64,000 nucleotides of DNA, taken from Vreelandella piezotolerans (GTDB lineage: Bacteria; Pseudomonadota; Gammaproteobacteria; Pseudomonadales; Halomonadaceae). Both the position numbers and the translations under genes were made by a program. The stretch lies in contig NZ_CP048602.1 in assembly GCF_012427705.1 (NCBI RefSeq), forward strand, positions 1,488,001 through 1,552,000, written 5' to 3'. Positions 1 through 64,000 of this stretch are shown piece after piece (within the stretch, counting starts at the first letter, position 1; every line of letters begins with the position of its first letter). The notes under the pieces are model-generated. The model saw only the letters and a list, made by a program, of their open reading frames with translations, did not search any database and had not been told where the DNA came from.

Positions 1-186
1 AGCTACGACGATCAAATCGGCGTTGGCGATCTGTTCAGCGCTGGCGGCTTGCAGCGGCGCAATTTCGCCGTGCATCTCCACATGAACGTTCCAGCCTAGC
101 CGCGTGGCGGCTTGCTCTAGGCGCTTAGCGGCCAGGAAAGTGGTCGCCATGCCGCTGGGGCAGGCGGTAATCAGAATGAGGTTCAT
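1..186 (-). CDS. fruA: PTS fructose transporter subunit EIIBC, N-terminal fragment (cut by window edge)
   Basis: Only the first 62 codons are in the window; the gene continues beyond base 1. The product starts MNLILITACPSGMATTFLAA, the start of a fructose-type EIIB domain, with Cys9 in the position of the phosphoryl-carrying cysteine (family pattern ACPTGxAHT). The complete protein would take phosphate from FruB and bring fructose across the inner membrane as fructose-1-phosphate. The ATG at 186 overlaps the fruK stop as ATGA, so fruB-fruK-fruA is one translationally coupled operon. The membrane EIIC domain cannot be checked here. Confidence 0.9.
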   Translation of the reverse strand, partial: MNLILITACPSGMATTFLAAKRLEQAATRLGWNVHVEMHGEIAPLQAASAEQIANADLIVVA

Positions 187-1154
187 CGCGTGGCTCCCTC
201 GGTGTGGGTGTCGTCAAGACGCCGTACCCGGGTCTGTTGTTGGAGTGAGTCGAAATCATCGGCGTGGGGGGTGCCCACCCCGACGTGGCGTACCGCTTCG
301 GCAGAAAGCGCCGTCGCAAAACGAAGCGTATCGACGGGTGTGTGCTGGCTCAGCAGCCCATGCAGCATGCCCGCCACAAAGGTGTCACCCGCGCAAACGG
401 TGTTTGTGGCGGTGACAGTGGGCGGCGTGGATTGCCAAGTGCCGTGCTGGCTCACCCATAGAATGCCTTCGGCACCTGCTGAAATCAGCGCGTGTTCGAT
501 ACCGCTGGCGTGCAGCCGTTCGGCGGCAGCTTGGCGCTGCTGGTCGGTATCGAGCGTGCTACCGGCCCAGTCGGCCAGCTCGGTTTCGTTGGGCTTTACT
601 GCGGCAGGCTGCGCGGCAATCGCCGTGAGCAGCGCCGGACCGCTGGTATCTACCCACAGCGGCACTGCGAAACCTTTCAAGAAGGCAAGCAGCTCGCCGA
701 ACGCGGGTTGATCGATACCGGGAGGCAGGCTGCCCGCCACCACCACGGCCTCGGGCGGCGCACTACCATCGAACAAGCCGCCGAGCGCAGCGCGTAAAGC
801 CTCCAGGTGGGCAGCTTCGATGGGCATGCCGGGGCCGTTGATATCGGTCACGCGGCCGCTCTGCTCGGCAAGTTTGGCGTTAATGCGCGTGCTGCCCGGC
901 ACCCGCACGAAGGCGTCGATGACGCCGTAACGGGGAAAGGCGAGGCTGAACGGAGCATCGTTCTCTTCGCCCAAAAAACCGCTCACGATCACCTCGTGAC
1001 CTAAACTTGCCAACACCCGCGCGACGTTCACGCCTTTACCGGCCGCTTCTAGCTGCGCGCTGGTGGGGCGGTTGACGTGTCCCAGCGTCAGCGCCTCCAG
1101 ATTGAAAGCGAGATCCAGCGCGGGGTTGAGCGTAATACAGACGACTCGTGCCAT
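183..1154 (-). CDS. fruK: 1-phosphofructokinase
   Basis: A 323-aa PfkB/ribokinase-family kinase that converts the fructose-1-phosphate made by the fructose PTS to fructose-1,6-bisphosphate in the cytosol. Visible marks are the N-terminal NPALDLAFNL, the substrate-binding segment GKGVNVARVLASLGHEV (about residues 39-55) and the C-terminal anion-hole and catalytic region CAGDTFVAGMLHG, where the usual GAGDS is CAGDT. Length is close to E. coli FruK (312 aa). The start codon overlaps the fruB stop by one base (TAATG) and the stop overlaps the fruA start, so it is the middle gene of the operon. Expression is probably controlled by the Cra-like regulator encoded divergently at 4261. Confidence 0.95.
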   Translation of the reverse strand: MARVVCITLNPALDLAFNLEALTLGHVNRPTSAQLEAAGKGVNVARVLASLGHEVIVSGFLGEENDAPFSLAFPRYGVIDAFVRVPGSTRINAKLAEQSGRVTDINGPGMPIEAAHLEALRAALGGLFDGSAPPEAVVVAGSLPPGIDQPAFGELLAFLKGFAVPLWVDTSGPALLTAIAAQPAAVKPNETELADWAGSTLDTDQQRQAAAERLHASGIEHALISAGAEGILWVSQHGTWQSTPPTVTATNTVCAGDTFVAGMLHGLLSQHTPVDTLRFATALSAEAVRHVGVGTPHADDFDSLQQQTRVRRLDDTHTEGATR

Positions 1155-4024
1155 TAGCGGGCCTCCAGGGCGTCGCGTACCTCGTCGCTGGTCGCCTTGC
1201 CGAGCGCGAGCTGCGCCGTGGCCTGGGCATCTGGCAAGTCGAATTCACGCAGGCGAGCTTTGACCAACGGGATTTGACGCGCGCTGACCGAGAGTTCATC
1301 GACACCCAGGCCCACCAGCACTGGCACGGCCATGGTGTCGGAGGCTAGCTCACCACACACGCCGACCCATTTACCGTGTGCATGGGCGGCCTCTACGGTC
1401 ATTTGTATCAAGCGCAGTACCGCCGGATGCAGGCCATCAGCTTGAGCGGAGAGCTCTGGATGGCCGCGGTCAATGGCCAGTGTGTACTGGGTCAAATCGT
1501 TGGTGCCGACCGAGAAGAAGTCCACTTCGGCGGCCAGCGTCGGGGCTAACAAGGCACTCGATGGGACCTCGATCATCACGCCAAGCTGCACGTCGGTGGC
1601 GCGCTGCTGGGGGGCGATCTCGGTGAGCAGGCGGTCATAGATCGCTTTCGCGGCGCGGAATTCGGCCACGTCTTTGACCATCGGCAGCATGATGCGCAGC
1701 GGTTTGCCGACGGCGGCCATCAGCAGCGCGCGAATCTGGGTTTCCAGCACGTCCGGCTGGGTCAGCGCGAGGCGAATACCTCGCAGGCCGAGGAAGGGGT
1801 TGTCTTCCTGGGGCACTGGCCAATAAGGCAGCGGCTTGTCGCCGCCCACGTCCAGGGTGCGGGCGACGAGCGGGCGGCCGTCGAGGGCATCGGTCGCTTC
1901 GCGGTATTCGGCGATTTGCGTGGCGAGATCCGGCGCGCTGGAGTAGGCCATGAACAGGAACTCGGTGCGCAGCAGGCCGACCCCTTCCGCACCGCGCTCG
2001 ACCGCATCGGCGGCGTGGGCGGTGTTGCCGAGGTTGGCAGCCACTTCCACCTTGTGGCCGTCGCGGGTTTGCGCTTGCTCGAAGCGCAGCTCCCAGGCGT
2101 CCGCTTCACGCTGCTGCTGGTCGAGCAGCTGCTGTTCGGCGCGGCGCAGGCGCTCCTCGGAAGGTTGCGACGTCACGCGGCCGCGCTCGCCATCCAGAAT
2201 CATCATGCCGCCGTTATGCAGCGCCATCACCGCTTCACCGGCACCGACCACAGCAGGAATGCCCAGCGCACGGGCCAAAATAGCGCTGTGGGCGGTTGCA
2301 CCGCCGCGCACGGTCAGCAGGCCGCGCACACGGGAGGTATCCAGGCGGGCCACGTCAGAGGGGCCGATATCGTCCATGACCAAGATATAGGGGTGGTCGG
2401 GTGGCTCGGGCAGGCTGACGTCGCAAAGCACGCCGAGCACGCGGCGGCCGACATCGCGAAGGTCGGCGGCGCGTTCGGCCAGCAGTCGGTCGGCCAGCAT
2501 CTCTTGAGCGTGGGCGGCGGTGTCGATGGCTTCCCACCAGCCCGCTTCCGCCGAGCGGCCTTCACGAATGGCGTCGATGGCCGCCTGGTGAAGTTCGGGG
2601 TCGTCGAGCATCTCTTCATGCATGGAGAGAATGTCCGCGACTTCGCCGCCGGGCGCTTTATGTACCAGCGCCTGAAGCTGGGTGGCGCCTTCTTTCAGGG
2701 CCGCTTCCAAGCGGGCGATCTCGTCGTCGGGCTGATTGGCGTGCTCAGGATAGTCGAACTGCATCGGGCGAATGACGAACACCGGGGCAATCGCCAAACC
2801 GGGCGAGGCGGCAACGCCGGAATGGGCCGTATCGGCAGCGAGTGGTTCGACGGCGGGCTTACTGGTGCTAGCGGCTGGGGCCGCGTCGCGACCGCCATCG
2901 AAGGGCGTGACTTTCTCACCCAAGCCACTCTCGACGGCGGCGGCAATGGCGTCTAACGCGGCATTTGCCTGTTCGCCCTCGGCGGAGAAAATCAGCCACT
3001 GGCCGCGGCGCGCACCCAAACCAATCACTTTGGTCAAGCTTGCGGCGGAGACGGTAGTGGCGCTGCCCTCTTCCAGGCGCACGTTGATGGGCATGGGCTG
3101 GGCACGAGCGATCTGTACCAGCTGTTTGGCCGGGCGAGCGTGCAGGCCGTGGGGGTTCAGAACGCGCACCCGGCGGGTTTGGGTGCTGGCGGTTTCACCG
3201 GCCAGTGCCGCCAGTAGCTGAGCACTGTTTTTGCCTAAGAAGCTGTCGCTTTCGCCGTTTTCCAGTACCGCCATCAACTGTTCGAGCAGCGGCAGGTGAG
3301 CGTCACCGCTGGCAGCGAGGCAGAACAGCGCATGCACCGGATGACCGCGGTGCTCGAGCGTGCTATCGGCGGGGGTGGCAACGCCTAGCGCGGGTTGGTT
3401 TACGCCTTGGGCGCTGCTCGAGAGCCACAGGCCTTTGCCCAGCCACTGGGGCTGGGCGCTCGCCATGGTACCGATAAAGCCATTATCCACGCAGCCGCTT
3501 TGACGCAGCCGCGCAGCCGCCGCCAGGGCCAGCTCCTGCGGGTCACGGGCGGGGAAGTTGATACATAGCGTATCGGCATCCAGGCGGGGGGCTAGTGACG
3601 GCTTAGAGAGCAGGCGTGCAACATCGGCGGCGGAGCTGGCGCGAGCCAACTCGCTTGCCACGCCGTCGCGGTCGAGGACGTGGGTTAGCTGGCGCAAAAT
3701 ATCCAGGTGTTCGTCGTTTTGTGCCGCTATCGTGACCAGTACGTGAACGGTGTTGCCGTCGTGCCACTGAACCCCCTCAGGGAACTGCAGCACCCGCACG
3801 CCGGTACGCTTGACGTGTTGGCGGCTTTCCGGGGTGCCGTGGGGAATCGCAATGGCATTGCCTAAGTACGTCGAGGACTGCGCTTCGCGGGCGTGGAGGC
3901 CATCGCGGTACTCGGCCGCCACCAGGCCAGCCTCTGCCAGAGCGTTGGCGGCGCTGTCGAGCGCAGCTTGCCAGTTGTCCGCATGGCGGTCGAGCAAGAT
4001 GTCATCGGGGCCGAGTGTCAACAT
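1154..4024 (-). CDS. fruB: Fructose PTS multiphosphoryl transfer protein (EIIA-HPr-EI fusion)
   Basis: A 956-aa protein that joins all soluble fructose PTS steps in one chain and passes phosphate from PEP to FruA. The order is EIIA-Fru (residues 1-140, phospho-His62 in AIAIPHGT), a middle domain (about 150-275), HPr (about 285-370, His295 in GLHARP) and enzyme I (from about 401, His579 in GGATAHSAIL, PEP-binding and C-terminal segments GLLRTEFLFMA and VGVCGELASD). The middle domain looks like a second EIIA copy that has lost the histidine: its segment VHALFCLAASGDAHLPLLEQ parallels VHVLVTIAAQNDEHLDILRQ of the first. This FPr-EI layout is common in pseudomonads and halomonads. It is the first gene of the fruBKA operon, and two Cra-like operators lie 100-150 bp upstream. 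Confidence 0.95.
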   Translation of the reverse strand: MLTLGPDDILLDRHADNWQAALDSAANALAEAGLVAAEYRDGLHAREAQSSTYLGNAIAIPHGTPESRQHVKRTGVRVLQFPEGVQWHDGNTVHVLVTIAAQNDEHLDILRQLTHVLDRDGVASELARASSAADVARLLSKPSLAPRLDADTLCINFPARDPQELALAAAARLRQSGCVDNGFIGTMASAQPQWLGKGLWLSSSAQGVNQPALGVATPADSTLEHRGHPVHALFCLAASGDAHLPLLEQLMAVLENGESDSFLGKNSAQLLAALAGETASTQTRRVRVLNPHGLHARPAKQLVQIARAQPMPINVRLEEGSATTVSAASLTKVIGLGARRGQWLIFSAEGEQANAALDAIAAAVESGLGEKVTPFDGGRDAAPAASTSKPAVEPLAADTAHSGVAASPGLAIAPVFVIRPMQFDYPEHANQPDDEIARLEAALKEGATQLQALVHKAPGGEVADILSMHEEMLDDPELHQAAIDAIREGRSAEAGWWEAIDTAAHAQEMLADRLLAERAADLRDVGRRVLGVLCDVSLPEPPDHPYILVMDDIGPSDVARLDTSRVRGLLTVRGGATAHSAILARALGIPAVVGAGEAVMALHNGGMMILDGERGRVTSQPSEERLRRAEQQLLDQQQREADAWELRFEQAQTRDGHKVEVAANLGNTAHAADAVERGAEGVGLLRTEFLFMAYSSAPDLATQIAEYREATDALDGRPLVARTLDVGGDKPLPYWPVPQEDNPFLGLRGIRLALTQPDVLETQIRALLMAAVGKPLRIMLPMVKDVAEFRAAKAIYDRLLTEIAPQQRATDVQLGVMIEVPSSALLAPTLAAEVDFFSVGTNDLTQYTLAIDRGHPELSAQADGLHPAVLRLIQMTVEAAHAHGKWVGVCGELASDTMAVPVLVGLGVDELSVSARQIPLVKARLREFDLPDAQATAQLALGKATSDEVRDALEAR

Positions 4025-4124
4025 AGGGGTCTCCTGTAAACGCGGTCAGGCAACGGCAACGTCTGCGATTGGCGGCGAAAGTGCGCGCATAAAACGTTAG
4101 TCGTAGATCGTTGTGGTTAACTGG

Positions 4125-4136
4125 ATGAATCGTGTC
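4125..4136. promoter_or_regulatory. Candidate Cra/FruR operator 1
   Basis: TGAATCGTGTCA, a partly degenerate copy of the Cra-type palindrome TGAAWCGWTTCA, lies in the 236-bp divergent region between fruB and the regulator gene. It is about 33 bp, or three helical turns, from the better site at 4158. Binding is inferred from the match and the location. Confidence 0.55.
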
Positions 4137-4157
4137 ACCTGTGTATAGTGGCTATGC

Positions 4158-4169
4158 TGAATCGATTCA
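4158..4169. promoter_or_regulatory. Candidate Cra/FruR operator 2
   Basis: TGAATCGATTCA is a perfect 12-bp palindrome that matches the Cra/FruR consensus known from enterobacteria and pseudomonads. It lies 92 bp upstream of the regulator start and 134 bp upstream of fruB, so it could serve both divergent promoters. Confidence 0.75.
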
Positions 4170-4260
4170 CTTTTCGACACAAGGGTTGTCTTTTAAGACT
4201 TTGGTCTGAAGAGGGTAAAACGGCTGCTAAACTGCCGTCTTCATCTAGGGAGAAACCAGC

Positions 4261-5235
4261 ATGACACTTGCCGATATTGCCCGGCTTGCCGGGGTTTCGC
4301 GCACCACGGCAAGCTATGTAATCAACGGCCAGGCCGAACAGCGGCGTATTAGCCCGGCCACCATCGATAAAGTGATGGCCGTGGTGCGTCAGCACCGCTA
4401 TCACATCGATCCTCAAGCTGCCGCGCTGCGCCGTGGCGCGAGCCGTTTGATTGGTTTGATCGTGCCGGATTTAGAGAACATCAGCTATGCGCGCCTTGCC
4501 AAGCGCCTGGAGCGCGGTGCCCGCGAACGCGGCTACCAGCTGCTGGTGGTGAGTTCCGATGACTGCGCGGATAGTGAGCGCGCGCTGGCCTTGGCGCTGC
4601 GCGCCCAGCGCTGTGAGGTGCTGATTACCGCCAGCTGTCTGCCAGAGAGCGACACTTTTTATACGGATTTGGCCGACGAAGGCTGGAGCGTCGTTGGGAT
4701 GGACCGTGGCCTGACACCCGAGCGTTTTGCCAGCGTGGTGAGCAATGACCAAGAGGCGGCTTACGCGCTGACGCGCTCGGTGATGGAGGGGTCAACGCGT
4801 CGCATTGCCTGGTTGGATGCTATGCCCGAGCTCTCGGTGAGCCGTGAGCGCCGTGCGGGTTTCTTTGCCGCCTTGGAAGACCAGGGGGTTGAGGCGACCA
4901 CCTTCAGCGGCGAGCGTTACGAGCGGGATGTGGGCGTGGCGCTGGCGCAGCAAGCGTTTGCGGCGGGCGAGGTGGATGCGCTGGTCACCGCCTCTTACGC
5001 ACTCATGGAGGGCGTCTTCGATGAGCTGCTGGCTCGAGGTGGGATGCCGAGGACACTTCGGTTAGCCACCTTCGGCGATCATCGCCTGTTGGATTTTCTA
5101 CCCCAGTCGGTCAATTCGGCACGGCAAGATTACGACCGCATCGCCGAGCTGACGCTTCAGTGCGCGCTCGGCGCGATGAACGGAAGCTACCAATGCGGTC
5201 AGCAGGTGGTGGCACGCCACCTGCGTACTCGTTAA
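4261..5235 (+). CDS. fruR: LacI-family transcriptional regulator, Cra/FruR type
   Basis: A 324-aa DNA-binding regulator whose N-terminal LacI helix-turn-helix (MTLADIARLAGVSRTTASYV, residues 1-20, followed by a VINGQAEQRRIS hinge-side segment typical of Cra) precedes a periplasmic-binding-protein-like sensor domain (about 60-320). Cra-type proteins bind fructose-1-phosphate or fructose-1,6-bisphosphate and then release the fru promoter. The ATG has an AGGGAG ribosome site 8-9 bases upstream. Divergent placement from fruBKA with two Cra-like palindromes between them supports local control of fructose uptake. Whether it is a global Cra or a local FruR cannot be told from the sequence. Confidence 0.9.
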   Translation: MTLADIARLAGVSRTTASYVINGQAEQRRISPATIDKVMAVVRQHRYHIDPQAAALRRGASRLIGLIVPDLENISYARLAKRLERGARERGYQLLVVSSDDCADSERALALALRAQRCEVLITASCLPESDTFYTDLADEGWSVVGMDRGLTPERFASVVSNDQEAAYALTRSVMEGSTRRIAWLDAMPELSVSRERRAGFFAALEDQGVEATTFSGERYERDVGVALAQQAFAAGEVDALVTASYALMEGVFDELLARGGMPRTLRLATFGDHRLLDFLPQSVNSARQDYDRIAELTLQCALGAMNGSYQCGQQVVARHLRTR

Positions 5236-5252
5236 GCAAAAGGTGCGCGCGG

Positions 5253-5729
5253 TTATACCGTGCGGGCATTTGCCCAGGCATTCGCGTCGGGGATCGACAT
5301 ATCGTAGCGTTCGGCCAAGTAGGGCGAGGAGAGCAGAAAGTCAGCACTCGCCGCATTACAGGCCACCGGCACGTTCCACAGCGCCGCCAAACGCAGCAGC
5401 GCTTTCACATCCGGGTCGTGGGGCTGCGGTGCAAAGGGGTCCCAGAAGAAAATCAGCACGTCGAGCTGCTGCTCGGCGATACGTGCACCGATCTGCTGGT
5501 CGCCGCCCAGCGGCCCGCTCATCAAGCCTTCTACCTCTAGCCCCAGGGCGGTCTTCAGCCGCCCGGCGGTAGTGCCCGTGCCAATCAGCGTGTGCTGGCT
5601 CAGCGTCTCCTGCCAGCGCGTCGCCCACTCCAACATCTCGGTTTTTTTGCCATCGTGGGCTATCAACGCAATACGCTTGCGCGGTTGCAGCGTGCGCACC
5701 GCTTGGCGGGGTGGGCGGGCATCGTTCAT
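5253..5729 (-). CDS. mgsA: Methylglyoxal synthase
   Basis: A 158-aa cytosolic enzyme that converts dihydroxyacetone phosphate to methylglyoxal, a bypass used when sugar phosphates pile up. Family motifs are clear: IALIAHDGKKTEMLEWA (about residues 20-36), the phosphate loop GTTAGRL, the catalytic-Asp segment SGPLGGDQQIGA, and FFWDPFAPQPHDPDVKALLR. Length is near E. coli MgsA (152 aa). It converges with fruR (17 bp gap) and lies downstream of pyk in the same direction, 54 bp away, so it may be read with pyk. An AGGAG ribosome site precedes the chosen ATG. Confidence 0.95.
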   Translation of the reverse strand: MNDARPPRQAVRTLQPRKRIALIAHDGKKTEMLEWATRWQETLSQHTLIGTGTTAGRLKTALGLEVEGLMSGPLGGDQQIGARIAEQQLDVLIFFWDPFAPQPHDPDVKALLRLAALWNVPVACNAASADFLLSSPYLAERYDMSIPDANAWANARTV

Positions 5730-5783
5730 GGCATGGCTCTCCTGGTCATTCGCTTGTTATTCATCGTCCGTCGAGACGGTTAT

Positions 5784-7250
5784 TCATTCGGCGTCGACGG
5801 CCAGTACTTTCATGGTGTTGGTGCCGCCATGGGCGTTCATGTGGTCGCCGCGAGTAAGAATGACATGCTCGCCTGGGCGTGCCAATCCATGGGCTTTCAA
5901 CAGCTTGATGGCTTCCTGGTTCACTTCGGTCGCCTCCATGTGCGTGGTATCGAATGGAAGCGAGACCACGCCGCGGTAGAGCGCCATGCGCCGCTGGGCG
6001 ATGGGGCTATGGGCCAAGCCTACGATTGGCAGGCCCGACCGGATGCGCGAGGCAATCAGCGGCGTGTAGCCGGTGGAGGTCATGCAGGCAATGGCGCGTA
6101 CGCCGGTCAGATGGTTGGCGGCGTACATGGCGGAGAGCGCAATGGTTTCATCGATCCGCTCGAAGCCTTCATGGATGCGGTGGCCGGAGGCTTGAGCAAT
6201 GCGCTCGCGCTCGGCACCCAGGCAGACGCGGTCCATGGCTTCGATGGTTTCCACCGGATAGTCGCCCGCTGCGGTTTCTGCCGAGAGCATGACGGCATCG
6301 GTGGCGTCGAGCACGGCGTTGGCTACGTCGAAGACTTCCGCACGGGTGGGGAGCGGCGATTCGATCATCGACTCCATCATTTGGGTGGCGGTGATCACCG
6401 CGCGATTCAGCGAACGGGCATGCTTGATAATACGCTTTTGCGTGCCGATCAGCGCCTCATCGCCAATCTCTACGCCCAGGTCGCCGCGAGCGACCATTAC
6501 CGCTTCCGATGCTTCGATGATGGCGTCCAAGGTGTCGTCGTTGGCGACGGCCTCGGCACGCTCCAATTTCGCCACCAACCCGATCTCTTTGCCCTCGTCA
6601 CCCAGTAGAGCACGCGCTTCCTGCATGTCGGCGGCGCTGCGTGGGAACGAAACGGCGAGGTAATCCACGCCAATCTCGATGGCGGTTTTCAGGTCTTCTT
6701 TATCCTTATCGGTCAGCGCTGGGGCGGAAAGGCCGCCGCTTTGCTTATTGATGCCTTTATTGTTGGACAGCTTGCCGCCCACGTGAACTCGGGTGTGAAC
6801 TTCTTGCCCAACGATAGACGTGACGTCCAGCACGACGCGACCATCGTCCAGCAGCAGACGGTCGCCGGGGGTGACGTCATCGATGAGCGCTTTGTAGTCG
6901 CAGCCGACGCGCTCGCTGCTGCCGCCATTGGCATCTAGTGCCATGTCCAGCACGAACGGTTGACCGACCTCTAGATGAACGGCGCCTTCGGCAAAGCGCG
7001 AAATGCGAATTTTAGGGCCCTGCAAGTCGCCGAGGGCGGCGACACTGCGGCCCAGGCGCTGGGCGATCTCGCGGACAGCGTTGAGGCGTTTGCGATGATC
7101 ATCGGCAGACCCATGGGAGAAGTTGAGGCGCACCACGTCAACGCCTGCTTTTAGCATGGCTTCCAATACCCCAGGGCAGTCGCTGGCTGGGCCAAGCGTG
7201 GCGACGATTTTGGTACGGCGTAGGGGAGTCGAGGACGTTGCGCGTGTCAT
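5784..7250 (-). CDS. pyk: Pyruvate kinase
   Basis: A 488-aa enzyme that makes pyruvate and ATP from PEP and ADP at the end of glycolysis and the Entner-Doudoroff route. Visible motifs include TKIVATLGPAS-like RRTKIVATLGPASD, RLNFSHGS (about residues 41-48), the signature around MVARGDLGVEIGD with the catalytic lysine segment LVAKLERAEAV upstream, and DAVMLSAETAAGDYPVE. An AGGAG site lies 6 bp upstream of the ATG. It diverges from gap across a 238-bp AT-rich region with two HexR-like boxes, so it probably responds to 2-keto-3-deoxy-6-phosphogluconate through a HexR encoded elsewhere. Confidence 0.96.
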   Translation of the reverse strand: MTRATSSTPLRRTKIVATLGPASDCPGVLEAMLKAGVDVVRLNFSHGSADDHRKRLNAVREIAQRLGRSVAALGDLQGPKIRISRFAEGAVHLEVGQPFVLDMALDANGGSSERVGCDYKALIDDVTPGDRLLLDDGRVVLDVTSIVGQEVHTRVHVGGKLSNNKGINKQSGGLSAPALTDKDKEDLKTAIEIGVDYLAVSFPRSAADMQEARALLGDEGKEIGLVAKLERAEAVANDDTLDAIIEASEAVMVARGDLGVEIGDEALIGTQKRIIKHARSLNRAVITATQMMESMIESPLPTRAEVFDVANAVLDATDAVMLSAETAAGDYPVETIEAMDRVCLGAERERIAQASGHRIHEGFERIDETIALSAMYAANHLTGVRAIACMTSTGYTPLIASRIRSGLPIVGLAHSPIAQRRMALYRGVVSLPFDTTHMEATEVNQEAIKLLKAHGLARPGEHVILTRGDHMNAHGGTNTMKVLAVDAE

Positions 7251-7340
7251 AGGGGCTCCTGGGGGCAGCGTTGCTGAACGTGGCCCGATAAAGGGCGGGT
7301 GAATCGTTGATTTAGTATTGGACTACGATAGCCTTTATAT

Positions 7341-7355
7341 AGTAATTTTACTACA
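7341..7355. promoter_or_regulatory. Candidate HexR box between pyk and gap
   Basis: AGTAATTTTACTACA differs at one base from TGTAATTTTACTACA, the HexR palindrome (GTA-N7-TAC core) reconstructed in several gammaproteobacteria. It is 91 bp from the pyk start in the divergent pyk/gap promoter region. The regulator gene is not in this window. Confidence 0.65.
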
Positions 7356-7432
7356 TATTGGATAGTTATTAGCCTTTAGGGGCGGTTATGGCAGGTTTTA
7401 ATCGGCCTACAGGTGATTAAATACGTATTTTT

Positions 7433-7447
7433 AGTAATTTTTTTACT
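7433..7447. promoter_or_regulatory. Second, weaker HexR-like box before gap
   Basis: AGTAATTTTTTTACT keeps the symmetric AGTA-N7-TACT core and spacing of the HexR box. It is 42 bp upstream of the gap start codon and 92 bp from the better box at 7341. The AT-rich context makes chance similarity possible. Confidence 0.4.
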
Positions 7448-7488
7448 GGATACGCCATCTACGACCACTGCTTGATTGAGGTGCTACC

Positions 7489-8493
7489 ATGACAATAAGA
7501 GTTGCCATTAACGGATTTGGACGGATTGGCCGCAACGTACTGCGTGCACTGTATGAAAACGGCTACCGTGATCGCGTTCAGGTCGTTGCGATCAATGATC
7601 TGGGTGACCCTTCGCTTAATTCCCATCTACTGCGTCATGATACGGTTCACGGCCACTTCCCCTTCAGTGTCGAGCATGACGCCGAAAGCATCAGCGTAGA
7701 TGGTGATCGTATTACGATCTCCTCCGAGCGTGATCCGGCCAACCTACCCTGGGCGTCCATGGATATCGATCTCGTCATGGAGTGTACTGGTCTGTTCACC
7801 AAGCGCGAGGCGGCTGCCAAGCATATTGCTGCGGGCGCCAAGCGTGTGCTGATCTCAGCTCCCAGCCCGGACGCGGATGCCACCATCGTTTACGGTGTGA
7901 ATGACGACATCCTCACCGCTGAGCACACCGTGGTGTCCAACGCGTCGTGCACGACGAACTGCCTAGCACCGGTTGCCAAAGCGCTGAACGACGCTGTTGG
8001 TATCGAAAACGGCCTGATGACCACGGTTCATGCCTACACCAACGACCAAAACCTGTCGGATGTGTACCACTCCGACCCCTACCGTGCCCGTAGCGCTACC
8101 CACTCCATGATTCCGACCAAGACCGGCGCTGCCGCTGCAGTAGGTCTGGTATTACCGGAGCTGGCGGGCAAGTTCGACGGTTTGGCGGTGCGCGTACCGG
8201 TGATCAACGTCTCTCTGGTGGATCTGACTTTCACGGCAGGACGTGATACGACCAAAGAGGAGATCAACGAGATCGTCGAGAAAGCCGCCGCGAACTCCCC
8301 TGTCCTGGCGGTTAACGCCCAGCCGCTGGTCTCCATCGATTTCAACCACGATGCGCACTCGTCTACCTTTGACGCGAATCACACCCGCGTTAATGGCCGG
8401 TTGGTGAAAATCATGGCGTGGTACGACAACGAGTGGGGCTTCTCCAACCGCATGTTGGATACCGCCATCGCCATGCAGAAAACTGCGCAGTAA
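7489..8493 (+). CDS. gap: Type I glyceraldehyde-3-phosphate dehydrogenase
   Basis: A 334-aa NAD-dependent enzyme of glycolysis and gluconeogenesis. The Rossmann start [17 protein letters not shown] (residues 7-23) and the active-site segment [17 protein letters not shown] with its catalytic cysteine are intact, and the C-terminal ends with the usual [20 protein letters not shown] ribosome site lies just upstream of the ATG. It is alone on the plus strand, divergent from pyk and convergent with the LacI-family gene at 8517 (23 bp gap). HexR-like boxes upstream suggest co-regulation with pyk, zwf and edd. Confidence 0.97.
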
Positions 8494-8516
8494 TCCCGCC
8501 GTTTAGGGGCTGTCCG

Positions 8517-9566
8517 CTAAGGACAGGTATCGCCCAACAGCAGCTCGGTCTGGAGCAGCTGTTGGGTCTTGGGTATTCGCCCCAGAATCATTTTGGCCGC
8601 GACACGTCCTTTGCCCGCGCTGTCCTGGCGCACGGTCGTCAATCGAGGGGCACGATATTGCCCTTCGGCAATGCCATCGAACCCCGTGATGCGTAACGCC
8701 TTCGGCACCTGGATGCCTCGCTGTTCCGCCAGCGTCAGCGCGGTCAGAGCAATCCGATCCGACATGCACAGCAGCAGATCGGGACGCTGCTCTGCTGGCT
8801 GATCGAGGATCTCGGTGATCACCGGCGAGCACACATCGAACACGTTCTCCTCGATGTTCCATAGCGGAATGGTATCGGTATCGAACCCGTGTTCACTGAG
8901 CGCGGCGTGAAACCCGGCGAGGCGTGCTCGGCTGATCGTGCTGCTGTCGGGAAGCAACGTATGCGCCTTCGTTACTCGGCCATTACAGGGCTCTCTGGTC
9001 AGCCGCAGGTTGATGATGGCAGGCCGGGTAGGACGCTGTTTAAGGGCATGCATGGCCATGGCGTAGCTAGCGTCACGGTCATCGATATGCACCGTGGGGC
9101 AGCCGTCGATATCGAAGTCGACCGAGACCAGCGGACGCTGCGACGGCAGTTCGTTCAACAGTTTATTGTTGGGCATCAGGCCGTAGACGATGAAGCCATC
9201 GGCAATGTTGGCCGAGCCGGGCGGTTGTGATGCGTGCCCCCGGCCTGGAAGCAGCAGCAGGGTATGGCCATGGGCATCCAGGACTTCCGCTACACCGGAA
9301 AGAAACTCACTGGCGACGGCATCGTTCAAGCTGTAAGTCAGGCTTTCGGCCAGAATCACCGCCACGATGCTGGAGCGGCCGGTGCGCAGGCTGCGCGCTT
9401 TGGCATCGGGGCCGTTATACCCCAGGCGTTTGGCTTCTTTGAGAATGCGATCGCGCAGCAGCGGAGAGAGCTGGTCGGGGCGATTGAAGGCGTTGGAAAT
9501 CGTCGCAGTAGAAACGCCGAGTTCGAGCGCAAGGTCCTTTAAGGTCATTCGGCGAGGGGTGGTCAC
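8517..9566 (-). CDS. LacI-family regulator of the adjacent alpha-glucoside (agl) operon
   Basis: A 349-aa LacI-type regulator. I chose the GTG at 9566, which has an AGGAAG ribosome site at good spacing; the long open frame can be extended to 9656 but the extra 30 residues have no family character, and an ATG at 9548 is a further option. The helix-turn-helix (MTLKDLALELGVSTATISNAFNRPDQLS) begins 7 residues after the GTG. A sugar-binding sensor domain fills the rest. It is directly downstream of the agl transport operon on the same strand. The LacI-type palindromes at 15784 and 15937 are its probable targets, and the copy at 37587 would extend control to the sucrose hydrolase; this pairing is inference. 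Confidence 0.85.
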   Translation of the reverse strand: MTTPRRMTLKDLALELGVSTATISNAFNRPDQLSPLLRDRILKEAKRLGYNGPDAKARSLRTGRSSIVAVILAESLTYSLNDAVASEFLSGVAEVLDAHGHTLLLLPGRGHASQPPGSANIADGFIVYGLMPNNKLLNELPSQRPLVSVDFDIDGCPTVHIDDRDASYAMAMHALKQRPTRPAIINLRLTREPCNGRVTKAHTLLPDSSTISRARLAGFHAALSEHGFDTDTIPLWNIEENVFDVCSPVITEILDQPAEQRPDLLLCMSDRIALTALTLAEQRGIQVPKALRITGFDGIAEGQYRAPRLTTVRQDSAGKGRVAAKMILGRIPKTQQLLQTELLLGDTCP

Positions 9567-9660
9567 GGAGCTTCCTAAACTGGTGAAGAGTATGGGCGGA
9601 GAGAGTGCGTGCCGGACGCCTTTACAGCGCAGGCTAATTATTGAATTGTCGCGCACAAGA

Positions 9661-9726
9661 ATAACGGCCTTGACGGTCTGACGACTACCCTCTTTGCAAG
9701 GTGCCTCATCCAGCCAAGGCCGTTAT
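9661..9726. repeat. 12-bp perfect inverted repeat between agl operon and its regulator gene
   Basis: ATAACGGCCTTG (9661-9672) is repeated as its exact complement CAAGGCCGTTAT (9715-9726) with a 42-nt loop. It lies after the stop of the ATPase gene and before the start of the LacI-family gene. There is no T-run after either arm, so it is not a standard terminator; RNA stabilisation, partial attenuation or a bound looping site are possible. Confidence 0.6.
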
Positions 9727-9744
9727 GGGTCTTTCTATCCGTGT

Positions 9745-10851
9745 TTAAGCGGCCGAGCGCGCCTTGGCTAGTGTCAACGCGGCGCCGCTCTCATCGAACA
9801 GGTGGACGTGTTCGGTATCCGGTACCAGCGACACCTGCTGGCCCTCTTGCCACTGGCTGGGCGCTTCGCTGCGATGGATGAGCAGCGTCGAGCCCGCTTT
9901 CGGCTCCAGATAGACGTAGACCTCGTTGCCCAGGTACTCGACGTTGACGATATCGAAGCAGTTATCGCCTTGAGGCGCTTCCAAGCGAAGGTGCTCGGGC
10001 CGCACGCCAAGCGTGAGCGAGGTGCCCTGTGAGTAAGCGTCGCCCGCTTGGGGCAGTGAGACCTCGCCGATGCCCGCTGCTTTGACGCGGCAGCCTTCGG
10101 CGGCGCCGCTGATCAGCTCGGCGGGCATAAAATTCATGGTAGGCGAGCCAATGAAGCCCGCGACGAATTGGGTGGCCGGACGCTGGTACAGCTCGTGGGG
10201 ACTGCCCACTTGCTCCACATGGCCCCGGTTGAGCACTACGATCTTATCCGCCAGGGTCATGGCTTCGACCTGATCGTGGGTCACGTAGATCATGGTAGAG
10301 CCAAGACGGTTGTGCAGGCGGGCGATTTCGTTACGCATCTGCACCCGCAGCGAGGCATCCAGGTTGGAGAGCGGCTCGTCGAACAGCAGAATGCGCGGCT
10401 CCCGCGCCATGGCACGTCCCATCGCCACGCGCTGGCGCTGGCCGCCAGAGAGGGCTTTGGGTTTGCGGTGCAGCAGCTCTTCCAGCTGCAGGATTTTGGC
10501 CGTGCTCATTACCCGCTCGTGAACGGTCTCTTTAGCAGTGTTGGCCAGCTTTAGGCCAAAGGCCATGTTGTCGTAGACGGTCATGTGCGGGTAGAGCGCG
10601 TAGGACTGAAACACCATGCCGACGCCGCGCTCGCGGGGGGGTAGGTCGTTCACCACGGTGCCGCCAATGTTCAGGTCGCCATCGGTGATCGATTCGAGCC
10701 CTGCAATCAGGCGCAGTAGGGTGGATTTACCGCAGCCGGAGGGACCCACGAACACGACGAACTCGCCGTCGCCAATGGAAAGATCGACGTCTTTGATGAT
10801 GTGGTCGCGGCCAAATACCTTGTTGACCTTTTCAAGCGTAACACTTGCCAT
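9745..10851 (-). CDS. aglK: Sugar ABC transporter ATP-binding protein, MalK/UgpC type
   Basis: A 368-aa ATPase that would power the adjacent alpha-glucoside importer from the inner face of the membrane. Walker A GPSGCGKST (about residues 36-44), the signature LSGGQRQRVAMGRAMAREP, Walker B ILLFDEPLSNLD and the switch His in VTHDQVEAMTL are intact. The C-terminal third is the TOBE-type regulatory domain of the MalK group (LTLGVRPEHLRLE). An AAGGAGT ribosome site precedes the ATG. It is the last gene of the operon SBP-permease-permease-glucosidase-ATPase. A paralogue at 22406 sits beside malT; which ATPase serves which permease pair is not certain. Confidence 0.9.
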   Translation of the reverse strand: MASVTLEKVNKVFGRDHIIKDVDLSIGDGEFVVFVGPSGCGKSTLLRLIAGLESITDGDLNIGGTVVNDLPPRERGVGMVFQSYALYPHMTVYDNMAFGLKLANTAKETVHERVMSTAKILQLEELLHRKPKALSGGQRQRVAMGRAMAREPRILLFDEPLSNLDASLRVQMRNEIARLHNRLGSTMIYVTHDQVEAMTLADKIVVLNRGHVEQVGSPHELYQRPATQFVAGFIGSPTMNFMPAELISGAAEGCRVKAAGIGEVSLPQAGDAYSQGTSLTLGVRPEHLRLEAPQGDNCFDIVNVEYLGNEVYVYLEPKAGSTLLIHRSEAPSQWQEGQQVSLVPDTEHVHLFDESGAALTLAKARSAA

Positions 10852-10862
10852 GGTAACTCCTT

Positions 10863-10888
10863 GCCGACCTCGACCTGAGCGGGTCGGC
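10863..10888. repeat. Short inverted repeat between glucosidase and ATPase genes
   Basis: GCCGACC (10863-10869) and GGTCGGC (10882-10888) form a 7-bp hairpin in the 65-bp gap between aglA and aglK. It could adjust the relative amount of the distal message. No T-run is present. Confidence 0.35.
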
Positions 10889-10916
10889 TATCGTTATTAA
10901 CTGTTATGGGCGGCGT

Positions 10917-12533
10917 TTAGGCAACCTGCATAAAGGCGGCTTGGTACGCGGGCAGCGTGAGTGTGCTGCCGTCTCGCGTGGCGGTAAAATGGGCGACCGG
11001 CAAGTCGCTGGCGACCTCCACGGGCAGGGTGGTTTGCTGCTCTTGCCCGGTCAGGTTGAAAACACATAGCAAGATCTCGTCGCCTTTTTGACGGGTAAAG
11101 CCGAGCAGGTCGTCACCGACGTCGACCAACGATAAATCGCCATCGAAGAGGGCGGGGTGGCGGCGGCGGAACGCCAGCAGGGCGCGTACGGTATTGAGTG
11201 TGGCGTTGGGGTCGTCTTGCTGGCGGCTCACCGCCAAATCCAAGTGACGAGCTTCCATGGGCAGCCACGGCTCTACTGGCGAGAAGCCACCCTGATCGCC
11301 GTCGGTCCAGGGCATGGGCGTGCGGCAGCCGTCGCGGCCTTTGAACTCGGGCCACAGCACTTTGCCGTAGGGGTCTTGAATGCGCTCGAAGGGCACGTCC
11401 GCTTCCGGTAGGCCCAGCTCTTCGCCTTGGTACAGGCACACGCTGCCGCGCAGTGAGAACAGCATGGCCAGCATCACTTTTGGGTAGGCGTGGGGGTCTT
11501 CCTCAGCGCCCCAGCGGGTCGCACTGCGCACCACGTCGTGGTTGGACGTGGCCCAGCAAGGCCAGGCGTCGCCCGCCAAGCGTTGGAAGCGTTCGATCAC
11601 TTCGCGCAGGTAGCTGGCGGAGTGGGGCATGTTGAGCAGGTCGAAGGTGTACGCCATGTGCAGCTTATCGCCACCGGCAGTGTATTCGGCCATGCGTTCT
11701 AGCGGATTATCGTCGCCAATCTCACCCACGGTGGTGGTGCCGGGGTACTCATCCATCAGCGCACGCAGGTCTTTGAGGAAGTCCAGATTTTCCGGCCGGC
11801 TGAGGTCGTAGACATGGCGCTGCCAGGTGTAGGGGTTCGCTTCCGGTGCCCCCAGGGTTTTGGCTTCGCCTGTCGGTACCGGCGGGTTGTCCCGCAGTTC
11901 GGCGTCGTGGAAGTAGAAGTTGACCGTATCCAAGCGGAAGCCGTCTACGCCCAAATCCAGCCAGAAACGCATGTTGTCGAGCTGCGCCTGACGGGCTTCC
12001 GGGTGGTGGAAGTTCACGTCCGGCTGGCTGGTCAGGAAGTTGTGCAGATAGTACTGCTGGCGCCGGGAGTCGAAGGTCCACGCCGAGCCGCCAAAAATCG
12101 ACAGCCAGTTGTTGGGCGGCGTGCCGTCGGGTTTCGGATCGGCCCATACGAACCAGTCGGCTTTAGGATTGGTGCGATTCTGGCGGCTCTCCTGGAACCA
12201 GGGGTGCTGATCGGAGGTATGGCTGATCACCTGGTCGATCATCACTTTCAAGCCCAGCGAGTGAGCTTTTTCCAGCAGCGCCTTGAAGTCTTCCAGCGTG
12301 CCGAACATGGGGTCTACGTCGCGGTAGTCACTCACGTCATAGCCGAAGTCGAGCATCGGAGAAGTAAAGAAGGGCGATAGCCAGATGCCGTCCACGTTGA
12401 GGGAGGCCACGTAATCCAGCTTTTCGGTGATGCCGTTCAGATCGCCTACGCCGTCGCCGCGGCTGTCCAAGAAGCTACGCGGATAGATTTGATAAATAAC
12501 GCCGCCGCGCCACCACATCATGTTGTCTTGCAT
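10917..12533 (-). CDS. aglA: GH13 alpha-glucosidase (GH13_23-like)
   Basis: A 538-aa cytosolic glycosidase that cleaves glucose from short alpha-glucosides. The four GH13 regions are visible: DQVISHTSDQHPWF (about 100-113), GFRLDTVNFY with nucleophile Asp202, VGEIGDD with acid/base Glu271, and TSNHDVVRS with Asp333. These numbers and the total length equal those I recall for HaG, the monovalent-cation-activated enzyme of Halomonas sp. H11, which cleaves maltose- and sucrose-like substrates. There is no signal peptide, in line with hydrolysis after intact uptake. It lies between the permease and ATPase genes of the agl operon. An AAGGAA ribosome site lies 7 bp upstream of the ATG. Confidence 0.95.
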   Translation of the reverse strand: MQDNMMWWRGGVIYQIYPRSFLDSRGDGVGDLNGITEKLDYVASLNVDGIWLSPFFTSPMLDFGYDVSDYRDVDPMFGTLEDFKALLEKAHSLGLKVMIDQVISHTSDQHPWFQESRQNRTNPKADWFVWADPKPDGTPPNNWLSIFGGSAWTFDSRRQQYYLHNFLTSQPDVNFHHPEARQAQLDNMRFWLDLGVDGFRLDTVNFYFHDAELRDNPPVPTGEAKTLGAPEANPYTWQRHVYDLSRPENLDFLKDLRALMDEYPGTTTVGEIGDDNPLERMAEYTAGGDKLHMAYTFDLLNMPHSASYLREVIERFQRLAGDAWPCWATSNHDVVRSATRWGAEEDPHAYPKVMLAMLFSLRGSVCLYQGEELGLPEADVPFERIQDPYGKVLWPEFKGRDGCRTPMPWTDGDQGGFSPVEPWLPMEARHLDLAVSRQQDDPNATLNTVRALLAFRRRHPALFDGDLSLVDVGDDLLGFTRQKGDEILLCVFNLTGQEQQTTLPVEVASDLPVAHFTATRDGSTLTLPAYQAAFMQVA

Positions 12534-12601
12534 TACTGTGTTCCTTAAAAACGGTTGCTGAGTTTGATCAGCGAATTCATGGGACCATGGTGTGAAGGCG
12601 G

Positions 12602-13443
<842 letters not shown>

Positions 13444-13444
<1 letters not shown>

Positions 13445-14436
13445 CAGTCACCTCCCAATTGAATCTGTTTGCGGCCAAGGTAGAGATAAGCCACGGTGGC
13501 CAGCGCGATGATCAAGAACAGCAGCGTGGATGCGGCGCTGCCGTAGCCGACGTCCTGAAACTCGACGAGCTGCTGGCGCGCGTAGACCGACATCGACATC
13601 GTGCTGGTGGAGTTGGAGGTCAACACGTAGATCACGTCGAAGACCCGCAGGGCATCCAGCAGGCGGAAGATGACCGCCACCATCAGCGCCGGGGTAATCA
13701 GCGGTAGCGTGACCTTGAAGAACACGCGCACCGGATGAATGCCATCCACCTCGGCGGCTTCGTAGCAATCTTTGGGCAGCATCTGCAGCGCGGCCAGGAC
13801 CAACAGAGCCACGAAGGGAATCGTTTTCCACACGTCGACCATGATCACCGCCCACATGGAGTAGGTGGCGCTCGCGGTCCAAGCGATGGGGTTATCAATA
13901 ATACCGACCATCATCAGCAGGTGGTTGATGATGCCGAACTGGTCGTTGAGCATCCACGCCCACATCTGAGCCGACACGATGGTAGGAATGGCCCAGGGAA
14001 TCAGCACGGCCGCCCGAACGATCACGCGGCCTTTGAATTCTGCGTTCAAAATCAGTGCGACGATGACGCCGAAAACGACTTCCAGCGATACCGACACCAC
14101 CGAGAAGTAAACCGTGTTCCACACGGACTGCCACCACACTGGGTCCGCCAGCACGCCAAACCAGCGGCCGTTGTCGTAGACCAGGTAGTTTTCGAAACCG
14201 ATCAGATTCGCCGAGCCCAAATCGGAGAGCGACGCATCGGTAAAACTCAGGAAAAACGTACGTAGTAACGGCCAGCCCGCCACCAGCGTGAGGGCAATCA
14301 GCATGGGGGCTAAGAACAGCCACGCCGCCTTGACGCGTTGGCGGCGGACCTTGGTACCCCGTTGCCGCCGCGCTGGCGTGGCGGAACGCGCCCCGAGGGG
14401 CGCGTTTTGGTGAGAGTGGTGAGAAGAGCTCGACAT
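13444..14436 (-). CDS. aglF: Alpha-glucoside ABC transporter permease, MalF/UgpA type
   Basis: A 330-aa inner-membrane permease. A basic cytosolic N-terminus (ARRQRGTKVRRQRVKAA) precedes the first membrane segment LFLAPMLIALTLVAGWPLL (about residues 40-58), a periplasmic loop and five more segments. The EAA loop reads YEAAEVDGIHPVRVFFKVTLP. Length fits the short MalF class without the large periplasmic insertion of E. coli MalF. It follows the binding-protein gene by 14 bp and overlaps aglG, so the order is the usual binding protein-F-G. Confidence 0.9.
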
Positions 14437-14450
14437 AGGTGTCTCCGCGT

Positions 14451-15722
14451 TTACCAGTTGCGACGCTTCAGGCGCAGCAATTCGCCTTCAAGGTCGGCGA
14501 CGGCTTGAGCGCCATCTTTGGTGCCGGACAGCACGTCATGAGAGGTGCTGAAGAACGCGTTGCTGACACGGCCATAGGCATCGCCCGTGGGGGCAGAGGG
14601 GCGGGCCACCGCGTTGGTGAACGTATCGTAAAGCGTGCCGAAGAAGGGCACGGCATCCAGCACTTCCTGGTCTTGGTAGAGCGAATCGATCGTCGGGTTG
14701 TAAGAAGCCTGAATGGCGCGGCGCTTTTGCTCTTCTTCACCGGTCAGATACGCCACCAGGTCAGCGGCGATCTCAGGATGCTCGCTGTAGCGCGACACGG
14801 CCAGGTTCCAGCCGCCCAGGCCCGCGGCGCTCTGGCCCTCTTCACCGCCGGCAGGCAGCTGCACGACGCCTACTTTGCCGCGCACGTCGCTATCGTCACT
14901 CTGGGCCAGTGACCACGCGTAGGGCCAGTTGCGCATGAAGACGGCATTGCCGCCCTGGAAAACACCCCGTGCTTCCTCTTCGGTGTAGTTCAGCACGCCT
15001 TCCGGGGAGATGTCGCCAATCCAAGAGGCGGCCAGATCCAGCGCTTGGGCAGCGCGCTCGTTGTTGATGGTCACTTCGCCTTCGTTATCGACCACGGTGC
15101 CGCCGCCAAAGCTGGCAACCCACTCGAGGGCGTTGACGGTCAGGCCTTCGTAGGCGCGGCCTTGGAACACGAAGCCTTGCATACGGTCGTTGCCCGCTTC
15201 ACGCTCGGCGTTTTGAATATCGCGCGCGATCTCCGTCATCTCTTGCCACGTGGTGGGCACCTCGTGGCCATGCTTTTCCAGCAGGTCTTCGCGGTAGTAA
15301 AGAACACCCGCATCGGTAAACCAGGGCATGGCGACCAGGCGGTCATCGATGGTGTTATTGGTCACGATGGTGTCGAAGTGACCGACTGCGGCGTCTTCAC
15401 CCAGTACTTCGCGCAGGTCGAGCAGGTGGTTGGCTAGCAGACCGGGCCATACCACGTCGATCTGCATCACATCGATATCGCTGGAGTTAGCGGAGAGAAT
15501 TTGTTGATAGAGAGACAGGCGCTCAGTAGACGAGTTGGGCGTTGAAACCACATCGACGCTGTGGCCGGTTTTCTCTTCCCAGGCGCGTACGCCTTCTTGG
15601 CAAAGGGTCAACTCTGCGCCAACTGCACCACAGGAGATCGTCAGTTCGGCCGCCTGGGCAGACCCGGTGGCACTGGCAAGACTGGCCAAAGCAATAGCTG
15701 AAGTGAGTAGTGTCTTTTTCAT
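14451..15722 (-). CDS. aglE: Alpha-glucoside ABC transporter substrate-binding protein
   Basis: A 423-aa periplasmic sugar-binding protein of solute-binding family 1. A signal peptide MKKTLLTSAIALASLASATG..AQA with probable cleavage before AELTISCG (about residue 24) is followed by a two-lobed binding protein with family segments VVWPGLLANHLLDL and MRNWPYAWSLAQ. It captures the alpha-glucoside delivered by an outer-membrane porin and hands it to AglFG. It is the first gene of the agl operon. A GAGGAA ribosome site precedes the ATG, and two LacI-type operators lie 62 and 215 bp upstream. The exact ligand (maltose, sucrose, trehalose) cannot be read from the sequence. Confidence 0.9.
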   Translation of the reverse strand: MKKTLLTSAIALASLASATGSAQAAELTISCGAVGAELTLCQEGVRAWEEKTGHSVDVVSTPNSSTERLSLYQQILSANSSDIDVMQIDVVWPGLLANHLLDLREVLGEDAAVGHFDTIVTNNTIDDRLVAMPWFTDAGVLYYREDLLEKHGHEVPTTWQEMTEIARDIQNAEREAGNDRMQGFVFQGRAYEGLTVNALEWVASFGGGTVVDNEGEVTINNERAAQALDLAASWIGDISPEGVLNYTEEEARGVFQGGNAVFMRNWPYAWSLAQSDDSDVRGKVGVVQLPAGGEEGQSAAGLGGWNLAVSRYSEHPEIAADLVAYLTGEEEQKRRAIQASYNPTIDSLYQDQEVLDAVPFFGTLYDTFTNAVARPSAPTGDAYGRVSNAFFSTSHDVLSGTKDGAQAVADLEGELLRLKRRNW

Positions 15723-15783
15723 TACGGCGTTCCTCGGCGTTTATTGTTGTGGGTGATGGGGTATCAATGCGCTCATAGCGCCT

Positions 15784-15799
15784 ACTTAAACGATTAAGT
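15784..15799. promoter_or_regulatory. LacI-type operator before agl operon
   Basis: ACTTAAACGATTAAGT is a near-perfect palindrome with the central CG typical of LacI-family sites. The same 16 bases occur at 37587-37602 before the sucrose hydrolase. It is 62 bp upstream of aglE. The probable ligand is the LacI-family protein encoded at 8517. Confidence 0.75.
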
Positions 15800-15936
15800 A
15801 CGCTGCCAGTTAGCCGTCTGTCGTCGTGAAGTTCAATAGCGACTTTTGTCTAATCTATGTCAATTCAATTTCTCTAAGATAAATAACCTTTTAGACATTG
15901 GTCGATAATTAGTAAAAGCTTGTTGGTTTACGTGCT

Positions 15937-15950
15937 CTTAATCGATTAAG
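15937..15950. promoter_or_regulatory. Second LacI-type operator in agl/porin divergent region
   Basis: CTTAATCGATTAAG is a perfect 14-bp palindrome sharing the TTAA-N-CG-N-TTAA core with the operator at 15784. The centres are about 152 bp apart, so looping or separate control of the porin promoter is possible. Confidence 0.7.
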
Positions 15951-16185
15951 TTTCAACTGTCACTCTATCTTCACACAACACGAAAGTTGCTTTGCAACAC
16001 GTTGGGTCAATCACCTTGTCGCGTTGTTGGGCACAGGCTTCGGCGAGTCGAAGTAACGACACGGGTGGCAGCACTGAAACGCTGGCTTTTTTTACACCGG
16101 TTTTGGGGCCGGTGATCAAAAAGTAGGGAGCCAAACGGTTCGGGCGTTCGGGATAAAAAACAATAGGATTTAACACTAGGGTTGA

Positions 16186-17727
<1,542 letters not shown>

Positions 17728-17798
17728 GGGAGTACCGCTCGCTAGCAAGACTGCTTTCGATCTCATGGCGGCATGAGCGCCATCTGCCCATGCCGGTT

Positions 17799-17823
17799 GC
17801 CCGCGACTCGTCGCGGGCTTTTT
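17799..17823 (+). terminator. Rho-independent terminator after porin gene
   Basis: GCCCGCGA-CTCG-TCGCGGGC forms an 8-bp GC-rich stem with a 4-nt loop and is followed by five Ts. It lies 72 bp after the porin stop and before malT, so it separates the two transcripts. Confidence 0.9.
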
Positions 17824-17885
17824 ATTGTCCAAATAAGTAGCCTAAGTCATAGACGAGGACGTTGGTAGACACATAGGAGAGGGCC

Positions 17886-20591
17886 ATGCCGCTGCTACAA
17901 GAAAAGCTTACCGCACCGACGTTGCCACTGGGCGTCGTGGCAAGGCCGCGCCTCAATGATGCCTTTGCATTGAACGAGCGCGTGCGCCTGCTTCTCGTTC
18001 AAGCCCCGTCGGGCTACGGAAAGACCACGCTACTGGCAGAACGCCTACCCGCCCTGGAGCAAGACGCCGCTTGGCTGCGCCTGGACCAGCGCGACAATCG
18101 GCCCGAGCGCTTTTTACGCTACTGGCAAGCCGCCATCGATACGCTGTTACGTGAGGATGCGCCGCTGTCGCCTTTGTCTGAGGCGGCGGACTGCGTGGAG
18201 CAGCTAGAGCGCTGGCTGGGCGAGCTGCCGAAGCAGCGGACGGCTTGTCGGCTGGTCGTGGATGAGTTCGAGCACCTGACGCACCCCGATATTCTGGCGG
18301 GGCTTGCCCACTGGCTGCGTCATCAGCCGCCCTGGCTGACCCTGACCCTAGCCAGTCGCTCCCGGCCTGCGCTGGGCCTTGCCAGCCTGCGGCTGCGGGG
18401 CGAACTCGAAGAGATCGATCTAAGCGCCCTGGCCTTCGATAGCGAAGAGGCGCAAACCCTCTGCGCCGAGCAGCTCAGTTTTCCGCCTACTCGGGTGAGC
18501 CTGGAGCGGGCGCTGCGCCGCAGCGGCGGCTGGGTGATGGCCCTGAACTGGCTGGTGGAGCGTACGACGACTCGCGCCGGATTCGATGCGCTGGTCGAGC
18601 GGCTAAACGGCGGTCATCCCGATTTTGTGGCCTGGTTCGATGAACGGCTGGCCGAGGCGCTGCCCCCTGAGGAGCGAGAGCTACTACTGCAGCTCGGTGT
18701 GCTGGAGCGCTTCTCACCTGAATTGATGGCGCGCCTGCTGGAGGGCGAGCGGCTTACCCAGCGGCTCGATGCCTTCGAGCAAGCGGGGCTATTCATCGAG
18801 CGGCCCGACCCCCACGCCCAGTGGTACCGCTTTCAACGGCTGTTCGGGGAGTACCTGCGCCACCGCCGCCACGAGCTTAGCTTGGCCACCCAGCGCACCC
18901 TGCACCAGCGGGCCAGCCAAGCCTGGCTGGCACTCAACGACCCGATCATGGCGTTGCGCCAAGCCATTTTGGCGGAATCGCCCGAGGAGGTGGCCAGTCT
19001 ACTGGTCGCGCAAGGGCCAGCGCTGTTGGCCAGCGGGGCCTACGCGCTGCTGGCTCAAGGGCTTGGGCTGCTGGGGGAGCCGCAAATCTCGACACGCCCA
19101 GAGCTGGCGCTGCTCTACGGCTGGGTCTCCCATGCGCAGTTCCAGTTCGATATCACCGCACGAGTCATCCAATGGATCGAAGCGCAGCTGGAGGCCCCAG
19201 AGTGGCAGCGGCTGACGGCCGAGTTTGCCACCCTGCGCGCCCAATTAGCGATCAATCAGGGCAACGCCGAGCGCGCTGCGCCGCTCGCTGAACAGGCGCT
19301 GGCCGTGCCCGCCCGCTATTTAGCCTCCACCCCGCTGACCGCGACCGCCATCTTGAGCGAGGCGCGTTTCGTGCTGGGCTATCTGGACGAGTCGCTGCAA
19401 CGGGTGCGCGAGGTGGAGCGTCTGGCACGCCAGCGAGAGGATCACCAGCTACTGCTGTGGTCATTCTGCCATCAGTCGGAAACGCTGGTGGCCCAGGGGC
19501 GCTTGCAGGCCGCTTACGATATTCAAGAGCGCGCTTTTGCCCTTCTGGAGCGGGCAGAGCTCGAGCACCTGCCCGTGGCGGAGTTTCTCTACCGGATTCG
19601 CAGCCAGGTGCTTTGGGAGTGGCACCGCCTGGATGAAGCCGAGCAGGCCGCGCTCAAAGGCATTGCCGTGCTCGACAACCAGGGCGAGCGCTGGACGCTG
19701 CAGTGCCACATTCAACTGGCCAAAATTGCCCAGAGCCGTGGCGATCAGGCTCAGTGCGCTGACCATATTCGGCGGCTGCGTAAAATCCTGGCCGAAGGCG
19801 ATTACCATATCGACTGGGTCGCCAATGCCCACGCCACGCTGCTGGCCTGGTGGCACTCCACGCAAGACCTCGACGCTGTGGAGCGCTGGCGTCAGGAAGC
19901 GCCCGCGCCCATCACCGAAGGGGCCACCAACCACTTTGCCCAATGCAACGTACGCAATCACGCTCGGGCGCTTACGCTGCTGGGCCGCTTTGATGAGGCC
20001 CGCGCGCTGCTGGAAGCACTCGAAGTCCATACTCAAAGACTTGGGCTGGTCACCGATGCCAACCGCAACCAGCTCTGCCTCGCGGCCGCTGCGTGGTCGG
20101 CTGGCCAGGAGGAGCAAGCCCGGCACCATATGCATCAAGCGCTCAGTTTGGCGTCTCGCACGGCGTTGATAGGCAGCTTTTTGCGCATGGGCAAACCGCT
20201 GGGAGATCTGCTGTCGGGCTTATTGACGGACGGCACGCTATCAGCCTTGGAGCAGGCGAGGGCAGAGCGGCTGCTGGCGCTGGCGGGTCAGCAGAAAGAC
20301 TTTGGAAGCGCCCGACGCTTGATATTGGACGAAACGGTGATCGCGGATATCGTCGCAAGACCTGACGTGCCGGAGCTGATTCGCACCTCGCCGCTCACCC
20401 GACGCGAATGGCAAATCCTGGGGTTGATCCACGCCGGGCTCTCCAATGAGCAGATTGCCGAACAGCTCTCGGTGGCGCCGACGACCATCAAGACCCATAT
20501 CCGCAGCCTTTACCAAAAGCAGAACATTCGCCGCCGAGACGAAGCCATTGCGCTGGCAGGGCAACTCATGGCGCATATTCAGGGGGAGTGA
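17886..20591 (+). CDS. malT: MalT-type ATP-dependent LuxR-family transcriptional activator
   Basis: A 901-aa STAND-class activator. An N-terminal NTPase domain carries Walker A VQAPSGYGKTTLL (about residues 37-49); helical TPR-like sensor repeats follow (about 240-800), and a LuxR helix-turn-helix ends the protein (SPLTRREWQILGLIHAGLSNEQIAEQL.. from about 835). Length equals E. coli MalT (901 aa). MalT binds maltotriose and ATP, multimerises and activates at GGGGAKGAGG boxes. Such boxes are found just downstream before the second glucosidase and before malE at 34.2 kb, which fits a mal activator. A GGAGAGG ribosome site precedes the ATG. Confidence 0.92.
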   Translation: MPLLQEKLTAPTLPLGVVARPRLNDAFALNERVRLLLVQAPSGYGKTTLLAERLPALEQDAAWLRLDQRDNRPERFLRYWQAAIDTLLREDAPLSPLSEAADCVEQLERWLGELPKQRTACRLVVDEFEHLTHPDILAGLAHWLRHQPPWLTLTLASRSRPALGLASLRLRGELEEIDLSALAFDSEEAQTLCAEQLSFPPTRVSLERALRRSGGWVMALNWLVERTTTRAGFDALVERLNGGHPDFVAWFDERLAEALPPEERELLLQLGVLERFSPELMARLLEGERLTQRLDAFEQAGLFIERPDPHAQWYRFQRLFGEYLRHRRHELSLATQRTLHQRASQAWLALNDPIMALRQAILAESPEEVASLLVAQGPALLASGAYALLAQGLGLLGEPQISTRPELALLYGWVSHAQFQFDITARVIQWIEAQLEAPEWQRLTAEFATLRAQLAINQGNAERAAPLAEQALAVPARYLASTPLTATAILSEARFVLGYLDESLQRVREVERLARQREDHQLLLWSFCHQSETLVAQGRLQAAYDIQERAFALLERAELEHLPVAEFLYRIRSQVLWEWHRLDEAEQAALKGIAVLDNQGERWTLQCHIQLAKIAQSRGDQAQCADHIRRLRKILAEGDYHIDWVANAHATLLAWWHSTQDLDAVERWRQEAPAPITEGATNHFAQCNVRNHARALTLLGRFDEARALLEALEVHTQRLGLVTDANRNQLCLAAAAWSAGQEEQARHHMHQALSLASRTALIGSFLRMGKPLGDLLSGLLTDGTLSALEQARAERLLALAGQQKDFGSARRLILDETVIADIVARPDVPELIRTSPLTRREWQILGLIHAGLSNEQIAEQLSVAPTTIKTHIRSLYQKQNIRRRDEAIALAGQLMAHIQGE

Positions 20592-20605
20592 GGCGCCGTG
20601 TGACC

Positions 20606-20615
20606 ACTCCTCCCC
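20606..20615 (-). promoter_or_regulatory. MalT-like box 1 before second glucosidase
   Basis: Read on the minus strand, GGGGAGGAGT matches 9 of 10 positions of the MalT box GGGGAKGAGG. It lies 124 bp before the glucosidase start, in the gap after malT. Confidence 0.5.
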
Positions 20616-20640
20616 ACGCCTACGCCTGATGCGTCCAGTG

Positions 20641-20650
20641 GGGGAGGATT
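20641..20650 (+). promoter_or_regulatory. MalT-like box 2 before second glucosidase
   Basis: GGGGAGGATT matches 8 of 10 positions of the MalT box. It faces the box at 20606 with a 25-bp gap between them, and lies 89 bp upstream of the chosen start codon. Confidence 0.45.
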
Positions 20651-20738
20651 CTATCAAGCGGCGTAGCCTGCATCATGCCAGCCATAGGTGATGACTCAAC
20701 GATTTGAGACACCGTCGGTAATAACAAGGATAAGGACC

Positions 20739-22418
20739 ATGATGCAGACACCTTCTACTTCTCACTACGTTGGCAGCCAAGGAGCCGACTGGTGGCGCGG
20801 CGCGGTGATTTACCAAATCTACCCGCGTAGCTTTATGGACAGTCACGGCGACGGCATTGGCGATTTGAAAGGGGTGATCGACAAGCTCGACTACATCGCT
20901 TCATTAAACGTCGATGCGATTTGGCTGTCGCCGTTTTTTACCTCGCCGATGAAAGATTTCGGCTACGACATCAGCAACTACCGCGATGTCGACCCCATGT
21001 TCGGCACGCTGGAAGACTTCGACCGCCTGGTCGAAGCGGCCCACGCGCGGGGGCTGAAAGTGACGATCGATCAGGTGATGTCCCACACCTCCGACCAGCA
21101 CGTGTGGTTCGAAGAGAGCCGCCAAAGCCGCGACAACCCCAAAGCCGACTGGTACGTATGGGCCGATCCCAAACCCGACGGCGCGCCGCCCACCAACTGG
21201 CAGTCGGTATTCGGCGGCAGCGCCTGGCAGTGGGATACCCGCCGCTGCCAGTACTACCTGCATAACTTCTTGGCCAGCCAGCCGGATCTTAACTTCCGCA
21301 CCCCTGCGGTGGTCGACGCCATGCTGGAAGAGGTGCGCTTCTGGTTGGAGCGCGGCGTGGATGGCTTCCGGCTGGATGCGGTGAACTTCTGCACCCACGG
21401 CGAGTTAAAAGACAACCCGCCGCGCCAGGAAGTTACCGAGAGCTTCCTGGGCGTTCGCCCCGACAACCCCTACGGCTATCAGCTCCACCAATACGACAAA
21501 ACCCAGCCGGAAAATCTGGTGTTTCTGGAGCGGCTGCGGGCGCTGCTGGATGAGTACCCCGGCACCACGAGCGTAGGTGAAGTGGGTGACGACGATGCGC
21601 TCGGCGTGATGGCGGAGTACTCCCAGGGCGGCAAGCGCCTGCACATGTGCTATTCGTTCAACCTGCTGACCGATAAAGCCGACCCTGGCTACTTGCACGA
21701 AACGCTCACCGAAATGGAAGCGCGCATTGGCGATGGCTGGCCCTGCTGGGCGCTGGGAAACCACGACGTAACGCGGCTGGCAACCCGCTGGCAGGCGGAA
21801 GGGCAGCTCGATAAGCTGCGCCTCTATTTGGTGTTCCTGTTCAGCCAGCGGGGCAGCGTATGCCTCTATCAGGGCGAAGAGCTGGGCCTGCCCGAGGCGG
21901 AGCTGACGTTCGAGCAGCTCGTCGATCCGGCGGGCATCACCTTCTGGCCTGCTTATAAAGGTCGCGATGGCTGCCGCACCCCGCACCCCTGGCAGGCGGA
22001 CGCCCGCCATGCGGGCTTTAGCAGCGCTACTCCCTGGCTGCCGGTGCCCGATTCCCACGCAAGTTTGGCGGTGGACCAGCAAGAGCAGGATGCCGATTCG
22101 CTGCTCAATGCCTACCGCGCGTTTTTAGCCTTCCGCCGCACGCAGCCTGCGCTGGTGAAAGGCGACGTGGATTACCATCCGGTACGCGACGAGGTGCTCT
22201 GTTTGGAGCGCACCCATCAGCAAACTCGCCTGCTGGTGGCGCTGAACTTTAGCGATCAAACCGTGACCCGCTCGGCTCCCGAGGGCGCTGAAGCACTGGG
22301 GGATGCACCTAAGTGGCTAAACGGCGAGTGGCAGGCAGGTACGCTGACACTGCCGCCGTTTGGGGTGGCGATTGCCCGCTGCCCGCACACTCAGGAGGAA
22401 GCACCATGGGACGTTTGA
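20739..22418 (+). CDS. GH13 alpha-glucosidase, second copy
   Basis: A 559-aa paralogue of the enzyme at 10917. I place the start at the ATG pair 20739/20742, which follows AAGGATAAGGA; the frame is open to 20688 but without a ribosome site. The GH13 regions are intact: DQVMSHTSDQHVWF, GFRLDAVNFC (nucleophile Asp), VGEVGDDD (acid/base Glu) and LGNHDVTRLATRW. There is no signal peptide, so it acts in the cytosol on imported maltodextrin-like sugars. It differs from the first copy mainly at the two ends. It lies between malT and a malK-type gene, overlaps that gene by 13 bp, and has MalT-like boxes upstream, pointing to maltose control rather than LacI control. Confidence 0.93.
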   Translation: MMQTPSTSHYVGSQGADWWRGAVIYQIYPRSFMDSHGDGIGDLKGVIDKLDYIASLNVDAIWLSPFFTSPMKDFGYDISNYRDVDPMFGTLEDFDRLVEAAHARGLKVTIDQVMSHTSDQHVWFEESRQSRDNPKADWYVWADPKPDGAPPTNWQSVFGGSAWQWDTRRCQYYLHNFLASQPDLNFRTPAVVDAMLEEVRFWLERGVDGFRLDAVNFCTHGELKDNPPRQEVTESFLGVRPDNPYGYQLHQYDKTQPENLVFLERLRALLDEYPGTTSVGEVGDDDALGVMAEYSQGGKRLHMCYSFNLLTDKADPGYLHETLTEMEARIGDGWPCWALGNHDVTRLATRWQAEGQLDKLRLYLVFLFSQRGSVCLYQGEELGLPEAELTFEQLVDPAGITFWPAYKGRDGCRTPHPWQADARHAGFSSATPWLPVPDSHASLAVDQQEQDADSLLNAYRAFLAFRRTQPALVKGDVDYHPVRDEVLCLERTHQQTRLLVALNFSDQTVTRSAPEGAEALGDAPKWLNGEWQAGTLTLPPFGVAIARCPHTQEEAPWDV

Positions 22419-23521
22419 CGTTTAGCGGCATCGGTAAGTCTTTCGATGGTATTGAAATCTCACGGGATATCGACCTCACCATCGAAGACGGCGAGTTCGT
22501 CGTTTTCGTGGGCCCCTCCGGCTGCGGTAAATCCACGCTACTCCGCATGATTGCAGGCTTGGAAGACATCACCACCGGGGATATGCAGCTCGATGGCCAG
22601 CGGATCAACGAGATACCGCCCCAGGAGCGGGACATCGGCATGGTGTTCCAATCCTACGCGCTCTACCCGCACATGAGCGTGGCGGAGAACATGGCCTTTG
22701 GCTTGAAGCTGGCGCGTACCGACAAAGCAGAAATTCGCCGCCGCGTGGAGCACGCCGCCGAGATGCTGCATCTCACCGAGCTTCTGGAGCGCAAGCCCAA
22801 AGACCTCTCCGGCGGCCAGCGCCAGCGGGTGGCCATTGGCCGCACCCTGGTCAAAGAGCCTGCCGTGTTTCTGTTCGACGAGCCGCTCTCCAATCTGGAT
22901 GCCGCGCTGCGCGTGGATATGCGGGTACAGATCGCCGCGCTGCACAAGCGCCTGAACGCCACCATGATCTACGTCACCCACGATCAGGTGGAGGCGATGA
23001 CCCTGGCCGACCGTATCGTGCTGCTCTCGAAAGGACGTATTGCCCAGGTAGGCGCGCCGCTGTCGCTGTATCACTTTCCTACCACCCTGGAAGTCGCCGA
23101 GTTCATCGGCTCGCCGCGGATCAATACGCTGCCGGTAACGGTGGTCGACCCCGGCGAGCGTCAGACCGTGGTGCGCCTGCATAGCGGTGAAACGCTGGCG
23201 GTGGCGGTCAACGGTCATCAGCTTCAGGCAGGCGATAGGGCCACCCTGGGACTGCGTGCCGAAGACTTCGTGGCGCCCGAGCAAGCCGACGCCGCCTTGA
23301 GCGCCACGCTGATGGTGGCCGAAAAGCTGGGCTATGAAACCCTCGCCCACTGGCAGTTGGCGGGCATCGATACCCCCGTGACCCAGCGGCTGGATGGCCT
23401 GACACGGCTGGAAGAGGGCCAAGTTTCGCGCTTGGGAATCGCTGGCCAGCGCTGCCACCTGTTCGATGCCGACGGTAATGCCTGTCCGCGCCAGGTCACG
23501 GTGGATGGGGTGAGCCGTTAA
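22406..23521 (+). CDS. malK: Maltose-type ABC transporter ATP-binding protein
   Basis: A 371-aa ATPase starting at the ATG at 22406, which has an AGGAGGAA ribosome site; the frame extends upstream to 22313 only because it runs inside the glucosidase gene. Walker A GPSGCGKST, signature LSGGQRQRVAIGRTLVKEP, Walker B VFLFDEPLSNLD and the switch VTHDQVEAM are intact, followed by a TOBE-type C-terminal region (LGLRAEDFVAPEQ). It overlaps the glucosidase by 13 bp. It most likely drives the malEFG importer at 30.5-34.2 kb, which lacks its own ATPase gene, by analogy with malK of the MalT regulon. Exchange with AglK is possible. Confidence 0.9.
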   Translation: MGRLTFSGIGKSFDGIEISRDIDLTIEDGEFVVFVGPSGCGKSTLLRMIAGLEDITTGDMQLDGQRINEIPPQERDIGMVFQSYALYPHMSVAENMAFGLKLARTDKAEIRRRVEHAAEMLHLTELLERKPKDLSGGQRQRVAIGRTLVKEPAVFLFDEPLSNLDAALRVDMRVQIAALHKRLNATMIYVTHDQVEAMTLADRIVLLSKGRIAQVGAPLSLYHFPTTLEVAEFIGSPRINTLPVTVVDPGERQTVVRLHSGETLAVAVNGHQLQAGDRATLGLRAEDFVAPEQADAALSATLMVAEKLGYETLAHWQLAGIDTPVTQRLDGLTRLEEGQVSRLGIAGQRCHLFDADGNACPRQVTVDGVSR

Positions 23522-23635
23522 TTTTTAAACACACAAACTTTTTTTCAAAAAGAGTGCATCCAATCGGTCTCCTTGTGTGTATCCCCTATACAGCCGCTAC
23601 TCAAAGCGGTTGAACAAAACCCCAAGGAGACTGAA

Positions 23636-24160
23636 ATGACCATCCAACACATGACGCGTGCGACGCTCGCCGCTACCTTGATTGCAACCTTCAGTCACGC
23701 CGCGTTGGCGGACATGCCCCCCGCCGACGTCCAAGTACCGGACGGCAACACCGTCGCTCTCGAAACCGTCGGCGTGGGTGCGATTACCTACATGTGTGAA
23801 GCCAAGGACGACGGCACCATGGGCTGGGTATTTAAAGGCCCACACGCTGCACTGAACGACAGCGAAGGCACCCAGGTCGGCAGCTACTACGGCCCGCCCG
23901 CCACTTGGGAAGCCCTGGACGGTTCTAAAATTACCGGCACTCAGCTAGCCGTGGCGCCGAATGGCGATGGCAACATTCCGCTGCAGCTCGTCGAAGCCAA
24001 CCCGGCGGAAGGCGAAGGCGCAATGAGCGGCGTGAGCTACATCCAGCGCTTGAACACCCAAGGTGGCGTTGCCCCTGACGTTGCCTGCGACGAGGGCCAC
24101 GACGGCGCCACTGCGGTCGTCACCTATCAAGCCGACTACATCTTCTGGACCGCGAACTAA
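23636..24160 (+). CDS. DUF3455-type secreted protein of unknown function
   Basis: A 174-aa protein starting at the ATG at 23636, which has an AAGGAGA ribosome site; an in-frame TTG at 23573 has no support. A signal peptide (MTIQHMTRATLAATLIATFSHAALA) with cleavage near ADMPP is followed by a domain with the DUF3455 pattern: YMCEAKDDGTMGWVFKGPHAAL, GSYYGPPATWEALDGSKITG and a C-terminal YQADYIFW. Two cysteines (in YMCEA and VACDE) could form a disulfide. It is followed on the same strand by an ECF sigma and anti-sigma gene, a grouping that suggests an envelope or oxidative-stress link, but function is unknown. Confidence 0.8.
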   Translation: MTIQHMTRATLAATLIATFSHAALADMPPADVQVPDGNTVALETVGVGAITYMCEAKDDGTMGWVFKGPHAALNDSEGTQVGSYYGPPATWEALDGSKITGTQLAVAPNGDGNIPLQLVEANPAEGEGAMSGVSYIQRLNTQGGVAPDVACDEGHDGATAVVTYQADYIFWTAN

Positions 24161-24198
24161 GCGTTCCAACACTGACTCACTTTTATTAAGCTTCGTAA

Positions 24199-24229
24199 GG
24201 CTAGGGACTCGTCACCAGGCTCCCTAGCC
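24199..24229 (+). terminator. Possible weak terminator after DUF3455 gene
   Basis: GGCTAGGGA (24199-24207) pairs with TCCCTAGCC (24221-24229) to make a 9-bp stem. Only GTTAT follows, so termination would be weak. It may separate the DUF3455 transcript from the sigma-factor gene. Confidence 0.4.
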
Positions 24230-24284
24230 GTTATGCTCCTGGCAGTGCGACGACCGATGCGGCGCGTTACCAGGGAGCGAAGAT

Positions 24285-24908
24285 GTGTCTGAACGTGACA
24301 TGCCTGAAACAGGTAAGGCTAACACCATTAGCACCGATAACGGCCACGTAAGGCCCGCTCAAGAATTCGATTACGCTGATGCGCTCGCCCGCTGTGCCCG
24401 GGGGGAGCACGCAGCGCTGCAACGGCTCTATCAACAGGAAGGCGCCAAGCTGCTGGGTGTCGTGCTGCGCATCGTGAAGGATCGAGGCATGGCAGAAGAT
24501 ATCGTTCACGATGCCTGCCTGAACATTTGGCAGCGCGCGGACAGCTTCGACCCGCAAAAAGGGGCGGCTCGTACTTGGATCTTCAGCATTGCCCGCCACT
24601 TGGCGCTGAATGCCATCCGCGGCCGTGACCGCGAAGTGAGCGTCGACCTGAACGACCCCCACGAACTCGATGACGACGATACCTTCCAGCAGGCGTCGCA
24701 AGTGACGGACGCCTTCGATTGGCAAACCGGCCAGCGGATGGACGAGTGCCTGCAGCAGTTGGAAACCGAACGTCGTAACTGCGTGCTGCATGCCTATGTG
24801 GATGGCTTGAGCCACGCAGAAATTGCGGCGCACACGGGCGCGCCGCTAGGTACGGTCAAAGCCTGGATCAAGCGCAGCCTGCTTCGCTTACGGGAGTGTA
24901 TGGCATGA
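24285..24908 (+). CDS. ECF-type RNA polymerase sigma factor (SigK-like)
   Basis: A 207-aa sigma-70 family factor. I use the GTG at 24285, 8 bases after AGGGAG. Region 2 covers LLGVVLRIVKDRGMAEDIVHDACLNIWQRADSFDPQKGAARTW-like sequence (about residues 60-105) and region 4 the helix-turn-helix YVDGLSHAEIAAHTGAPLGTVKAWIKRSL (about 170-198). It would direct polymerase to a small stress regulon once released from the membrane anti-sigma factor encoded next, whose start overlaps its stop as ATGA. The regulon is unknown; the upstream DUF3455 gene is a candidate member. Confidence 0.92.
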   Translation: MSERDMPETGKANTISTDNGHVRPAQEFDYADALARCARGEHAALQRLYQQEGAKLLGVVLRIVKDRGMAEDIVHDACLNIWQRADSFDPQKGAARTWIFSIARHLALNAIRGRDREVSVDLNDPHELDDDDTFQQASQVTDAFDWQTGQRMDECLQQLETERRNCVLHAYVDGLSHAEIAAHTGAPLGTVKAWIKRSLLRLRECMA

Positions 24909-25642
24909 GCCCTTCGAACGAACCCGATGACCTTCATGCCCTGGCCGGGGAGTACGTGCTAGGCACGCTGCCCATGGCCGAGCGTGAAGCCTTTGAGGCG
25001 CGTTTAGCCAACGACCCTGAGCTGCAAAAAGCGGTGGCGGCATGGGAAGAGCGCTTTTTCCCCTACACCGCGATGGTGGAGCCGGTCACGCCCTCCGATT
25101 ATCTCTGGCCGCGCATCGAGCGCAGTCTCAAAGCATCCGCTACCCATGCCCCGTCATCCGTGCCCACACGCGCTCCCAGGCCGGATGCACCACGCCGCCG
25201 CTTGATGCAGAGCCTGCCGTTTTGGCGAGGGGTGGCAGGGGCAGGATTAGCGGCTGCGCTGGCCATGGGCGTGTTGCTGACCAACGTCCCTACCGCACCC
25301 GCAACGCCAGAGTACATGGTGGTCCTGCTCGCACCGCAGACCCAGTCGGCAGGGTGGGTGGTACAAGCCGCCAACCGCCAGGAGATCCAGCTGATTCCTT
25401 TGGGCACCTTCGAGGTACCGGAGGGCAAAGCGCTGGAGTTCTGGACCAAAGCCGATGATTGGCAAGCGCCCGTCTCGCTGGGGCTCGTCGAGCCAGGGCA
25501 GCCGCTGCGCCTGCGGTTGGATCAGCTGCCGCCGCTGGAAGATAACCAGCTATTCGAGCTGACGCTGGAAGATGACACCGGCTCGCCCACCGGGCTGCCC
25601 ACCGGCCCGATTGAGTTCATTGGCCGCGCGGTCGAAATCTAA
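24905..25642 (+). CDS. Membrane anti-sigma factor, RskA-like
   Basis: A 245-aa protein starting at the ATG that overlaps the sigma stop (ATGA), with GGGAG 8 bases upstream. The cytosolic N-terminus (HALAGEYVLGTLPMAEREAFEARL, residues 10-35) is the RskA sigma-binding pattern without a zinc-binding CxxC. One membrane segment (about 105-125, GVAGAGLAAALAMGVLL) leads to a periplasmic RskA_C domain (YMVVLLAPQTQSAGWVVQA.. to GPIEFIGRAVEI). It should hold the sigma factor inactive until an envelope signal causes its release or proteolysis. It converges with trkA (15 bp gap). Confidence 0.9.
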   Translation: MSPSNEPDDLHALAGEYVLGTLPMAEREAFEARLANDPELQKAVAAWEERFFPYTAMVEPVTPSDYLWPRIERSLKASATHAPSSVPTRAPRPDAPRRRLMQSLPFWRGVAGAGLAAALAMGVLLTNVPTAPATPEYMVVLLAPQTQSAGWVVQAANRQEIQLIPLGTFEVPEGKALEFWTKADDWQAPVSLGLVEPGQPLRLRLDQLPPLEDNQLFELTLEDDTGSPTGLPTGPIEFIGRAVEI

Positions 25643-25657
25643 CGTCGCCAGCCGCTG

Positions 25658-27031
25658 TTAAAAAAAGCTCAACCCGACTTGGAACAGACGCTCCACGTCG
25701 CGAATACGCCGCTTGTCGATCACGAACAGAATCACGTGGTCGCCGCTCTCCACCTTCACATCGCCGTGGGCAATCAGCACCTCTTTGCCGCGTACGATGG
25801 CGCCGATGGTGGTGCCCTCGGGCAGGTCGATATCGGCGATGGTGCGGCCCACGACTTTCGACGACTGCTTATCGCCGTGGGCGATGGCCTCGATCGCCTC
25901 TGCCGCGCCCCGGCGCAGCGAGTGTACGTTGACGATATCGCCCCGGCGCACGTGGGTCAGCAGGCTGCCGATGGTGGCCTGTTGGGGGGAGATGGCGATG
26001 TCGATATCGCCACCCTGCACCAAATCCACGTAGGCCGCGTTGTTGATCAGCGTGAGGACCTTCTTCGCTCCCAGCCGTTTGGCCAGCAGCGACGACATGA
26101 TGTTCACTTCGTCGTCGTTGGTCAGCGCGCAGAAGATATCGCAGTCTTCGATGTTTTCTTCTTCCAACAGCCGCTTGCTGGTGGCGCTGCCGTGCAGCAC
26201 CACGGTGCGGTCCAGCCGCTCGGAGAGCGTGGTGCAGCGCTCCAGGCTGTGCTCGATGATCTTGACCTGATGGCTGTGCTCCAAGTGCTCCGCCAAGCGT
26301 TCGCCGATATTGCCGCCTCCGGCGATGACGACCCGGCGGAAGTCCCGCTCTACCTTGCGCAGCTCGCTCATCACCGCGCGGATATCTCGCCGGGCGGCGA
26401 GAAAAAACACCTCGTCGTCGGCTTCGATGATGGTGTCGCCCCGGGGGATGATCGGCCGGTTGCGACGGTAGATCGCCGCCACGCGGGTTTCCACGTTGGG
26501 CATGTGCTTGCCCAGAAAAGCCAAATCCTGGCCCACCAATGGACCGCCGTAGAAGGCTTTCACCGCTACCAGCTGTACCAACCCGCCGGCAAACTCCAGC
26601 ACCTGCAGCGCGCCGGGATGCTCGATCAAGCGGCGCACGTGATCCGTCACCACCTGCTCGGGGCTGATCAGCACGTCGATGGGAATGGCTTCGTGGGCGA
26701 AGAGGCCTTTACGAGTCAGGTAGGCAGTGGAGCGGACCCGGGCAATTTTGGTGGGGGTGCGAAACAGCGTGTGAGCCACCTGACAGGCGATCATATTGAT
26801 CTCGTCGGTGTTGGTCACCGCGATCAGCATATCGGCGTCTTCGCAGCCCGCCTGGCGCAGCACGATCGGGTAGGAGCCTGCGCCGGTCACCGTGCGGATA
26901 TCCAGCTTGGTGTGCAGCTCGCGCAGTTTTGCGCCGTCGGTATCGACGACGGTGATGTCGTTCTCCTCGCGGGCAAGGTGCTCGGCTAGGGTTGCGCCCA
27001 CTTGGCCTGCCCCAAGAATGATGATTTTCAT
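25658..27031 (-). CDS. trkA: Trk potassium uptake regulatory NAD-binding protein
   Basis: A 457-aa cytosolic subunit that gates the TrkH/TrkI channel. It holds two RCK (TrkA-N plus TrkA-C) repeats: the first NAD fold starts [20 protein letters not shown] (residues 1-20), and the second starts near residue 233 with [20 protein letters not shown]. Length is as in E. coli TrkA (458 aa). The start overlaps the response-regulator stop as ATGA and has an AGGAG site. It is the last gene of trkH-kinase-regulator-trkA, an arrangement that couples the gate and a two-component system in one transcript. Confidence 0.96.
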
Positions 27032-27753
27032 TGATTGGACTCCTCACGGTCGAACTCGACACAGAAGCGGTAACCGATGCCAGGCTCCGTCTGCAACAAG
27101 CTGGGGGCTTGTGGATCATCCCCCAGCTTTTGGCGTAACTTGCTTACCACGATACGTAAATAGTGGGTGTCTTCCTGATGCGTAGGACCCCAAATGGCTT
27201 TCAACAGGTGGGTTTGCGTCACGATACGGCCCGCCCGACCGATCAATAGCGCCAGCACGGCAAACTCTTTGGGCGTCAAATGAATCGTCTCGCCGCTCAA
27301 GGTCACCAGGTGGGCGTCGATGTCCAGCGTCAGAGCGCCATACTGATAGCGGGATGGCTCACTTGGGGTGGGATAGTGGCGCAGCACGGCCCGAATACGG
27401 GCCAACAGCTCCTGAATCCCAAAGGGCTTGGTGACATAATCATTGGCACCGCTATCCAGCGCAGTGACCTTCTCGGACTCCTGGCCACGCACCGACACGA
27501 TAATGATCGGTAGCGCGCTGTGTTGGCGCAGCGCCCGAAGCACTTGTTGACCATCCATGTCAGGCAACCCTAGGTCCAGTAGGACGACATCGATCGCATC
27601 GGCGCCTGCTGCTTCGTCCACCGTCCGAATGGCCTGTTGCCCGGTGCTGGCTTCGCTAATCAAAAAACCTTGCGATATCAAGCTAATACGCAAGAACTGC
27701 CGAATGGCGGGCTCATCGTCGACGATGAGAATGCGAGTAGGCTTAGTCCTCAT
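27028..27753 (-). CDS. KdpE-like OmpR-family response regulator
   Basis: A 241-aa regulator starting at the ATG at 27753, which has an AGGAG site; the frame is open to 27816. The receiver domain begins [20 protein letters not shown] with acidic pocket DD and phospho-acceptor Asp in [13 protein letters not shown] (about residue 56). The C-terminal winged helix carries [31 protein letters not shown] and [20 protein letters not shown], closest in character to KdpE. It overlaps the kinase gene by 11 bp and trkA by 4 bp. It probably adjusts trk expression in response to potassium or turgor, but that is inferred from context. The inverted repeat at 30374 is a possible target. Confidence 0.9.
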
Positions 27754-28834
27754 GGCGAGGCTCCTGCGACGGCGTCGGCAATGGTAGCGACATGATGATA
27801 CTCGTGCCGTGGCCATGAAGGCCGTCGGTGGCCGTTACGGTTCCGCCGTGAGCGCCCAGCATTCCGCGGCAAATGGCGAGCCCCAGGCCGGTGCCGTGCA
27901 AACTTCGGTCGCCATCGTTGCCGGTGAAGAACATCTCGAACACCTGCTCACGTAAATGGCGTGGAATGCCAGGCCCCTCATCGCTGACGGTGAGCGTCAT
28001 CTTGCAGGCATTTTCATCGGTGGCTGCCGCAATGGTGATCTGGCCGCCAGTCGGTGAGAAGCGGGCGGCATTTTCCAATACATTGACGAGCGCCTGCTCC
28101 ACCAAGGCTGGGTGAACGTGTAACAGAGGTAGATCGCTGTTCCACACCTGCTGCACGGTCAGGGGGGCTAACGCTCCTGACAAGCGTTTACGAGCAGCGG
28201 CGACAAGGTCGTCGACGCTTATCCAGTCTCGCTCGATGGCAAGCTTGCCGTGCCCTAGCCGCGTCATGTCCAACAGGTTTTGAATGTAGCGATTCAAACG
28301 CTCGCTCTCGTTCAAAATACCGTCTAGCAACGCGAAGCGATCTTTTGCTGTTAGCTGCGGGTCGAGTGCGCGCAGTGAGCTGGCGGCGCCTATGATCGAC
28401 GCCAGCGGCGTGCGCAGATCATGGGAAACGGACGCGAGCAGCGCAGAGCGCAGCCGCTCTTGCTCCTCTGCCAGCCGCGCTGCGTTGAGGGCCAGCATGC
28501 GTTCCCGGCTTACGCCAGTAATGTTGCCGACGACCAGCGCCACGATCAAAAAGAACAGCAGCGTGACTAGCTGTTCGCGCTCGGCCACCGCTAGGGAGAA
28601 GTAGGGCTCGGTAAATGCCACGTTGAAAACGATGAAGTTCAACAGCGCGCTGATAAAGGCGGCATAGCTACCGACCAAGACGGCGCAGGCCAGCACTGCT
28701 GTCAAGAAAATCAGCGATAGATTGGCTAGCGCGAGCCAAGCGAATAGCCACCAAGCCACTAGCAGTGCCGCGAGGCTGGTGCCTACCACCAGCGCCCACT
28801 CCCGCAGGGTAGGCAGGCGTCGTAGTGCCGTCAT
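27743..28834 (-). CDS. KdpD-like sensor histidine kinase lacking the KdpD N-terminal domain
   Basis: A 363-aa membrane kinase starting at the ATG at 28834 (GAGGAG site upstream). Four closely packed membrane segments in the first 105 residues form a DUF4118-like module as in KdpD. They are followed by an H-box with His in LASVSHDLRTPLASIIGAASSL, N-box VNVLENAARFSPTGG, G1 VSDEGPGIP and G2 GTGLGLAICRGMLGAHGG. The approximately 400-residue N-terminal KdpD/Usp sensor region and the GAF domain of E. coli KdpD are missing. It overlaps the regulator gene downstream and starts 12 bp before the trkH stop on the transcript, so all four genes are coupled. Confidence 0.9.
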   Translation of the reverse strand: MTALRRLPTLREWALVVGTSLAALLVAWWLFAWLALANLSLIFLTAVLACAVLVGSYAAFISALLNFIVFNVAFTEPYFSLAVAEREQLVTLLFFLIVALVVGNITGVSRERMLALNAARLAEEQERLRSALLASVSHDLRTPLASIIGAASSLRALDPQLTAKDRFALLDGILNESERLNRYIQNLLDMTRLGHGKLAIERDWISVDDLVAAARKRLSGALAPLTVQQVWNSDLPLLHVHPALVEQALVNVLENAARFSPTGGQITIAAATDENACKMTLTVSDEGPGIPRHLREQVFEMFFTGNDGDRSLHGTGLGLAICRGMLGAHGGTVTATDGLHGHGTSIIMSLPLPTPSQEPRHED

Positions 28835-28845
28835 GATAGAACTCC

Positions 28846-30333
28846 TCATCGCCGCCAGAACATCGGCGTCATCAACACCACCACGGTCAAAATCTCCAAG
28901 CGGCCCATCAACATGCCGATGCACAGTAGCCACTTGGCGGCATCGGGCAGGCTGGCGAAGTTACCGGCGGGGCCGATGATGTCGCCCAGGCCCGGGCCCA
29001 CGTTGGCCACTGCCGTGGTGGCCCCGGTAAGCGCCGTGACGAGATCCAGACCCAGCGCGGCGAGCCCTAATGCTAAGACGGCAATGGTGATGAAAAAGAA
29101 AAACGAAAACGCCACCACGCTGCGGGAGATATCGCTGGTCACCGGCTGCTGGTTATAGCGAGTGGTAAAGACGCCGTTCGAGTGAATCAGATAGCGCAGC
29201 TGGTTACGCAGCATCAGCATGGCAATCTGGAAGCGAAAGATCTTCATGCCGCCACTGGTGGAGCCGCTACAACCGCCAACAAACGTCAGGTAGAAAAAGG
29301 CGGCAATGGGCAGCGAGCCCCATAGGGTGTAATCGTCGGAGGCGTACCCGGTGGTGGTGACCACGGAAATGACGTTGAAGGTCACATGGGTCAGAGAGAC
29401 GAACCAGTCGTCGCCTTGTACGACTCGCCACGCGCTCAGTATTACGATGGCAGCCAGCAGCAGTTTGAGCAGCCCGCGCACCTGCTGATCTTTCCAAAGC
29501 GCGCTCTTGGAAGAGCGAATGAAGCGAATGTACAGCACGAAGGGGAGCGCGCCGCTGAGCATGAAAAAGCTCGCCATCCAGAGCAGCCAGGGCTGCTCGG
29601 CATAGGCCCCAAACGACGCGTCGGAGTTGGCAAAGCCACCCGTGGCCAGGGACGTCATGCCGTGAACGATGGCATCCAGCGGGAGCATGCCTCCCAGCCA
29701 ATAGCTCAGCATGGCCGCTAGCGTCAATATCACGTAAACGGCGAGGGTGGCTTTGGCAATGCCGCCCGTGCGTGGCATGACCTTATCGGACCAATCGGAC
29801 GACTCGGTGTGAAACAGCCGCATCCCACCCACTTTTAGAAACGGCAAAATGGCGATGCCCATGACGATGATGCCGATGCCTCCCATCCACTGCATCAAGC
29901 CGCGCCATAGTTTCAAACCGTCCGAGAGGTTATCGATACCTACCAAGACGGTCGACCCAGTGGTGGTAATCGCCGACACCGATTCGAACACGGCGTTGGT
30001 AAAGCTAAGCTGGGGAGCGCCTAGAACGAGCGGCAGACTGGCAAAGCCACTGATACTGGTCCAACTGCCGGCGGTCAAGATGAACATCTGCCAGGGTTTG
30101 AGCTCTAACGGCACGCCGCGGGTGAGTGCCCAAGTACTCAACGTCGCGCTTAAAATGATGATCAGCGAGACGGCAAAAGCAGGGGCATCGGGATCGCGTT
30201 CGATGAGCAGTACCATCAGCGGCAGCGTCATGAACATAGCCAGTACCAGCCACAGCACCGACATGATCTTGAAAATTTGTGCCCAGTTTCGGTAAGTCTC
30301 TTGGTAGTAACGTGCGCTAGGGAACGTGGCCAT
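28846..30333 (-). CDS. trkH: Trk/Ktr-type potassium transporter membrane subunit
   Basis: A 495-aa inner-membrane potassium channel-like transporter. The four pore loops are visible: SAITTTGSTVLVG, MTSLATGGFANSD, SVVTTTGYASDDY and GATTAVANVGPGLG, each with the conserved glycine. About ten to twelve hydrophobic segments surround them. It is the size of TrkH/TrkI from halomonads, in which Trk systems supply most K+ uptake in salt. It is the first gene of the operon that ends with trkA. A weak GAG-rich site precedes the ATG at 30333, so the start is less certain; a later Met at codon 24 would remove only the amphipathic N-terminus. Confidence 0.93.
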   Translation of the reverse strand: MATFPSARYYQETYRNWAQIFKIMSVLWLVLAMFMTLPLMVLLIERDPDAPAFAVSLIIILSATLSTWALTRGVPLELKPWQMFILTAGSWTSISGFASLPLVLGAPQLSFTNAVFESVSAITTTGSTVLVGIDNLSDGLKLWRGLMQWMGGIGIIVMGIAILPFLKVGGMRLFHTESSDWSDKVMPRTGGIAKATLAVYVILTLAAMLSYWLGGMLPLDAIVHGMTSLATGGFANSDASFGAYAEQPWLLWMASFFMLSGALPFVLYIRFIRSSKSALWKDQQVRGLLKLLLAAIVILSAWRVVQGDDWFVSLTHVTFNVISVVTTTGYASDDYTLWGSLPIAAFFYLTFVGGCSGSTSGGMKIFRFQIAMLMLRNQLRYLIHSNGVFTTRYNQQPVTSDISRSVVAFSFFFFITIAVLALGLAALGLDLVTALTGATTAVANVGPGLGDIIGPAGNFASLPDAAKWLLCIGMLMGRLEILTVVVLMTPMFWRR

Positions 30334-30373
30334 AAGTCCGCTCTAAGTGGGTCCGCTCTAAATTACCCTAAGG

Positions 30374-30393
30374 GTGGTGAGCTATCTCACCAC
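30374..30393. promoter_or_regulatory. Perfect inverted repeat upstream of trkH
   Basis: GTGGTGAG and CTCACCAC are separated by CTAT, giving an 8-bp perfect stem 41-60 bp upstream of trkH. It could be an operator, perhaps for the KdpE-like regulator of this operon, or a 5' leader hairpin. The role is inferred from position. Confidence 0.5.
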
Positions 30394-30442
30394 GCCGATC
30401 AAACATTGTCCGTAAAATTTCCCTAAAAATTACCTTACCCAT

Positions 30443-30469
30443 AAAAAACCGGCGCTGATGAGCGCCGGT
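30443..30469 (-). terminator. Rho-independent terminator of malEFG operon
   Basis: On the minus strand ACCGGCGCT-CATC-AGCGCCGGT is followed by a run of Ts (As at 30443-30447 on the plus strand). It lies about 50 bp after the malG stop and upstream of the trkH promoter. Confidence 0.9.
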
Positions 30470-30515
30470 CATGAGCAACATGCTCAAGCGAGGAAACCCT
30501 CGAGCGGTGGGCGGC

Positions 30516-31406
30516 CTAGCCCTTGACGCCTCCGGCGGTCAAACCGCCAATAATCCAGCGTTGGCAAATAAGAAACGCCACGGTGATGGGCAGGCCAGAG
30601 AGCACGGCGGCAGCGGCAAAGTTACCCCAACGCTGGTTATGGTCGGCGAGGTATTGCTGCGCGCCAACGGCAAGCGTCAGTTTGTGCTCGTCCACCAACA
30701 GTACCGAGGCCATCGGGTACTCCATGATGCTCATCACGAAGGCCAGGATGAAGACCACCATCAGAATGGGGACAGAAAGCGGCAGCAGAATATAGCGAAA
30801 CGCCTGCCAGGTGCTGGCGCCATCGACCATGGCGGCCTCTTCCAGTGAACCGTCGATGGATTCGAAATAGCCTTTGATCGTCCAGATATGCAGCGCTACC
30901 GCCCCCAGCGAGGCGACGATCAGCGCGCCGTGCGTATTGATGCCCAGCCAACCGACGAACTGGCCCAGCCGGTCAAAGAGGGCATACAGTGCCACCAGCG
31001 AGAGCACCGCTGGGAACATCTGAAAAATCAGCATGCCTTTGAGCAGCGGCGCTTTGCCCTTGAAGCGCATGCGGGCAAACGCGTAGGCGCTGGTGGTAGC
31101 GAGCATGAGAATCAGCACCGAGGAGATCACCGCCACCTTGATGGAGTTCCACAGCCACAGCAGCACCGGGAAGGGCGGTTGGACCACGGTGCCGTCGGGC
31201 CGCTCCCAAGGGATCCCTAGCGCCAGGGACCAGTGCTCCAGCGAGAAGTTCTGCGGAATCAGGCTGCCGGTGGCAAAGTTACCCTCTCGAAACGAGATCG
31301 AGATCACCAGCAGCAGCGGAAAGACGATCAGCGATACGAAGCAGATCAGCGCCAAGTGCGCGCCCAAGCGACGCGCGCCAACGGAGCGGGGTTGAACCAT
31401 GGGCAT
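30516..31406 (-). CDS. malG: Maltose ABC transporter permease MalG
   Basis: A 296-aa inner-membrane permease. It has six hydrophobic segments, the EAA loop [28 protein letters not shown] (about residues 190-215), and the ending [12 protein letters not shown]. The size and the periplasmic loop after the first segment, with [21 protein letters not shown], are those of true MalG (296 aa in E. coli). It is 10 bp after malF in the malEFG operon and ends before a strong terminator. Confidence 0.95.
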
Positions 31407-31416
31407 CGGTAACCTC

Positions 31417-32976
31417 CTATACCTTTACTTTGGAAAGGCGCAAATTGAGCAGCGACAAACCCGCGACTAGCAGGAAGATCAGCGTAGCGATGGCCGCCGC
31501 AAGGCCAAAGTTCTGCCCTGCGTCTTGAAAGGCGATGCGATAGGTGTAGCTCACCAGTAGGTCGGTGGTGCCCGCCGGGGTGCTGGCGCCCAAAATATCG
31601 GGGCTGCCGCCGGTGAGCAGGGCAATCAGCACGAAGTTATTGAAGTTGAACGCAAACGCAGCAATCAGCAGCGGCGTGAGCGGCTTGAGGATCAGCGGCA
31701 GGGTGATGTTGAACAGATTGGTGATTGGGCCGCCGCCATCCACGGCCGAGGCTTCGTACAAGTCCTGCGGAATGGCCTGAATCAAGCCCATGCAGAGCAG
31801 CAGCATGTAGGGGTAGCCCAACCAGGTATTGACGATCAGCAGCATGCTGCGCGCCATCCAAGGATCGGTAAACCACTCCGGGCGTACCCCAAACAGGGTA
31901 TCCAGGATCAGGTTGATCTCACCGAAGTGCTGATTGAACATCCCTTTGAAAATCAGGATCGAGATGAACGCTGGCACCGCATAGGGCAGAATCAGCAGCG
32001 TGCGGTATACGGCCTTGCCCCTGAGTTGATCCCACTGCAGCAAAGAGGCCAGCACGAAACCGACGGCCAGAGTAAACACAACGGTGAGGGCGGCAAATAC
32101 GAAGGTCCATACGAAAATCTGCATGAACGGACCGCGAATGTCCGGGTCGGTGAAAATCTGGGTGTAATTGGCCATGCCGACGTTGACCGGCCAGCCGGGC
32201 GCGATCCGTTCACCGTCGTCAGCCACGAAGAAACCAATGCTTGGGTCGGGGGTGAGCAGCCTGTCATCGCGACGGTCGTACAGCGCACCATCCTCGCGGG
32301 CTTCGTAGCGGTTGACCATGGGGGCGAACTGGCGCAGTCCCGCCATGCGCAGCTCGTTGCCGTCCGGGGTGATTAGCCGCAGCCCTTGCAGGGCCTCGCG
32401 CGCTTGAATGATGTCGCGCATGCCCAGTGCTTCCTGCGCGGGTGGTGCATCGGCGGGCTGCACGCCAATTTGTCGATTCTCCTGATTGGCAACATTGAGC
32501 GGGGAGGAAACGAATCGCTGGCCCTCTTGGCTCTCCAAATAGAGCCGAACCAAATCACTGTCGGGGTAGAGGGCCAGGTCAAAGGCATTGCCTTCCGCTT
32601 GATAGGTTTGGCTCATGAGCTGGTCGCGCACCCGCTCTTCCGAAAGCAGATTGGTAGAGCTGTAGTTACTGAAGCTGATCCCGATGGTGTACAGCAGCGG
32701 AAAAATGACGAACACACCAAGCCCGGCTATCGCAGGAAAGATGTAGCGATGACTCATCAGCGTGCGCTTGGTAAAGACCACGCCCAGCGAGCCGCCCAGT
32801 ACCAGAAACAGCAGAGCAAACATCCACTGGCCGTTGAGATGAAACGCCAGCACCAGCCACAGTAGCGCGATCACCAGCACGGCAATGACGCCGCGCATGG
32901 CCCAGCGGGTATAGCGTTCGGTAAGATGGCGAGAGCGGTGGCGGGGCAGGCCACGAGACGCGTTAGTGGTGTACAT
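31417..32976 (-). CDS. malF: Maltose ABC transporter permease MalF
   Basis: A 519-aa permease starting at the ATG at 32976, with AGGA upstream; the frame is open to 33021. It shows the eight-segment MalF layout: two N-terminal segments (about 28-70), a third near 78-100, then a large periplasmic P2 loop (about residues 105-265) and the core domain. The EAA loop is [26 protein letters not shown]. The P2 loop, which contacts MalE, separates it from the shorter AglF at 13444. Length equals E. coli MalF (514 aa). Confidence 0.95.
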
Positions 32977-33039
32977 GATGACGTCCTGAAAGGCTGCTCG
33001 GCAGCGGGCGCTGCCGGGCAATGGAGGCTAAAACGGAGG

Positions 33040-34227
33040 CTACTGGCGCATACGGCGCGCAGCGGCATCCAGCGCTTCTTGGGGGGATTGGCGACCGCTG
33101 CCAATGTTCTGTAGCGCGGGTTCCATAGCGGCCCAGAAGGCGCCCATTTCAGGAATGTTGGGCATCGGCATGCCCACTTCGGCGTTCTCTAGCGTCGCGG
33201 CAATGTTGGGGTTGTCCGCCAGCTCTGCCTGGTAATCGATATGCGCTACCGCGCCGAGCGAACCGTCGCTATTGAACGTGCGCATACCCTCTTCGCTCAG
33301 CAAATAGTTTTCCAAGAACTCTACCGCCAGGAAGTCGTTGGGCGTGGCGGAGTTGATCATCGCGGTCATCACGCCGAACATCGGCTTGGCTCGCTCGTCA
33401 CCCACGTTGGGTAGCAGGGCGACGCCGTATTCGATGCCGCTACGCTCCAGGTTAGGCCACGCCCAAGGGCCGCTGATCATGGTCGCTACCTCGCCTTGGT
33501 TGAAGCGAGTATCCATCAGGTTGTAGTCGGTGCCGCGGGGCAGTACGCCGCTCTCGATCAACTCGACCAGCAGCTCAGCCCCTTGCAAGGCACCCTCGTT
33601 ATTGACGCCGATATCGCTGACGTCATAACCGCTGTCGGTCTGTTTGAACGGGTAGCCGCCGTTGGCTGCCAGCAGCGTCCAGCCGTAGTAGGGTTCGCTG
33701 TAATCGAACAAAATGGCTTTTTTGCCTTCTTGGGAGAGCGTGGCGTCTAGCTCCATTAACTCGGCAAAGCTTTCAGGCGGCGTTTCTACCAACGCTTTGT
33801 TGTAAATCAGCCCCAGCGATTCCACCGAAATGGGGTAGCCGTAGGTCTCGCCATTCCATAGTGCGGCCTCCCAGGTGAAGTCGTAAAACGCTTCACGGAA
33901 GCTGTCGCTGGGCGCAATCGGTTTGAGCAGACCGCTTTGCGCCCATTCCCCCATGCGATCATGGGCCCAAATGACGATATCCGGCCCTTGACCGCTGCCT
34001 GCCGCTTGCTGAAAACGGTCGGTCAGGTTGTCGGGAAACACGACGTCCACCTCGATGCCGGTATCTTCCAGGAATTGATCGGCCACTGCGCGGATGCCTT
34101 CCTGGCCTTTATTGTCGCCCATCCAGATGGTCAAACGGTCATCTTCGAAGGCTAGGGCGGGGAGTGTGGCAGTGGCCGCTAGCGTAGCGGCGAGCAGCGG
34201 CGTGAAAAATGGACGAACCATTGCCAT
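33040..34227 (-). CDS. malE: Maltose/maltodextrin-binding periplasmic protein
   Basis: A 395-aa binding protein with signal peptide MAMVRPFFTPLLAATLAATA.. and cleavage near ALA/FEDDRLTIW. Mature protein features match MalE: LTIWMGDNKGQEGIRAVADQF, GPDIVIWAHDRMGEWAQSGLL (about residues 82-102) and YPISVESLGLIYNKAL. It delivers maltose and maltodextrins to MalFG. It is the first gene of malEFG, with MalT-like boxes about 97-118 bp upstream. No malK gene follows; the ATPase at 22406 is the likely partner. Confidence 0.95.
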   Translation of the reverse strand: MAMVRPFFTPLLAATLAATATLPALAFEDDRLTIWMGDNKGQEGIRAVADQFLEDTGIEVDVVFPDNLTDRFQQAAGSGQGPDIVIWAHDRMGEWAQSGLLKPIAPSDSFREAFYDFTWEAALWNGETYGYPISVESLGLIYNKALVETPPESFAELMELDATLSQEGKKAILFDYSEPYYGWTLLAANGGYPFKQTDSGYDVSDIGVNNEGALQGAELLVELIESGVLPRGTDYNLMDTRFNQGEVATMISGPWAWPNLERSGIEYGVALLPNVGDERAKPMFGVMTAMINSATPNDFLAVEFLENYLLSEEGMRTFNSDGSLGAVAHIDYQAELADNPNIAATLENAEVGMPMPNIPEMGAFWAAMEPALQNIGSGRQSPQEALDAAARRMRQ

Positions 34228-34323
34228 GATGTGCGTACCTCGTTATGACGTTGTTGTTGTCGTGCACGTTCTCATACGACGTGCTTTGTTCACGGTCAGC
34301 GTCGCTAATTACGTACGAGGTCA

Positions 34324-34333
34324 CCTCATCCTA
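34324..34333 (-). promoter_or_regulatory. MalT-like box before malE
   Basis: The minus strand reads TAGGATGAGG, matching 8 of 10 positions of GGGGAKGAGG including all of the GGATGAGG core. It is oriented toward malE, 97 bp from its start. Confidence 0.55.
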
Positions 34334-34335
34334 GG

Positions 34336-34345
34336 GGGGAGGAGG
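34336..34345 (+). promoter_or_regulatory. Perfect MalT box on opposite strand before malE
   Basis: GGGGAGGAGG matches the MalT consensus at all ten positions, two bases from the box at 34324 and in the opposite direction. The surrounding purine run lowers specificity. Confidence 0.5.
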
Positions 34346-34450
34346 GGTGGCGTATCCAAGGGGCGTAGAGTAAAGGTAGAAGAATAGGTGACCAGGGCTC
34401 GGCATCACCGCTGTAAAACCAACCGGAAAGGGCAGCAGGCGAGAATATTT

Positions 34451-34465
34451 TGTAGTAAAATTACA
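34451..34465. promoter_or_regulatory. HexR box before zwf
   Basis: TGTAGTAAAATTACA is an exact match to the HexR operator pattern of gammaproteobacteria. It lies 87 bp upstream of zwf, just before the likely -10, where binding would block transcription until KDPG is present. Confidence 0.8.
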
Positions 34466-34505
34466 CGAATTATTGCGTATAATGCCTCACATCAGATAGA
34501 TTTTA

Positions 34506-34520
34506 GGTAATCTAACTACA
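34506..34520. promoter_or_regulatory. Second HexR-like box before zwf
   Basis: GGTAATCTAACTACA keeps the GTA-N7-TAC core and 12 of 15 positions of the HexR pattern. It lies 55 bp downstream of the first box, close to five helical turns, so the pair brackets the -10. Confidence 0.55.
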
Positions 34521-34551
34521 TCAGATGACCTAATTATAAACAGGAGCTGAG

Positions 34552-36045
34552 ATGAGCCAGTCACATGCCCCGCTGGGCGATCCCAATCACGCGATCGATC
34601 TGGCGCTATTCGGGGCGCTTGGCGACCTTGCCATGCGCAAGCTGTTTCCCGCGCTGTATCATCTTGACCGCGAAGGTTTGATGCCCGAAAGCACGCGGAT
34701 CATGGGGCTGGCGCGTCAGGAGCATGACACTGCTGCGTTTCGCCAGCTAGTCAGTGGCGCGCTGCAGAAGCGTCTGAAGAAAGAGGAGCAGGACAAGGCG
34801 AGTCTGGAGCGCTTTTTAAATCGCTTGGAGTATCTCAAGCTCGACTTCGCTACCGCTGACGGTTATGACGCCATTCGCCAGTGGCGCGAAGGCTCAAAGC
34901 GCCCGATGGTGGTGTATCTCTCGGTGGCGGCGCGCATATACGGCGACATTTGCCGCAATCTCCAGGCCAGTAACAGTCTGGATGACGATACCCGCGTCGT
35001 GGTGGAAAAACCGATTGGCTACGACCTGGCCTCTTCCGAAGAGATCAACGATGCCATCGGCGCCGTGTTCCCCGAATCGCGCATCTACCGCATCGACCAC
35101 TACTTGGGTAAAGAGACGGTTCAGAATCTCATTGCTCTTCGCTTTGCCAACCCGCTGTTTGGCACCCAGTGGAATCAGAATCATATTTCCCACGTCGAGA
35201 TTACCGTCGCCGAAAAAGTCGGTATCGAAGGGCGCTGGGGCTATTTCGATGATGCGGGCCAACTGCGCGATATGGTCCAGAACCACCTTCTACAGCTGCT
35301 ATGCCTGATCGCCATGGATCCGCCCTCGAACCTGGATGCCGATGCCATCCGCGATGAGAAGGTGAAGGTGCTCAAGGCGCTGAAACCGTTTACCGGTGAA
35401 TCGCTGGGGCGTGACGTCGTGCGCGGCCAGTACATTGCCGGTACCAGCGACGGCCAAGCCGTGCCGGGCTACCTGGAAGAGGAGGGGGCCAACACCCAGA
35501 GCCAAACCGAAACCTTCGTGGCCATGAAAACCGAAGTGTCCAACTGGCGCTGGGCGGGCGTGCCGTTCTACCTGCGTACCGGTAAGCGGATGCCGGAAAA
35601 ACTCTCGCAAATCGTCATTCACTTTCGTCAGCAGCCTCACTACATCTTCGATCCGGACCAGCGCGGCATCGCCTCCAACAAACTGATCATTCGCCTGCAG
35701 CCAGAAGAGGGCATTGCCCTTCAGGTGCTCACCAAGGATAGCGGTCTAGACAAGGGCATGCGCCTGCGCCCTGGCCCACTACATCTGGATTTCAACAGCG
35801 CGTTCCCGAAATCGCGTATCCCGGATGCGTACGAGCGCCTGCTATTGGAGGTCATGAAAGGCCAGCAGTATCTGTTCGTCCGCCGGGACGAGGTGGAGCA
35901 TGCGTGGCGCTGGTGTGATCAGCTCATCGATGGTTGGAAATCACGCGATACCCCACCGCGCCGCTACCCGGCAGGCTCTTGGGGGCCGGTCGCCTCCATT
36001 GCCATGATCACCCAGGATGGTCGCAGCTGGTACGAGGATTATTGA
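34552..36045 (+). CDS. zwf: Glucose-6-phosphate 1-dehydrogenase
   Basis: A 497-aa cytosolic enzyme that oxidises glucose-6-phosphate to 6-phosphogluconolactone with NADP+ or NAD+, the entry to the Entner-Doudoroff and pentose phosphate routes. Visible marks are the coenzyme fold start [19 protein letters not shown] (about residues 15-33; the usual GASGDLA is GALGDLA), the EKPIGYDL loop and the active-site signature [20 protein letters not shown] ribosome site precedes the ATG. pgl follows after 1 bp and eda after a further 42 bp, making zwf-pgl-eda one operon as in pseudomonads. Two HexR-like boxes lie upstream. Confidence 0.97.
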
Positions 36046-36046
36046 G

Positions 36047-36712
36047 ATGAGCAATACACGACAAGCGCTGGCCGAGCAGCTAGCCGAAGCCGTTTATCAA
36101 GCCCTGGCGACAGACCTGGAGCACCAGGAGCGTGCGCTGCTGGTGGTATCGGGCGGCTCGACGCCGGTGCCGTTCTTCAAAGCGCTGGCGCAAAAGCCAC
36201 TGGCGTGGGCGCGGGTGGATATCACCCTGGCCGACGAGCGCTGGGTCGACGAGCAGAGCAGCGATAGCAACGCCAAACTGGTGCGCGACAACCTGCTGCA
36301 AGGCCCGGCGGCGGCCGCTAACTTCGTGCCACTTACTAGCAACGATGGTACGCCGGAAGAAGGGGTGGCCGCCGTGGTACAGCAAACCGCGGCTTTGAGC
36401 TGGCCTGCCAGCGTGGTGATTTTGGGCATGGGCGGCGATGGTCATACGGCCTCGCTGTTCCCCGATAGCCAAGAGCTGGGGCTGGCGCTCTCTACGGATG
36501 AGCCGCTAGTCGCGGTGCGTACGCCCAGCCAGCCGCAGCCGCGCATTACTTTCTCTGCGGACCGCCTGCACCAGGCGAAACGCCACATTCTGCATATCAC
36601 GGGTGACGACAAGCGCGCCGTACTGGCCAACGCCATGGGCGGCGACGACGTTCGCACGCTGCCGATTCGCGCGTTTCTATCTTGCCCGCTGGCGATTTAC
36701 TGGGCGCCCTAA
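36047..36712 (+). CDS. pgl: 6-phosphogluconolactonase
   Basis: A 221-aa enzyme that hydrolyses 6-phosphogluconolactone to 6-phosphogluconate. I start at the ATG at 36047, directly after the zwf stop. Family segments are LLVVSGGSTPVPFFKAL (about residues 25-41), WARVDITLADERWVDEQSSDSN and VILGMGGDGHTASLFPDS. It belongs to the NagB-like pgl type of pseudomonads. It sits between zwf and eda in the operon. Confidence 0.96.
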   Translation: MSNTRQALAEQLAEAVYQALATDLEHQERALLVVSGGSTPVPFFKALAQKPLAWARVDITLADERWVDEQSSDSNAKLVRDNLLQGPAAAANFVPLTSNDGTPEEGVAAVVQQTAALSWPASVVILGMGGDGHTASLFPDSQELGLALSTDEPLVAVRTPSQPQPRITFSADRLHQAKRHILHITGDDKRAVLANAMGGDDVRTLPIRAFLSCPLAIYWAP

Positions 36713-36754
36713 TAAACCGCCTTCGCCAATAACAAATTGCTTGGAGACTCACTG

Positions 36755-37417
36755 ATGACCATCGATAAACAGTTACCCTCAACGCGCACCGCCGAGCTGG
36801 ACAGCATCTGTTTGAAAGCCGAAGTGATCCCGGTGATCACCATCGAGCGCCTGGAAGATGCCGTGCCGCTGGGCCGTGCGCTGGTCGAAGGTGGCCTGAC
36901 CGTTCTGGAAATTACCCTGCGTACCGACTGCGCCTTAGACGCCATCAAACGCATGAAAGAGGCGCTGCCGGGGGCCAGCATTGGAGTGGGCACCGTACTC
37001 ACACCTGCCCAGTATCGCCAAGCAGAACAGGTCGGCGCTGATTTCGTCGTTACGCCAGGAGCCACCGAAGCGCTTTACCGCTACGGCGTAGAGAGCCCCG
37101 TGCCGATGCTGCCGGGCGTTTCTACCATTTCTGAGCTGATGACTGGCTGGCAATACGGCTACCGCCGCTTCAAGTTCTTCCCCGCTGAGTCCAGCGGCGG
37201 TGCCAAAGCGATCAAGGCCTTCGGCGCACCGATCCCCGAGGCGCGTTTCTGCCCCACGGGCGGTATCACGGTCGACAACGCCGACTCCTACCTCTCGCTG
37301 CCGAACGTGATGTGTGTCGGCGGCTCTTGGCTGACGCCGAAAGCAATGGTCGATGCCGAAGATTGGGACGGCATCCGCGAACTGGCCCGCCAAGCTGCGG
37401 AGCGTTTCCACCACTAA
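36755..37417 (+). CDS. eda: KDPG/KHG aldolase
   Basis: A 220-aa class I aldolase that splits 2-keto-3-deoxy-6-phosphogluconate to pyruvate and glyceraldehyde-3-phosphate. The start is the ATG at 36755 after TTGGAGA. Motifs are VIPVITIERLEDAVPLGRAL, LEITLRTDCALDAI with the catalytic Glu, GVGTVLTPAQY and the Schiff-base lysine in YRRFKFFPAESSGG. It completes zwf-pgl-eda. The last codons are followed by a near-exact duplicate of the terminal CGTTTCCACCACT, a small tandem duplication over the stop codon. Confidence 0.97.
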   Translation: MTIDKQLPSTRTAELDSICLKAEVIPVITIERLEDAVPLGRALVEGGLTVLEITLRTDCALDAIKRMKEALPGASIGVGTVLTPAQYRQAEQVGADFVVTPGATEALYRYGVESPVPMLPGVSTISELMTGWQYGYRRFKFFPAESSGGAKAIKAFGAPIPEARFCPTGGITVDNADSYLSLPNVMCVGGSWLTPKAMVDAEDWDGIRELARQAAERFHH

Positions 37418-37502
37418 ACGTTTCCACCACTTATGTAAAACACAGTACCGAGCACTCTCGTCACTTGCCTCACTGATGTCGGGTCGTGTGAGCAAGACGT
37501 TT

Positions 37503-37534
37503 GCCCGAGCATGGCGACATGCTCGGGCTTTTTT
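37503..37534 (+). terminator. Rho-independent terminator after eda
   Basis: GCCCGAGCATG pairs with CATGCTCGGGC around a GCGA tetraloop (11-bp stem) and six Ts follow. It ends the zwf-pgl-eda transcript. Confidence 0.93.
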
Positions 37535-37586
37535 ACATCTACACCTAAAGGGGATGCTTCCGTTAGTTAACAGGCGTGATACGCTA

Positions 37587-37602
37587 ACTTAAACGATTAA
37601 GT
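37587..37602. promoter_or_regulatory. LacI-type operator before sucrose hydrolase
   Basis: ACTTAAACGATTAAGT is base-for-base the operator at 15784 before the agl operon. It lies 25 bp upstream of the GH32 start codon, a position for repression. A further half-site GATTAACT follows at 37609. Confidence 0.8.
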
Positions 37603-37627
37603 TGACCGATTAACTCAAGGTTCAAGC

Positions 37628-39109
37628 ATGACGTTAGCGGATTTCGAGCCCCAGCGACCGGCGATGCATTTTGCCCCGCCGATGGGATGGATGAATGACC
37701 CCAACGGGCTGGTGTTTTTCGAGGGCGAGTACCATCTGTTTTATCAGTACCACCCGTTCAGCACCGTCTGGGGGCCGATGCACTGGGGGCATGCGGTCAG
37801 TCGCGACCTGTGCCACTGGCAGCATTTGCCCATCGCGCTGGCGCCCAACGAAGACGGCACCTGCTTTTCGGGGAGCGCCGTGGTGGATGAGCACGATGTG
37901 ACGGGGCTGTTCGAGGGCCAGCCGGGGCTCCTGGCGTTTTACACCTGCCATAAGGTGCTCTCCGGTGACCCGGAGGATTACCAGCAGTCCCAGTGCCTGG
38001 CGTACAGCCGTGACAAGGGCCGTACCTGGCAGCGCTACGCGGGTAATCCGGTTCTGCCGCCGCCTGGGTTTAAAGACGTCCGCGACCCTAAAGTCGTTTG
38101 GCATGGACCTAGCCAGCGCTGGGTAATGGCGCTGGCCTGTGGGCAGGCGATTCACTTCTATACCTCCCACGACCTATTGGCGTGGCAGTTCGCCAGCGCC
38201 TTTGGCGAAGGCGAGGGCGCTCACACCCAGCACCCCTGGGAGTGCCCGGACCTGTTCGAGCTGCCGGTGGACGGCGCAGGACCGAATGAGCCCGCCACCC
38301 GCTGGGTGCTGGTGGTGGGCATTGGCGCCACGCCGGATAACCCGTTTGGCTCGTTGACCCAGTACTTCATCGGCGCGTTCGACGGCCAGCGTTTCACCAA
38401 TGACAACACTGCCGACGTCGTGCTGATGATGGACGAAGGTCGGGATTTCTACGCGGTGCAGAGCTGGTCGAATACCCCCGGGCGGCAGCTTGCGCTGGCG
38501 TGGTTGAACAACTGGCAGTACGCCAACCAGGCTCCCGAAACGGGCTGGCGGGGCACCATGAGCCTGCCGCGAGAGCTGACACTGCGCGCGACTTCCCGTG
38601 GGGTGCGGTTACGACAGCGCTTTGCTCGCGAAGCAGGGCAAGTGCTGAGCGCCCCTTGTCATCTATCGCCGCGCACGCTTCAAACGGCCGGGGAGCACTG
38701 CATTGTCGTGCCCGACGGGGAGGTCATTCACGGTCAGCTGACGCTGGTGCTCGAAGCGGGCACGAGGCTGGCGCTGTCGCTGCAGCAGGGGAGTCAGCAG
38801 CGGCTGTGGCTGACCGCAAGCGATGCCGAAACGTTACTTCACTACGAGCGGCAGGGACGTATTGGGCAGGCCGCGTTCGACGAATACTTTGCCTGCGACC
38901 ACGCGGCGGGCAGCGTCGATGGGTTAACGGTGACGGTAACGTGGTGGTGCGATCACGGCACGCTGGAAATGTTGGTCGACGGGGCCACCGAACAGCGCAG
39001 CATCACTCAGGTTAGCTTTGTCGATCATCGCCGTCAGCCGGTGACGTTGGACGTCGTCAGCGGGCGGGTGGAAGTGGCGGAAGGGGTCATCCAAAGCGTC
39101 GTCGAGTAG
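37628..39109 (+). CDS. GH32 sucrose(-6-phosphate) hydrolase / beta-fructofuranosidase
   Basis: A 493-aa GH32 enzyme that cleaves sucrose or sucrose-6-phosphate to fructose and glucose or its 6-phosphate. Catalytic segments are WMNDPNG with nucleophile Asp24, VRDPKV with Asp153, and WECPDLF with acid/base Glu205; a beta-sandwich domain fills the last third. There is no signal peptide, so the substrate must be imported. With no sucrose PTS in the window, free sucrose taken up by the ScrY-like porin and the agl importer is the likelier substrate; the shared operator supports this. A fructokinase and glucokinase lie just downstream on the other strand to phosphorylate both products. Confidence 0.92.
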   Translation: MTLADFEPQRPAMHFAPPMGWMNDPNGLVFFEGEYHLFYQYHPFSTVWGPMHWGHAVSRDLCHWQHLPIALAPNEDGTCFSGSAVVDEHDVTGLFEGQPGLLAFYTCHKVLSGDPEDYQQSQCLAYSRDKGRTWQRYAGNPVLPPPGFKDVRDPKVVWHGPSQRWVMALACGQAIHFYTSHDLLAWQFASAFGEGEGAHTQHPWECPDLFELPVDGAGPNEPATRWVLVVGIGATPDNPFGSLTQYFIGAFDGQRFTNDNTADVVLMMDEGRDFYAVQSWSNTPGRQLALAWLNNWQYANQAPETGWRGTMSLPRELTLRATSRGVRLRQRFAREAGQVLSAPCHLSPRTLQTAGEHCIVVPDGEVIHGQLTLVLEAGTRLALSLQQGSQQRLWLTASDAETLLHYERQGRIGQAAFDEYFACDHAAGSVDGLTVTVTWWCDHGTLEMLVDGATEQRSITQVSFVDHRRQPVTLDVVSGRVEVAEGVIQSVVE

Positions 39110-39130
39110 CGGCCTCGACGACGCTGAGTG

Positions 39131-40096
39131 CTAGCCTGCCGAGCCGCGCAGGGCTTCGATATCGGTGTGGGTGGGCAGGGCGGCATACGCGCCGGGGCGG
39201 GTGACCGCGTGGGCACCGCAGCGGCAGGCAATGTCCACCGCGCGGGTGAGAAACGCGCTGTCCTGATGCCAGTTCTCACTGATGCCGTAGCGGGAAAGCT
39301 CGGCCAGTAAGCCGCCAATGAAGGCATCGCCACCGGCGGTGGTGTCGACGGCCGTCACGCTGGGTGGCGTCACGGTTTGGTCGATACCGACGCCTTTGAG
39401 CGCGACATCGTTGGGTCCATCGGTGACGACGACCACTTTGACACCTGCTGCCATGCGCTCGGCTAACCACGCCTCTGGTGGATGGTCGCCACGCAGGTAG
39501 TCCAGCTCTTCGAGAGAGACTTTGACCAACTCGGCGCTATCGACCAGCTCGGTGACCAGCCAAGGATCTGCCGCACCCTCTGCCCACAGGTTGTGGCGCA
39601 GGTTGGCATCCACGCTTACCAGACAGCCTGCACGCTTGGCCATGGCGGCAATCGCGAGGGTGGTCTCGGCAATGTTGGGGTCGGTCAGGCTGTTGCTGCA
39701 TAGGTGCACGATGGCGGGCTGCTCGAACACGCCGTGGGGCAGATGCTCCAGGCGGTAGAGCAGGTCCGCTGCTGGCGGGCGGTAGAAGTCGAAGGTGCGT
39801 TCGCCGCTGGCGTCGCGAGAGACGAAGGCTAGCGCCGTGCGCGCCTCTTGGGTGAGCACGACCCCCTGGGTATCCACGCCGTGGCTTTTCAGCTCACGAA
39901 TGAGAAAGTGCCCAAAGGTATCGTCACCGACCATGCCCAAAAACTGGCTGGGTACGTTGAGGCGCGCGCAGGCCACTGCGACGTTGGCGGGCGCGCCGCC
40001 CGCGTAGGGGGTAAAGGTTTCCGGCCCCGTGTCATCGCCCAATCGGCTCGAGAGCATGTCGATCAAGGCTTCACCGAAAGCAATCACCGGCGTCAT
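39131..40096 (-). CDS. PfkB-family fructokinase
   Basis: A 321-aa sugar kinase, probably fructokinase, that phosphorylates free fructose released from sucrose. PfkB signatures are GGAPANVAVACARLNVPSQF (about residues 33-52) and, near the C-terminus, DTTAGGDAFIGGLLAEL with catalytic Asp (GAGD is AGGD here). It also has the VSVDANLRHNLW segment. It converges with the GH32 gene (21 bp gap) and is the last gene of the edd-glk-AKR-kinase run. Related family members act on 2-keto-3-deoxygluconate or other sugars, but position beside sucrose hydrolase favours fructose. Confidence 0.85.
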   Translation of the reverse strand: MTPVIAFGEALIDMLSSRLGDDTGPETFTPYAGGAPANVAVACARLNVPSQFLGMVGDDTFGHFLIRELKSHGVDTQGVVLTQEARTALAFVSRDASGERTFDFYRPPAADLLYRLEHLPHGVFEQPAIVHLCSNSLTDPNIAETTLAIAAMAKRAGCLVSVDANLRHNLWAEGAADPWLVTELVDSAELVKVSLEELDYLRGDHPPEAWLAERMAAGVKVVVVTDGPNDVALKGVGIDQTVTPPSVTAVDTTAGGDAFIGGLLAELSRYGISENWHQDSAFLTRAVDIACRCGAHAVTRPGAYAALPTHTDIEALRGSAG

Positions 40097-40149
40097 AGGT
40101 CGTTCCTTGTCATTATTGGCATTGATGTTGAGTGGGCGCGCTAGCGAGC

Positions 40150-41031
40150 CTAAGCGACGCAGTGGCCGCGGCCGGCCTCCAGCAGTTCATACCAGGCGTC
40201 TCTGGGCAGCGTTTCCGGGCCGTTCAGCATATTGGCAATACGCTCCGGTTTCACGCTGCCCACCACCGGTGCCGGGCGGCCGGGCAGGGTGCGCAGCCAG
40301 GCCAGCGCCAACGCGCCGGGCGTACCGTTCAGCTCGCCTGCCAAACGGTTCAGCACGCGGCTGACCTCGCCCTGCATCAGTTGGCCGCCCGCCAGCGGCG
40401 ACCACGCCATGGGCGCCTGGTCATCGGCGTTCAGGTCGTCGAAGCTGCCGTCGAACAGCGGCGCGCTATGGGCAATCGAAAGCTCGATCTGGTTGGCGCG
40501 TAGCGGGTGGTGCATATGGCGTTGCAGTCGGCGCCACTGACTGGGCAGATGGTTGGAAATCCCCGCCGCGCCGATTTTGCCCGCCTCGATGGCGTCATCC
40601 AGCGCACGGCCTGTCGCGGCGGCGTCCATCAACAGGTCCGGGCGGTGAATTAGAAAGTGATCCAGACGCTCGACACCCAAGCGGCCCAGCGCATCGTCAA
40701 TGGCGCGGCCAAGGTAGTCCGGGCTGGCATTGTAGTGCTTGACCTTACCGGAGCCTGGAGCCGGATTGTCGTTGGCGATGCTGGCCTTGGTCACCACATT
40801 CAGCCGCTTGGCCAGCGCCGGGCGGGCGCGCAGGGCTTGGCCAAACAGCATTTCGCAGGCGCCATTGCCGTAGATGTCGGCATGGTCGAACCAGTGTAAC
40901 CCTTGCTCTAGACTAGCTTCGATCCAGTCGGCCAACTGGCTCGCTTGGTGCATCTCTTGCGCTTCATGCAGGCGCATCATGCCGAGTACAAAAGGCACGT
41001 CAAACGTAACGGCAGCCATGGTGTTTTCCAT
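40150..41031 (-). CDS. Aldo/keto reductase family oxidoreductase (YdhF-like)
   Basis: A 293-aa NADPH-dependent TIM-barrel oxidoreductase. Signature segments are GLHWFDHADIYGNGACEMLFGQAL (about residues 37-60; catalytic Asp and Tyr), LDHFLIHRPDLLMD (catalytic His) and IGAAGISNHLPSQW, with the C-terminal LRTLPGRPAPVVGSVKPERI cofactor site. The pattern is that of the E. coli YdhF group. It lies between glk and fructokinase in one minus-strand run, so it may reduce a sugar or a sugar-derived aldehyde; the substrate is unknown. A second ATG at 41019 has the better ribosome site (GGAA) and may be the true start. Confidence 0.88.
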   Translation of the reverse strand: MENTMAAVTFDVPFVLGMMRLHEAQEMHQASQLADWIEASLEQGLHWFDHADIYGNGACEMLFGQALRARPALAKRLNVVTKASIANDNPAPGSGKVKHYNASPDYLGRAIDDALGRLGVERLDHFLIHRPDLLMDAAATGRALDDAIEAGKIGAAGISNHLPSQWRRLQRHMHHPLRANQIELSIAHSAPLFDGSFDDLNADDQAPMAWSPLAGGQLMQGEVSRVLNRLAGELNGTPGALALAWLRTLPGRPAPVVGSVKPERIANMLNGPETLPRDAWYELLEAGRGHCVA

Positions 41032-41034
41032 TCG

Positions 41035-42000
41035 TTAAAAGACTTCTTCGTTATGCAGCGCTTCGGCGGCCCCTAACAGGCCGGTCCATGGATGTGTCAC
41101 GATCCACACCGGAATATCGGCGTTATACCCGCCCATCCGCCCTTTGTTGACGAAGCTTGCGCGCAGCTCGCACTTAGGCAGCCAGTCCAACAGGCGGGGC
41201 AGAATGCCGCCGCAGAGGTAAACGCCGCCTCGGGCACCCATGGTGAGGGTGGCATCGCCGCATACGTCACCGAGAATCTTCAAAAAGCGCAGCAGCGTGG
41301 CGGTGGCGATGGCATCGCCCTGGTTGGCCGCCTGGGTCACCTCGGCAGGCGTCTCGCAGCGAGGCGCTTGGCCTTCCAGGGTGCAGTGCGCTTGGTACAG
41401 CTCAAGCAGCCCCTGACCACATAAAATGCGTTCGACGCTCACCCGCTGGTGGCGCTTTAAAAATACATCCAGCAGTGCGCGCTCGGTGGCGTCAGTGGGG
41501 GCAAAGGTGACGTGGCCGCCCTCGGTGGGTAGCGGAATCCAGGCGTGCTGGCCGGGGAACACGCCGGCCACGCCCAGCCCCGTCCCGGGGCCGATGACCA
41601 AGCGGGTCGAGTGCGACTGCGCCGTCCCCGACTGAACTTCGACGAGATCGTCTTTACCCACATGGGGCACGCCCAGCGCCTGGGCGGTGAAGTCATTGAT
41701 GACCTTGAACAGCGACAAATTCAGCGCCTGCCGAACGTCGCTTTTCATGAAATCCCAATGGTTGTTGGTCATTTTCACTCGCTCGGCATGTACCGGGCAG
41801 GCGAACGCTAGGCAGGCTTCTTTGGGCGCGTTCTCGCCCGTGGCGCCTACCCGAGCGAGGTAGTCTTGAATCGCCTCGATCACGCCGGGGTAATCGGCGC
41901 AGGGCAGGTTAAGAATGTCGTGGGGCGTGACCTCGCCCGGCGTGACCAGCGCCAAGCGAGCATTCGTGCCGCCAATGTCCCCGATGAGTGCCGGTCGCAT
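41035..42000 (-). CDS. glk: Glucokinase
   Basis: A 321-aa ROK-unrelated, Glk-family kinase that makes glucose-6-phosphate from glucose and ATP. The phosphate-1 motif is LIGDIGGTNARLALV (residues 5-19), the active-site Asp lies in FKVINDFTAQALGVPHV, the second ATP loop is LVIGPGTGLGVAGVFP, and ALLDVFLKRHQRVSVERILCGQGL follows. Length equals E. coli Glk (321 aa). Its start overlaps the edd stop (TGATG). It feeds glucose freed by the two GH13 enzymes and the GH32 enzyme into the zwf route. Confidence 0.96.
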   Translation of the reverse strand: MRPALIGDIGGTNARLALVTPGEVTPHDILNLPCADYPGVIEAIQDYLARVGATGENAPKEACLAFACPVHAERVKMTNNHWDFMKSDVRQALNLSLFKVINDFTAQALGVPHVGKDDLVEVQSGTAQSHSTRLVIGPGTGLGVAGVFPGQHAWIPLPTEGGHVTFAPTDATERALLDVFLKRHQRVSVERILCGQGLLELYQAHCTLEGQAPRCETPAEVTQAANQGDAIATATLLRFLKILGDVCGDATLTMGARGGVYLCGGILPRLLDWLPKCELRASFVNKGRMGGYNADIPVWIVTHPWTGLLGAAEALHNEEVF

Positions 42001-43889
42001 CAGGCGTCCTCTTGAAAAATCTGACCTTCTTGACGAGCGAGATCGTCGGCTTCGAAGCCGCCCAGGGAGCCTGCACCCTCTTCACCGCGCATGGCGAGGT
42101 GGCGGAAGCCCGAGAACAGCTCGCGGCCCAGGCCCACATGGTAGTGGTCCAAATTGGCGACAACGAGCTCACGCTCGGCCCAGGTGGCGGCGTCTACCTT
42201 GGCTTCCAGCGTACCGGCGTTGGCATCCAGGCGCACCACGTCGCCATCGCGCAGCTTGGCCAGCGGGCCGCCGTCGAGCGCTTCCGGGCTCATGTGGATA
42301 GAGGCGGGCACTTTGCCCGAGGCGCCGGACATGCGGCCATCGGTGACGAGGGCTACCTTGAAGCCGCGATCCTGGAGTACGCCCAGGAACGGTGTCAGTT
42401 TGTGCAGCTCGGGCATGCCGTTGGCTTTGGGACCTTGGAAACGCACGACGACGATCACGTCGCGGTCCAGCTCGCCCGACTCGAACGCCGCTTTCATCTC
42501 GTTCTGGTCTTCGAAGATCTTCACCGGCGCTTCGATGATGCGGTGCTCCTCGGCAACGGCCGAGACTTTGATGACGCCACGGCCCAGGTTGCCTTTCATC
42601 ACGGTCAGGCCGCCGGTGGGGGCGAAGGGCGTGGCCACAGGGCGCAGCACGTCTTCGTCCAGGCTCTTCTCCGGGCCTTCGCGCCAGACCACTTTGCCAT
42701 CTTCCAGGAAGGGCTCTTGGGTGTAAGCGGTCAGGTCGGTGCCAAACACGGTGGGAATGTCACCGTGGAGCAGGCCCGCGCCCAACAACTCGCGGAACAG
42801 GTAGCTCATGCCGCCCGCTGCCTGGAAGTGGTTGATGTCTGCTTGGCCGTTCGGGTACACCTTCATCAGGCTGGGGGTGACCGCTGACAGGTCGGTGAAG
42901 TCATCCCAGTTCAGCGTAATGCCTGCCGCGGCCGCCATGGCAATCAGGTGCATGGTATGGTTGGTCGAACCACCGGAGGCCAGCAGGCCGACCACGGCGT
43001 TGACGATGGCGCGCTCGTCGATCTGCTTATAGAACGGGCGGTACTCGCCGCCGGGTTCGGTGTTGCGAATGGCCTGCTCGGTGGCGTAGCGGGTCAGCGC
43101 TTCGCGCATCTCGGTGCCTGGGTTGACGAACGAGGTACCCGGCAGGTGCAGGCCCATCACTTCCATCATCAGCTGATTGGAGTTGGCGGTGCCGTAGAAG
43201 GTGCAGGTGCCGGGGCTGTGGTAGGAGTCGGACTCCGCTTGCAGCAGCTCTTCGCGGCCTACTTTGCCTTCGGCGTAGAGCTGGCGAATGCGCGCTTTCT
43301 CTTTGTTCGGCAAGCCGCTCGGCATTGGGCCTGCGGGGACGAACATGGCGGGAAGGTGACCGAAACGGGCCGCGCCGATAAACAGGCCCGGTACGATTTT
43401 ATCGCACACGCCGAGGTAAAGCGCGGCATCGAACATGTTGTGCGACAGGCCCACGGCGGTGGCCATGGCAATCACATCGCGGGAGAATAGCGACAGCTCC
43501 ATGCCCGGCTGGCCTTGGGTCACACCATCGCACATGGCGGGGACGCCGCCGGCAAACTGCGCAGTAGAGCCCATCGCACGGGCAGCCGCTTTGATGGTTT
43601 CCGGGAAGGTTTCGAACGGCTGGTGGGCGGAGAGCATATCGTTGTAGGCAGAAATGATCCCTAGGTTGGCGCTGTTCATCAGCTTCAGGGAGTTTTTTTC
43701 CTGCACGCTGCAGGCAGCGAAACCGTGGGCGAGGTTGCCGCAAGAGAGTTCGGCGCGGTGCACGCCGCGTTTGTGCTGGTCGGCCATGCGGCGCTCGTAC
43801 AGGGCGCGTCGCTCGGCAGAGCGCTCACGAATGCGTTGGGTCACCTCGGCAACCGTAGGATGGAGTGTAGCGGATGTTGAACCAGGCAT
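42000..43889 (-). CDS. edd: 6-phosphogluconate dehydratase
   Basis: A 629-aa IlvD/Edd-family iron-sulfur enzyme that converts 6-phosphogluconate to KDPG. Marks are [16 protein letters not shown], the [21 protein letters not shown] cluster-Cys segment (about residues 145-165), [19 protein letters not shown], and [26 protein letters not shown]; near the C-terminus [15 protein letters not shown]. Somewhat longer than E. coli Edd (603 aa). An AGAGGT site precedes the ATG. It heads the run edd-glk-AKR-fructokinase, with two HexR-like boxes upstream. Confidence 0.97.
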
Positions 43890-43926
43890 AGAGACCTCTG
43901 CATGTGTCGAGACGGTGAGTCGAACT

Positions 43927-43941
43927 TGTAGTTATTTTACA
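43927..43941. promoter_or_regulatory. HexR-like box before edd (proximal)
   Basis: TGTAGTTATTTTACA has the TGTA-N7-TACA architecture of the HexR operator and lies 38 bp upstream of edd. Confidence 0.7.
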
Positions 43942-44000
43942 TCTTATGGCGTCGATATAAGAGACTTTACGGCAATAAAATCGCTATTTATAGCTTAAGT

Positions 44001-44015
44001 TGTAGTTTTATTACT
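44001..44015. promoter_or_regulatory. HexR-like box before edd (distal)
   Basis: TGTAGTTTTATTACT matches the same pattern except for the last base. It lies 74 bp from the proximal box, seven helical turns, in the 276-bp divergent edd/cobT gap. Confidence 0.6.
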
Positions 44016-44165
44016 CTGATGAGTGACGACCATCACCGTTGAAGATGATGCTTTGATGAATGATGGATAAAAGTGGCTTGCAAGCGCCTGTTTCATGGTT
44101 AAAGCGCAAGTATAGCAGCCCTGGTTTTGCTACCATTTTGCGCCACCTGCCTGTGGAGAATTGTG

Positions 44166-45242
44166 ATGGACAACGAGCCGACCGCTGAACAGCGACTTCA
44201 GTCACTTCTGGCGCGCATTCGCGCCGTAGATAACGCCGAGGGTGAGCGTACCCGCGCGTATCTCGACACGCTGACTAAACCTCCCGGCAGTTTAGGCAGG
44301 CTCGAAACGCTCGCCATTCAGTTGAGTGCCATTACCGGACAGCGCACACCGCTCGTCTCTCCGCCTGGTGTTGCCGTGTTTGCCGCCGACCACGGCGTGG
44401 CCGACGAGGGCGTCTCGGCGTTTCCCCAGGAAGTGACCGCTCAAATGGTGGCGAATTTCGCCCAGGGAGGCGCGGCCATCAATGTCTTCGCGCGCCAAAT
44501 AGGCGCTCAGGTCGACGTGGTCGATGTGGGGGTGGCGTCACCGCTTGCCCTGCCCAGCGTGGTCGATGCCAAGGTGCGCGCCGGTACGGCGAACATGGTG
44601 CGGGAAGACGCGATGAGCCAGGGAGAAGCCCAGCGCGCCATCGGCGTAGGTGCCGACACGGTAGAGCGCTTGGCGGGCCAGGGCGCGAAGAGCGTCATCG
44701 TCGGTGAAATGGGCATTGCCAACACCACCGCGAGCAGCGCCATGCTCGCGGCACTTACCCAGGTGCCGGTGGCGACGGTGGTCGGCGCGGGGACCGGGAT
44801 AAGCAGTGCCCAGCAGGCGCATAAAGTGGCGGTGATCGAGCAGGCGCTACGCGCCCGCCAAGCCCACGCCGACGATCCGTTAGACGTACTCAGCAAACTC
44901 GGCGGGCTGGAGATGGCCGCCATGACGGGCGCCTATTTGGCCGCAGCCGCCCACCGGCTACCCGCCATCGTCGATGGTTTCATCGCCACCGTCGCTGCGT
45001 TAACGGCGTGTCGCCTTTGCCCCGAGGCGCGCGGCTATCTCATTTTTGGTCATCGCTCCGAAGAGCCGGGCCATGCCACGGCGCTGGCGGCTCTCGACGC
45101 CGAGCCGCTTCTGGCACTGGGTATGCGCTTGGGGGAAGGCAGCGGCGCTGCGCTGGCGTTCCCGCTCATACAGGCCGCCGCCTCGATGCTCAGCGACATG
45201 GCCACCTTTGATAAGGCGGGCGTGAGCAGCAGCGGAGTATGA
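44166..45242 (+). CDS. cobT: Nicotinate-nucleotide--dimethylbenzimidazole phosphoribosyltransferase
   Basis: A 358-aa enzyme that activates dimethylbenzimidazole to alpha-ribazole phosphate for the lower ligand of cobalamin. The start is the ATG at 44166 after GGAGAA; an upstream in-frame start at 44127 has no support. Motifs are LTKPPGSLGRLETLAIQL (residues 34-51), FAADHGVADEGVSAFPQEVT, GEMGIANTTASSAMLAAL and GAGTGISS. Length equals that of Salmonella CobT (356 aa). It starts a chain of overlapping cobalamin genes; no riboswitch was found before it. Confidence 0.96.
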   Translation: MDNEPTAEQRLQSLLARIRAVDNAEGERTRAYLDTLTKPPGSLGRLETLAIQLSAITGQRTPLVSPPGVAVFAADHGVADEGVSAFPQEVTAQMVANFAQGGAAINVFARQIGAQVDVVDVGVASPLALPSVVDAKVRAGTANMVREDAMSQGEAQRAIGVGADTVERLAGQGAKSVIVGEMGIANTTASSAMLAALTQVPVATVVGAGTGISSAQQAHKVAVIEQALRARQAHADDPLDVLSKLGGLEMAAMTGAYLAAAAHRLPAIVDGFIATVAALTACRLCPEARGYLIFGHRSEEPGHATALAALDAEPLLALGMRLGEGSGAALAFPLIQAAASMLSDMATFDKAGVSSSGV

Positions 45243-46234
45243 GCCCGCTTAGCAGTTGGCTGTCCGCCTCGGTGGCGCTGGTCGCGCTGGCCATCGTCGT
45301 CGATCTCATCGTGGGCGACCCGCGCGTGCTGCCGCATCCGGTGGTGATCATCGGTCGGGGCATCAGCGCGCTAGAACGGCGCTGGAACCGAGGCAGTGCC
45401 CAGCGTCGCCGTGCCATGGGCTTTTTACTGACGGCGGTGATCGTCCTGGGAACGTTCACTGCCACTTGGCTGGTGTTGGTACTGCTGACTCAGCTTCACC
45501 CCTGGCTAGGCCTCGCCGCCGAGCTTTGGCTGCTCGCCACCACGCTGGCCATCAAAGGGCTCGCCGAGGCCGGAAACGCCATTGCCCAACCGCTCGCCCG
45601 AGGGGATCTGCCTACCGCTCGTCATGCGCTTTCGATGGTGGTCGGCCGCGATACCGATTCGCTCGATGAAGCCGAGATTACCCGGGGGGCGGTCGAGACC
45701 GTTGCCGAGAACACCGTGGATGGCATTACCTCGCCGCTGCTGTTTGCCGTCATCGGCGGCGCGCCCCTGGCGTTGGCGTACAAAGCGATCAACACCCTCG
45801 ATTCCATGGTGGGCTATCGCAACGAGCGCTACGCGGATTTCGGCTATGCGTCCGCCAAACTCGACGATTTCGCCAACTGGCTGCCTGCCCGGCTGACGAC
45901 TCTCTGTTTATGGCTAGCGGGCAGGGGATTGATAGGGCGAGGCGTCACCGTGTCAAATTGGCGGGGTGCGCTGGCCGCCACCTGCCGGGAAGCGCCGCGC
46001 CACCCCAGTCCCAACGCCGGGTGGCCGGAAGCGATGGTGGCGAATCTGCTGGGCGTGCAGCTGGGCGGCACGAATATGTATCAGGGTGTGGCCTCCCTCC
46101 GGGCAACGCTGGGAAGCGGGCAAATACCGCTCACCGTGGCGCATATTTCCATGACGTTACGGCTGATGCACGGCGGGTGGCTGCTGTTTTTCGCATTCCT
46201 CGTGCTCTTAGCGTTTCTCTGGGGGCTGCAATGA
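45239..46234 (+). CDS. cbiB: Adenosylcobinamide-phosphate synthase
   Basis: A 331-aa inner-membrane protein that attaches aminopropanol phosphate to adenosylcobyrate. It has four to five membrane segments (about residues 8-25, 55-80, 85-105, 290-310), and the family segments DLIVGDPRVLPHPVVIIGRGI, GRDTDSLDEAEITRGAVETVAENTVDGITSPL and KAINTLDSMVGYRNERYADFGYASAKLDD. The start overlaps the cobT stop (ATGA), and the stop overlaps the next gene likewise. Confidence 0.95.
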   Translation: MSPLSSWLSASVALVALAIVVDLIVGDPRVLPHPVVIIGRGISALERRWNRGSAQRRRAMGFLLTAVIVLGTFTATWLVLVLLTQLHPWLGLAAELWLLATTLAIKGLAEAGNAIAQPLARGDLPTARHALSMVVGRDTDSLDEAEITRGAVETVAENTVDGITSPLLFAVIGGAPLALAYKAINTLDSMVGYRNERYADFGYASAKLDDFANWLPARLTTLCLWLAGRGLIGRGVTVSNWRGALAATCREAPRHPSPNAGWPEAMVANLLGVQLGGTNMYQGVASLRATLGSGQIPLTVAHISMTLRLMHGGWLLFFAFLVLLAFLWGLQ

Positions 46235-47322
46235 CCACGGCTCCCTGGCCCGACCACGGCGGCGACGCAGCGGCGCTGCTCAAACGCTTTAGGTTACCTG
46301 CGGATCACTCGTTCGAGGACGTGAGCGCGAACCTCAACCCGCTGGGGCCGCCGCCCTGGGTGGCGGATTGGTTGGTTGAATGTATTAGTGGGTTAAGCCG
46401 CTACCCGGAACCCAGCTACCGCGCCGCGCGGCGTGCCATTGCCGAACACGAAGGCGTGGCGCCGGAGCAAGTACTGCTCACCAACGGCGGAGCAGACGCC
46501 ATTTTTTTGGCCGCTGCCCTTCATGCAGGCCAGCGCGGGCTGATCGTGACGCCAACCTTTGGCGAATATGCCAGAGCCTGTGCCGCGCATCGGTTAGTGG
46601 TAACGGAGCATGCCCTAGAGGCCCCCCGTTTCGGCCTACAAACGGCAGCGTTGGACGAGCCTGTCACACAGGCGGATGTGATCTTTCTCTGCCGCCCCAA
46701 CAATCCCACCGGCACGCTGGTCAACGCCGTGGAGATCGAGCGTTTGCTCTCGTGCATGCCCACCACGGCAACGCTCGCGGTGGATGAAGCGTTCATCGAT
46801 CTCGCCCTCGATGCCGAGCCGCTCACGCCGCTGTTGGCGCGCTACCCGCAGCTAATACTGCTGCGTTCCATGACCAAGTTTTACACCCTGCCCGGGCTGC
46901 GCCTGGGGTACGTGCTGGCGAGTGCCGAGCACGTTGCCGCCCTGGCATGCCATCAGCCGCCCTGGAGCGTCAATCATCTTGCCGCCGAGCTCGTTGCACC
47001 GCTGTTGGCGGATACGGCCTTTGCCCAGCGCACGCGGCAGTGGTTGGCGCGGGAACAGCCGCGTTTGGGCCAAGCGCTGACACACGCGGGGCTAGATGTC
47101 GTGCCCAGCCAAAGCTGCTTTTATCTGGTGCGGCCGGGACCAGCGTTGTGCCAGCGCGGGCTTTCCAGCGCGCTGCTGCTTGAACGCTTGCTGCATCACG
47201 GTATGCTGGCGCGACATACCTACAGCTTTGCAGCGCTCGACGGTGATTGGTTGCGGCTGGCAGTGCGCGATGGTTCGGCAAATGATCGATTGTTAAAGGT
47301 GTTACATGATTGTGTTCGTTAG
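46231..47322 (+). CDS. cobD: L-threonine-O-3-phosphate decarboxylase, CobD/CobC type
   Basis: A 363-aa PLP-dependent enzyme of the aminotransferase fold that makes (R)-1-amino-2-propanol phosphate from threonine phosphate. The start is the ATG at 46231 overlapping the cbiB stop; the same frame is open from 45910 only because it runs inside cbiB. Motifs are FEDVSANLNPLGPPPWV, EQVLLTNGGADAIFLAAAL, FLCRPNNPTGTLV, LAVDEAFIDL and the PLP lysine in RSMTKFYTLPGLRLGYVLA. The product is the substrate of CbiB. The stop overlaps cobU by 17 bp. Confidence 0.93.
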   Translation: MTTAPWPDHGGDAAALLKRFRLPADHSFEDVSANLNPLGPPPWVADWLVECISGLSRYPEPSYRAARRAIAEHEGVAPEQVLLTNGGADAIFLAAALHAGQRGLIVTPTFGEYARACAAHRLVVTEHALEAPRFGLQTAALDEPVTQADVIFLCRPNNPTGTLVNAVEIERLLSCMPTTATLAVDEAFIDLALDAEPLTPLLARYPQLILLRSMTKFYTLPGLRLGYVLASAEHVAALACHQPPWSVNHLAAELVAPLLADTAFAQRTRQWLAREQPRLGQALTHAGLDVVPSQSCFYLVRPGPALCQRGLSSALLLERLLHHGMLARHTYSFAALDGDWLRLAVRDGSANDRLLKVLHDCVR

Positions 47323-47869
47323 TGGGGGCGCGCGCTCCGGTAAGAGTCACGTTGCTGAACAGTACGTGCTGCAAGCTGCCAACGGTCAACCGTGTTTTTA
47401 CGTGGCGACCGCTAACGTATACGACGACGAGATGGCTGAGCGGGTCGCCCTCCATCGAGCCGATCGGGATGCCCAGGGTGTGCCTGATTCGTGGGTAACG
47501 CTGGAGGCACCGCTGGCCATCGATCAAGCCATCGCTCGAGTGCCCAACGGGCATGCCGCCTTGCTCGATTGTCTTACACTCTGGGCCAGCCAAGTGATGT
47601 TCGACGCCGACGACGCGCACGCACCGCTCTCTACCACCGAAGGGTTTTCGCTGTTGGTGCGCTGTTTGCAAGATGCCCGGGCGCGACACATTACCCTCGT
47701 CGTCGTCTCCAATGATCTCAACGAAGCGCCATTGCCTAACGACACCCATACGCAGCGTTATGTCGAGTTTTTGCAAATGCTGCACCGCTGGTTAGCCGTC
47801 GAGTCCGATAGCGTGATCGAGGTGGTCGCAGGCCAGGGCATCGAGTGGAAAGCGGGCGCCAATACGTGA
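47306..47869 (+). CDS. cobU: Adenosylcobinamide kinase/guanylyltransferase, altered C-terminal motif
   Basis: A 187-aa CobU-family protein that should phosphorylate adenosylcobinamide and transfer GMP. The P-loop GGARSGKS (residues 7-14) and the segment VATANVYDDEMAERVALHRADR with the candidate GMP-carrying His50 are intact. The later family motif NEVGxGIVP is replaced by NDLNEAPLP (136-144), and the C-terminal is also diverged. A second, shorter CobU-like gene at 49184 has the reverse state. It overlaps cobD upstream and cobS downstream (GTGA). Catalytic competence is therefore uncertain though family membership is clear. Confidence 0.88.
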   Translation: MIVFVSGGARSGKSHVAEQYVLQAANGQPCFYVATANVYDDEMAERVALHRADRDAQGVPDSWVTLEAPLAIDQAIARVPNGHAALLDCLTLWASQVMFDADDAHAPLSTTEGFSLLVRCLQDARARHITLVVVSNDLNEAPLPNDTHTQRYVEFLQMLHRWLAVESDSVIEVVAGQGIEWKAGANT

Positions 47870-48642
47870 ACAACGTCCTTTATGGTGGGCTGCTGGCCCT
47901 GCAATTTTTGACTCGGTTACCCATACCGGTGGCGTGCCCCTGGACGCCCGCCACCCGCCGTTGGGCCATTCGTGCCTATCCGCTCGTCGGCCTGCTGATC
48001 GGCGGTTTGCTCGCGCTGGCCGCGTTACTGTTAGAGCACGTACAAACGCCCACGCCGATCAGTGCGCTGGTACTGCTCAGCGTGTGGGTGGGGCTCACGG
48101 GTGGACTACACCTGGATGGCGTAATGGACCTGGCCGATGCGCTGGGCAGCAACCAGCCGTTGCAGCGGCGCTGGGAAATCATGAAAGACCCGCAAATCGG
48201 CAGCTTCGGTATGCTGGCGCTGCTGTTTTTGCTGGCCTGGAAGGGCGTGCTGCTCTGGGCGCTGCTGCAGTATCACGCGCCGCTGTGGTGGCTCGCGGTA
48301 GTACCCGCACTGGGGCGCTGGGCGGGCGTCGCGCTGCTCGTGCTGACCCCATGCGCCCACTCGCGCGGCCTGGCTTGGAGATGGCAGCAGTCGTTGGGAC
48401 GCCGCGATGTAGGCGTGGCGCTCCTGCCGCTGATCCCGCTCGCCATGCTCTGGCCGTTAGCCGCGCTGTGGCTGGCAGCGCTGGCATGTTGGGTAGCGCT
48501 GGTACGCAGAGCACTGCTGCGCTCGTTTAACGGCATCAACGGCGATATGGTCGGCGCCACCATCGAAGGAGGAGAGCTTTGGCTACTGATCTTAATGTGG
48601 AGCTGGTGGCAGTTCGTCACGGTATCACCGCCTGGAATCTAG
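47866..48642 (+). CDS. cobS: Adenosylcobinamide-GDP ribazoletransferase (cobalamin synthase)
   Basis: A 258-aa inner-membrane enzyme that joins adenosylcobinamide-GDP to alpha-ribazole, the last assembly step. The GTG at 47866 overlaps the cobU stop and leads straight into NNVLYGGLLALQFLTRLPIP, the usual N-terminus. The Mg-binding segment GLHLDGVMDLADALGSNQPLQRRWEIMKDPQIGSFGML (about residues 78-115) is conserved, and five to six membrane segments follow. The C-terminus overlaps cobC by 64 bp. Confidence 0.95.
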   Translation: MNNVLYGGLLALQFLTRLPIPVACPWTPATRRWAIRAYPLVGLLIGGLLALAALLLEHVQTPTPISALVLLSVWVGLTGGLHLDGVMDLADALGSNQPLQRRWEIMKDPQIGSFGMLALLFLLAWKGVLLWALLQYHAPLWWLAVVPALGRWAGVALLVLTPCAHSRGLAWRWQQSLGRRDVGVALLPLIPLAMLWPLAALWLAALACWVALVRRALLRSFNGINGDMVGATIEGGELWLLILMWSWWQFVTVSPPGI

Positions 48643-49232
48643 AGCGCCGTTACCAAGGCCAGCGGGATATTCCGCTGCTGTTTCCTGAGGCGGAGGAGGG
48701 GCTGTTAACGTTGCGCGCGGCCCTGGCCGATGAGCGTTTCGACGCCATTTACGCCAGCGACCTAGGCCGCTGCCAAGAAACCCTGGCCTGGTCCCAGGCG
48801 GCCAAGCCGGGGGTTCCCGTCTACGCCGAACGGCGCTTACGGGAACTCGATTTTGGCGAGTACGAAGGCAAGGTTTACGATGAATTAAAAGAACTACCGC
48901 ACTATCATGCCTGGATCGATAGCGCCGGAGAGCTACAAATTCCCGGTGGCGAATCCTCTGGCCAACTGCGCGAACGGCTGGATGCCTGGCTCGACGATGT
49001 TGCGGAACATACTCGGCAACACGGCTATCGAAAAGTGTTGGTAGTGACCCACGGCGGCGTGATTCGTGAATTGCGCCGCCGTTTCGAAACCCTCGATTTT
49101 TGGCAGGGAATCGTGCATCAAGCCCAGGGACGGCGCTGGCAGCTCGCGTATCAAGCAGGTGAGGACGGAAAAGGAGAATGGCAATGCAACTGTTCATTGG
49201 CGGTGCCAGCGCAGGTAAGCGCGACGCAGTAA
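48579..49232 (+). CDS. cobC: Alpha-ribazole phosphatase (histidine phosphatase family)
   Basis: A 217-aa phosphatase that removes phosphate from alpha-ribazole-5'-phosphate or adenosylcobalamin-phosphate. The catalytic RHG lies in LVAVRHGITAWNLERRYQGQRDIPLL (about residues 9-34), with ASDLGRCQETLAWSQ, RELDFGEYEGKVYDEL and the second catalytic His in LVVTHGGVIREL. The start appears to be a TTG at 48579: it follows AAGGAGGAG at good spacing, and no ATG lies before the RHG motif. The gene overlaps cobS by 64 bp. Confidence 0.88.
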   Translation: MATDLNVELVAVRHGITAWNLERRYQGQRDIPLLFPEAEEGLLTLRAALADERFDAIYASDLGRCQETLAWSQAAKPGVPVYAERRLRELDFGEYEGKVYDELKELPHYHAWIDSAGELQIPGGESSGQLRERLDAWLDDVAEHTRQHGYRKVLVVTHGGVIRELRRRFETLDFWQGIVHQAQGRRWQLAYQAGEDGKGEWQCNCSLAVPAQVSATQ

Positions 49233-49627
49233 AACAACGCTTTCCCGGCGCGGTGTGGTGGCGCCTAGCGCCTGGCCAGCGTCTTCACGAGGTCTCTCAC
49301 GTCATGTTGCCCAACACGCCACTGGTGTTACATGGCTTATTTGAATGGCTGACCGCGGTGCTGGACTCCGACATCAGCAGCGACGAGTGGCGCGCCCAGT
49401 GGCGGGAAGATTTACAGCGCCTCGAGCAAGCCGCCGCCGCAGAGAACGTCGCGCTGGTGATCATTGCCAATGAGTTGGGGCGTGGCCTCGTCCCAGTGGC
49501 CCGCCACCAGCGCCGCCTGCGGGATTTGAGCGGCTGGTTCACCCAGGACGCCGCCGCTCACGCCGAGCAGGTGTGGTACGTGCGCCACGGCTTGGTACAA
49601 GCGCTGAAAGGCGCGTCAGCAAATTGA
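49184..49627 (+). CDS. Shortened CobU-like P-loop protein
   Basis: A 147-aa protein related to CobU, using the ATG at 49184 (AAGGAG 7 bases upstream; the ATG at 49178 is too close). It starts MQLFIGGASAGK, like CobU's P-loop start, but Ser/Thr after the lysine is Arg. The middle block with the GMP-carrying histidine is missing, while NELGRGLVP (residues 96-104) and RLRDLSGWFTQDAAAHAEQVWYVRHGL match the CobU C-terminal half that is degenerate in the gene at 47306. It overlaps cobC and ends the first cobalamin gene chain. It could complement the first CobU, act as a partner, or be a relic. Confidence 0.75.
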   Translation: MQLFIGGASAGKRDAVKQRFPGAVWWRLAPGQRLHEVSHVMLPNTPLVLHGLFEWLTAVLDSDISSDEWRAQWREDLQRLEQAAAAENVALVIIANELGRGLVPVARHQRRLRDLSGWFTQDAAAHAEQVWYVRHGLVQALKGASAN

Positions 49628-49661
49628 CCACCCCCTAACAAGTTGCTAGTTTACGCACACT

Positions 49662-49881
49662 CTCAGGTGCTGGTGGCGTAACCGCCATCAGTTAAACGGG
49701 AAGTTGGTGAACATGGTCATGTCATGGCTGTGTCAATCCAACGCTGCCCCCGCAACGGTGATCGAGACAAGAACGGCTAGAGACGCCACTGTGCCTTGGC
49801 ATGGGAAGGTGGTCGTTCGGAAAAGGGTCGGCGCTTAGGTAAAGCGCCCCTCTTTCGCTCGTCAGCCCGGAGACCGGCCTA
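49662..49881 (+). ncRNA. Cobalamin riboswitch
   Basis: This roughly 220-nt leader has the core features of the adenosylcobalamin riboswitch: GGTGCTGGTGGCG near the start, GGGAAGTTGGTG, the GCTGCCCCCGCAACGGT core (49743-49759), GCCACTGTG...ATGGGAAGG, and the B12 box GTCAGCCCGGAGACCGGCC (49861-49879). It ends about 160 nt before the btuB start, so it would repress the btuB-to-cobO operon when cobalamin is plentiful. Exact ends are approximate. Confidence 0.95.
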
Positions 49882-50039
49882 AGAGTGATGGCTTGAAGAA
49901 AGCCACGGATTACCGGCATGCGGAGGGCATGTACAGGGTGACGTTACGTGGCGCTCTGCCACGGATTTCCCTTGTGTGCCCCTGCCCGGTCACTAAAAAA
50001 TACGCTGTGCGGGTGAGCACAGCGAGCAAGGGACCCACC

Positions 50040-51848
50040 ATGTTCAATCGTTTTCATACCCCCGCAACGCTTGCGGCGTTTACCATGGCCGCGCTACCGC
50101 TGGCCGTTCAGGCGCAAAGCGCATCGGCCACCGCGACGGCCTCCAACACGCTGAATCCCGTCGTGGTCACGGCCGCACTCGCTCCGCGCACCGCTAATGA
50201 AAGCCTCTCGTCGGTCACGGTAATCGACGAGGCCGCGCTGCGCCGCCAAGACCCCGTCAGTATCACCGACCTGCTGCGTGGCCAGCCGGGCGTGGACGTT
50301 TCCAGTAACGGTAGCTTCGGCAAGAATAGCAGCGTCTTCATTCGCGGCACGGGCAGCGCGCAGAATGTCCTGATGATCGATGGTATCCGTTTGCGCTCGG
50401 CTACCAGCGGCGGGGCCGCTTGGCAATATTTGGAGCCACGCATGTTCGAGCGTGCCGAAATCGTGCGCGGTCCTCGCGGCAGCCTTTACGGTGCCGATGC
50501 CATGGGCGGCGTCATACAGTTGTTTACCCCACAGGGTGAAGACGAAGGTCCGCAGCCGCGTATTTCCGCAGGCGGCGGCTCGTTCAACACCCAGCGGCTG
50601 AGCGCAGGCGTCAGCGGTAAAGAGGGCGGCACGCGTTACAGCTTTTCTGGCAGCCACTTCAATACCGACGGCCAGCCAGTGCGTCGTAATGGCGACGACA
50701 AAGGCTACGACAACACCTCTGCGCTGGCGCGCGTGTCGCACACCTTCGCGAACGGTGCCGAAGCAGGCGTATTGGCGCTGCGTGCCCGTGGGCATAACGA
50801 GTATGACGGCGGGGAAAATGACTTCGTTCAGCAGGTCGCGGGCGTGTATGGCGAGCTGCCGATGACCGACAGCTGGCGCAGCCGCTTGACGCTCAGCGAA
50901 TCGCGGGACGAAAGCGATAACGTCGCTGATTTTGGCGATACCTCGTTCAATACCAAAATACGCACGGCGCGCTGGGAAAACACCGTGACCATGGGAGCCC
51001 ACGAGGTGGTCGCCGGGGCCGAGTACAGCGAAGACCGGGTAGACAGCACCACCGCCTACGACGAAACCAGTCGCAGCAACGCGGCCATCTTCACCCAGGC
51101 GCTGCTGGATTTCTCTCCCTTCACGCTTCAAGGCAGCCTTCGCTTTGATGACAACGAGTCCTACGGCGACGAGGTGACGGGCAGCGTCGGGATCGGGTAT
51201 GACGTGGATGGCCACCACACGCTGCGCGCCAACTACGGCACGGCGTTCAACGCACCGACCTACAACCAGCTTTATTTCCCTGGTTTTGGTAACCCGGACT
51301 TGGCGTCGGAAACCTCCGAGTCGATTGAAGTCGGCGTGCGTGGCCAGTATGCCCGCTGGTTCTGGGATGCGGCGCTTTACCAAACCGATATCGACAACTT
51401 GATTGCGGGCCAAGGGTTACAGTTCAACGTGCCGGAAACGCGCATTCGTGGAGCAGAGCTTAGCGCGGGTGTCGACGTGAACGAGTGGACGCTGGCCGCC
51501 GCGCTGACCTACACCGACCCCGAAAACCGCTTGACCGGCAAACGCCTGCAAAACCGTGCCTCGCAAAGCCTGCGCCTGGACGTCGACCGCGAGCTGGGTG
51601 ATTGGTCCCTGGGCGGCTCTTGGGTCGCGCAAAACCATCGCTACCGTGATGCGGCCAACGAAGATCGCCTGAGCGGGTACGGTTTGGTGAACCTGCGTGC
51701 AGGCTGGCAGTTTGCGCCGCTGTGGAGCGCTCGGGTAACGTTAGAGAACGTGCTGGATCAAGACTATGTCACCACGCGCTCGTTTGACGGTGCCGACTAC
51801 ATCAACGCGGGCCGAGCAGGATTCTTGAGTGTTCACTTTGGCCAATAA
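50040..51848 (+). CDS. btuB: TonB-dependent vitamin B12 outer-membrane receptor
   Basis: A 602-aa receptor starting at the ATG at 50040; the frame is open from 49893 across the riboswitch tail, without support. A signal peptide (to about LAVQAQ/SAS, residue 23) is followed by a TonB-box-like LNPVVVTAA, the plug domain (SSVTVIDEAALRRQDPVSITDLLRGQPGVDVSSNG, GSLYGADAMGGVIQLFTP) and a 22-strand barrel ending ..AGRAGFLSVHFGQ. Length is near E. coli BtuB (614 aa). It imports cobalamin or cobinamide using TonB energy and is led by the cobalamin riboswitch. Confidence 0.95.
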   Translation: MFNRFHTPATLAAFTMAALPLAVQAQSASATATASNTLNPVVVTAALAPRTANESLSSVTVIDEAALRRQDPVSITDLLRGQPGVDVSSNGSFGKNSSVFIRGTGSAQNVLMIDGIRLRSATSGGAAWQYLEPRMFERAEIVRGPRGSLYGADAMGGVIQLFTPQGEDEGPQPRISAGGGSFNTQRLSAGVSGKEGGTRYSFSGSHFNTDGQPVRRNGDDKGYDNTSALARVSHTFANGAEAGVLALRARGHNEYDGGENDFVQQVAGVYGELPMTDSWRSRLTLSESRDESDNVADFGDTSFNTKIRTARWENTVTMGAHEVVAGAEYSEDRVDSTTAYDETSRSNAAIFTQALLDFSPFTLQGSLRFDDNESYGDEVTGSVGIGYDVDGHHTLRANYGTAFNAPTYNQLYFPGFGNPDLASETSESIEVGVRGQYARWFWDAALYQTDIDNLIAGQGLQFNVPETRIRGAELSAGVDVNEWTLAAALTYTDPENRLTGKRLQNRASQSLRLDVDRELGDWSLGGSWVAQNHRYRDAANEDRLSGYGLVNLRAGWQFAPLWSARVTLENVLDQDYVTTRSFDGADYINAGRAGFLSVHFGQ

Positions 51849-52761
51849 ATTCATGCAGTTCGGCGGCGCCTTGGGCGCCGCTTTCCTATGGCTGGGTAGC
51901 GGCATTGCCACCCCGCTTCATGCCGACAACCCCAGCCGCTGCGCGGTCGATGACCGTGGTCGGGAAGTGTGCTTACATGCCTCGGCCAACCGCATCGCCA
52001 CGCTTTCACCCGGTGCCACGGAACTGACCTACGCCGCTGGCGCTGGGGATCAGGTGGTGGCCGTGGTGAGTTATAGCGACTACCCGCCGGAAGCAAAGGA
52101 CGTGGCCTCGGTGGGTAGCCACACCCGAATCGATTTGGAAGCCCTGGTAGGGCTTGCCCCGGATTTAGTAATCGGCTGGGTAACGGGGAACCCCGCCGAG
52201 CAAATGGATATCCTCGAAGCGCTGGGCATGCCGGTATTTTATATCGAGCCGCGCAGCGTCGAGGCGGTGGCTGACACCATCGAGCGGCTTGCCCGCCTGG
52301 CCGGTACCGAACCGGTAGGCAAACAGGCGGCCAATGAGTTCAGAGAGGGCATGGCCGCGCTTACCGCCCGCTATAGCGAGCGTGACCCTGTGGCGACGTT
52401 TTATCAGGTGTGGGACGAGCCGTTGATGAGCGTCAATGACGACCACCTGATTGGGCAAGTGGTGCAATTGTGCGGCGGCGAAAACGTCTTTGGCGATCAG
52501 CACCGATTAGTACCGCGTTTAGACGATGAAGCCGTGCTTGCGGCCAACCCCGACGCCATCATTGCCGGAGGCATGGGGGAGGAGAACCGCGACTGGCTCA
52601 CCCACTGGGAGCAGTACCCCAACCTTGCCGCCGTGGACGCCGGTAACCTCTATTTCGTGCCGCCTTCCTTAATTCAGCGGCCCACGCCGCGCCTGCTGGA
52701 AGGCGCACAGATTCTGTGTGAAAAGCTCGAACACACCCGCCAAAAGCGCAGGGGGTCTTGA
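51829..52761 (+). CDS. btuF: Cobalamin ABC transporter substrate-binding protein
   Basis: A 310-aa periplasmic binding protein of the BtuF/FepB type. The GTG at 51829 has AGGA 7 bases upstream and overlaps btuB by 20 bp; an ATG at 51853 is the alternative. After a signal peptide (to about PLHA/DNP) the mature part has RIATLSPGATELTYAAGAGDQVVAVVSYSDYPPEA, LAPDLVIGWVTGNP and LVPRLDDEAVLAANPDAIIAGGMG. It binds corrinoids and passes them to BtuCD encoded next. Confidence 0.92.
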   Translation: MFTLANKFMQFGGALGAAFLWLGSGIATPLHADNPSRCAVDDRGREVCLHASANRIATLSPGATELTYAAGAGDQVVAVVSYSDYPPEAKDVASVGSHTRIDLEALVGLAPDLVIGWVTGNPAEQMDILEALGMPVFYIEPRSVEAVADTIERLARLAGTEPVGKQAANEFREGMAALTARYSERDPVATFYQVWDEPLMSVNDDHLIGQVVQLCGGENVFGDQHRLVPRLDDEAVLAANPDAIIAGGMGEENRDWLTHWEQYPNLAAVDAGNLYFVPPSLIQRPTPRLLEGAQILCEKLEHTRQKRRGS

Positions 52762-53732
52762 TGGTAATGCGCCTGTGGCAACCCCTTGGTCTGCTGGCGC
52801 TGATCGCCGTGGCCGCCATGCTGTTTTCTCTGGCGGTGGGCAGCGCGCAGCTTTCGGTAGCGCAGCTCTGGGCGGTGGTGCAGGGCCAGGGCGATGCGCT
52901 GGCGCGCACCATGGTGATCGAGCTTCGCTTGCCACGGGCGCTTTCCGCCTTTGCGGTGGGCGGGCTGTTGGCGGTGGCCGGTGCGCTAATGCAGGTGCTG
53001 CTACGTAACCCGCTGGCCGACCCCTACGTGCTGGGGCTATCCGGCGGGGCATCCATCGGTGCGCTGGCGGCCATGCTGGCCGGAATGGGCGGTGTGCTTA
53101 TTTCGGGTTCGGCGTTTTTAGGCGCGCTGTTCTCCACGTTTTTAGTATTTGGCCTAGCCCACGGTAGCGGCGGCTGGACGCCTTCACGGCTGTTGCTCAC
53201 TGGCGTGGTCGTGGCTGCGGGGTGGGGCGCGGTGATTACCCTGATGCTCGCGCTAAGCCCCGCCGAGCGGCTGCCGGGCATGCTCTATTGGCTGATGGGA
53301 GATTTATCTTACGCCCGCACGCCGTGGCCGCCGCTGCTGCTATTAATCGCCACCTGTGTATTGCTGATACCGCTAGGGCGCAGCCTTAACGTGCTGGCCC
53401 GTGGCCCCCTGCAGGCCGCCGCTCTGGGTGTGGATGTTCGCCCGTTGGAGTGGGGCATTTACATTGCCGCCAGCCTCTTGACCGCCGCCGCCGTGACCAC
53501 CGCAGGCAGCATTGGGTTTGTAGGGCTGGTAGTGCCCCATATGTTGCGCCTGCTGCTCGGTAACGACCAGCGCTTGATTCTACCCGCCTGCGCGTTGGCA
53601 GGCGGCACGCTGCTGGTACTCGCCGATACCCTAGCGCGGACGATGATTGCCCCCGAGCAGCTCCCCGTCGGGGTGATCACCGCGCTGCTGGGCGTGCCCA
53701 CCTTCCTCTTTTTGCTCTACCGGAGCCGCTGA
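52761..53732 (+). CDS. btuC: Vitamin B12 ABC transporter permease
   Basis: A 323-aa FecCD-family permease with about ten membrane segments. Motifs are RLPRALSAFAVGGLLAVAGALMQVLLRNPLADPYVLGLSGGASIGAL (about residues 55-100) and GSIGFVGLVVPHMLRLLLGNDQRLILPACALAGG, the ATPase-contact region. The ATG at 52761 overlaps the btuF stop (TGATG) and the stop overlaps btuD. It forms the corrinoid channel. Confidence 0.95.
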   Translation: MVMRLWQPLGLLALIAVAAMLFSLAVGSAQLSVAQLWAVVQGQGDALARTMVIELRLPRALSAFAVGGLLAVAGALMQVLLRNPLADPYVLGLSGGASIGALAAMLAGMGGVLISGSAFLGALFSTFLVFGLAHGSGGWTPSRLLLTGVVVAAGWGAVITLMLALSPAERLPGMLYWLMGDLSYARTPWPPLLLLIATCVLLIPLGRSLNVLARGPLQAAALGVDVRPLEWGIYIAASLLTAAAVTTAGSIGFVGLVVPHMLRLLLGNDQRLILPACALAGGTLLVLADTLARTMIAPEQLPVGVITALLGVPTFLFLLYRSR

Positions 53733-54520
53733 TGATCCGCTTGGCGACCCAAGACTTGATCATCGACGTGCCGGGGCGCAGCGCAGGCACAGCGCTGAAT
53801 CTCACCATCGAGCCAGGGCAGGTGTGGGGTGTGCTTGGCCCCAACGGGGCGGGTAAAACCACGCTGTTGCATACGCTGGCGGGGCTGAACGCCCCCCGGT
53901 CCGGTCAGGTGCTGATCGGCGACAAACCGCTTGGCCAACTGCGCAGGCGGCAAGTGGCGCAGCAGTTAGGGCTGGTGTTTCAAGAGCGGCTAGACGGCTT
54001 TCCCGCCACGGTGCTGGAGACCGCGCTGATAGGCCGCCACCCCTACCTTTCCCTATGGCAGATGGAAGGGGCCGGCGACTACGCCCGCGCCGAGGCCGCC
54101 CTGGAAGCGCTGGATGTGGCGCATCTTCGCCACCGCTTGGTCAGCACGCTTTCCGGCGGTGAACGCCAGCGAGTAGCCATGGCGACGGTACTCACGCAAG
54201 CGCCCAACATCTGGCTGGCGGACGAACCCACCAACCACCTGGATTTACACCACCAAAGCGCGGTGATGGCGCTGATGGCCGAGCAGGCCGCCCAAGGCAG
54301 CGCGGTGATGATGTGCCTGCACGATTTGAATTTAGCCGCCCGCTGGTGCGACCACATTCTGCTGCTTTACCCCAGCGGTGAAGCCTGCTGGGGCCCACGA
54401 GACACCATGCTGGTGCCCAGCGCCCTAGAACGGCTCTACCAACAGCGGCTGGCCACGGTAGATGTGGGTGGTGCGCCGGTGTTTGTGCCCATCCAGGCAC
54501 CCCTTACCGACCATGAGTGA
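53732..54520 (+). CDS. btuD: Vitamin B12 ABC transporter ATP-binding protein
   Basis: A 262-aa ABC ATPase. Walker A is GPNGAGKTTLLHTLAGL (about residues 36-52), signature LSGGERQRVAMATVL, Walker B NIWLADEPTNHLDLHHQ, and the switch His is in MCLHDLNLAARWCDH. The BtuD/FecE type is clear. The start overlaps the btuC stop (TGATG), so F, C and D are made together. Confidence 0.95.
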   Translation: MIRLATQDLIIDVPGRSAGTALNLTIEPGQVWGVLGPNGAGKTTLLHTLAGLNAPRSGQVLIGDKPLGQLRRRQVAQQLGLVFQERLDGFPATVLETALIGRHPYLSLWQMEGAGDYARAEAALEALDVAHLRHRLVSTLSGGERQRVAMATVLTQAPNIWLADEPTNHLDLHHQSAVMALMAEQAAQGSAVMMCLHDLNLAARWCDHILLLYPSGEACWGPRDTMLVPSALERLYQQRLATVDVGGAPVFVPIQAPLTDHE

Positions 54521-54534
54521 TTTAAGGAAGAGAC

Positions 54535-55845
54535 ATGTTGCAAGGTAAAGCACACGCAGCGCTGATCAGCGCCCCCGGTTCGGGCCAGGGCAAATCCATG
54601 GTCACGGCGGCGCTGGCACGGCTGCACCGCAACGCCGGGCGCACCGTGCGGGTCTTCAAACACGGCCCCGATTACCTAGACCCCATGGTGCAAGAAGTCG
54701 CTTCCGGCCAGCCAGTGTATCAGCTTCACCCATGGATGACCGGAGAGCATGAGTGCCGCTGGCGCTTAGCCAAAGCCGCCCAAGAAGCCGACGTGATTTT
54801 GGTGGAGGGCTCCATGGGGCTATTCGATGGCTCGCCCTCCAGCGCGGACTTAGCCATCCTGGCGGGCATCCCCGCGCTGCCGGTGATCGATGCCTGGGGC
54901 ATGGCGCAAACCTTTGGCGCGGTGGCCCAAGGCCTGGCCAACTACCACCCCGACCTCGACATTCACGAAGTGATCGCCAACCGCATCGGCAGCCCCGGCC
55001 ACGGCAAGCTGCTGAATGAGAGCATGCCGGAAGGCATTGCGCTGCTAGGCGCAATTCCCCGTCATGACGCGATGAAAATCCCCGACCGCCACTTGGGCCT
55101 GGTGCAAGCCAGTGAGCTGAGCGGCCTGGATGCCCAGCTAGACGCCGCCGCCATGGTGTTAGAAGAAGCTGGGTTAGGCCGCTTGCCTAAAGAGGTAACG
55201 CTAAGCGCTGACGCCCCCACGCCTGCACCGGACTATTTGCGCGGCGTGCGTATTGCCATTGCTAAAGACGACGCCTTTGCGTTTATCTACCGCGCGAATC
55301 TCGAAGTATTAGAAGAGATGGGCGCGACGCTGCACTTCTTCTCGCCACTTAATGATGCAGCACTGCCAGAATGCGACGCCCTCTGGCTGCCCGGCGGCTA
55401 CCCAGAACTGCACGCCGCCCGCTTCAGCGCCAACCAGCCCATGCTAGAGGCGATCAGCGCTCACCACCGGGCAGGCAAACCCATTCTCGCCGAGTGCGGC
55501 GGGCTAATAAGCTGTGTAGAGCAATTAATCGATGGCGAAGACAGCGCCCACACCATGCTAGGGCTACTGCCCGGCACTGCCAAAATGGCCGGTAAGCTGA
55601 CAGCGCTAGGCCTACAAAGCCTACACAGCCAACGCGGCGAACTACGCGGCCACACCTACCACCACTCGCTGCTGGACACCTCCATGCAACCGCTGGCCCG
55701 CACCCGCAAATTGGCCGGTAGCGAAGCCGAACCGATCTACCGTGATGGCGCGCTGGTAGCCAGCTACTTCCACGGTTACTTCCCCTCAGCGCCCAGGCTG
55801 GTGGCGGATATTTTCACCGGCCAACCAATTCACCAAGCGGAGTAA
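54535..55845 (+). CDS. cobB: Cobyrinic acid a,c-diamide synthase
   Basis: A 436-aa glutamine-dependent amidase (CbiA/CobB family) that amidates the a and c side chains of (hydrogeno)cobyrinate. The N-terminal ATPase domain shows ALISAPGSGQGKSMVTAALARL, VFKHGPDYLDPMV and VEGSMGLFDG; the C-terminal glutamine amidotransferase domain has the Cys in ILAECGGLISCVEQL and a closing His in VASYFHGYFPS. It lies 14 bp after btuD with GGAAGAG before the ATG. No corrin-ring genes are in the window, so this enzyme either acts on salvaged precursors or works with de novo genes located elsewhere. Confidence 0.93.
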   Translation: MLQGKAHAALISAPGSGQGKSMVTAALARLHRNAGRTVRVFKHGPDYLDPMVQEVASGQPVYQLHPWMTGEHECRWRLAKAAQEADVILVEGSMGLFDGSPSSADLAILAGIPALPVIDAWGMAQTFGAVAQGLANYHPDLDIHEVIANRIGSPGHGKLLNESMPEGIALLGAIPRHDAMKIPDRHLGLVQASELSGLDAQLDAAAMVLEEAGLGRLPKEVTLSADAPTPAPDYLRGVRIAIAKDDAFAFIYRANLEVLEEMGATLHFFSPLNDAALPECDALWLPGGYPELHAARFSANQPMLEAISAHHRAGKPILAECGGLISCVEQLIDGEDSAHTMLGLLPGTAKMAGKLTALGLQSLHSQRGELRGHTYHHSLLDTSMQPLARTRKLAGSEAEPIYRDGALVASYFHGYFPSAPRLVADIFTGQPIHQAE

Positions 55846-55868
55846 CAGGAAGGGGAGCGCGCAGCTAT

Positions 55869-55914
55869 TAGCCCAAAAATATGGAAGGTTTTTCCATAAA
55901 GCAGCAGTGGGCTA
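55869..55914. repeat. Nested inverted repeats between cobB and ytoQ-like gene
   Basis: Outer arms TAGCCCA (55869-55875) and TGGGCTA (55908-55914) enclose inner arms ATGGAA (55881-55886) and TTCCAT (55892-55897). The structure lies in a 111-bp gap in an otherwise tightly packed operon and could be an operator, an attenuator or an internal promoter region for the last two genes. Confidence 0.45.
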
Positions 55915-55956
55915 TCATAGAGCGGCGAGACACTCCCCAACCCTAAAGGAGCTACC

Positions 55957-56397
55957 ATGAGCTTTTACGTCTACCTTTCCGGCGAGATTCACACTGATTG
56001 GCGTGAAGAGATCCAGCGCGGTGCAGAAGCGGCAGGCCTGGATGTGGTGTTTACCGCCCCCGTGACCGACCACGACGCCTCCGATGCCGCAGGCGACCAC
56101 CTGGGCAAACAGGACAACGGCTTCTGGCGCGACCACCAGTCGTCCAAAGTGAACGCCATCCGCACCCGCACGATGATCGAGCAGGCGGATTTAGTGGTGG
56201 TGCGCTTTGGCGATAAGTACAAACAGTGGAACGCCGCCTTTGACGCAGGCTACTGCGCGGCACTGGCCAAGCCCTACATCACGCTGCACAGCGAAGAGAT
56301 CGTTCACCCGCTGAAAGAAGTCGACGCCCAAGCGCAAGCCTGGTGCACCACCACTGATCAGGTTGTGGAAACCCTGCGCTACGTGCTGAAAGCGTAA
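55957..56397 (+). CDS. YtoQ-family protein
   Basis: A 146-aa cytosolic protein of the YtoQ family, whose fold is thought to resemble nucleoside 2-deoxyribosyltransferases; no reaction is established to my knowledge. It begins FYVYLSGEIHTDWREEIQRG and contains TAPVTDHDASDAAG, GFWRDHQSSKVNAIRTRTMIEQADLVVVRFGDKYKQWNAAFDAGY (about residues 55-98) and ITLHSEEIVHPLKEVD. A clean AAGGAG precedes the ATG. It sits between cobB and cobO, 19 bp before the latter, and so appears part of the cobalamin operon. Confidence 0.85.
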   Translation: MSFYVYLSGEIHTDWREEIQRGAEAAGLDVVFTAPVTDHDASDAAGDHLGKQDNGFWRDHQSSKVNAIRTRTMIEQADLVVVRFGDKYKQWNAAFDAGYCAALAKPYITLHSEEIVHPLKEVDAQAQAWCTTTDQVVETLRYVLKA

Positions 56398-56416
56398 AAC
56401 ACCCCAAGGAGACCCC

Positions 56417-57028
56417 ATGCGCGAAAATGCCAAAACCCCGGAACGCCATGCCCAGCGCATGGCGGCCAAGCAGAAAATAATGAACGAGCGCATTGCCCGC
56501 GCCGACAAAGAGCAGGGCATCTTGCTGGTGCTCACCGGCCCCGGCAAAGGCAAAAGCAGCTCCGGTTTTGGCATGCTCGCCCGCGCCCTTGGCCACGGCA
56601 TGAAGGTCGGCGTTGTGCAGTTCATCAAGGGCGCGTTCAGCACCGGCGAAGAAGCCTTCTTCCGCAACCTGCCCAACGTGGACTACCACGTGATGGGCGA
56701 AGGCTACACCTGGGACACTCAAGACCGCGAACGCGACGTCGCCGCCGCCAACGCCGCCTGGGAGCAAGCCAAGCGCATGCTCCAAGACGACAGCTATCAC
56801 ATGGTACTGCTCGACGAACTCAACATCGCCCTACGCTACGAGTATCTAGACCTAGACCAAGTGCTCGACGACCTTCAAGCCCGCCCCGCCATGCAGCACG
56901 CCATCGTCACCGGCCGCTACGCCCCCCAACAACTCATCGACCTCGCCGACACCGTCACAGAAATGAAAGTCGTCAAACACGCCTTCAAAGACCAAGGCAT
57001 CAAAGCCCAAAAAGGCATCGAACTTTGA
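56417..57028 (+). CDS. cobO: Cob(I)yrinic acid a,c-diamide adenosyltransferase
   Basis: A 203-aa CobA/CobO/BtuR-family enzyme that adds the upper adenosyl ligand from ATP to cob(I)alamin and precursors. Motifs are ILLVLTGPGKGKSSSGFGMLARALGHG (P-loop, about residues 35-61), VGVVQFIKGAFSTGEE, VLLDELNIALRYEYLDLDQVLDDL, and VVKHAFKDQGIKAQKGIEL at the C-terminus. It is slightly longer at the N-terminus than Salmonella CobA (196 aa). It is the last gene of the riboswitch-led operon and the last recognisable core-genome gene before the accessory right end. Confidence 0.95.
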   Translation: MRENAKTPERHAQRMAAKQKIMNERIARADKEQGILLVLTGPGKGKSSSGFGMLARALGHGMKVGVVQFIKGAFSTGEEAFFRNLPNVDYHVMGEGYTWDTQDRERDVAAANAAWEQAKRMLQDDSYHMVLLDELNIALRYEYLDLDQVLDDLQARPAMQHAIVTGRYAPQQLIDLADTVTEMKVVKHAFKDQGIKAQKGIEL

Positions 57029-57118
57029 AGTAAGGCGAGAAGCACAAGGGGAGAGAAGTGATTGGTGAGAACGAGACGTTCAGCCCCCACAGTGGACACC
57101 GGCACGAAGCCCCCCATG

Positions 57119-57230
57119 GTGGGAGGGAGCTTCAGCTCGCGACGATCAAGCCACCAAGCCTCAGCCCACTCGCCCTTGTGGGAGGGGAGCTTCAGCTCGC
57201 GACGATCAAGCCACCAAACCTCAGCCCACC
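57119..57230. repeat. Two tandem REP-like units
   Basis: Two copies of a 59-bp unit (57119-57177, 57178-about 57230) begin GTGGGAGGGAGCTTCAGCTC or a one-base variant and continue with GCGACGATCAAGCCACCA and CTCAGCCCAC. GAGC-TTCA-GCTC inside each unit is a small hairpin, and the whole resembles the intergenic REP elements of pseudomonads and halomonads. It may help end the cobO transcript. Confidence 0.7.
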
Positions 57231-57599
57231 CGTAGCGCGGCGTAACGCCCGAGCGAGAGCAACGAGCGAGGAAGGCACCCGCGAAGGCGGCGCCCAGCCG
57301 CCCCGACCCTGCCACATCACCTCAACCACACTCCCCAAGCCATCTCACTCTTTGACCCAACGCAATTTTTCCAAAAATCTACGTGACCAAAGCCAAATTT
57401 ATCAATAGAGTATGATTGAATCGTAAAAAGCAGCGGGCACGCGAATTTTGGATATGCTGCCATGTGTCAGACATAGACTATGAGAAACAGTGCTTTATGC
57501 TTGTTTGAGTGGCTATATAACATCAATAATTATGCTGGCGCGTTCAATAGTGTTATGTAGAAGGGCGTATAATCACTGTTGGGCGTATAGGAGATAGTT
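57231..57599. other. AT-richer junction between core genome and cassette-like region
   Basis: This 369-bp stretch has no supported gene. Base composition drops from about 62-65% GC to clearly lower values from about 57340 on. It carries TTGTTT and TATAAC segments (around 57504-57522) that could act as a promoter, and ends in the GTTGGGC core at 57578. No integrase gene or attI can be recognised. Confidence 0.5.
57578..57584 (+). other. GTTGGGC recombination core at 5' end of first cassette
   Basis: GTTGGGC fits the GTTRRRY core of integron sites and is identical to the core that ends the attC site at 58120. It lies 16 bp before the start of the membrane-protein gene, as expected for a cassette left boundary. 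Alone, 7 bp could be chance. Confidence 0.5.
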
Positions 57600-57995
57600 T
57601 TGGCTGAAGGTCGAGAAACACGAGCAGCAATTGATTCAGAAACCGTGCGCGGCTTATTGCTGATAAACGGTGGTGGTGCCGTGGCATTGCTCGCATTCTT
57701 GTCTGGAATTATTGAAAAGCCCGACCTAGAAGTTCTGGCGAGAGCTGTTATCTGGTCAGTTTTCGCATTTCAAATCGGCCTTGCTTGCGCAGTTATACAC
57801 AATAGGTTTCGCCGCCTCTGTTCACTGGAATTCTCGAAGAAAGCCGAAAACCGGAAAAAGTGCACCCTGTTTGGTCGAGAGAGCACTCAGCCATGCATCT
57901 GCTTATGGAGCGTTGGGTTTATGTGGGCGTCGATCATTTCCTTTCTATCTGGTGGCATATTGGTGCTGTGTGCGGGTCTCCAAATTCTGGACTAA
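57600..57995 (+). CDS. Small membrane protein of unknown function (cassette gene)
   Basis: A 131-aa protein with no function I recognise. It starts at a TTG (57600) with TAGGAGA 6-7 bases upstream. The soluble N-terminus (ETRAAIDSETVRGLLLINGG) leads into membrane segments at about residues 24-42, 50-68 and 103-128, with a basic, Cys-containing loop (RRLCSLEFSKKAENRKKCTLF) between the second and third. GC content is well below that of the neighbouring cobalamin genes. It lies between a GTTGGGC core and an attC-like site 22 bp after its stop, the layout of an integron cassette. Proteins with the ETVRGLLLINGG-type start are scattered in accessory DNA. Confidence 0.7.
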   Translation: MAEGRETRAAIDSETVRGLLLINGGGAVALLAFLSGIIEKPDLEVLARAVIWSVFAFQIGLACAVIHNRFRRLCSLEFSKKAENRKKCTLFGRESTQPCICLWSVGFMWASIISFLSGGILVLCAGLQILD

Positions 57996-58017
57996 AGGTC
58001 GATCATGAGGGAAATAC

Positions 58018-58120
58018 GCCCAACAAGTCATTCAAGTTCGTTCCGGCCTACGGCCTCCACCGGACCGCTTTTTCTACGCTGCCGCTCCGCAAAAGCGGCC
58101 GCTTAATATTGGCGTTGGGC
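58018..58120. other. attC-like integron recombination site
   Basis: This 103-bp element begins GCCCAAC (58018-58024, R'' box RYYYAAC) and ends GTTGGGC (58114-58120, R' box GTTRRRY), exact complements. Inside are CATTCAAG near the left end and GCTTAA near the right (L-box-like), plus hairpins CCGCTTTT/AAAAGCGG (58065-58072/58091-58098) and TCCGG/CCGGA. Size and order fit attC sites (about 57-141 bp). It separates the small membrane-protein gene from the giant gene. Confidence 0.82.
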
Positions 58121-58223
58121 AGGCAAATGAAACATAGTCATGACCATGCCGCGCAGATAGTGCCTGCCGTCACAAAATTGGCTCCTCGACTTATAACTAG
58201 TCCACGAATTTTGCAGGCTAGCG

Positions 58224-61200
58224 ATGCCACAATCACCTGAACTCGCCGGCGGCGAAGGTTTTACCTTTGAAGGGGACGCGGCTGCGTTCTACCTCACCGC
58301 ATTGCTAGCCGAGGCTTTTGCACCCGGCATTGATGATCGAATCGTTGTCCGAGTGTCGGTTCAGCAGCGCGACTTCGGCGAACCGCTCGATGATGTAATC
58401 GTCGATTTTGGAGGGATAGCAAAGAACCCCGCTCGACTTAGCCTCCAGGTGAAACGTTCACTTACGATCAGCAAGGCAAAAACGAATAAAGACTTTCGCG
58501 ACATCATCCGAGACAGTTGGGCCACAATCAAAAAGTCCGACTTCCGCATCAACGCTGATCGCTATGGGGCAGCGGTTGGCACGGTTACGCCTACCAAAGA
58601 AAGGGCGCTCAACACCCTTTGCGATTGGGCCCGTGAAAGTCTGACAGCTGACCATTTCGACGCTCGCTTTGCGAAAGATGGCAGCGCTAGCGCCGACATC
58701 ACAGCGGTCAAGAACGACGTCATTGCCCTACTGGAAGAGGCGAAGGGGACACCGTGCACGAGTGAAGAAGTGCACCAGTTCCTGGCGCACTTTGTGCTCA
58801 TCCAGTTCGATTTCCTTCGAGAAGGAGCCACTGATCCGCCTGATGCCATTAATCGCATTCGAGATTGTCTCGTGCCCGATGACGCAGCCAAAGCCCCACT
58901 CGTCTGGTCGCGGGTCGTTCAGTTAGCCCGCGCATCAGCAGGGAAGTCAGGCCAGTTTGATCGCGCGCGGCTTGTGCGTTCGATCTCATCTGTCGCACGC
59001 CTTCGAGGCGCGACGTCCTTGTGCCGAGATCTCGACAAGTTGAAGGAGCTCGCAAGGAGCTACGAGAACCTTATTCCGGACGATGTTGGCGGAATAAAGC
59101 TCGACCGAACCTCGCTCCTTGAGAGGCTGGACGCCAAGCTTACCGCAGCCCGTGTCGTCCAGGTCCGAGGCCTGCCAGGAAGTGGCAAATCAGTCTTGGT
59201 GAGGCGAGCGGTACAACGCGCGCTAGAACGCGGACCGATCCTCTTCCTCAAAGCCGAACAGCTCGAAGGCACCAGTTGGGTCAGCTACGCGGCCTCGCAG
59301 AGACTCTCTGGTGCTCCCCTGGAGCAACTTCTCGTGGAGATCGGAGCCGCCGGCACTCCCATTTTGTTTATCGATGCAATTGATCGCATTGAGAAGGAGC
59401 ACCAGCCCATAATCCTCGACGTAATCCGTGTCATCGCGGAGTCGCCGCTGCTCGATAATTGGCGCGTCGTTGTCTCCCTGCGCGACACAGGGATTGAAGT
59501 GCTTCGCAATTGGTTAGGCCACTTCCTTGATGTCCTGAAGGTCGAGACGCTTGACGTTGGTCAGCTGAGCGACGAAGAGGCTGAGACGCTTGCAAAAGCC
59601 AAACCACACCTGAGGCCACTTCTGTTTGGATCAGCGCAGGTGCAAGAGATCGTCCGACGCCCCTTTTTCGCGAAGGTGCTGAACCAGAGTTATGTGGCTG
59701 ACACCAGCGTCCCGACATTCGCTCCCCGATCTGAAGTCGATTTGATCGAGAATTGGTGGCGGCGGGGTGGCTACAACGAGACCGGCCAAAGCGCGATTGA
59801 GCGTCAGTGCGCATTGCTCGACTTGGCACGTATTCGTGCCCGCCAGCTAAGCCAGCCGATTCGCATTAGTCAGCTAACCTCGGCCGCACACATTGATGAT
59901 CTAAGATCGGATGGCATACTTCAGAACGCTCGTGAAGGGATCTCCGTCCGCTTCGCTCACGATATTTTCTTCGAATGGGCCTTCTTCTATGTCCTGGCTG
60001 ATCGCGGGCCCCAATGGATCGAAGAGATCAAGACCTGCGGCGAGCCGCCAGCGGTCGCACGCGTCGTCGAACTTGTTTCCCAATGGGAGTACGCACAGGG
60101 AGAAGACTGGCCAACGTACCTCGCCCAAACCGAGGGGTCGGACCTTAGATCACAATGGCTGAGAGCGTGGCTGATCGGTCCCCTCGGAACTGCGAGGTTC
60201 GAAGCTGATGAGGGCCAGTTCGCGACGGCTGTCTTTGCCGACGACTTCCGGCTTTTCAGAAAGGTGCTCGTCTGGTTTCAGGCGGAGAAGACCTCTCCGA
60301 ATGCGAGTATCCTGGCTGGCACGCTCCCACAGGAGCAACGCCAACGGTTCGCTGATCTTCTCGGCTGGCCTTCCGACTTCGCCGCGTGGCGTCACCTCAT
60401 CGGCTTTATTCTCCGGCGCGTTTCAGATATTCCACAGAGGCTATATCCGGAGGTAGTCGCAATCTTCGAGGTCTGGCAGAACGCCCTAGCCGAACTTCGC
60501 AACCCGACATCTCGCGCTCTTTTACAACAATGCGCTATCTGGCTCGCCGCCATCGACGCGCTTAGTACCGCTGATGGGCCTGACGAAAACTCTGAGTACT
60601 GGGCGCGGGTGCCCGACTTGGGCGCTTTCCGAAAATCTCTTGGCCAACTTCTCTTAAGATCGTCGAGAGCCGAGCCGACCCTTGCGGCCGACTATTTGCA
60701 GCGGGTCGTCGCTTTAGAACGCATCCGTGATGATGCGTTTCATGACATTATTGCCTACTCACCTGTACTCGCCCAATCGCTGCCTCAGTCGATCGTTGAG
60801 CTTTCACTGGTTTTCTTGCGCGAAGAGCTTCCTGACGAGCAAGTTGCCCGTGAAAAGCAGGAGCTTCGGACCGCATACGAGTGGCGCAAGGCCATTCTGG
60901 CCAAGCCTGAAGCCGAGCGCACGCGTAAACAGCAAATGGCGCTTTCCTTCGGTGTTTCTTTGCGAACGGTCGGCGATTTCAGTTACCACGACTGGGAAAG
61001 GCTTTCGATCCACGACGACTACCGAAGCTTCTCGCCCCCTTCGCCGCTTAGAGAGCCCTTTCACTCACTTTTCCAATCATCACCCGACGAGGCCCTGCGT
61101 CTCTTTCGGGAACTGTGCAATCACGCGATGACCGCGTGGCGACAGCTGCATCGTTATTCACGAGACCGTGATGGCACCCCCATACCGCTCGAACTGACAT

Positions 61201-63608
61201 TTCCTTGGGGTACCCAAAAGTTCTGGGGCACCGACCGGGAGTATCTTTGGTTTCGGTCGACGTGGGCGCCCAATGCCATCGGCTGCGGGTTTATGGCGCT
61301 TGAGGAGTGGTGCTTCGCCGAGCTTGAGCGTAACAGGTCCGTCGACGAGTTGATCCAGCGAATCGTCGAGGGGAATGAGTGTATGGCTATCCTAGGCGTC
61401 GCGTCGATGCTTGCGCTCCATACTGAGACGGTGTCCGAAGGGACGTTGCCGCTCTTCACCTCACAGCGCCTGTTGGCGGCAGACCATAACCGAATGGCGC
61501 AAGATTTATCGTCAACTGCGAACCTGATCGGCTTCACGCAACGCACCGACATGCCGCACGTAGAGGCGATCCAAGCAGCAAACGCCCGGCCGGTTCGCAA
61601 GAAACAGCTTAGCTGGATGGTGCCCAGGTTCATCTTTGAGCCTGGACCGATCAGTGATCAAGCCCGTGAAGCAATACTTAATTTCAAGAACGATCTGCCA
61701 TTTCAGTACGAAGAGCACCGCGACATTCCTGAGGCACGGGAGGACCTCACAAAGCAGGCCCTCGAATATGCCGAGTTGGCGGACACAGAAAACTATCAGG
61801 CCTACCGCACGGAAGAGGGTTCGGATCAAATAGCGATTGTCCACGTTAGCCCTTCCGCTGCTGAGCCTGAAAATGTCGCCAGGGCCGAAGAGGCTACTAA
61901 GTACCTCAGGCTGACCGGCCTTTGGACGTGGGCATCCAAATCATTCGAAGAGAAGACGTTAAACGACACCTATACGATAGAGGATGCCATTGTGTTGTCC
62001 AAGGAAGCGGACGCCAGAGACTTATTCGAACACCCGGGCAGCGAGAACGAAGAAGAACAGTTGGGAATGCGTCGGGGTGCAGTCGCCGCCACGGCGGCCA
62101 TAGTGCTTAACTTCCGAGAAGGCTGTACACACGAAGACCTTGGGTGGGCTCGTGGTGTCCTGGGACGCGCGATCCGTCTGCCAGAAAATTTCGATCTGAT
62201 GTGGTCCCCCAGTTCCGTCGTCCCATGGCACCAGGGGATCTATGTGGCCCGAGGCCTCGCAGCGGATCTCCGCGAAGGTACAGCGGCACGCGGTGCGACT
62301 CGCGACCTCCTTGGGCTGATTGCACACCCACTGGAAGTCGTTTCGTTGGCCGCGCTTGAAGAAGCCTGCAAGCTTTGGCCTAAGGACTCCAAATTGACTT
62401 GGGCCGCGCTGATCTTGGCATTTTCACTCTGCCACGTTCCTTCTCGGCCGCGGGACCAGCCCCGTCAACACGGTGAAGCAATCCATACATCGAATGAAGC
62501 ACAAGCAGCTGTCAACGCGGCGCTTGCGTTCTATGAGCATGGAAGAGGATGGGCGCCTCTCCCGTTACCGCCTCCAGCCTGGGTGAAGGTCGAACCCGGG
62601 AAGGGGCGGCGTGAGCATCAAAGATATGAAGATTACGACTTGGATGATGCAACCGACGCTGCTGAGGTATGGGGTGAACCGGATGTCTTCTGGCACTCAA
62701 AGCAGGCTGCAGAAGTCCTTCAGCGCATCCCCTTCGACGAGGTTATAAACAGCAGTGCAAAGAGAGTGCTTCTCGACTTCCTTGCCAGTGTTCTCGACTG
62801 GACCAACCAGAAAAATGCGCCACCGTGGGTGAAGCCTGGACGCCGTGATCGGTCAGCGACCCAGATCTTTGAGTGGACGCATACGCTCGGATCAAGGTTG
62901 GGTCACGTGGCTGGCCTTATCCCGCTTGCTGACTTTCAGGCCCGCTTCCTTGACCCGATTTTGGGTCTCGAAGGCGACAATTGCTGGGCTCTCCTCTCTC
63001 CACTCGCGAGCACCTACGTCTGCGCTTATCTGTACGATGCGCCGGTCGTTCCAGCCGACGCGGTTGCGACGCTTGACCTCTGTCTCGGGCGGCTTCTCCA
63101 GGCCCCCGTCTTCATGCGCGACACCTACCGAAGCGGAGAATTCTCAGGCTTCGATCAACCCAAGCTTGTTCGCACGTTGATGTTTGTCTCAGTCGAGCGC
63201 GCGGAATTGGCCGCTCGCTACGTGAATGGCGACTGGTCCGAAATCAGCCGCATTCTGCCATTGATTGATCGTTTCATTCGCGCTGGCGGATGGGCTGTTT
63301 CCGTGATGGACCCGTTCTTGACGCTCTGTGAGCGAGCTAGGGCCAACTATCCGGCCGAAGCCTTCGCGGACCAAGTGCTCGCAATTATCGGCGACGGCCC
63401 CGACAATCTAAAGGGTTGGCATGGAACGTTCATTCCGGCGCGAATCGCAGAACTGGTTCAGCACTTTGCACATCGTGACGCACCAATGACACTGGCTATA
63501 GCTCAGAAATTCCTGCGGATCCTCGACATGCTGGTCGACATGGGCGACAGGCGAAGTGCGGCGCTTCAGCTTGGTGAGGCATTTCGCGAAGTTCGTTTGC
63601 CTTCCTAA
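58224..63608 (+). CDS. Giant Cap4-like nuclease / STAND NTPase protein (candidate Avs-like antiphage protein)
   Basis: A 1794-aa protein. The N-terminal domain (residues 9 to about 190) fits the Cap4/DUF4297 dsDNA endonuclease pattern: GEGFTFEGDAAAFYL, then PLDDVIVDF (Asp56/57) and LSLQVKRS (QxK, Gln75-Lys77), a PD-(D/E)xK variant. A P-loop NTPase follows with Walker A GLPGSGKS (316-323), Walker B LFIDAIDRI (381-389), a sensor-like VVVSLRDTG (Arg420) and FAHDIFFEWAFF (577-588), the His-Asp motif seen after STAND/NACHT domains. The remaining 1200 residues are mostly helical by composition and have no motif I know. This nuclease-NTPase-sensor order is that of Avs-type proteins, which recognise phage proteins and cut DNA. 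A 37-codon open frame (58127-58240) overlaps the start. The gene stands alone between two attC-like sites, and its base use is unlike its neighbours. Confidence 0.78.
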   Translation: MPQSPELAGGEGFTFEGDAAAFYLTALLAEAFAPGIDDRIVVRVSVQQRDFGEPLDDVIVDFGGIAKNPARLSLQVKRSLTISKAKTNKDFRDIIRDSWATIKKSDFRINADRYGAAVGTVTPTKERALNTLCDWARESLTADHFDARFAKDGSASADITAVKNDVIALLEEAKGTPCTSEEVHQFLAHFVLIQFDFLREGATDPPDAINRIRDCLVPDDAAKAPLVWSRVVQLARASAGKSGQFDRARLVRSISSVARLRGATSLCRDLDKLKELARSYENLIPDDVGGIKLDRTSLLERLDAKLTAARVVQVRGLPGSGKSVLVRRAVQRALERGPILFLKAEQLEGTSWVSYAASQRLSGAPLEQLLVEIGAAGTPILFIDAIDRIEKEHQPIILDVIRVIAESPLLDNWRVVVSLRDTGIEVLRNWLGHFLDVLKVETLDVGQLSDEEAETLAKAKPHLRPLLFGSAQVQEIVRRPFFAKVLNQSYVADTSVPTFAPRSEVDLIENWWRRGGYNETGQSAIERQCALLDLARIRARQLSQPIRISQLTSAAHIDDLRSDGILQNAREGISVRFAHDIFFEWAFFYVLADRGPQWIEEIKTCGEPPAVARVVELVSQWEYAQGEDWPTYLAQTEGSDLRSQWLRAWLIGPLGTARFEADEGQFATAVFADDFRLFRKVLVWFQAEKTSPNASILAGTLPQEQRQRFADLLGWPSDFAAWRHLIGFILRRVSDIPQRLYPEVVAIFEVWQNALAELRNPTSRALLQQCAIWLAAIDALSTADGPDENSEYWARVPDLGAFRKSLGQLLLRSSRAEPTLAADYLQRVVALERIRDDAFHDIIAYSPVLAQSLPQSIVELSLVFLREELPDEQVAREKQELRTAYEWRKAILAKPEAERTRKQQMALSFGVSLRTVGDFSYHDWERLSIHDDYRSFSPPSPLREPFHSLFQSSPDEALRLFRELCNHAMTAWRQLHRYSRDRDGTPIPLELTFPWGTQKFWGTDREYLWFRSTWAPNAIGCGFMALEEWCFAELERNRSVDELIQRIVEGNECMAILGVASMLALHTETVSEGTLPLFTSQRLLAADHNRMAQDLSSTANLIGFTQRTDMPHVEAIQAANARPVRKKQLSWMVPRFIFEPGPISDQAREAILNFKNDLPFQYEEHRDIPEAREDLTKQALEYAELADTENYQAYRTEEGSDQIAIVHVSPSAAEPENVARAEEATKYLRLTGLWTWASKSFEEKTLNDTYTIEDAIVLSKEADARDLFEHPGSENEEEQLGMRRGAVAATAAIVLNFREGCTHEDLGWARGVLGRAIRLPENFDLMWSPSSVVPWHQGIYVARGLAADLREGTAARGATRDLLGLIAHPLEVVSLAALEEACKLWPKDSKLTWAALILAFSLCHVPSRPRDQPRQHGEAIHTSNEAQAAVNAALAFYEHGRGWAPLPLPPPAWVKVEPGKGRREHQRYEDYDLDDATDAAEVWGEPDVFWHSKQAAEVLQRIPFDEVINSSAKRVLLDFLASVLDWTNQKNAPPWVKPGRRDRSATQIFEWTHTLGSRLGHVAGLIPLADFQARFLDPILGLEGDNCWALLSPLASTYVCAYLYDAPVVPADAVATLDLCLGRLLQAPVFMRDTYRSGEFSGFDQPKLVRTLMFVSVERAELAARYVNGDWSEISRILPLIDRFIRAGGWAVSVMDPFLTLCERARANYPAEAFADQVLAIIGDGPDNLKGWHGTFIPARIAELVQHFAHRDAPMTLAIAQKFLRILDMLVDMGDRRSAALQLGEAFREVRLPS

Positions 63609-63716
63609 CCATAGAAGCTCGTGCCATTAGTGCGTGTGCGGCTACCTTGACTCTGTACTAGACGTCTAAGGAGCAATAAATCGGGGGCTTCCCTGAGAAA
63701 CCCTTGAGCTAATCGC
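63609..63716. other. Short intergenic stretch after giant gene
   Basis: No gene or clear terminator is seen between the stop of the giant gene and the attC-like site. ATTTATTGCTCC and GGGGGCTTCCCT segments form no strong hairpin. Confidence 0.4.
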
Positions 63717-63776
63717 GCCCAACAAGGCGGTGCACCGGACGCCCTGATGGGCGCCGGTGACCTTTGCCGTTGAGGC
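63717..63776. other. Second attC-like site, probably altered at its right end
   Basis: It begins GCCCAAC (63717-63723). The centre is a strong hairpin: CACCGG (63733-63738), a single bulged A (63739), CGCCC, loop TGAT, GGGCG, CCGGTG (to 63759). One extrahelical base in an otherwise perfect stem is typical of attC. The right end reads GTTGAGGC instead of the expected GTTGGGC, right where the IS-like left end begins, so the core may be disrupted. Confidence 0.65.
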
Positions 63777-64000
63777 TGTAGAAAAACCCCTTTGACAGCC
63801 AGGTTTTGGTAGGATCGGGAAAACAGACGGGGAGTGGTCAGCATGCCGCGCTTCAAGGTTTACAACTACGATCAGAACGCCATGGTGGTGATCAACTACC
63901 AGGATCAGCTTCAGCCTGGCACCTTCGAACACGCAGTGCATTACCTGATCGAGCACAAACTCGACTTGTCGGTTTTCCATCCGGGGTATCGCAACGACAC
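63771..64000 (+). mobile_element. Left end of an IS1182-family insertion sequence (truncated by window)
   Basis: The element is inferred from the transposase N-terminus at 63843 and a TGAGGCTGTAGAAAAACCCC-type end about 70 bp before it, a look common to IS1182-family termini. The right end and the partner inverted repeat lie outside the window, so the left boundary is approximate. Confidence 0.65.
63843..64000 (+). CDS. IS1182-family transposase, N-terminal part
   Basis: 52 codons are visible before the window ends. The start MPRFKVYNYDQNAMVVINYQ and the following LQPGTFEHAVHYLIEHKLDLSVF are characteristic of the N-terminal domain of IS1182-family transposases; the catalytic DDE part would follow outside. 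GGGGAG lies 9 bases before the ATG. Whether the gene is complete cannot be judged here. Confidence 0.85.
   Translation, partial: MPRFKVYNYDQNAMVVINYQDQLQPGTFEHAVHYLIEHKLDLSVFHPGYRND

Follow-up and report, generated by a model that had tools for sequence, protein, structure and literature searches.

Is the very large protein encoded at 58224..63608 of the window a single-gene antiphage protein of the Avs (AVAST) type, and if so, what does it sense and with what does it act? The window is the whole stretch of DNA analysed, 64,000 nucleotides of the Vreelandella piezotolerans genome. The reading frame lies on the forward strand, starts with an ATG at 58224 and ends with the stop codon at 63608; its translation comprises 1794 amino acids and is intact. 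PMC12724215 and PMC12931631 report that the ligand of Avs1-3 is the large terminase and that of Avs4 the portal, that Avs2 oligomerises with ATP, which activates its effector, and that Avs1-4 carry nucleases which cut the genomes of both phage and host.

Organisation of the gene and conservation of its motifs

A preliminary description of the gene had named five motifs in the 1794-residue product. All five are present in the translation: PLDDVIVDF (residues 54-62), LQVKRS (74-79), GLPGSGKS (316-323), LFIDAID (381-387) and FAHDIFFEW (577-585), and the numbering given for D57, K77 and K322 was correct. The core residues of each motif are invariant in a full-length alignment of 14 rows. In the front domain these are P54, D56, D57, L74, Q75, K77 and R78; in the NTPase motifs G316, P318, G319, G321, K322, S323, F382, D384 and D387; and in FAHDIFFEW F577, H579, D580, I581, F583, E584 and W585. 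Relatives are referred to by locus number (L011 and so on), and 8dgf is the solved structure of Avs4. The features of the gene are the following:

58224..63608, +, whole gene: effector-STAND-sensor protein of 1794 amino acids, with homologues; DNA similarity is confined to about the gene
58224..59027, +, front effector domain, residues 1-268: PADLOC DUF626_VIII matches residues 3-240 (3e-24); the boundary is the swap at residue 269 in L011 and L017
58389..58394, +, D56-D57: invariant acidic pair, proposed metal ligands (25/25 and 13/13 rows in two alignments)
58446..58454, +, Q75-x-K77: invariant QxK motif, proposed to be catalytic (25/25 and 13/13 rows in two alignments)
59091..60023, +, STAND/NACHT-like NTPase and the part that follows it, residues 290-600: Pfam, PADLOC, NCBIfam and 8dgf profile match
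59169..59192, +, Walker A GLPGSGKS, residues 316-323 including K322: G316, P318, G319, G321, K322 and S323 invariant in two alignments
59364..59387, +, Walker B LFIDAIDR, residues 381-388: F382, D384, D387 and R388 invariant in a 14-row alignment
59952..59978, +, FAHDIFFEW, residues 577-585: pairs with THDIYEEWAL of the solved Avs4 8dgf; H579, D580 and W585 invariant
60024..63605, +, C-terminal sensor, residues 601-1794: homologous to Avs4 as judged by hhalign
60999..62177, +, direct match of the NCBIfam Avs4 model, residues 926-1318 against model positions 767-1166 (E 5.7e-14)
61041..61127, +, sensor motif SPLREPF...LCNHA, residues 940-968: invariant and near-invariant columns; pairs with 8dgf

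A STAND NTPase related to that of Avs4

Pfam matched the window protein weakly with AAA and NACHT models, the best being AAA_16 (E 1.2e-4, below its cut-off). The PADLOC Avs4 model (PDLC02169) matched with an E-value of 3.9e-21 and its best stretch at residues 291-587, and the NCBIfam Avs4 model (NF041815) gave a whole-protein E-value of 5.7e-30 with the best stretch at residues 290-587. These profile matches identify residues 290-600 as a STAND NTPase of the Avs4 kind. The NCBIfam score, 103.4 bits against a cut-off of 1500 bits, does not reach the equivalog threshold.

A tree of the NTPase region was built from 36 rows and 336 columns, with L034 left out; the order of its deep forks is unsettled and several branches are long. 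The window family forms one clade of 18 rows (support 100/99), the Avs4 set a separate clade of 7 rows (95/97) and a far group a third clade of 6 rows (99/100). The window family thus has a supported clade of its own, and the protein is placed outside the Avs4 clade; from its sequence it is classified as an Avs4-related variant with a different front domain.

Two models of the PADLOC candidate PDC-M54A match the front domain together with the NTPase, at residues 127-587 (4e-15) and 12-586 (2.7e-12), and one of them matches 12 of the 14 members of alignment A1. A related architecture is therefore already listed as a defence candidate; the reported match is in the front-NTPase stretch only, with none in the sensor half. 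Avs2 and Avs3 follow the same effector-STAND-sensor plan. The PADLOC models for Avs2 (PDLC02163) and Avs3a (PDLC02167) found no match in the genome that carries the gene, and assignment to either type was rejected, for Avs2 also by the sensor comparison described below.

Homology of the C-terminal half to the Avs4 sensor

When the NCBIfam Avs4 model was run on genomes, it matched the gene twice, with model positions 186-471 (1.1e-15) and 767-1166. With the single window sequence the only PDB match was 8dgf (E 0.14, not significant), and an 8-row family profile matched 8dgf_A with an E-value of 1.5e-31, NTPase and sensor both being aligned. The NTPase alone might carry such a signal, and it was therefore cut away before the sensors were compared. 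Profile rows were hand-picked, first 16 and then 20 from the family, first 3 and then 7 from Avs4. The comparison of 16 family rows with 3 Avs4 rows gave an hhalign probability of 97.5% (E 7e-12, 665 columns); for this set 40 column-shuffled decoys reached at most 0.4% and the reversed alignment 0.0%. With 16 and 7 rows the values were 99.6% and 7.8e-25, and with 20 and 7 rows 99.9% and 3.1e-34, the alignment now running near end to end (5-1185 against 14-1096). These profile comparisons covered the C-termini of Avs4 and Avs2, and the match of the family sensor to the latter stayed at 0.1-0.2%, which marks the Avs2 C-terminus as unrelated by profile.

The profile comparisons identify the roughly 1200 C-terminal residues, which had been called uncharacterised, as homologous to the Avs4 sensor. 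The protein thus combines a putative N-terminal effector, a central STAND NTPase and a large C-terminal region related to the sensor of a known Avs type, and by this sequence evidence its architecture is that of Avs in the broad sense, as the Avs-type architecture of the preliminary description had it. Avs4 is likewise one large single gene with the same three-part plan. The proposal that the sensor may define a subgroup held in so far as the NTPase tree gives the family a clade to itself; the sensor itself is of the Avs4 type.

Distant members were also compared one at a time by hhalign. Some of them resemble chiefly one of the two sets and gave weak values with the other: against the window family L086 reached 24.6% and L084 13.7%, and against the 3-row Avs4 set L048 reached 73.5%, L055 50.7% and L049 49.1%. 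Two members bridge the groups in the PADLOC Avs4 search: L060 (1.2e-97, best stretch 308-1271) and L047 (1.4e-23, best stretch 858-1283), the sensor being matched in both.

Selection was estimated from pooled pairs of 10 close homologues (Nei-Gojobori). The dN/dS ratio was 0.12 for the effector, 0.14 for the NTPase and 0.18, 0.18 and 0.16 for three parts of the sensor, so every domain is under purifying selection. A hypervariable sensor was considered and rejected, dN/dS ranging from 0.05 to 0.25 across windows of 60 codons.

From the homology to the Avs4 sensor, we give the portal roughly an even chance of being the ligand. It is also conceivable, though we consider it rather doubtful, that the same sensor-effector machine reads something else, its sensor having drifted to another phage protein, for instance a terminase, a capsid protein or a tail protein. 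Where the sensor aligns with that of Avs4, the two share only 18% identity; the match is weakest over the last 400 residues, which taken alone give 0.3% with the small sets and 38.6% with the large ones, neither significant; and Avs5, according to PMC12931631, shows that ligands differ between Avs types. Against such a change stand the near end-to-end homology obtained with the larger sets and the dN/dS of the sensor, which is much as in the rest of the protein and would be expected of a domain that reads a conserved fold.

The front domain

Residues 1-268 had no match in Pfam and no convincing relative among PDB sequences, and the front domain of the family did not match that of Avs4 (hhalign 0.1%). 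The silence of Pfam means little, because Pfam names no nuclease in an E. coli Avs4 (L082) either. The PADLOC DUF626_VIII model, which matches the window protein, also matches 14/14 members of alignment A1; the front domain corresponds to positions 3-223 only of this 474-position effector model.

Conservation was assessed in a hand-picked set of 25 front domains, from which near-duplicates and relatives that were broken or incomplete had been removed, together with L034 and with L049, whose annotated start falls inside the domain. Besides the invariant D56, D57, Q75 and K77, a glutamate at the position of E16 is kept in 23 of the 25. An acidic pair followed by Q-x-K, with a mostly kept glutamate ahead of them, is the usual layout of PD-(D/E)xK nucleases. 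The designation nuclease rests on this motif pattern and on the PADLOC model, because neither Pfam nor PDB offered a convincing relative and comparison with Cap4 stayed at noise. We infer a PD-(D/E)xK-like nuclease activity for the domain.

The N-terminus had been described as Cap4-like, and a true Cap4/DUF4297 nuclease is a tentative possibility that we would not favour. The Cap4-annotated domains that were fetched show a similar DD...QxK pattern, the DD...QhK arrangement is common to the Cap4-annotated sequences aligned, and the Cap4-like domain of L097 aligns its DDV...YQVK with the front domain. The profiles speak against it: hhalign against Cap4 domains gave 0.1-3.0%, at the level of noise, with 0.4% for a reversed decoy, and the Pfam Cap4_nuclease model matches another gene of the same genome and not the gene in the window. 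With no significant match from Pfam, PDB, the Cap4_nuclease model or hhalign, assignment to Cap4 by sequence is unproven, and what the two have in common is the DD...QxK pattern. That the domain is some other metal or nucleotide enzyme, and not a nuclease, would fit the lack of Pfam or convincing PDB relatives; it is unlikely in view of the invariant D56-D57 and Q75-x-K77 and the mostly kept E16.

Exchange of the front domain

The DD...QxK front domain also occurs on the far groups (hhalign 100%, E 3.9e-48) and on two members of the Avs4 clade (98.8% for L086 and 97.9% for L060). The reverse situation is found in L011 and L017: their front is a different one, but from residue 269 through to the C-terminus they share 82% identity with the window protein. 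DNA similarity of these two loci to the window gene begins at about codon 269 (blastn). Their own front domain, about 195 residues long and 77% identical between the two, lacks the DD/QxK motif. It gave weak Pfam and PADLOC matches, none of them convincing, and no relative of it is encoded on plasmid records. Here closely related sensors follow different fronts, with the junction at a single residue; this amounts to a natural experiment in effector exchange and offers a way to study the coupling of sensor and effector in NLR-like proteins.

Since the DD...QxK domain is present in the window family, in the distant L047 and L048 groups, in L060 and in L086, the Avs4 sensor may belong to a wider, perhaps portal-sensing superfamily with this domain as its common effector. 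On this view E. coli Avs4 would have acquired its present front later, in place of this domain, and L011 and L017 would carry yet another effector, possibly not a nuclease. We offer this reading speculatively.

Two other members of the Avs4 clade differ at the front as well. L084 has another front, in which Walker A is preceded by 96 residues, and an annotated gene of 699 bases lies immediately upstream of it; the front of L085 matches neither the front domain of the window family nor that of the far groups.

Distribution and apparent transfer of the gene

The genome, a single contig of 3.9 Mb, contains one match to the window protein. On GTDB contigs 23 loci with relatives were found, with best segments 57-98% identical, in alpha-, beta- and gammaproteobacteria, Desulfovibrio, Sulfuricurvum, a Chlorobiaceae, a Nitrospinota and an actinomycete bin, among others. 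Thirty plasmid records match, six of them covering 80% or more of the query, all below 60% identity; plasmid records annotate the relatives as ATP-binding, NACHT-domain or hypothetical proteins. Phage records contained no relative. On viral contigs no relatives were confirmed with the single window protein or L047 as queries, and the queries with alignments yielded 4 loci and 6 loci, some of the contigs being common to both. Occurrence is patchy: in a sample of 398 genomes of the phylum 14 match, counting the genome itself and partial and far matches, and none of the three same-genus genomes listed (0/3). Four relatives, L019, L023, L028 and L054, have broken reading frames.

In 14 loci a blastn comparison of the locus with its relatives produced one match along the full length of the gene; the database also contained rows of protein alignments, none of which is among the matches. 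Twelve of the 14 matches overrun the start codon by at most 39 bases and the stop codon by at most 10. The two longer matches are those of L014 (98.9% identical), reaching 113 bases before the gene and 117 after it, and of L003, reaching 137 and 53 bases, respectively. As DNA similarity stops near the ends of the gene, the unit shared among relatives is a single gene, in agreement with the single-gene unit of the preliminary description. To judge from these comparisons, the gene seems to move on its own among widely different bacteria.

In the flanks of the relatives 58 ORFs were scanned, out of 120 listed and 234 found. At a threshold of 1e-10, PADLOC recognised 23 families with one member each, including Dsr2 (2.1e-178), DruF, type I restriction, AbiGi and ThsA1, and Pfam found Phage_integrase in 7 of the 58. 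These counts, taken from the flanks alone, are an illustration and not proof of enrichment. One relative has a 1247-aa ORF directly upstream (L005:3699-7439) that looks SIR2-like by eye and is perhaps the Dsr2 match.

Proposed function

Taken together, the gene probably encodes a single-gene Avs4-related STAND immune sensor with a PD-(D/E)xK-like DNase front, with the portal as the most likely ligand. In the resting protein a nucleotide would be bound at the NTPase. Upon infection the C-terminal sensor would recognise one of the conserved structural proteins of the phage, the portal being the best candidate; on binding ATP the protein would then oligomerise, and its N-terminal domains would thereby become clustered and activated. 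The activated front domain, acting through D56/D57 and Q75-x-K77, would cut DNA, and the infected cell would die or stop. We infer both oligomerisation and abortive infection for the window protein. An antiphage function is likely on the sequence evidence. STAND proteins also include transcription regulators such as MalT, and a regulator or signalling protein with no antiviral role is nevertheless very improbable, given a sensor homologous to a phage-sensing protein, the patchy presence, the single-gene spread across phyla, the swapped front domains, and the defence genes and integrases in the flanks of relatives. With the portal, the immune-sensor reading supplies a testable guess at the ligand of a group of giant proteins that is widespread among bacteria.

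Neighbourhood of the gene

The gene is located 3′ of a cobO-like gene (56417-57028, Pfam). Just upstream of it lies an ORF of 131 aa, 57600-57995, in which hydrophobic stretches can be seen by eye. It had no convincing family match in Pfam, PADLOC or NCBIfam, and DNA similarity with the 14 relatives falls short of it, for which reasons it was rejected as a partner gene and is not taken as part of the system. Directly 3′ of the gene a transposase-like ORF (by eye), which we take to be IS1182-like, begins at 63834 and runs past the end of the window at 64000 (L043:16834-18417). It is followed by a DEAD-box helicase-like ORF, again by eye, and further on by a CobQ-like ORF (L044:12915-14387). Elsewhere in the window a cobalamin riboswitch (RF00174, 49648-49896, 97.2 bits) lies upstream of an ORF that resembles a TonB receptor by eye.

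Outside the window the same genome encodes a second giant STAND protein, of 1910 aa, on the reverse strand (L098:3337-9069). Its front is CBASS-effector/SAVED-nuclease-like (PADLOC 7e-9 and 3e-8), Pfam Cap4_nuclease matches it at 5e-4, below the cut-off, and an Avs1b match covers residues 345-595 (5.5e-11).
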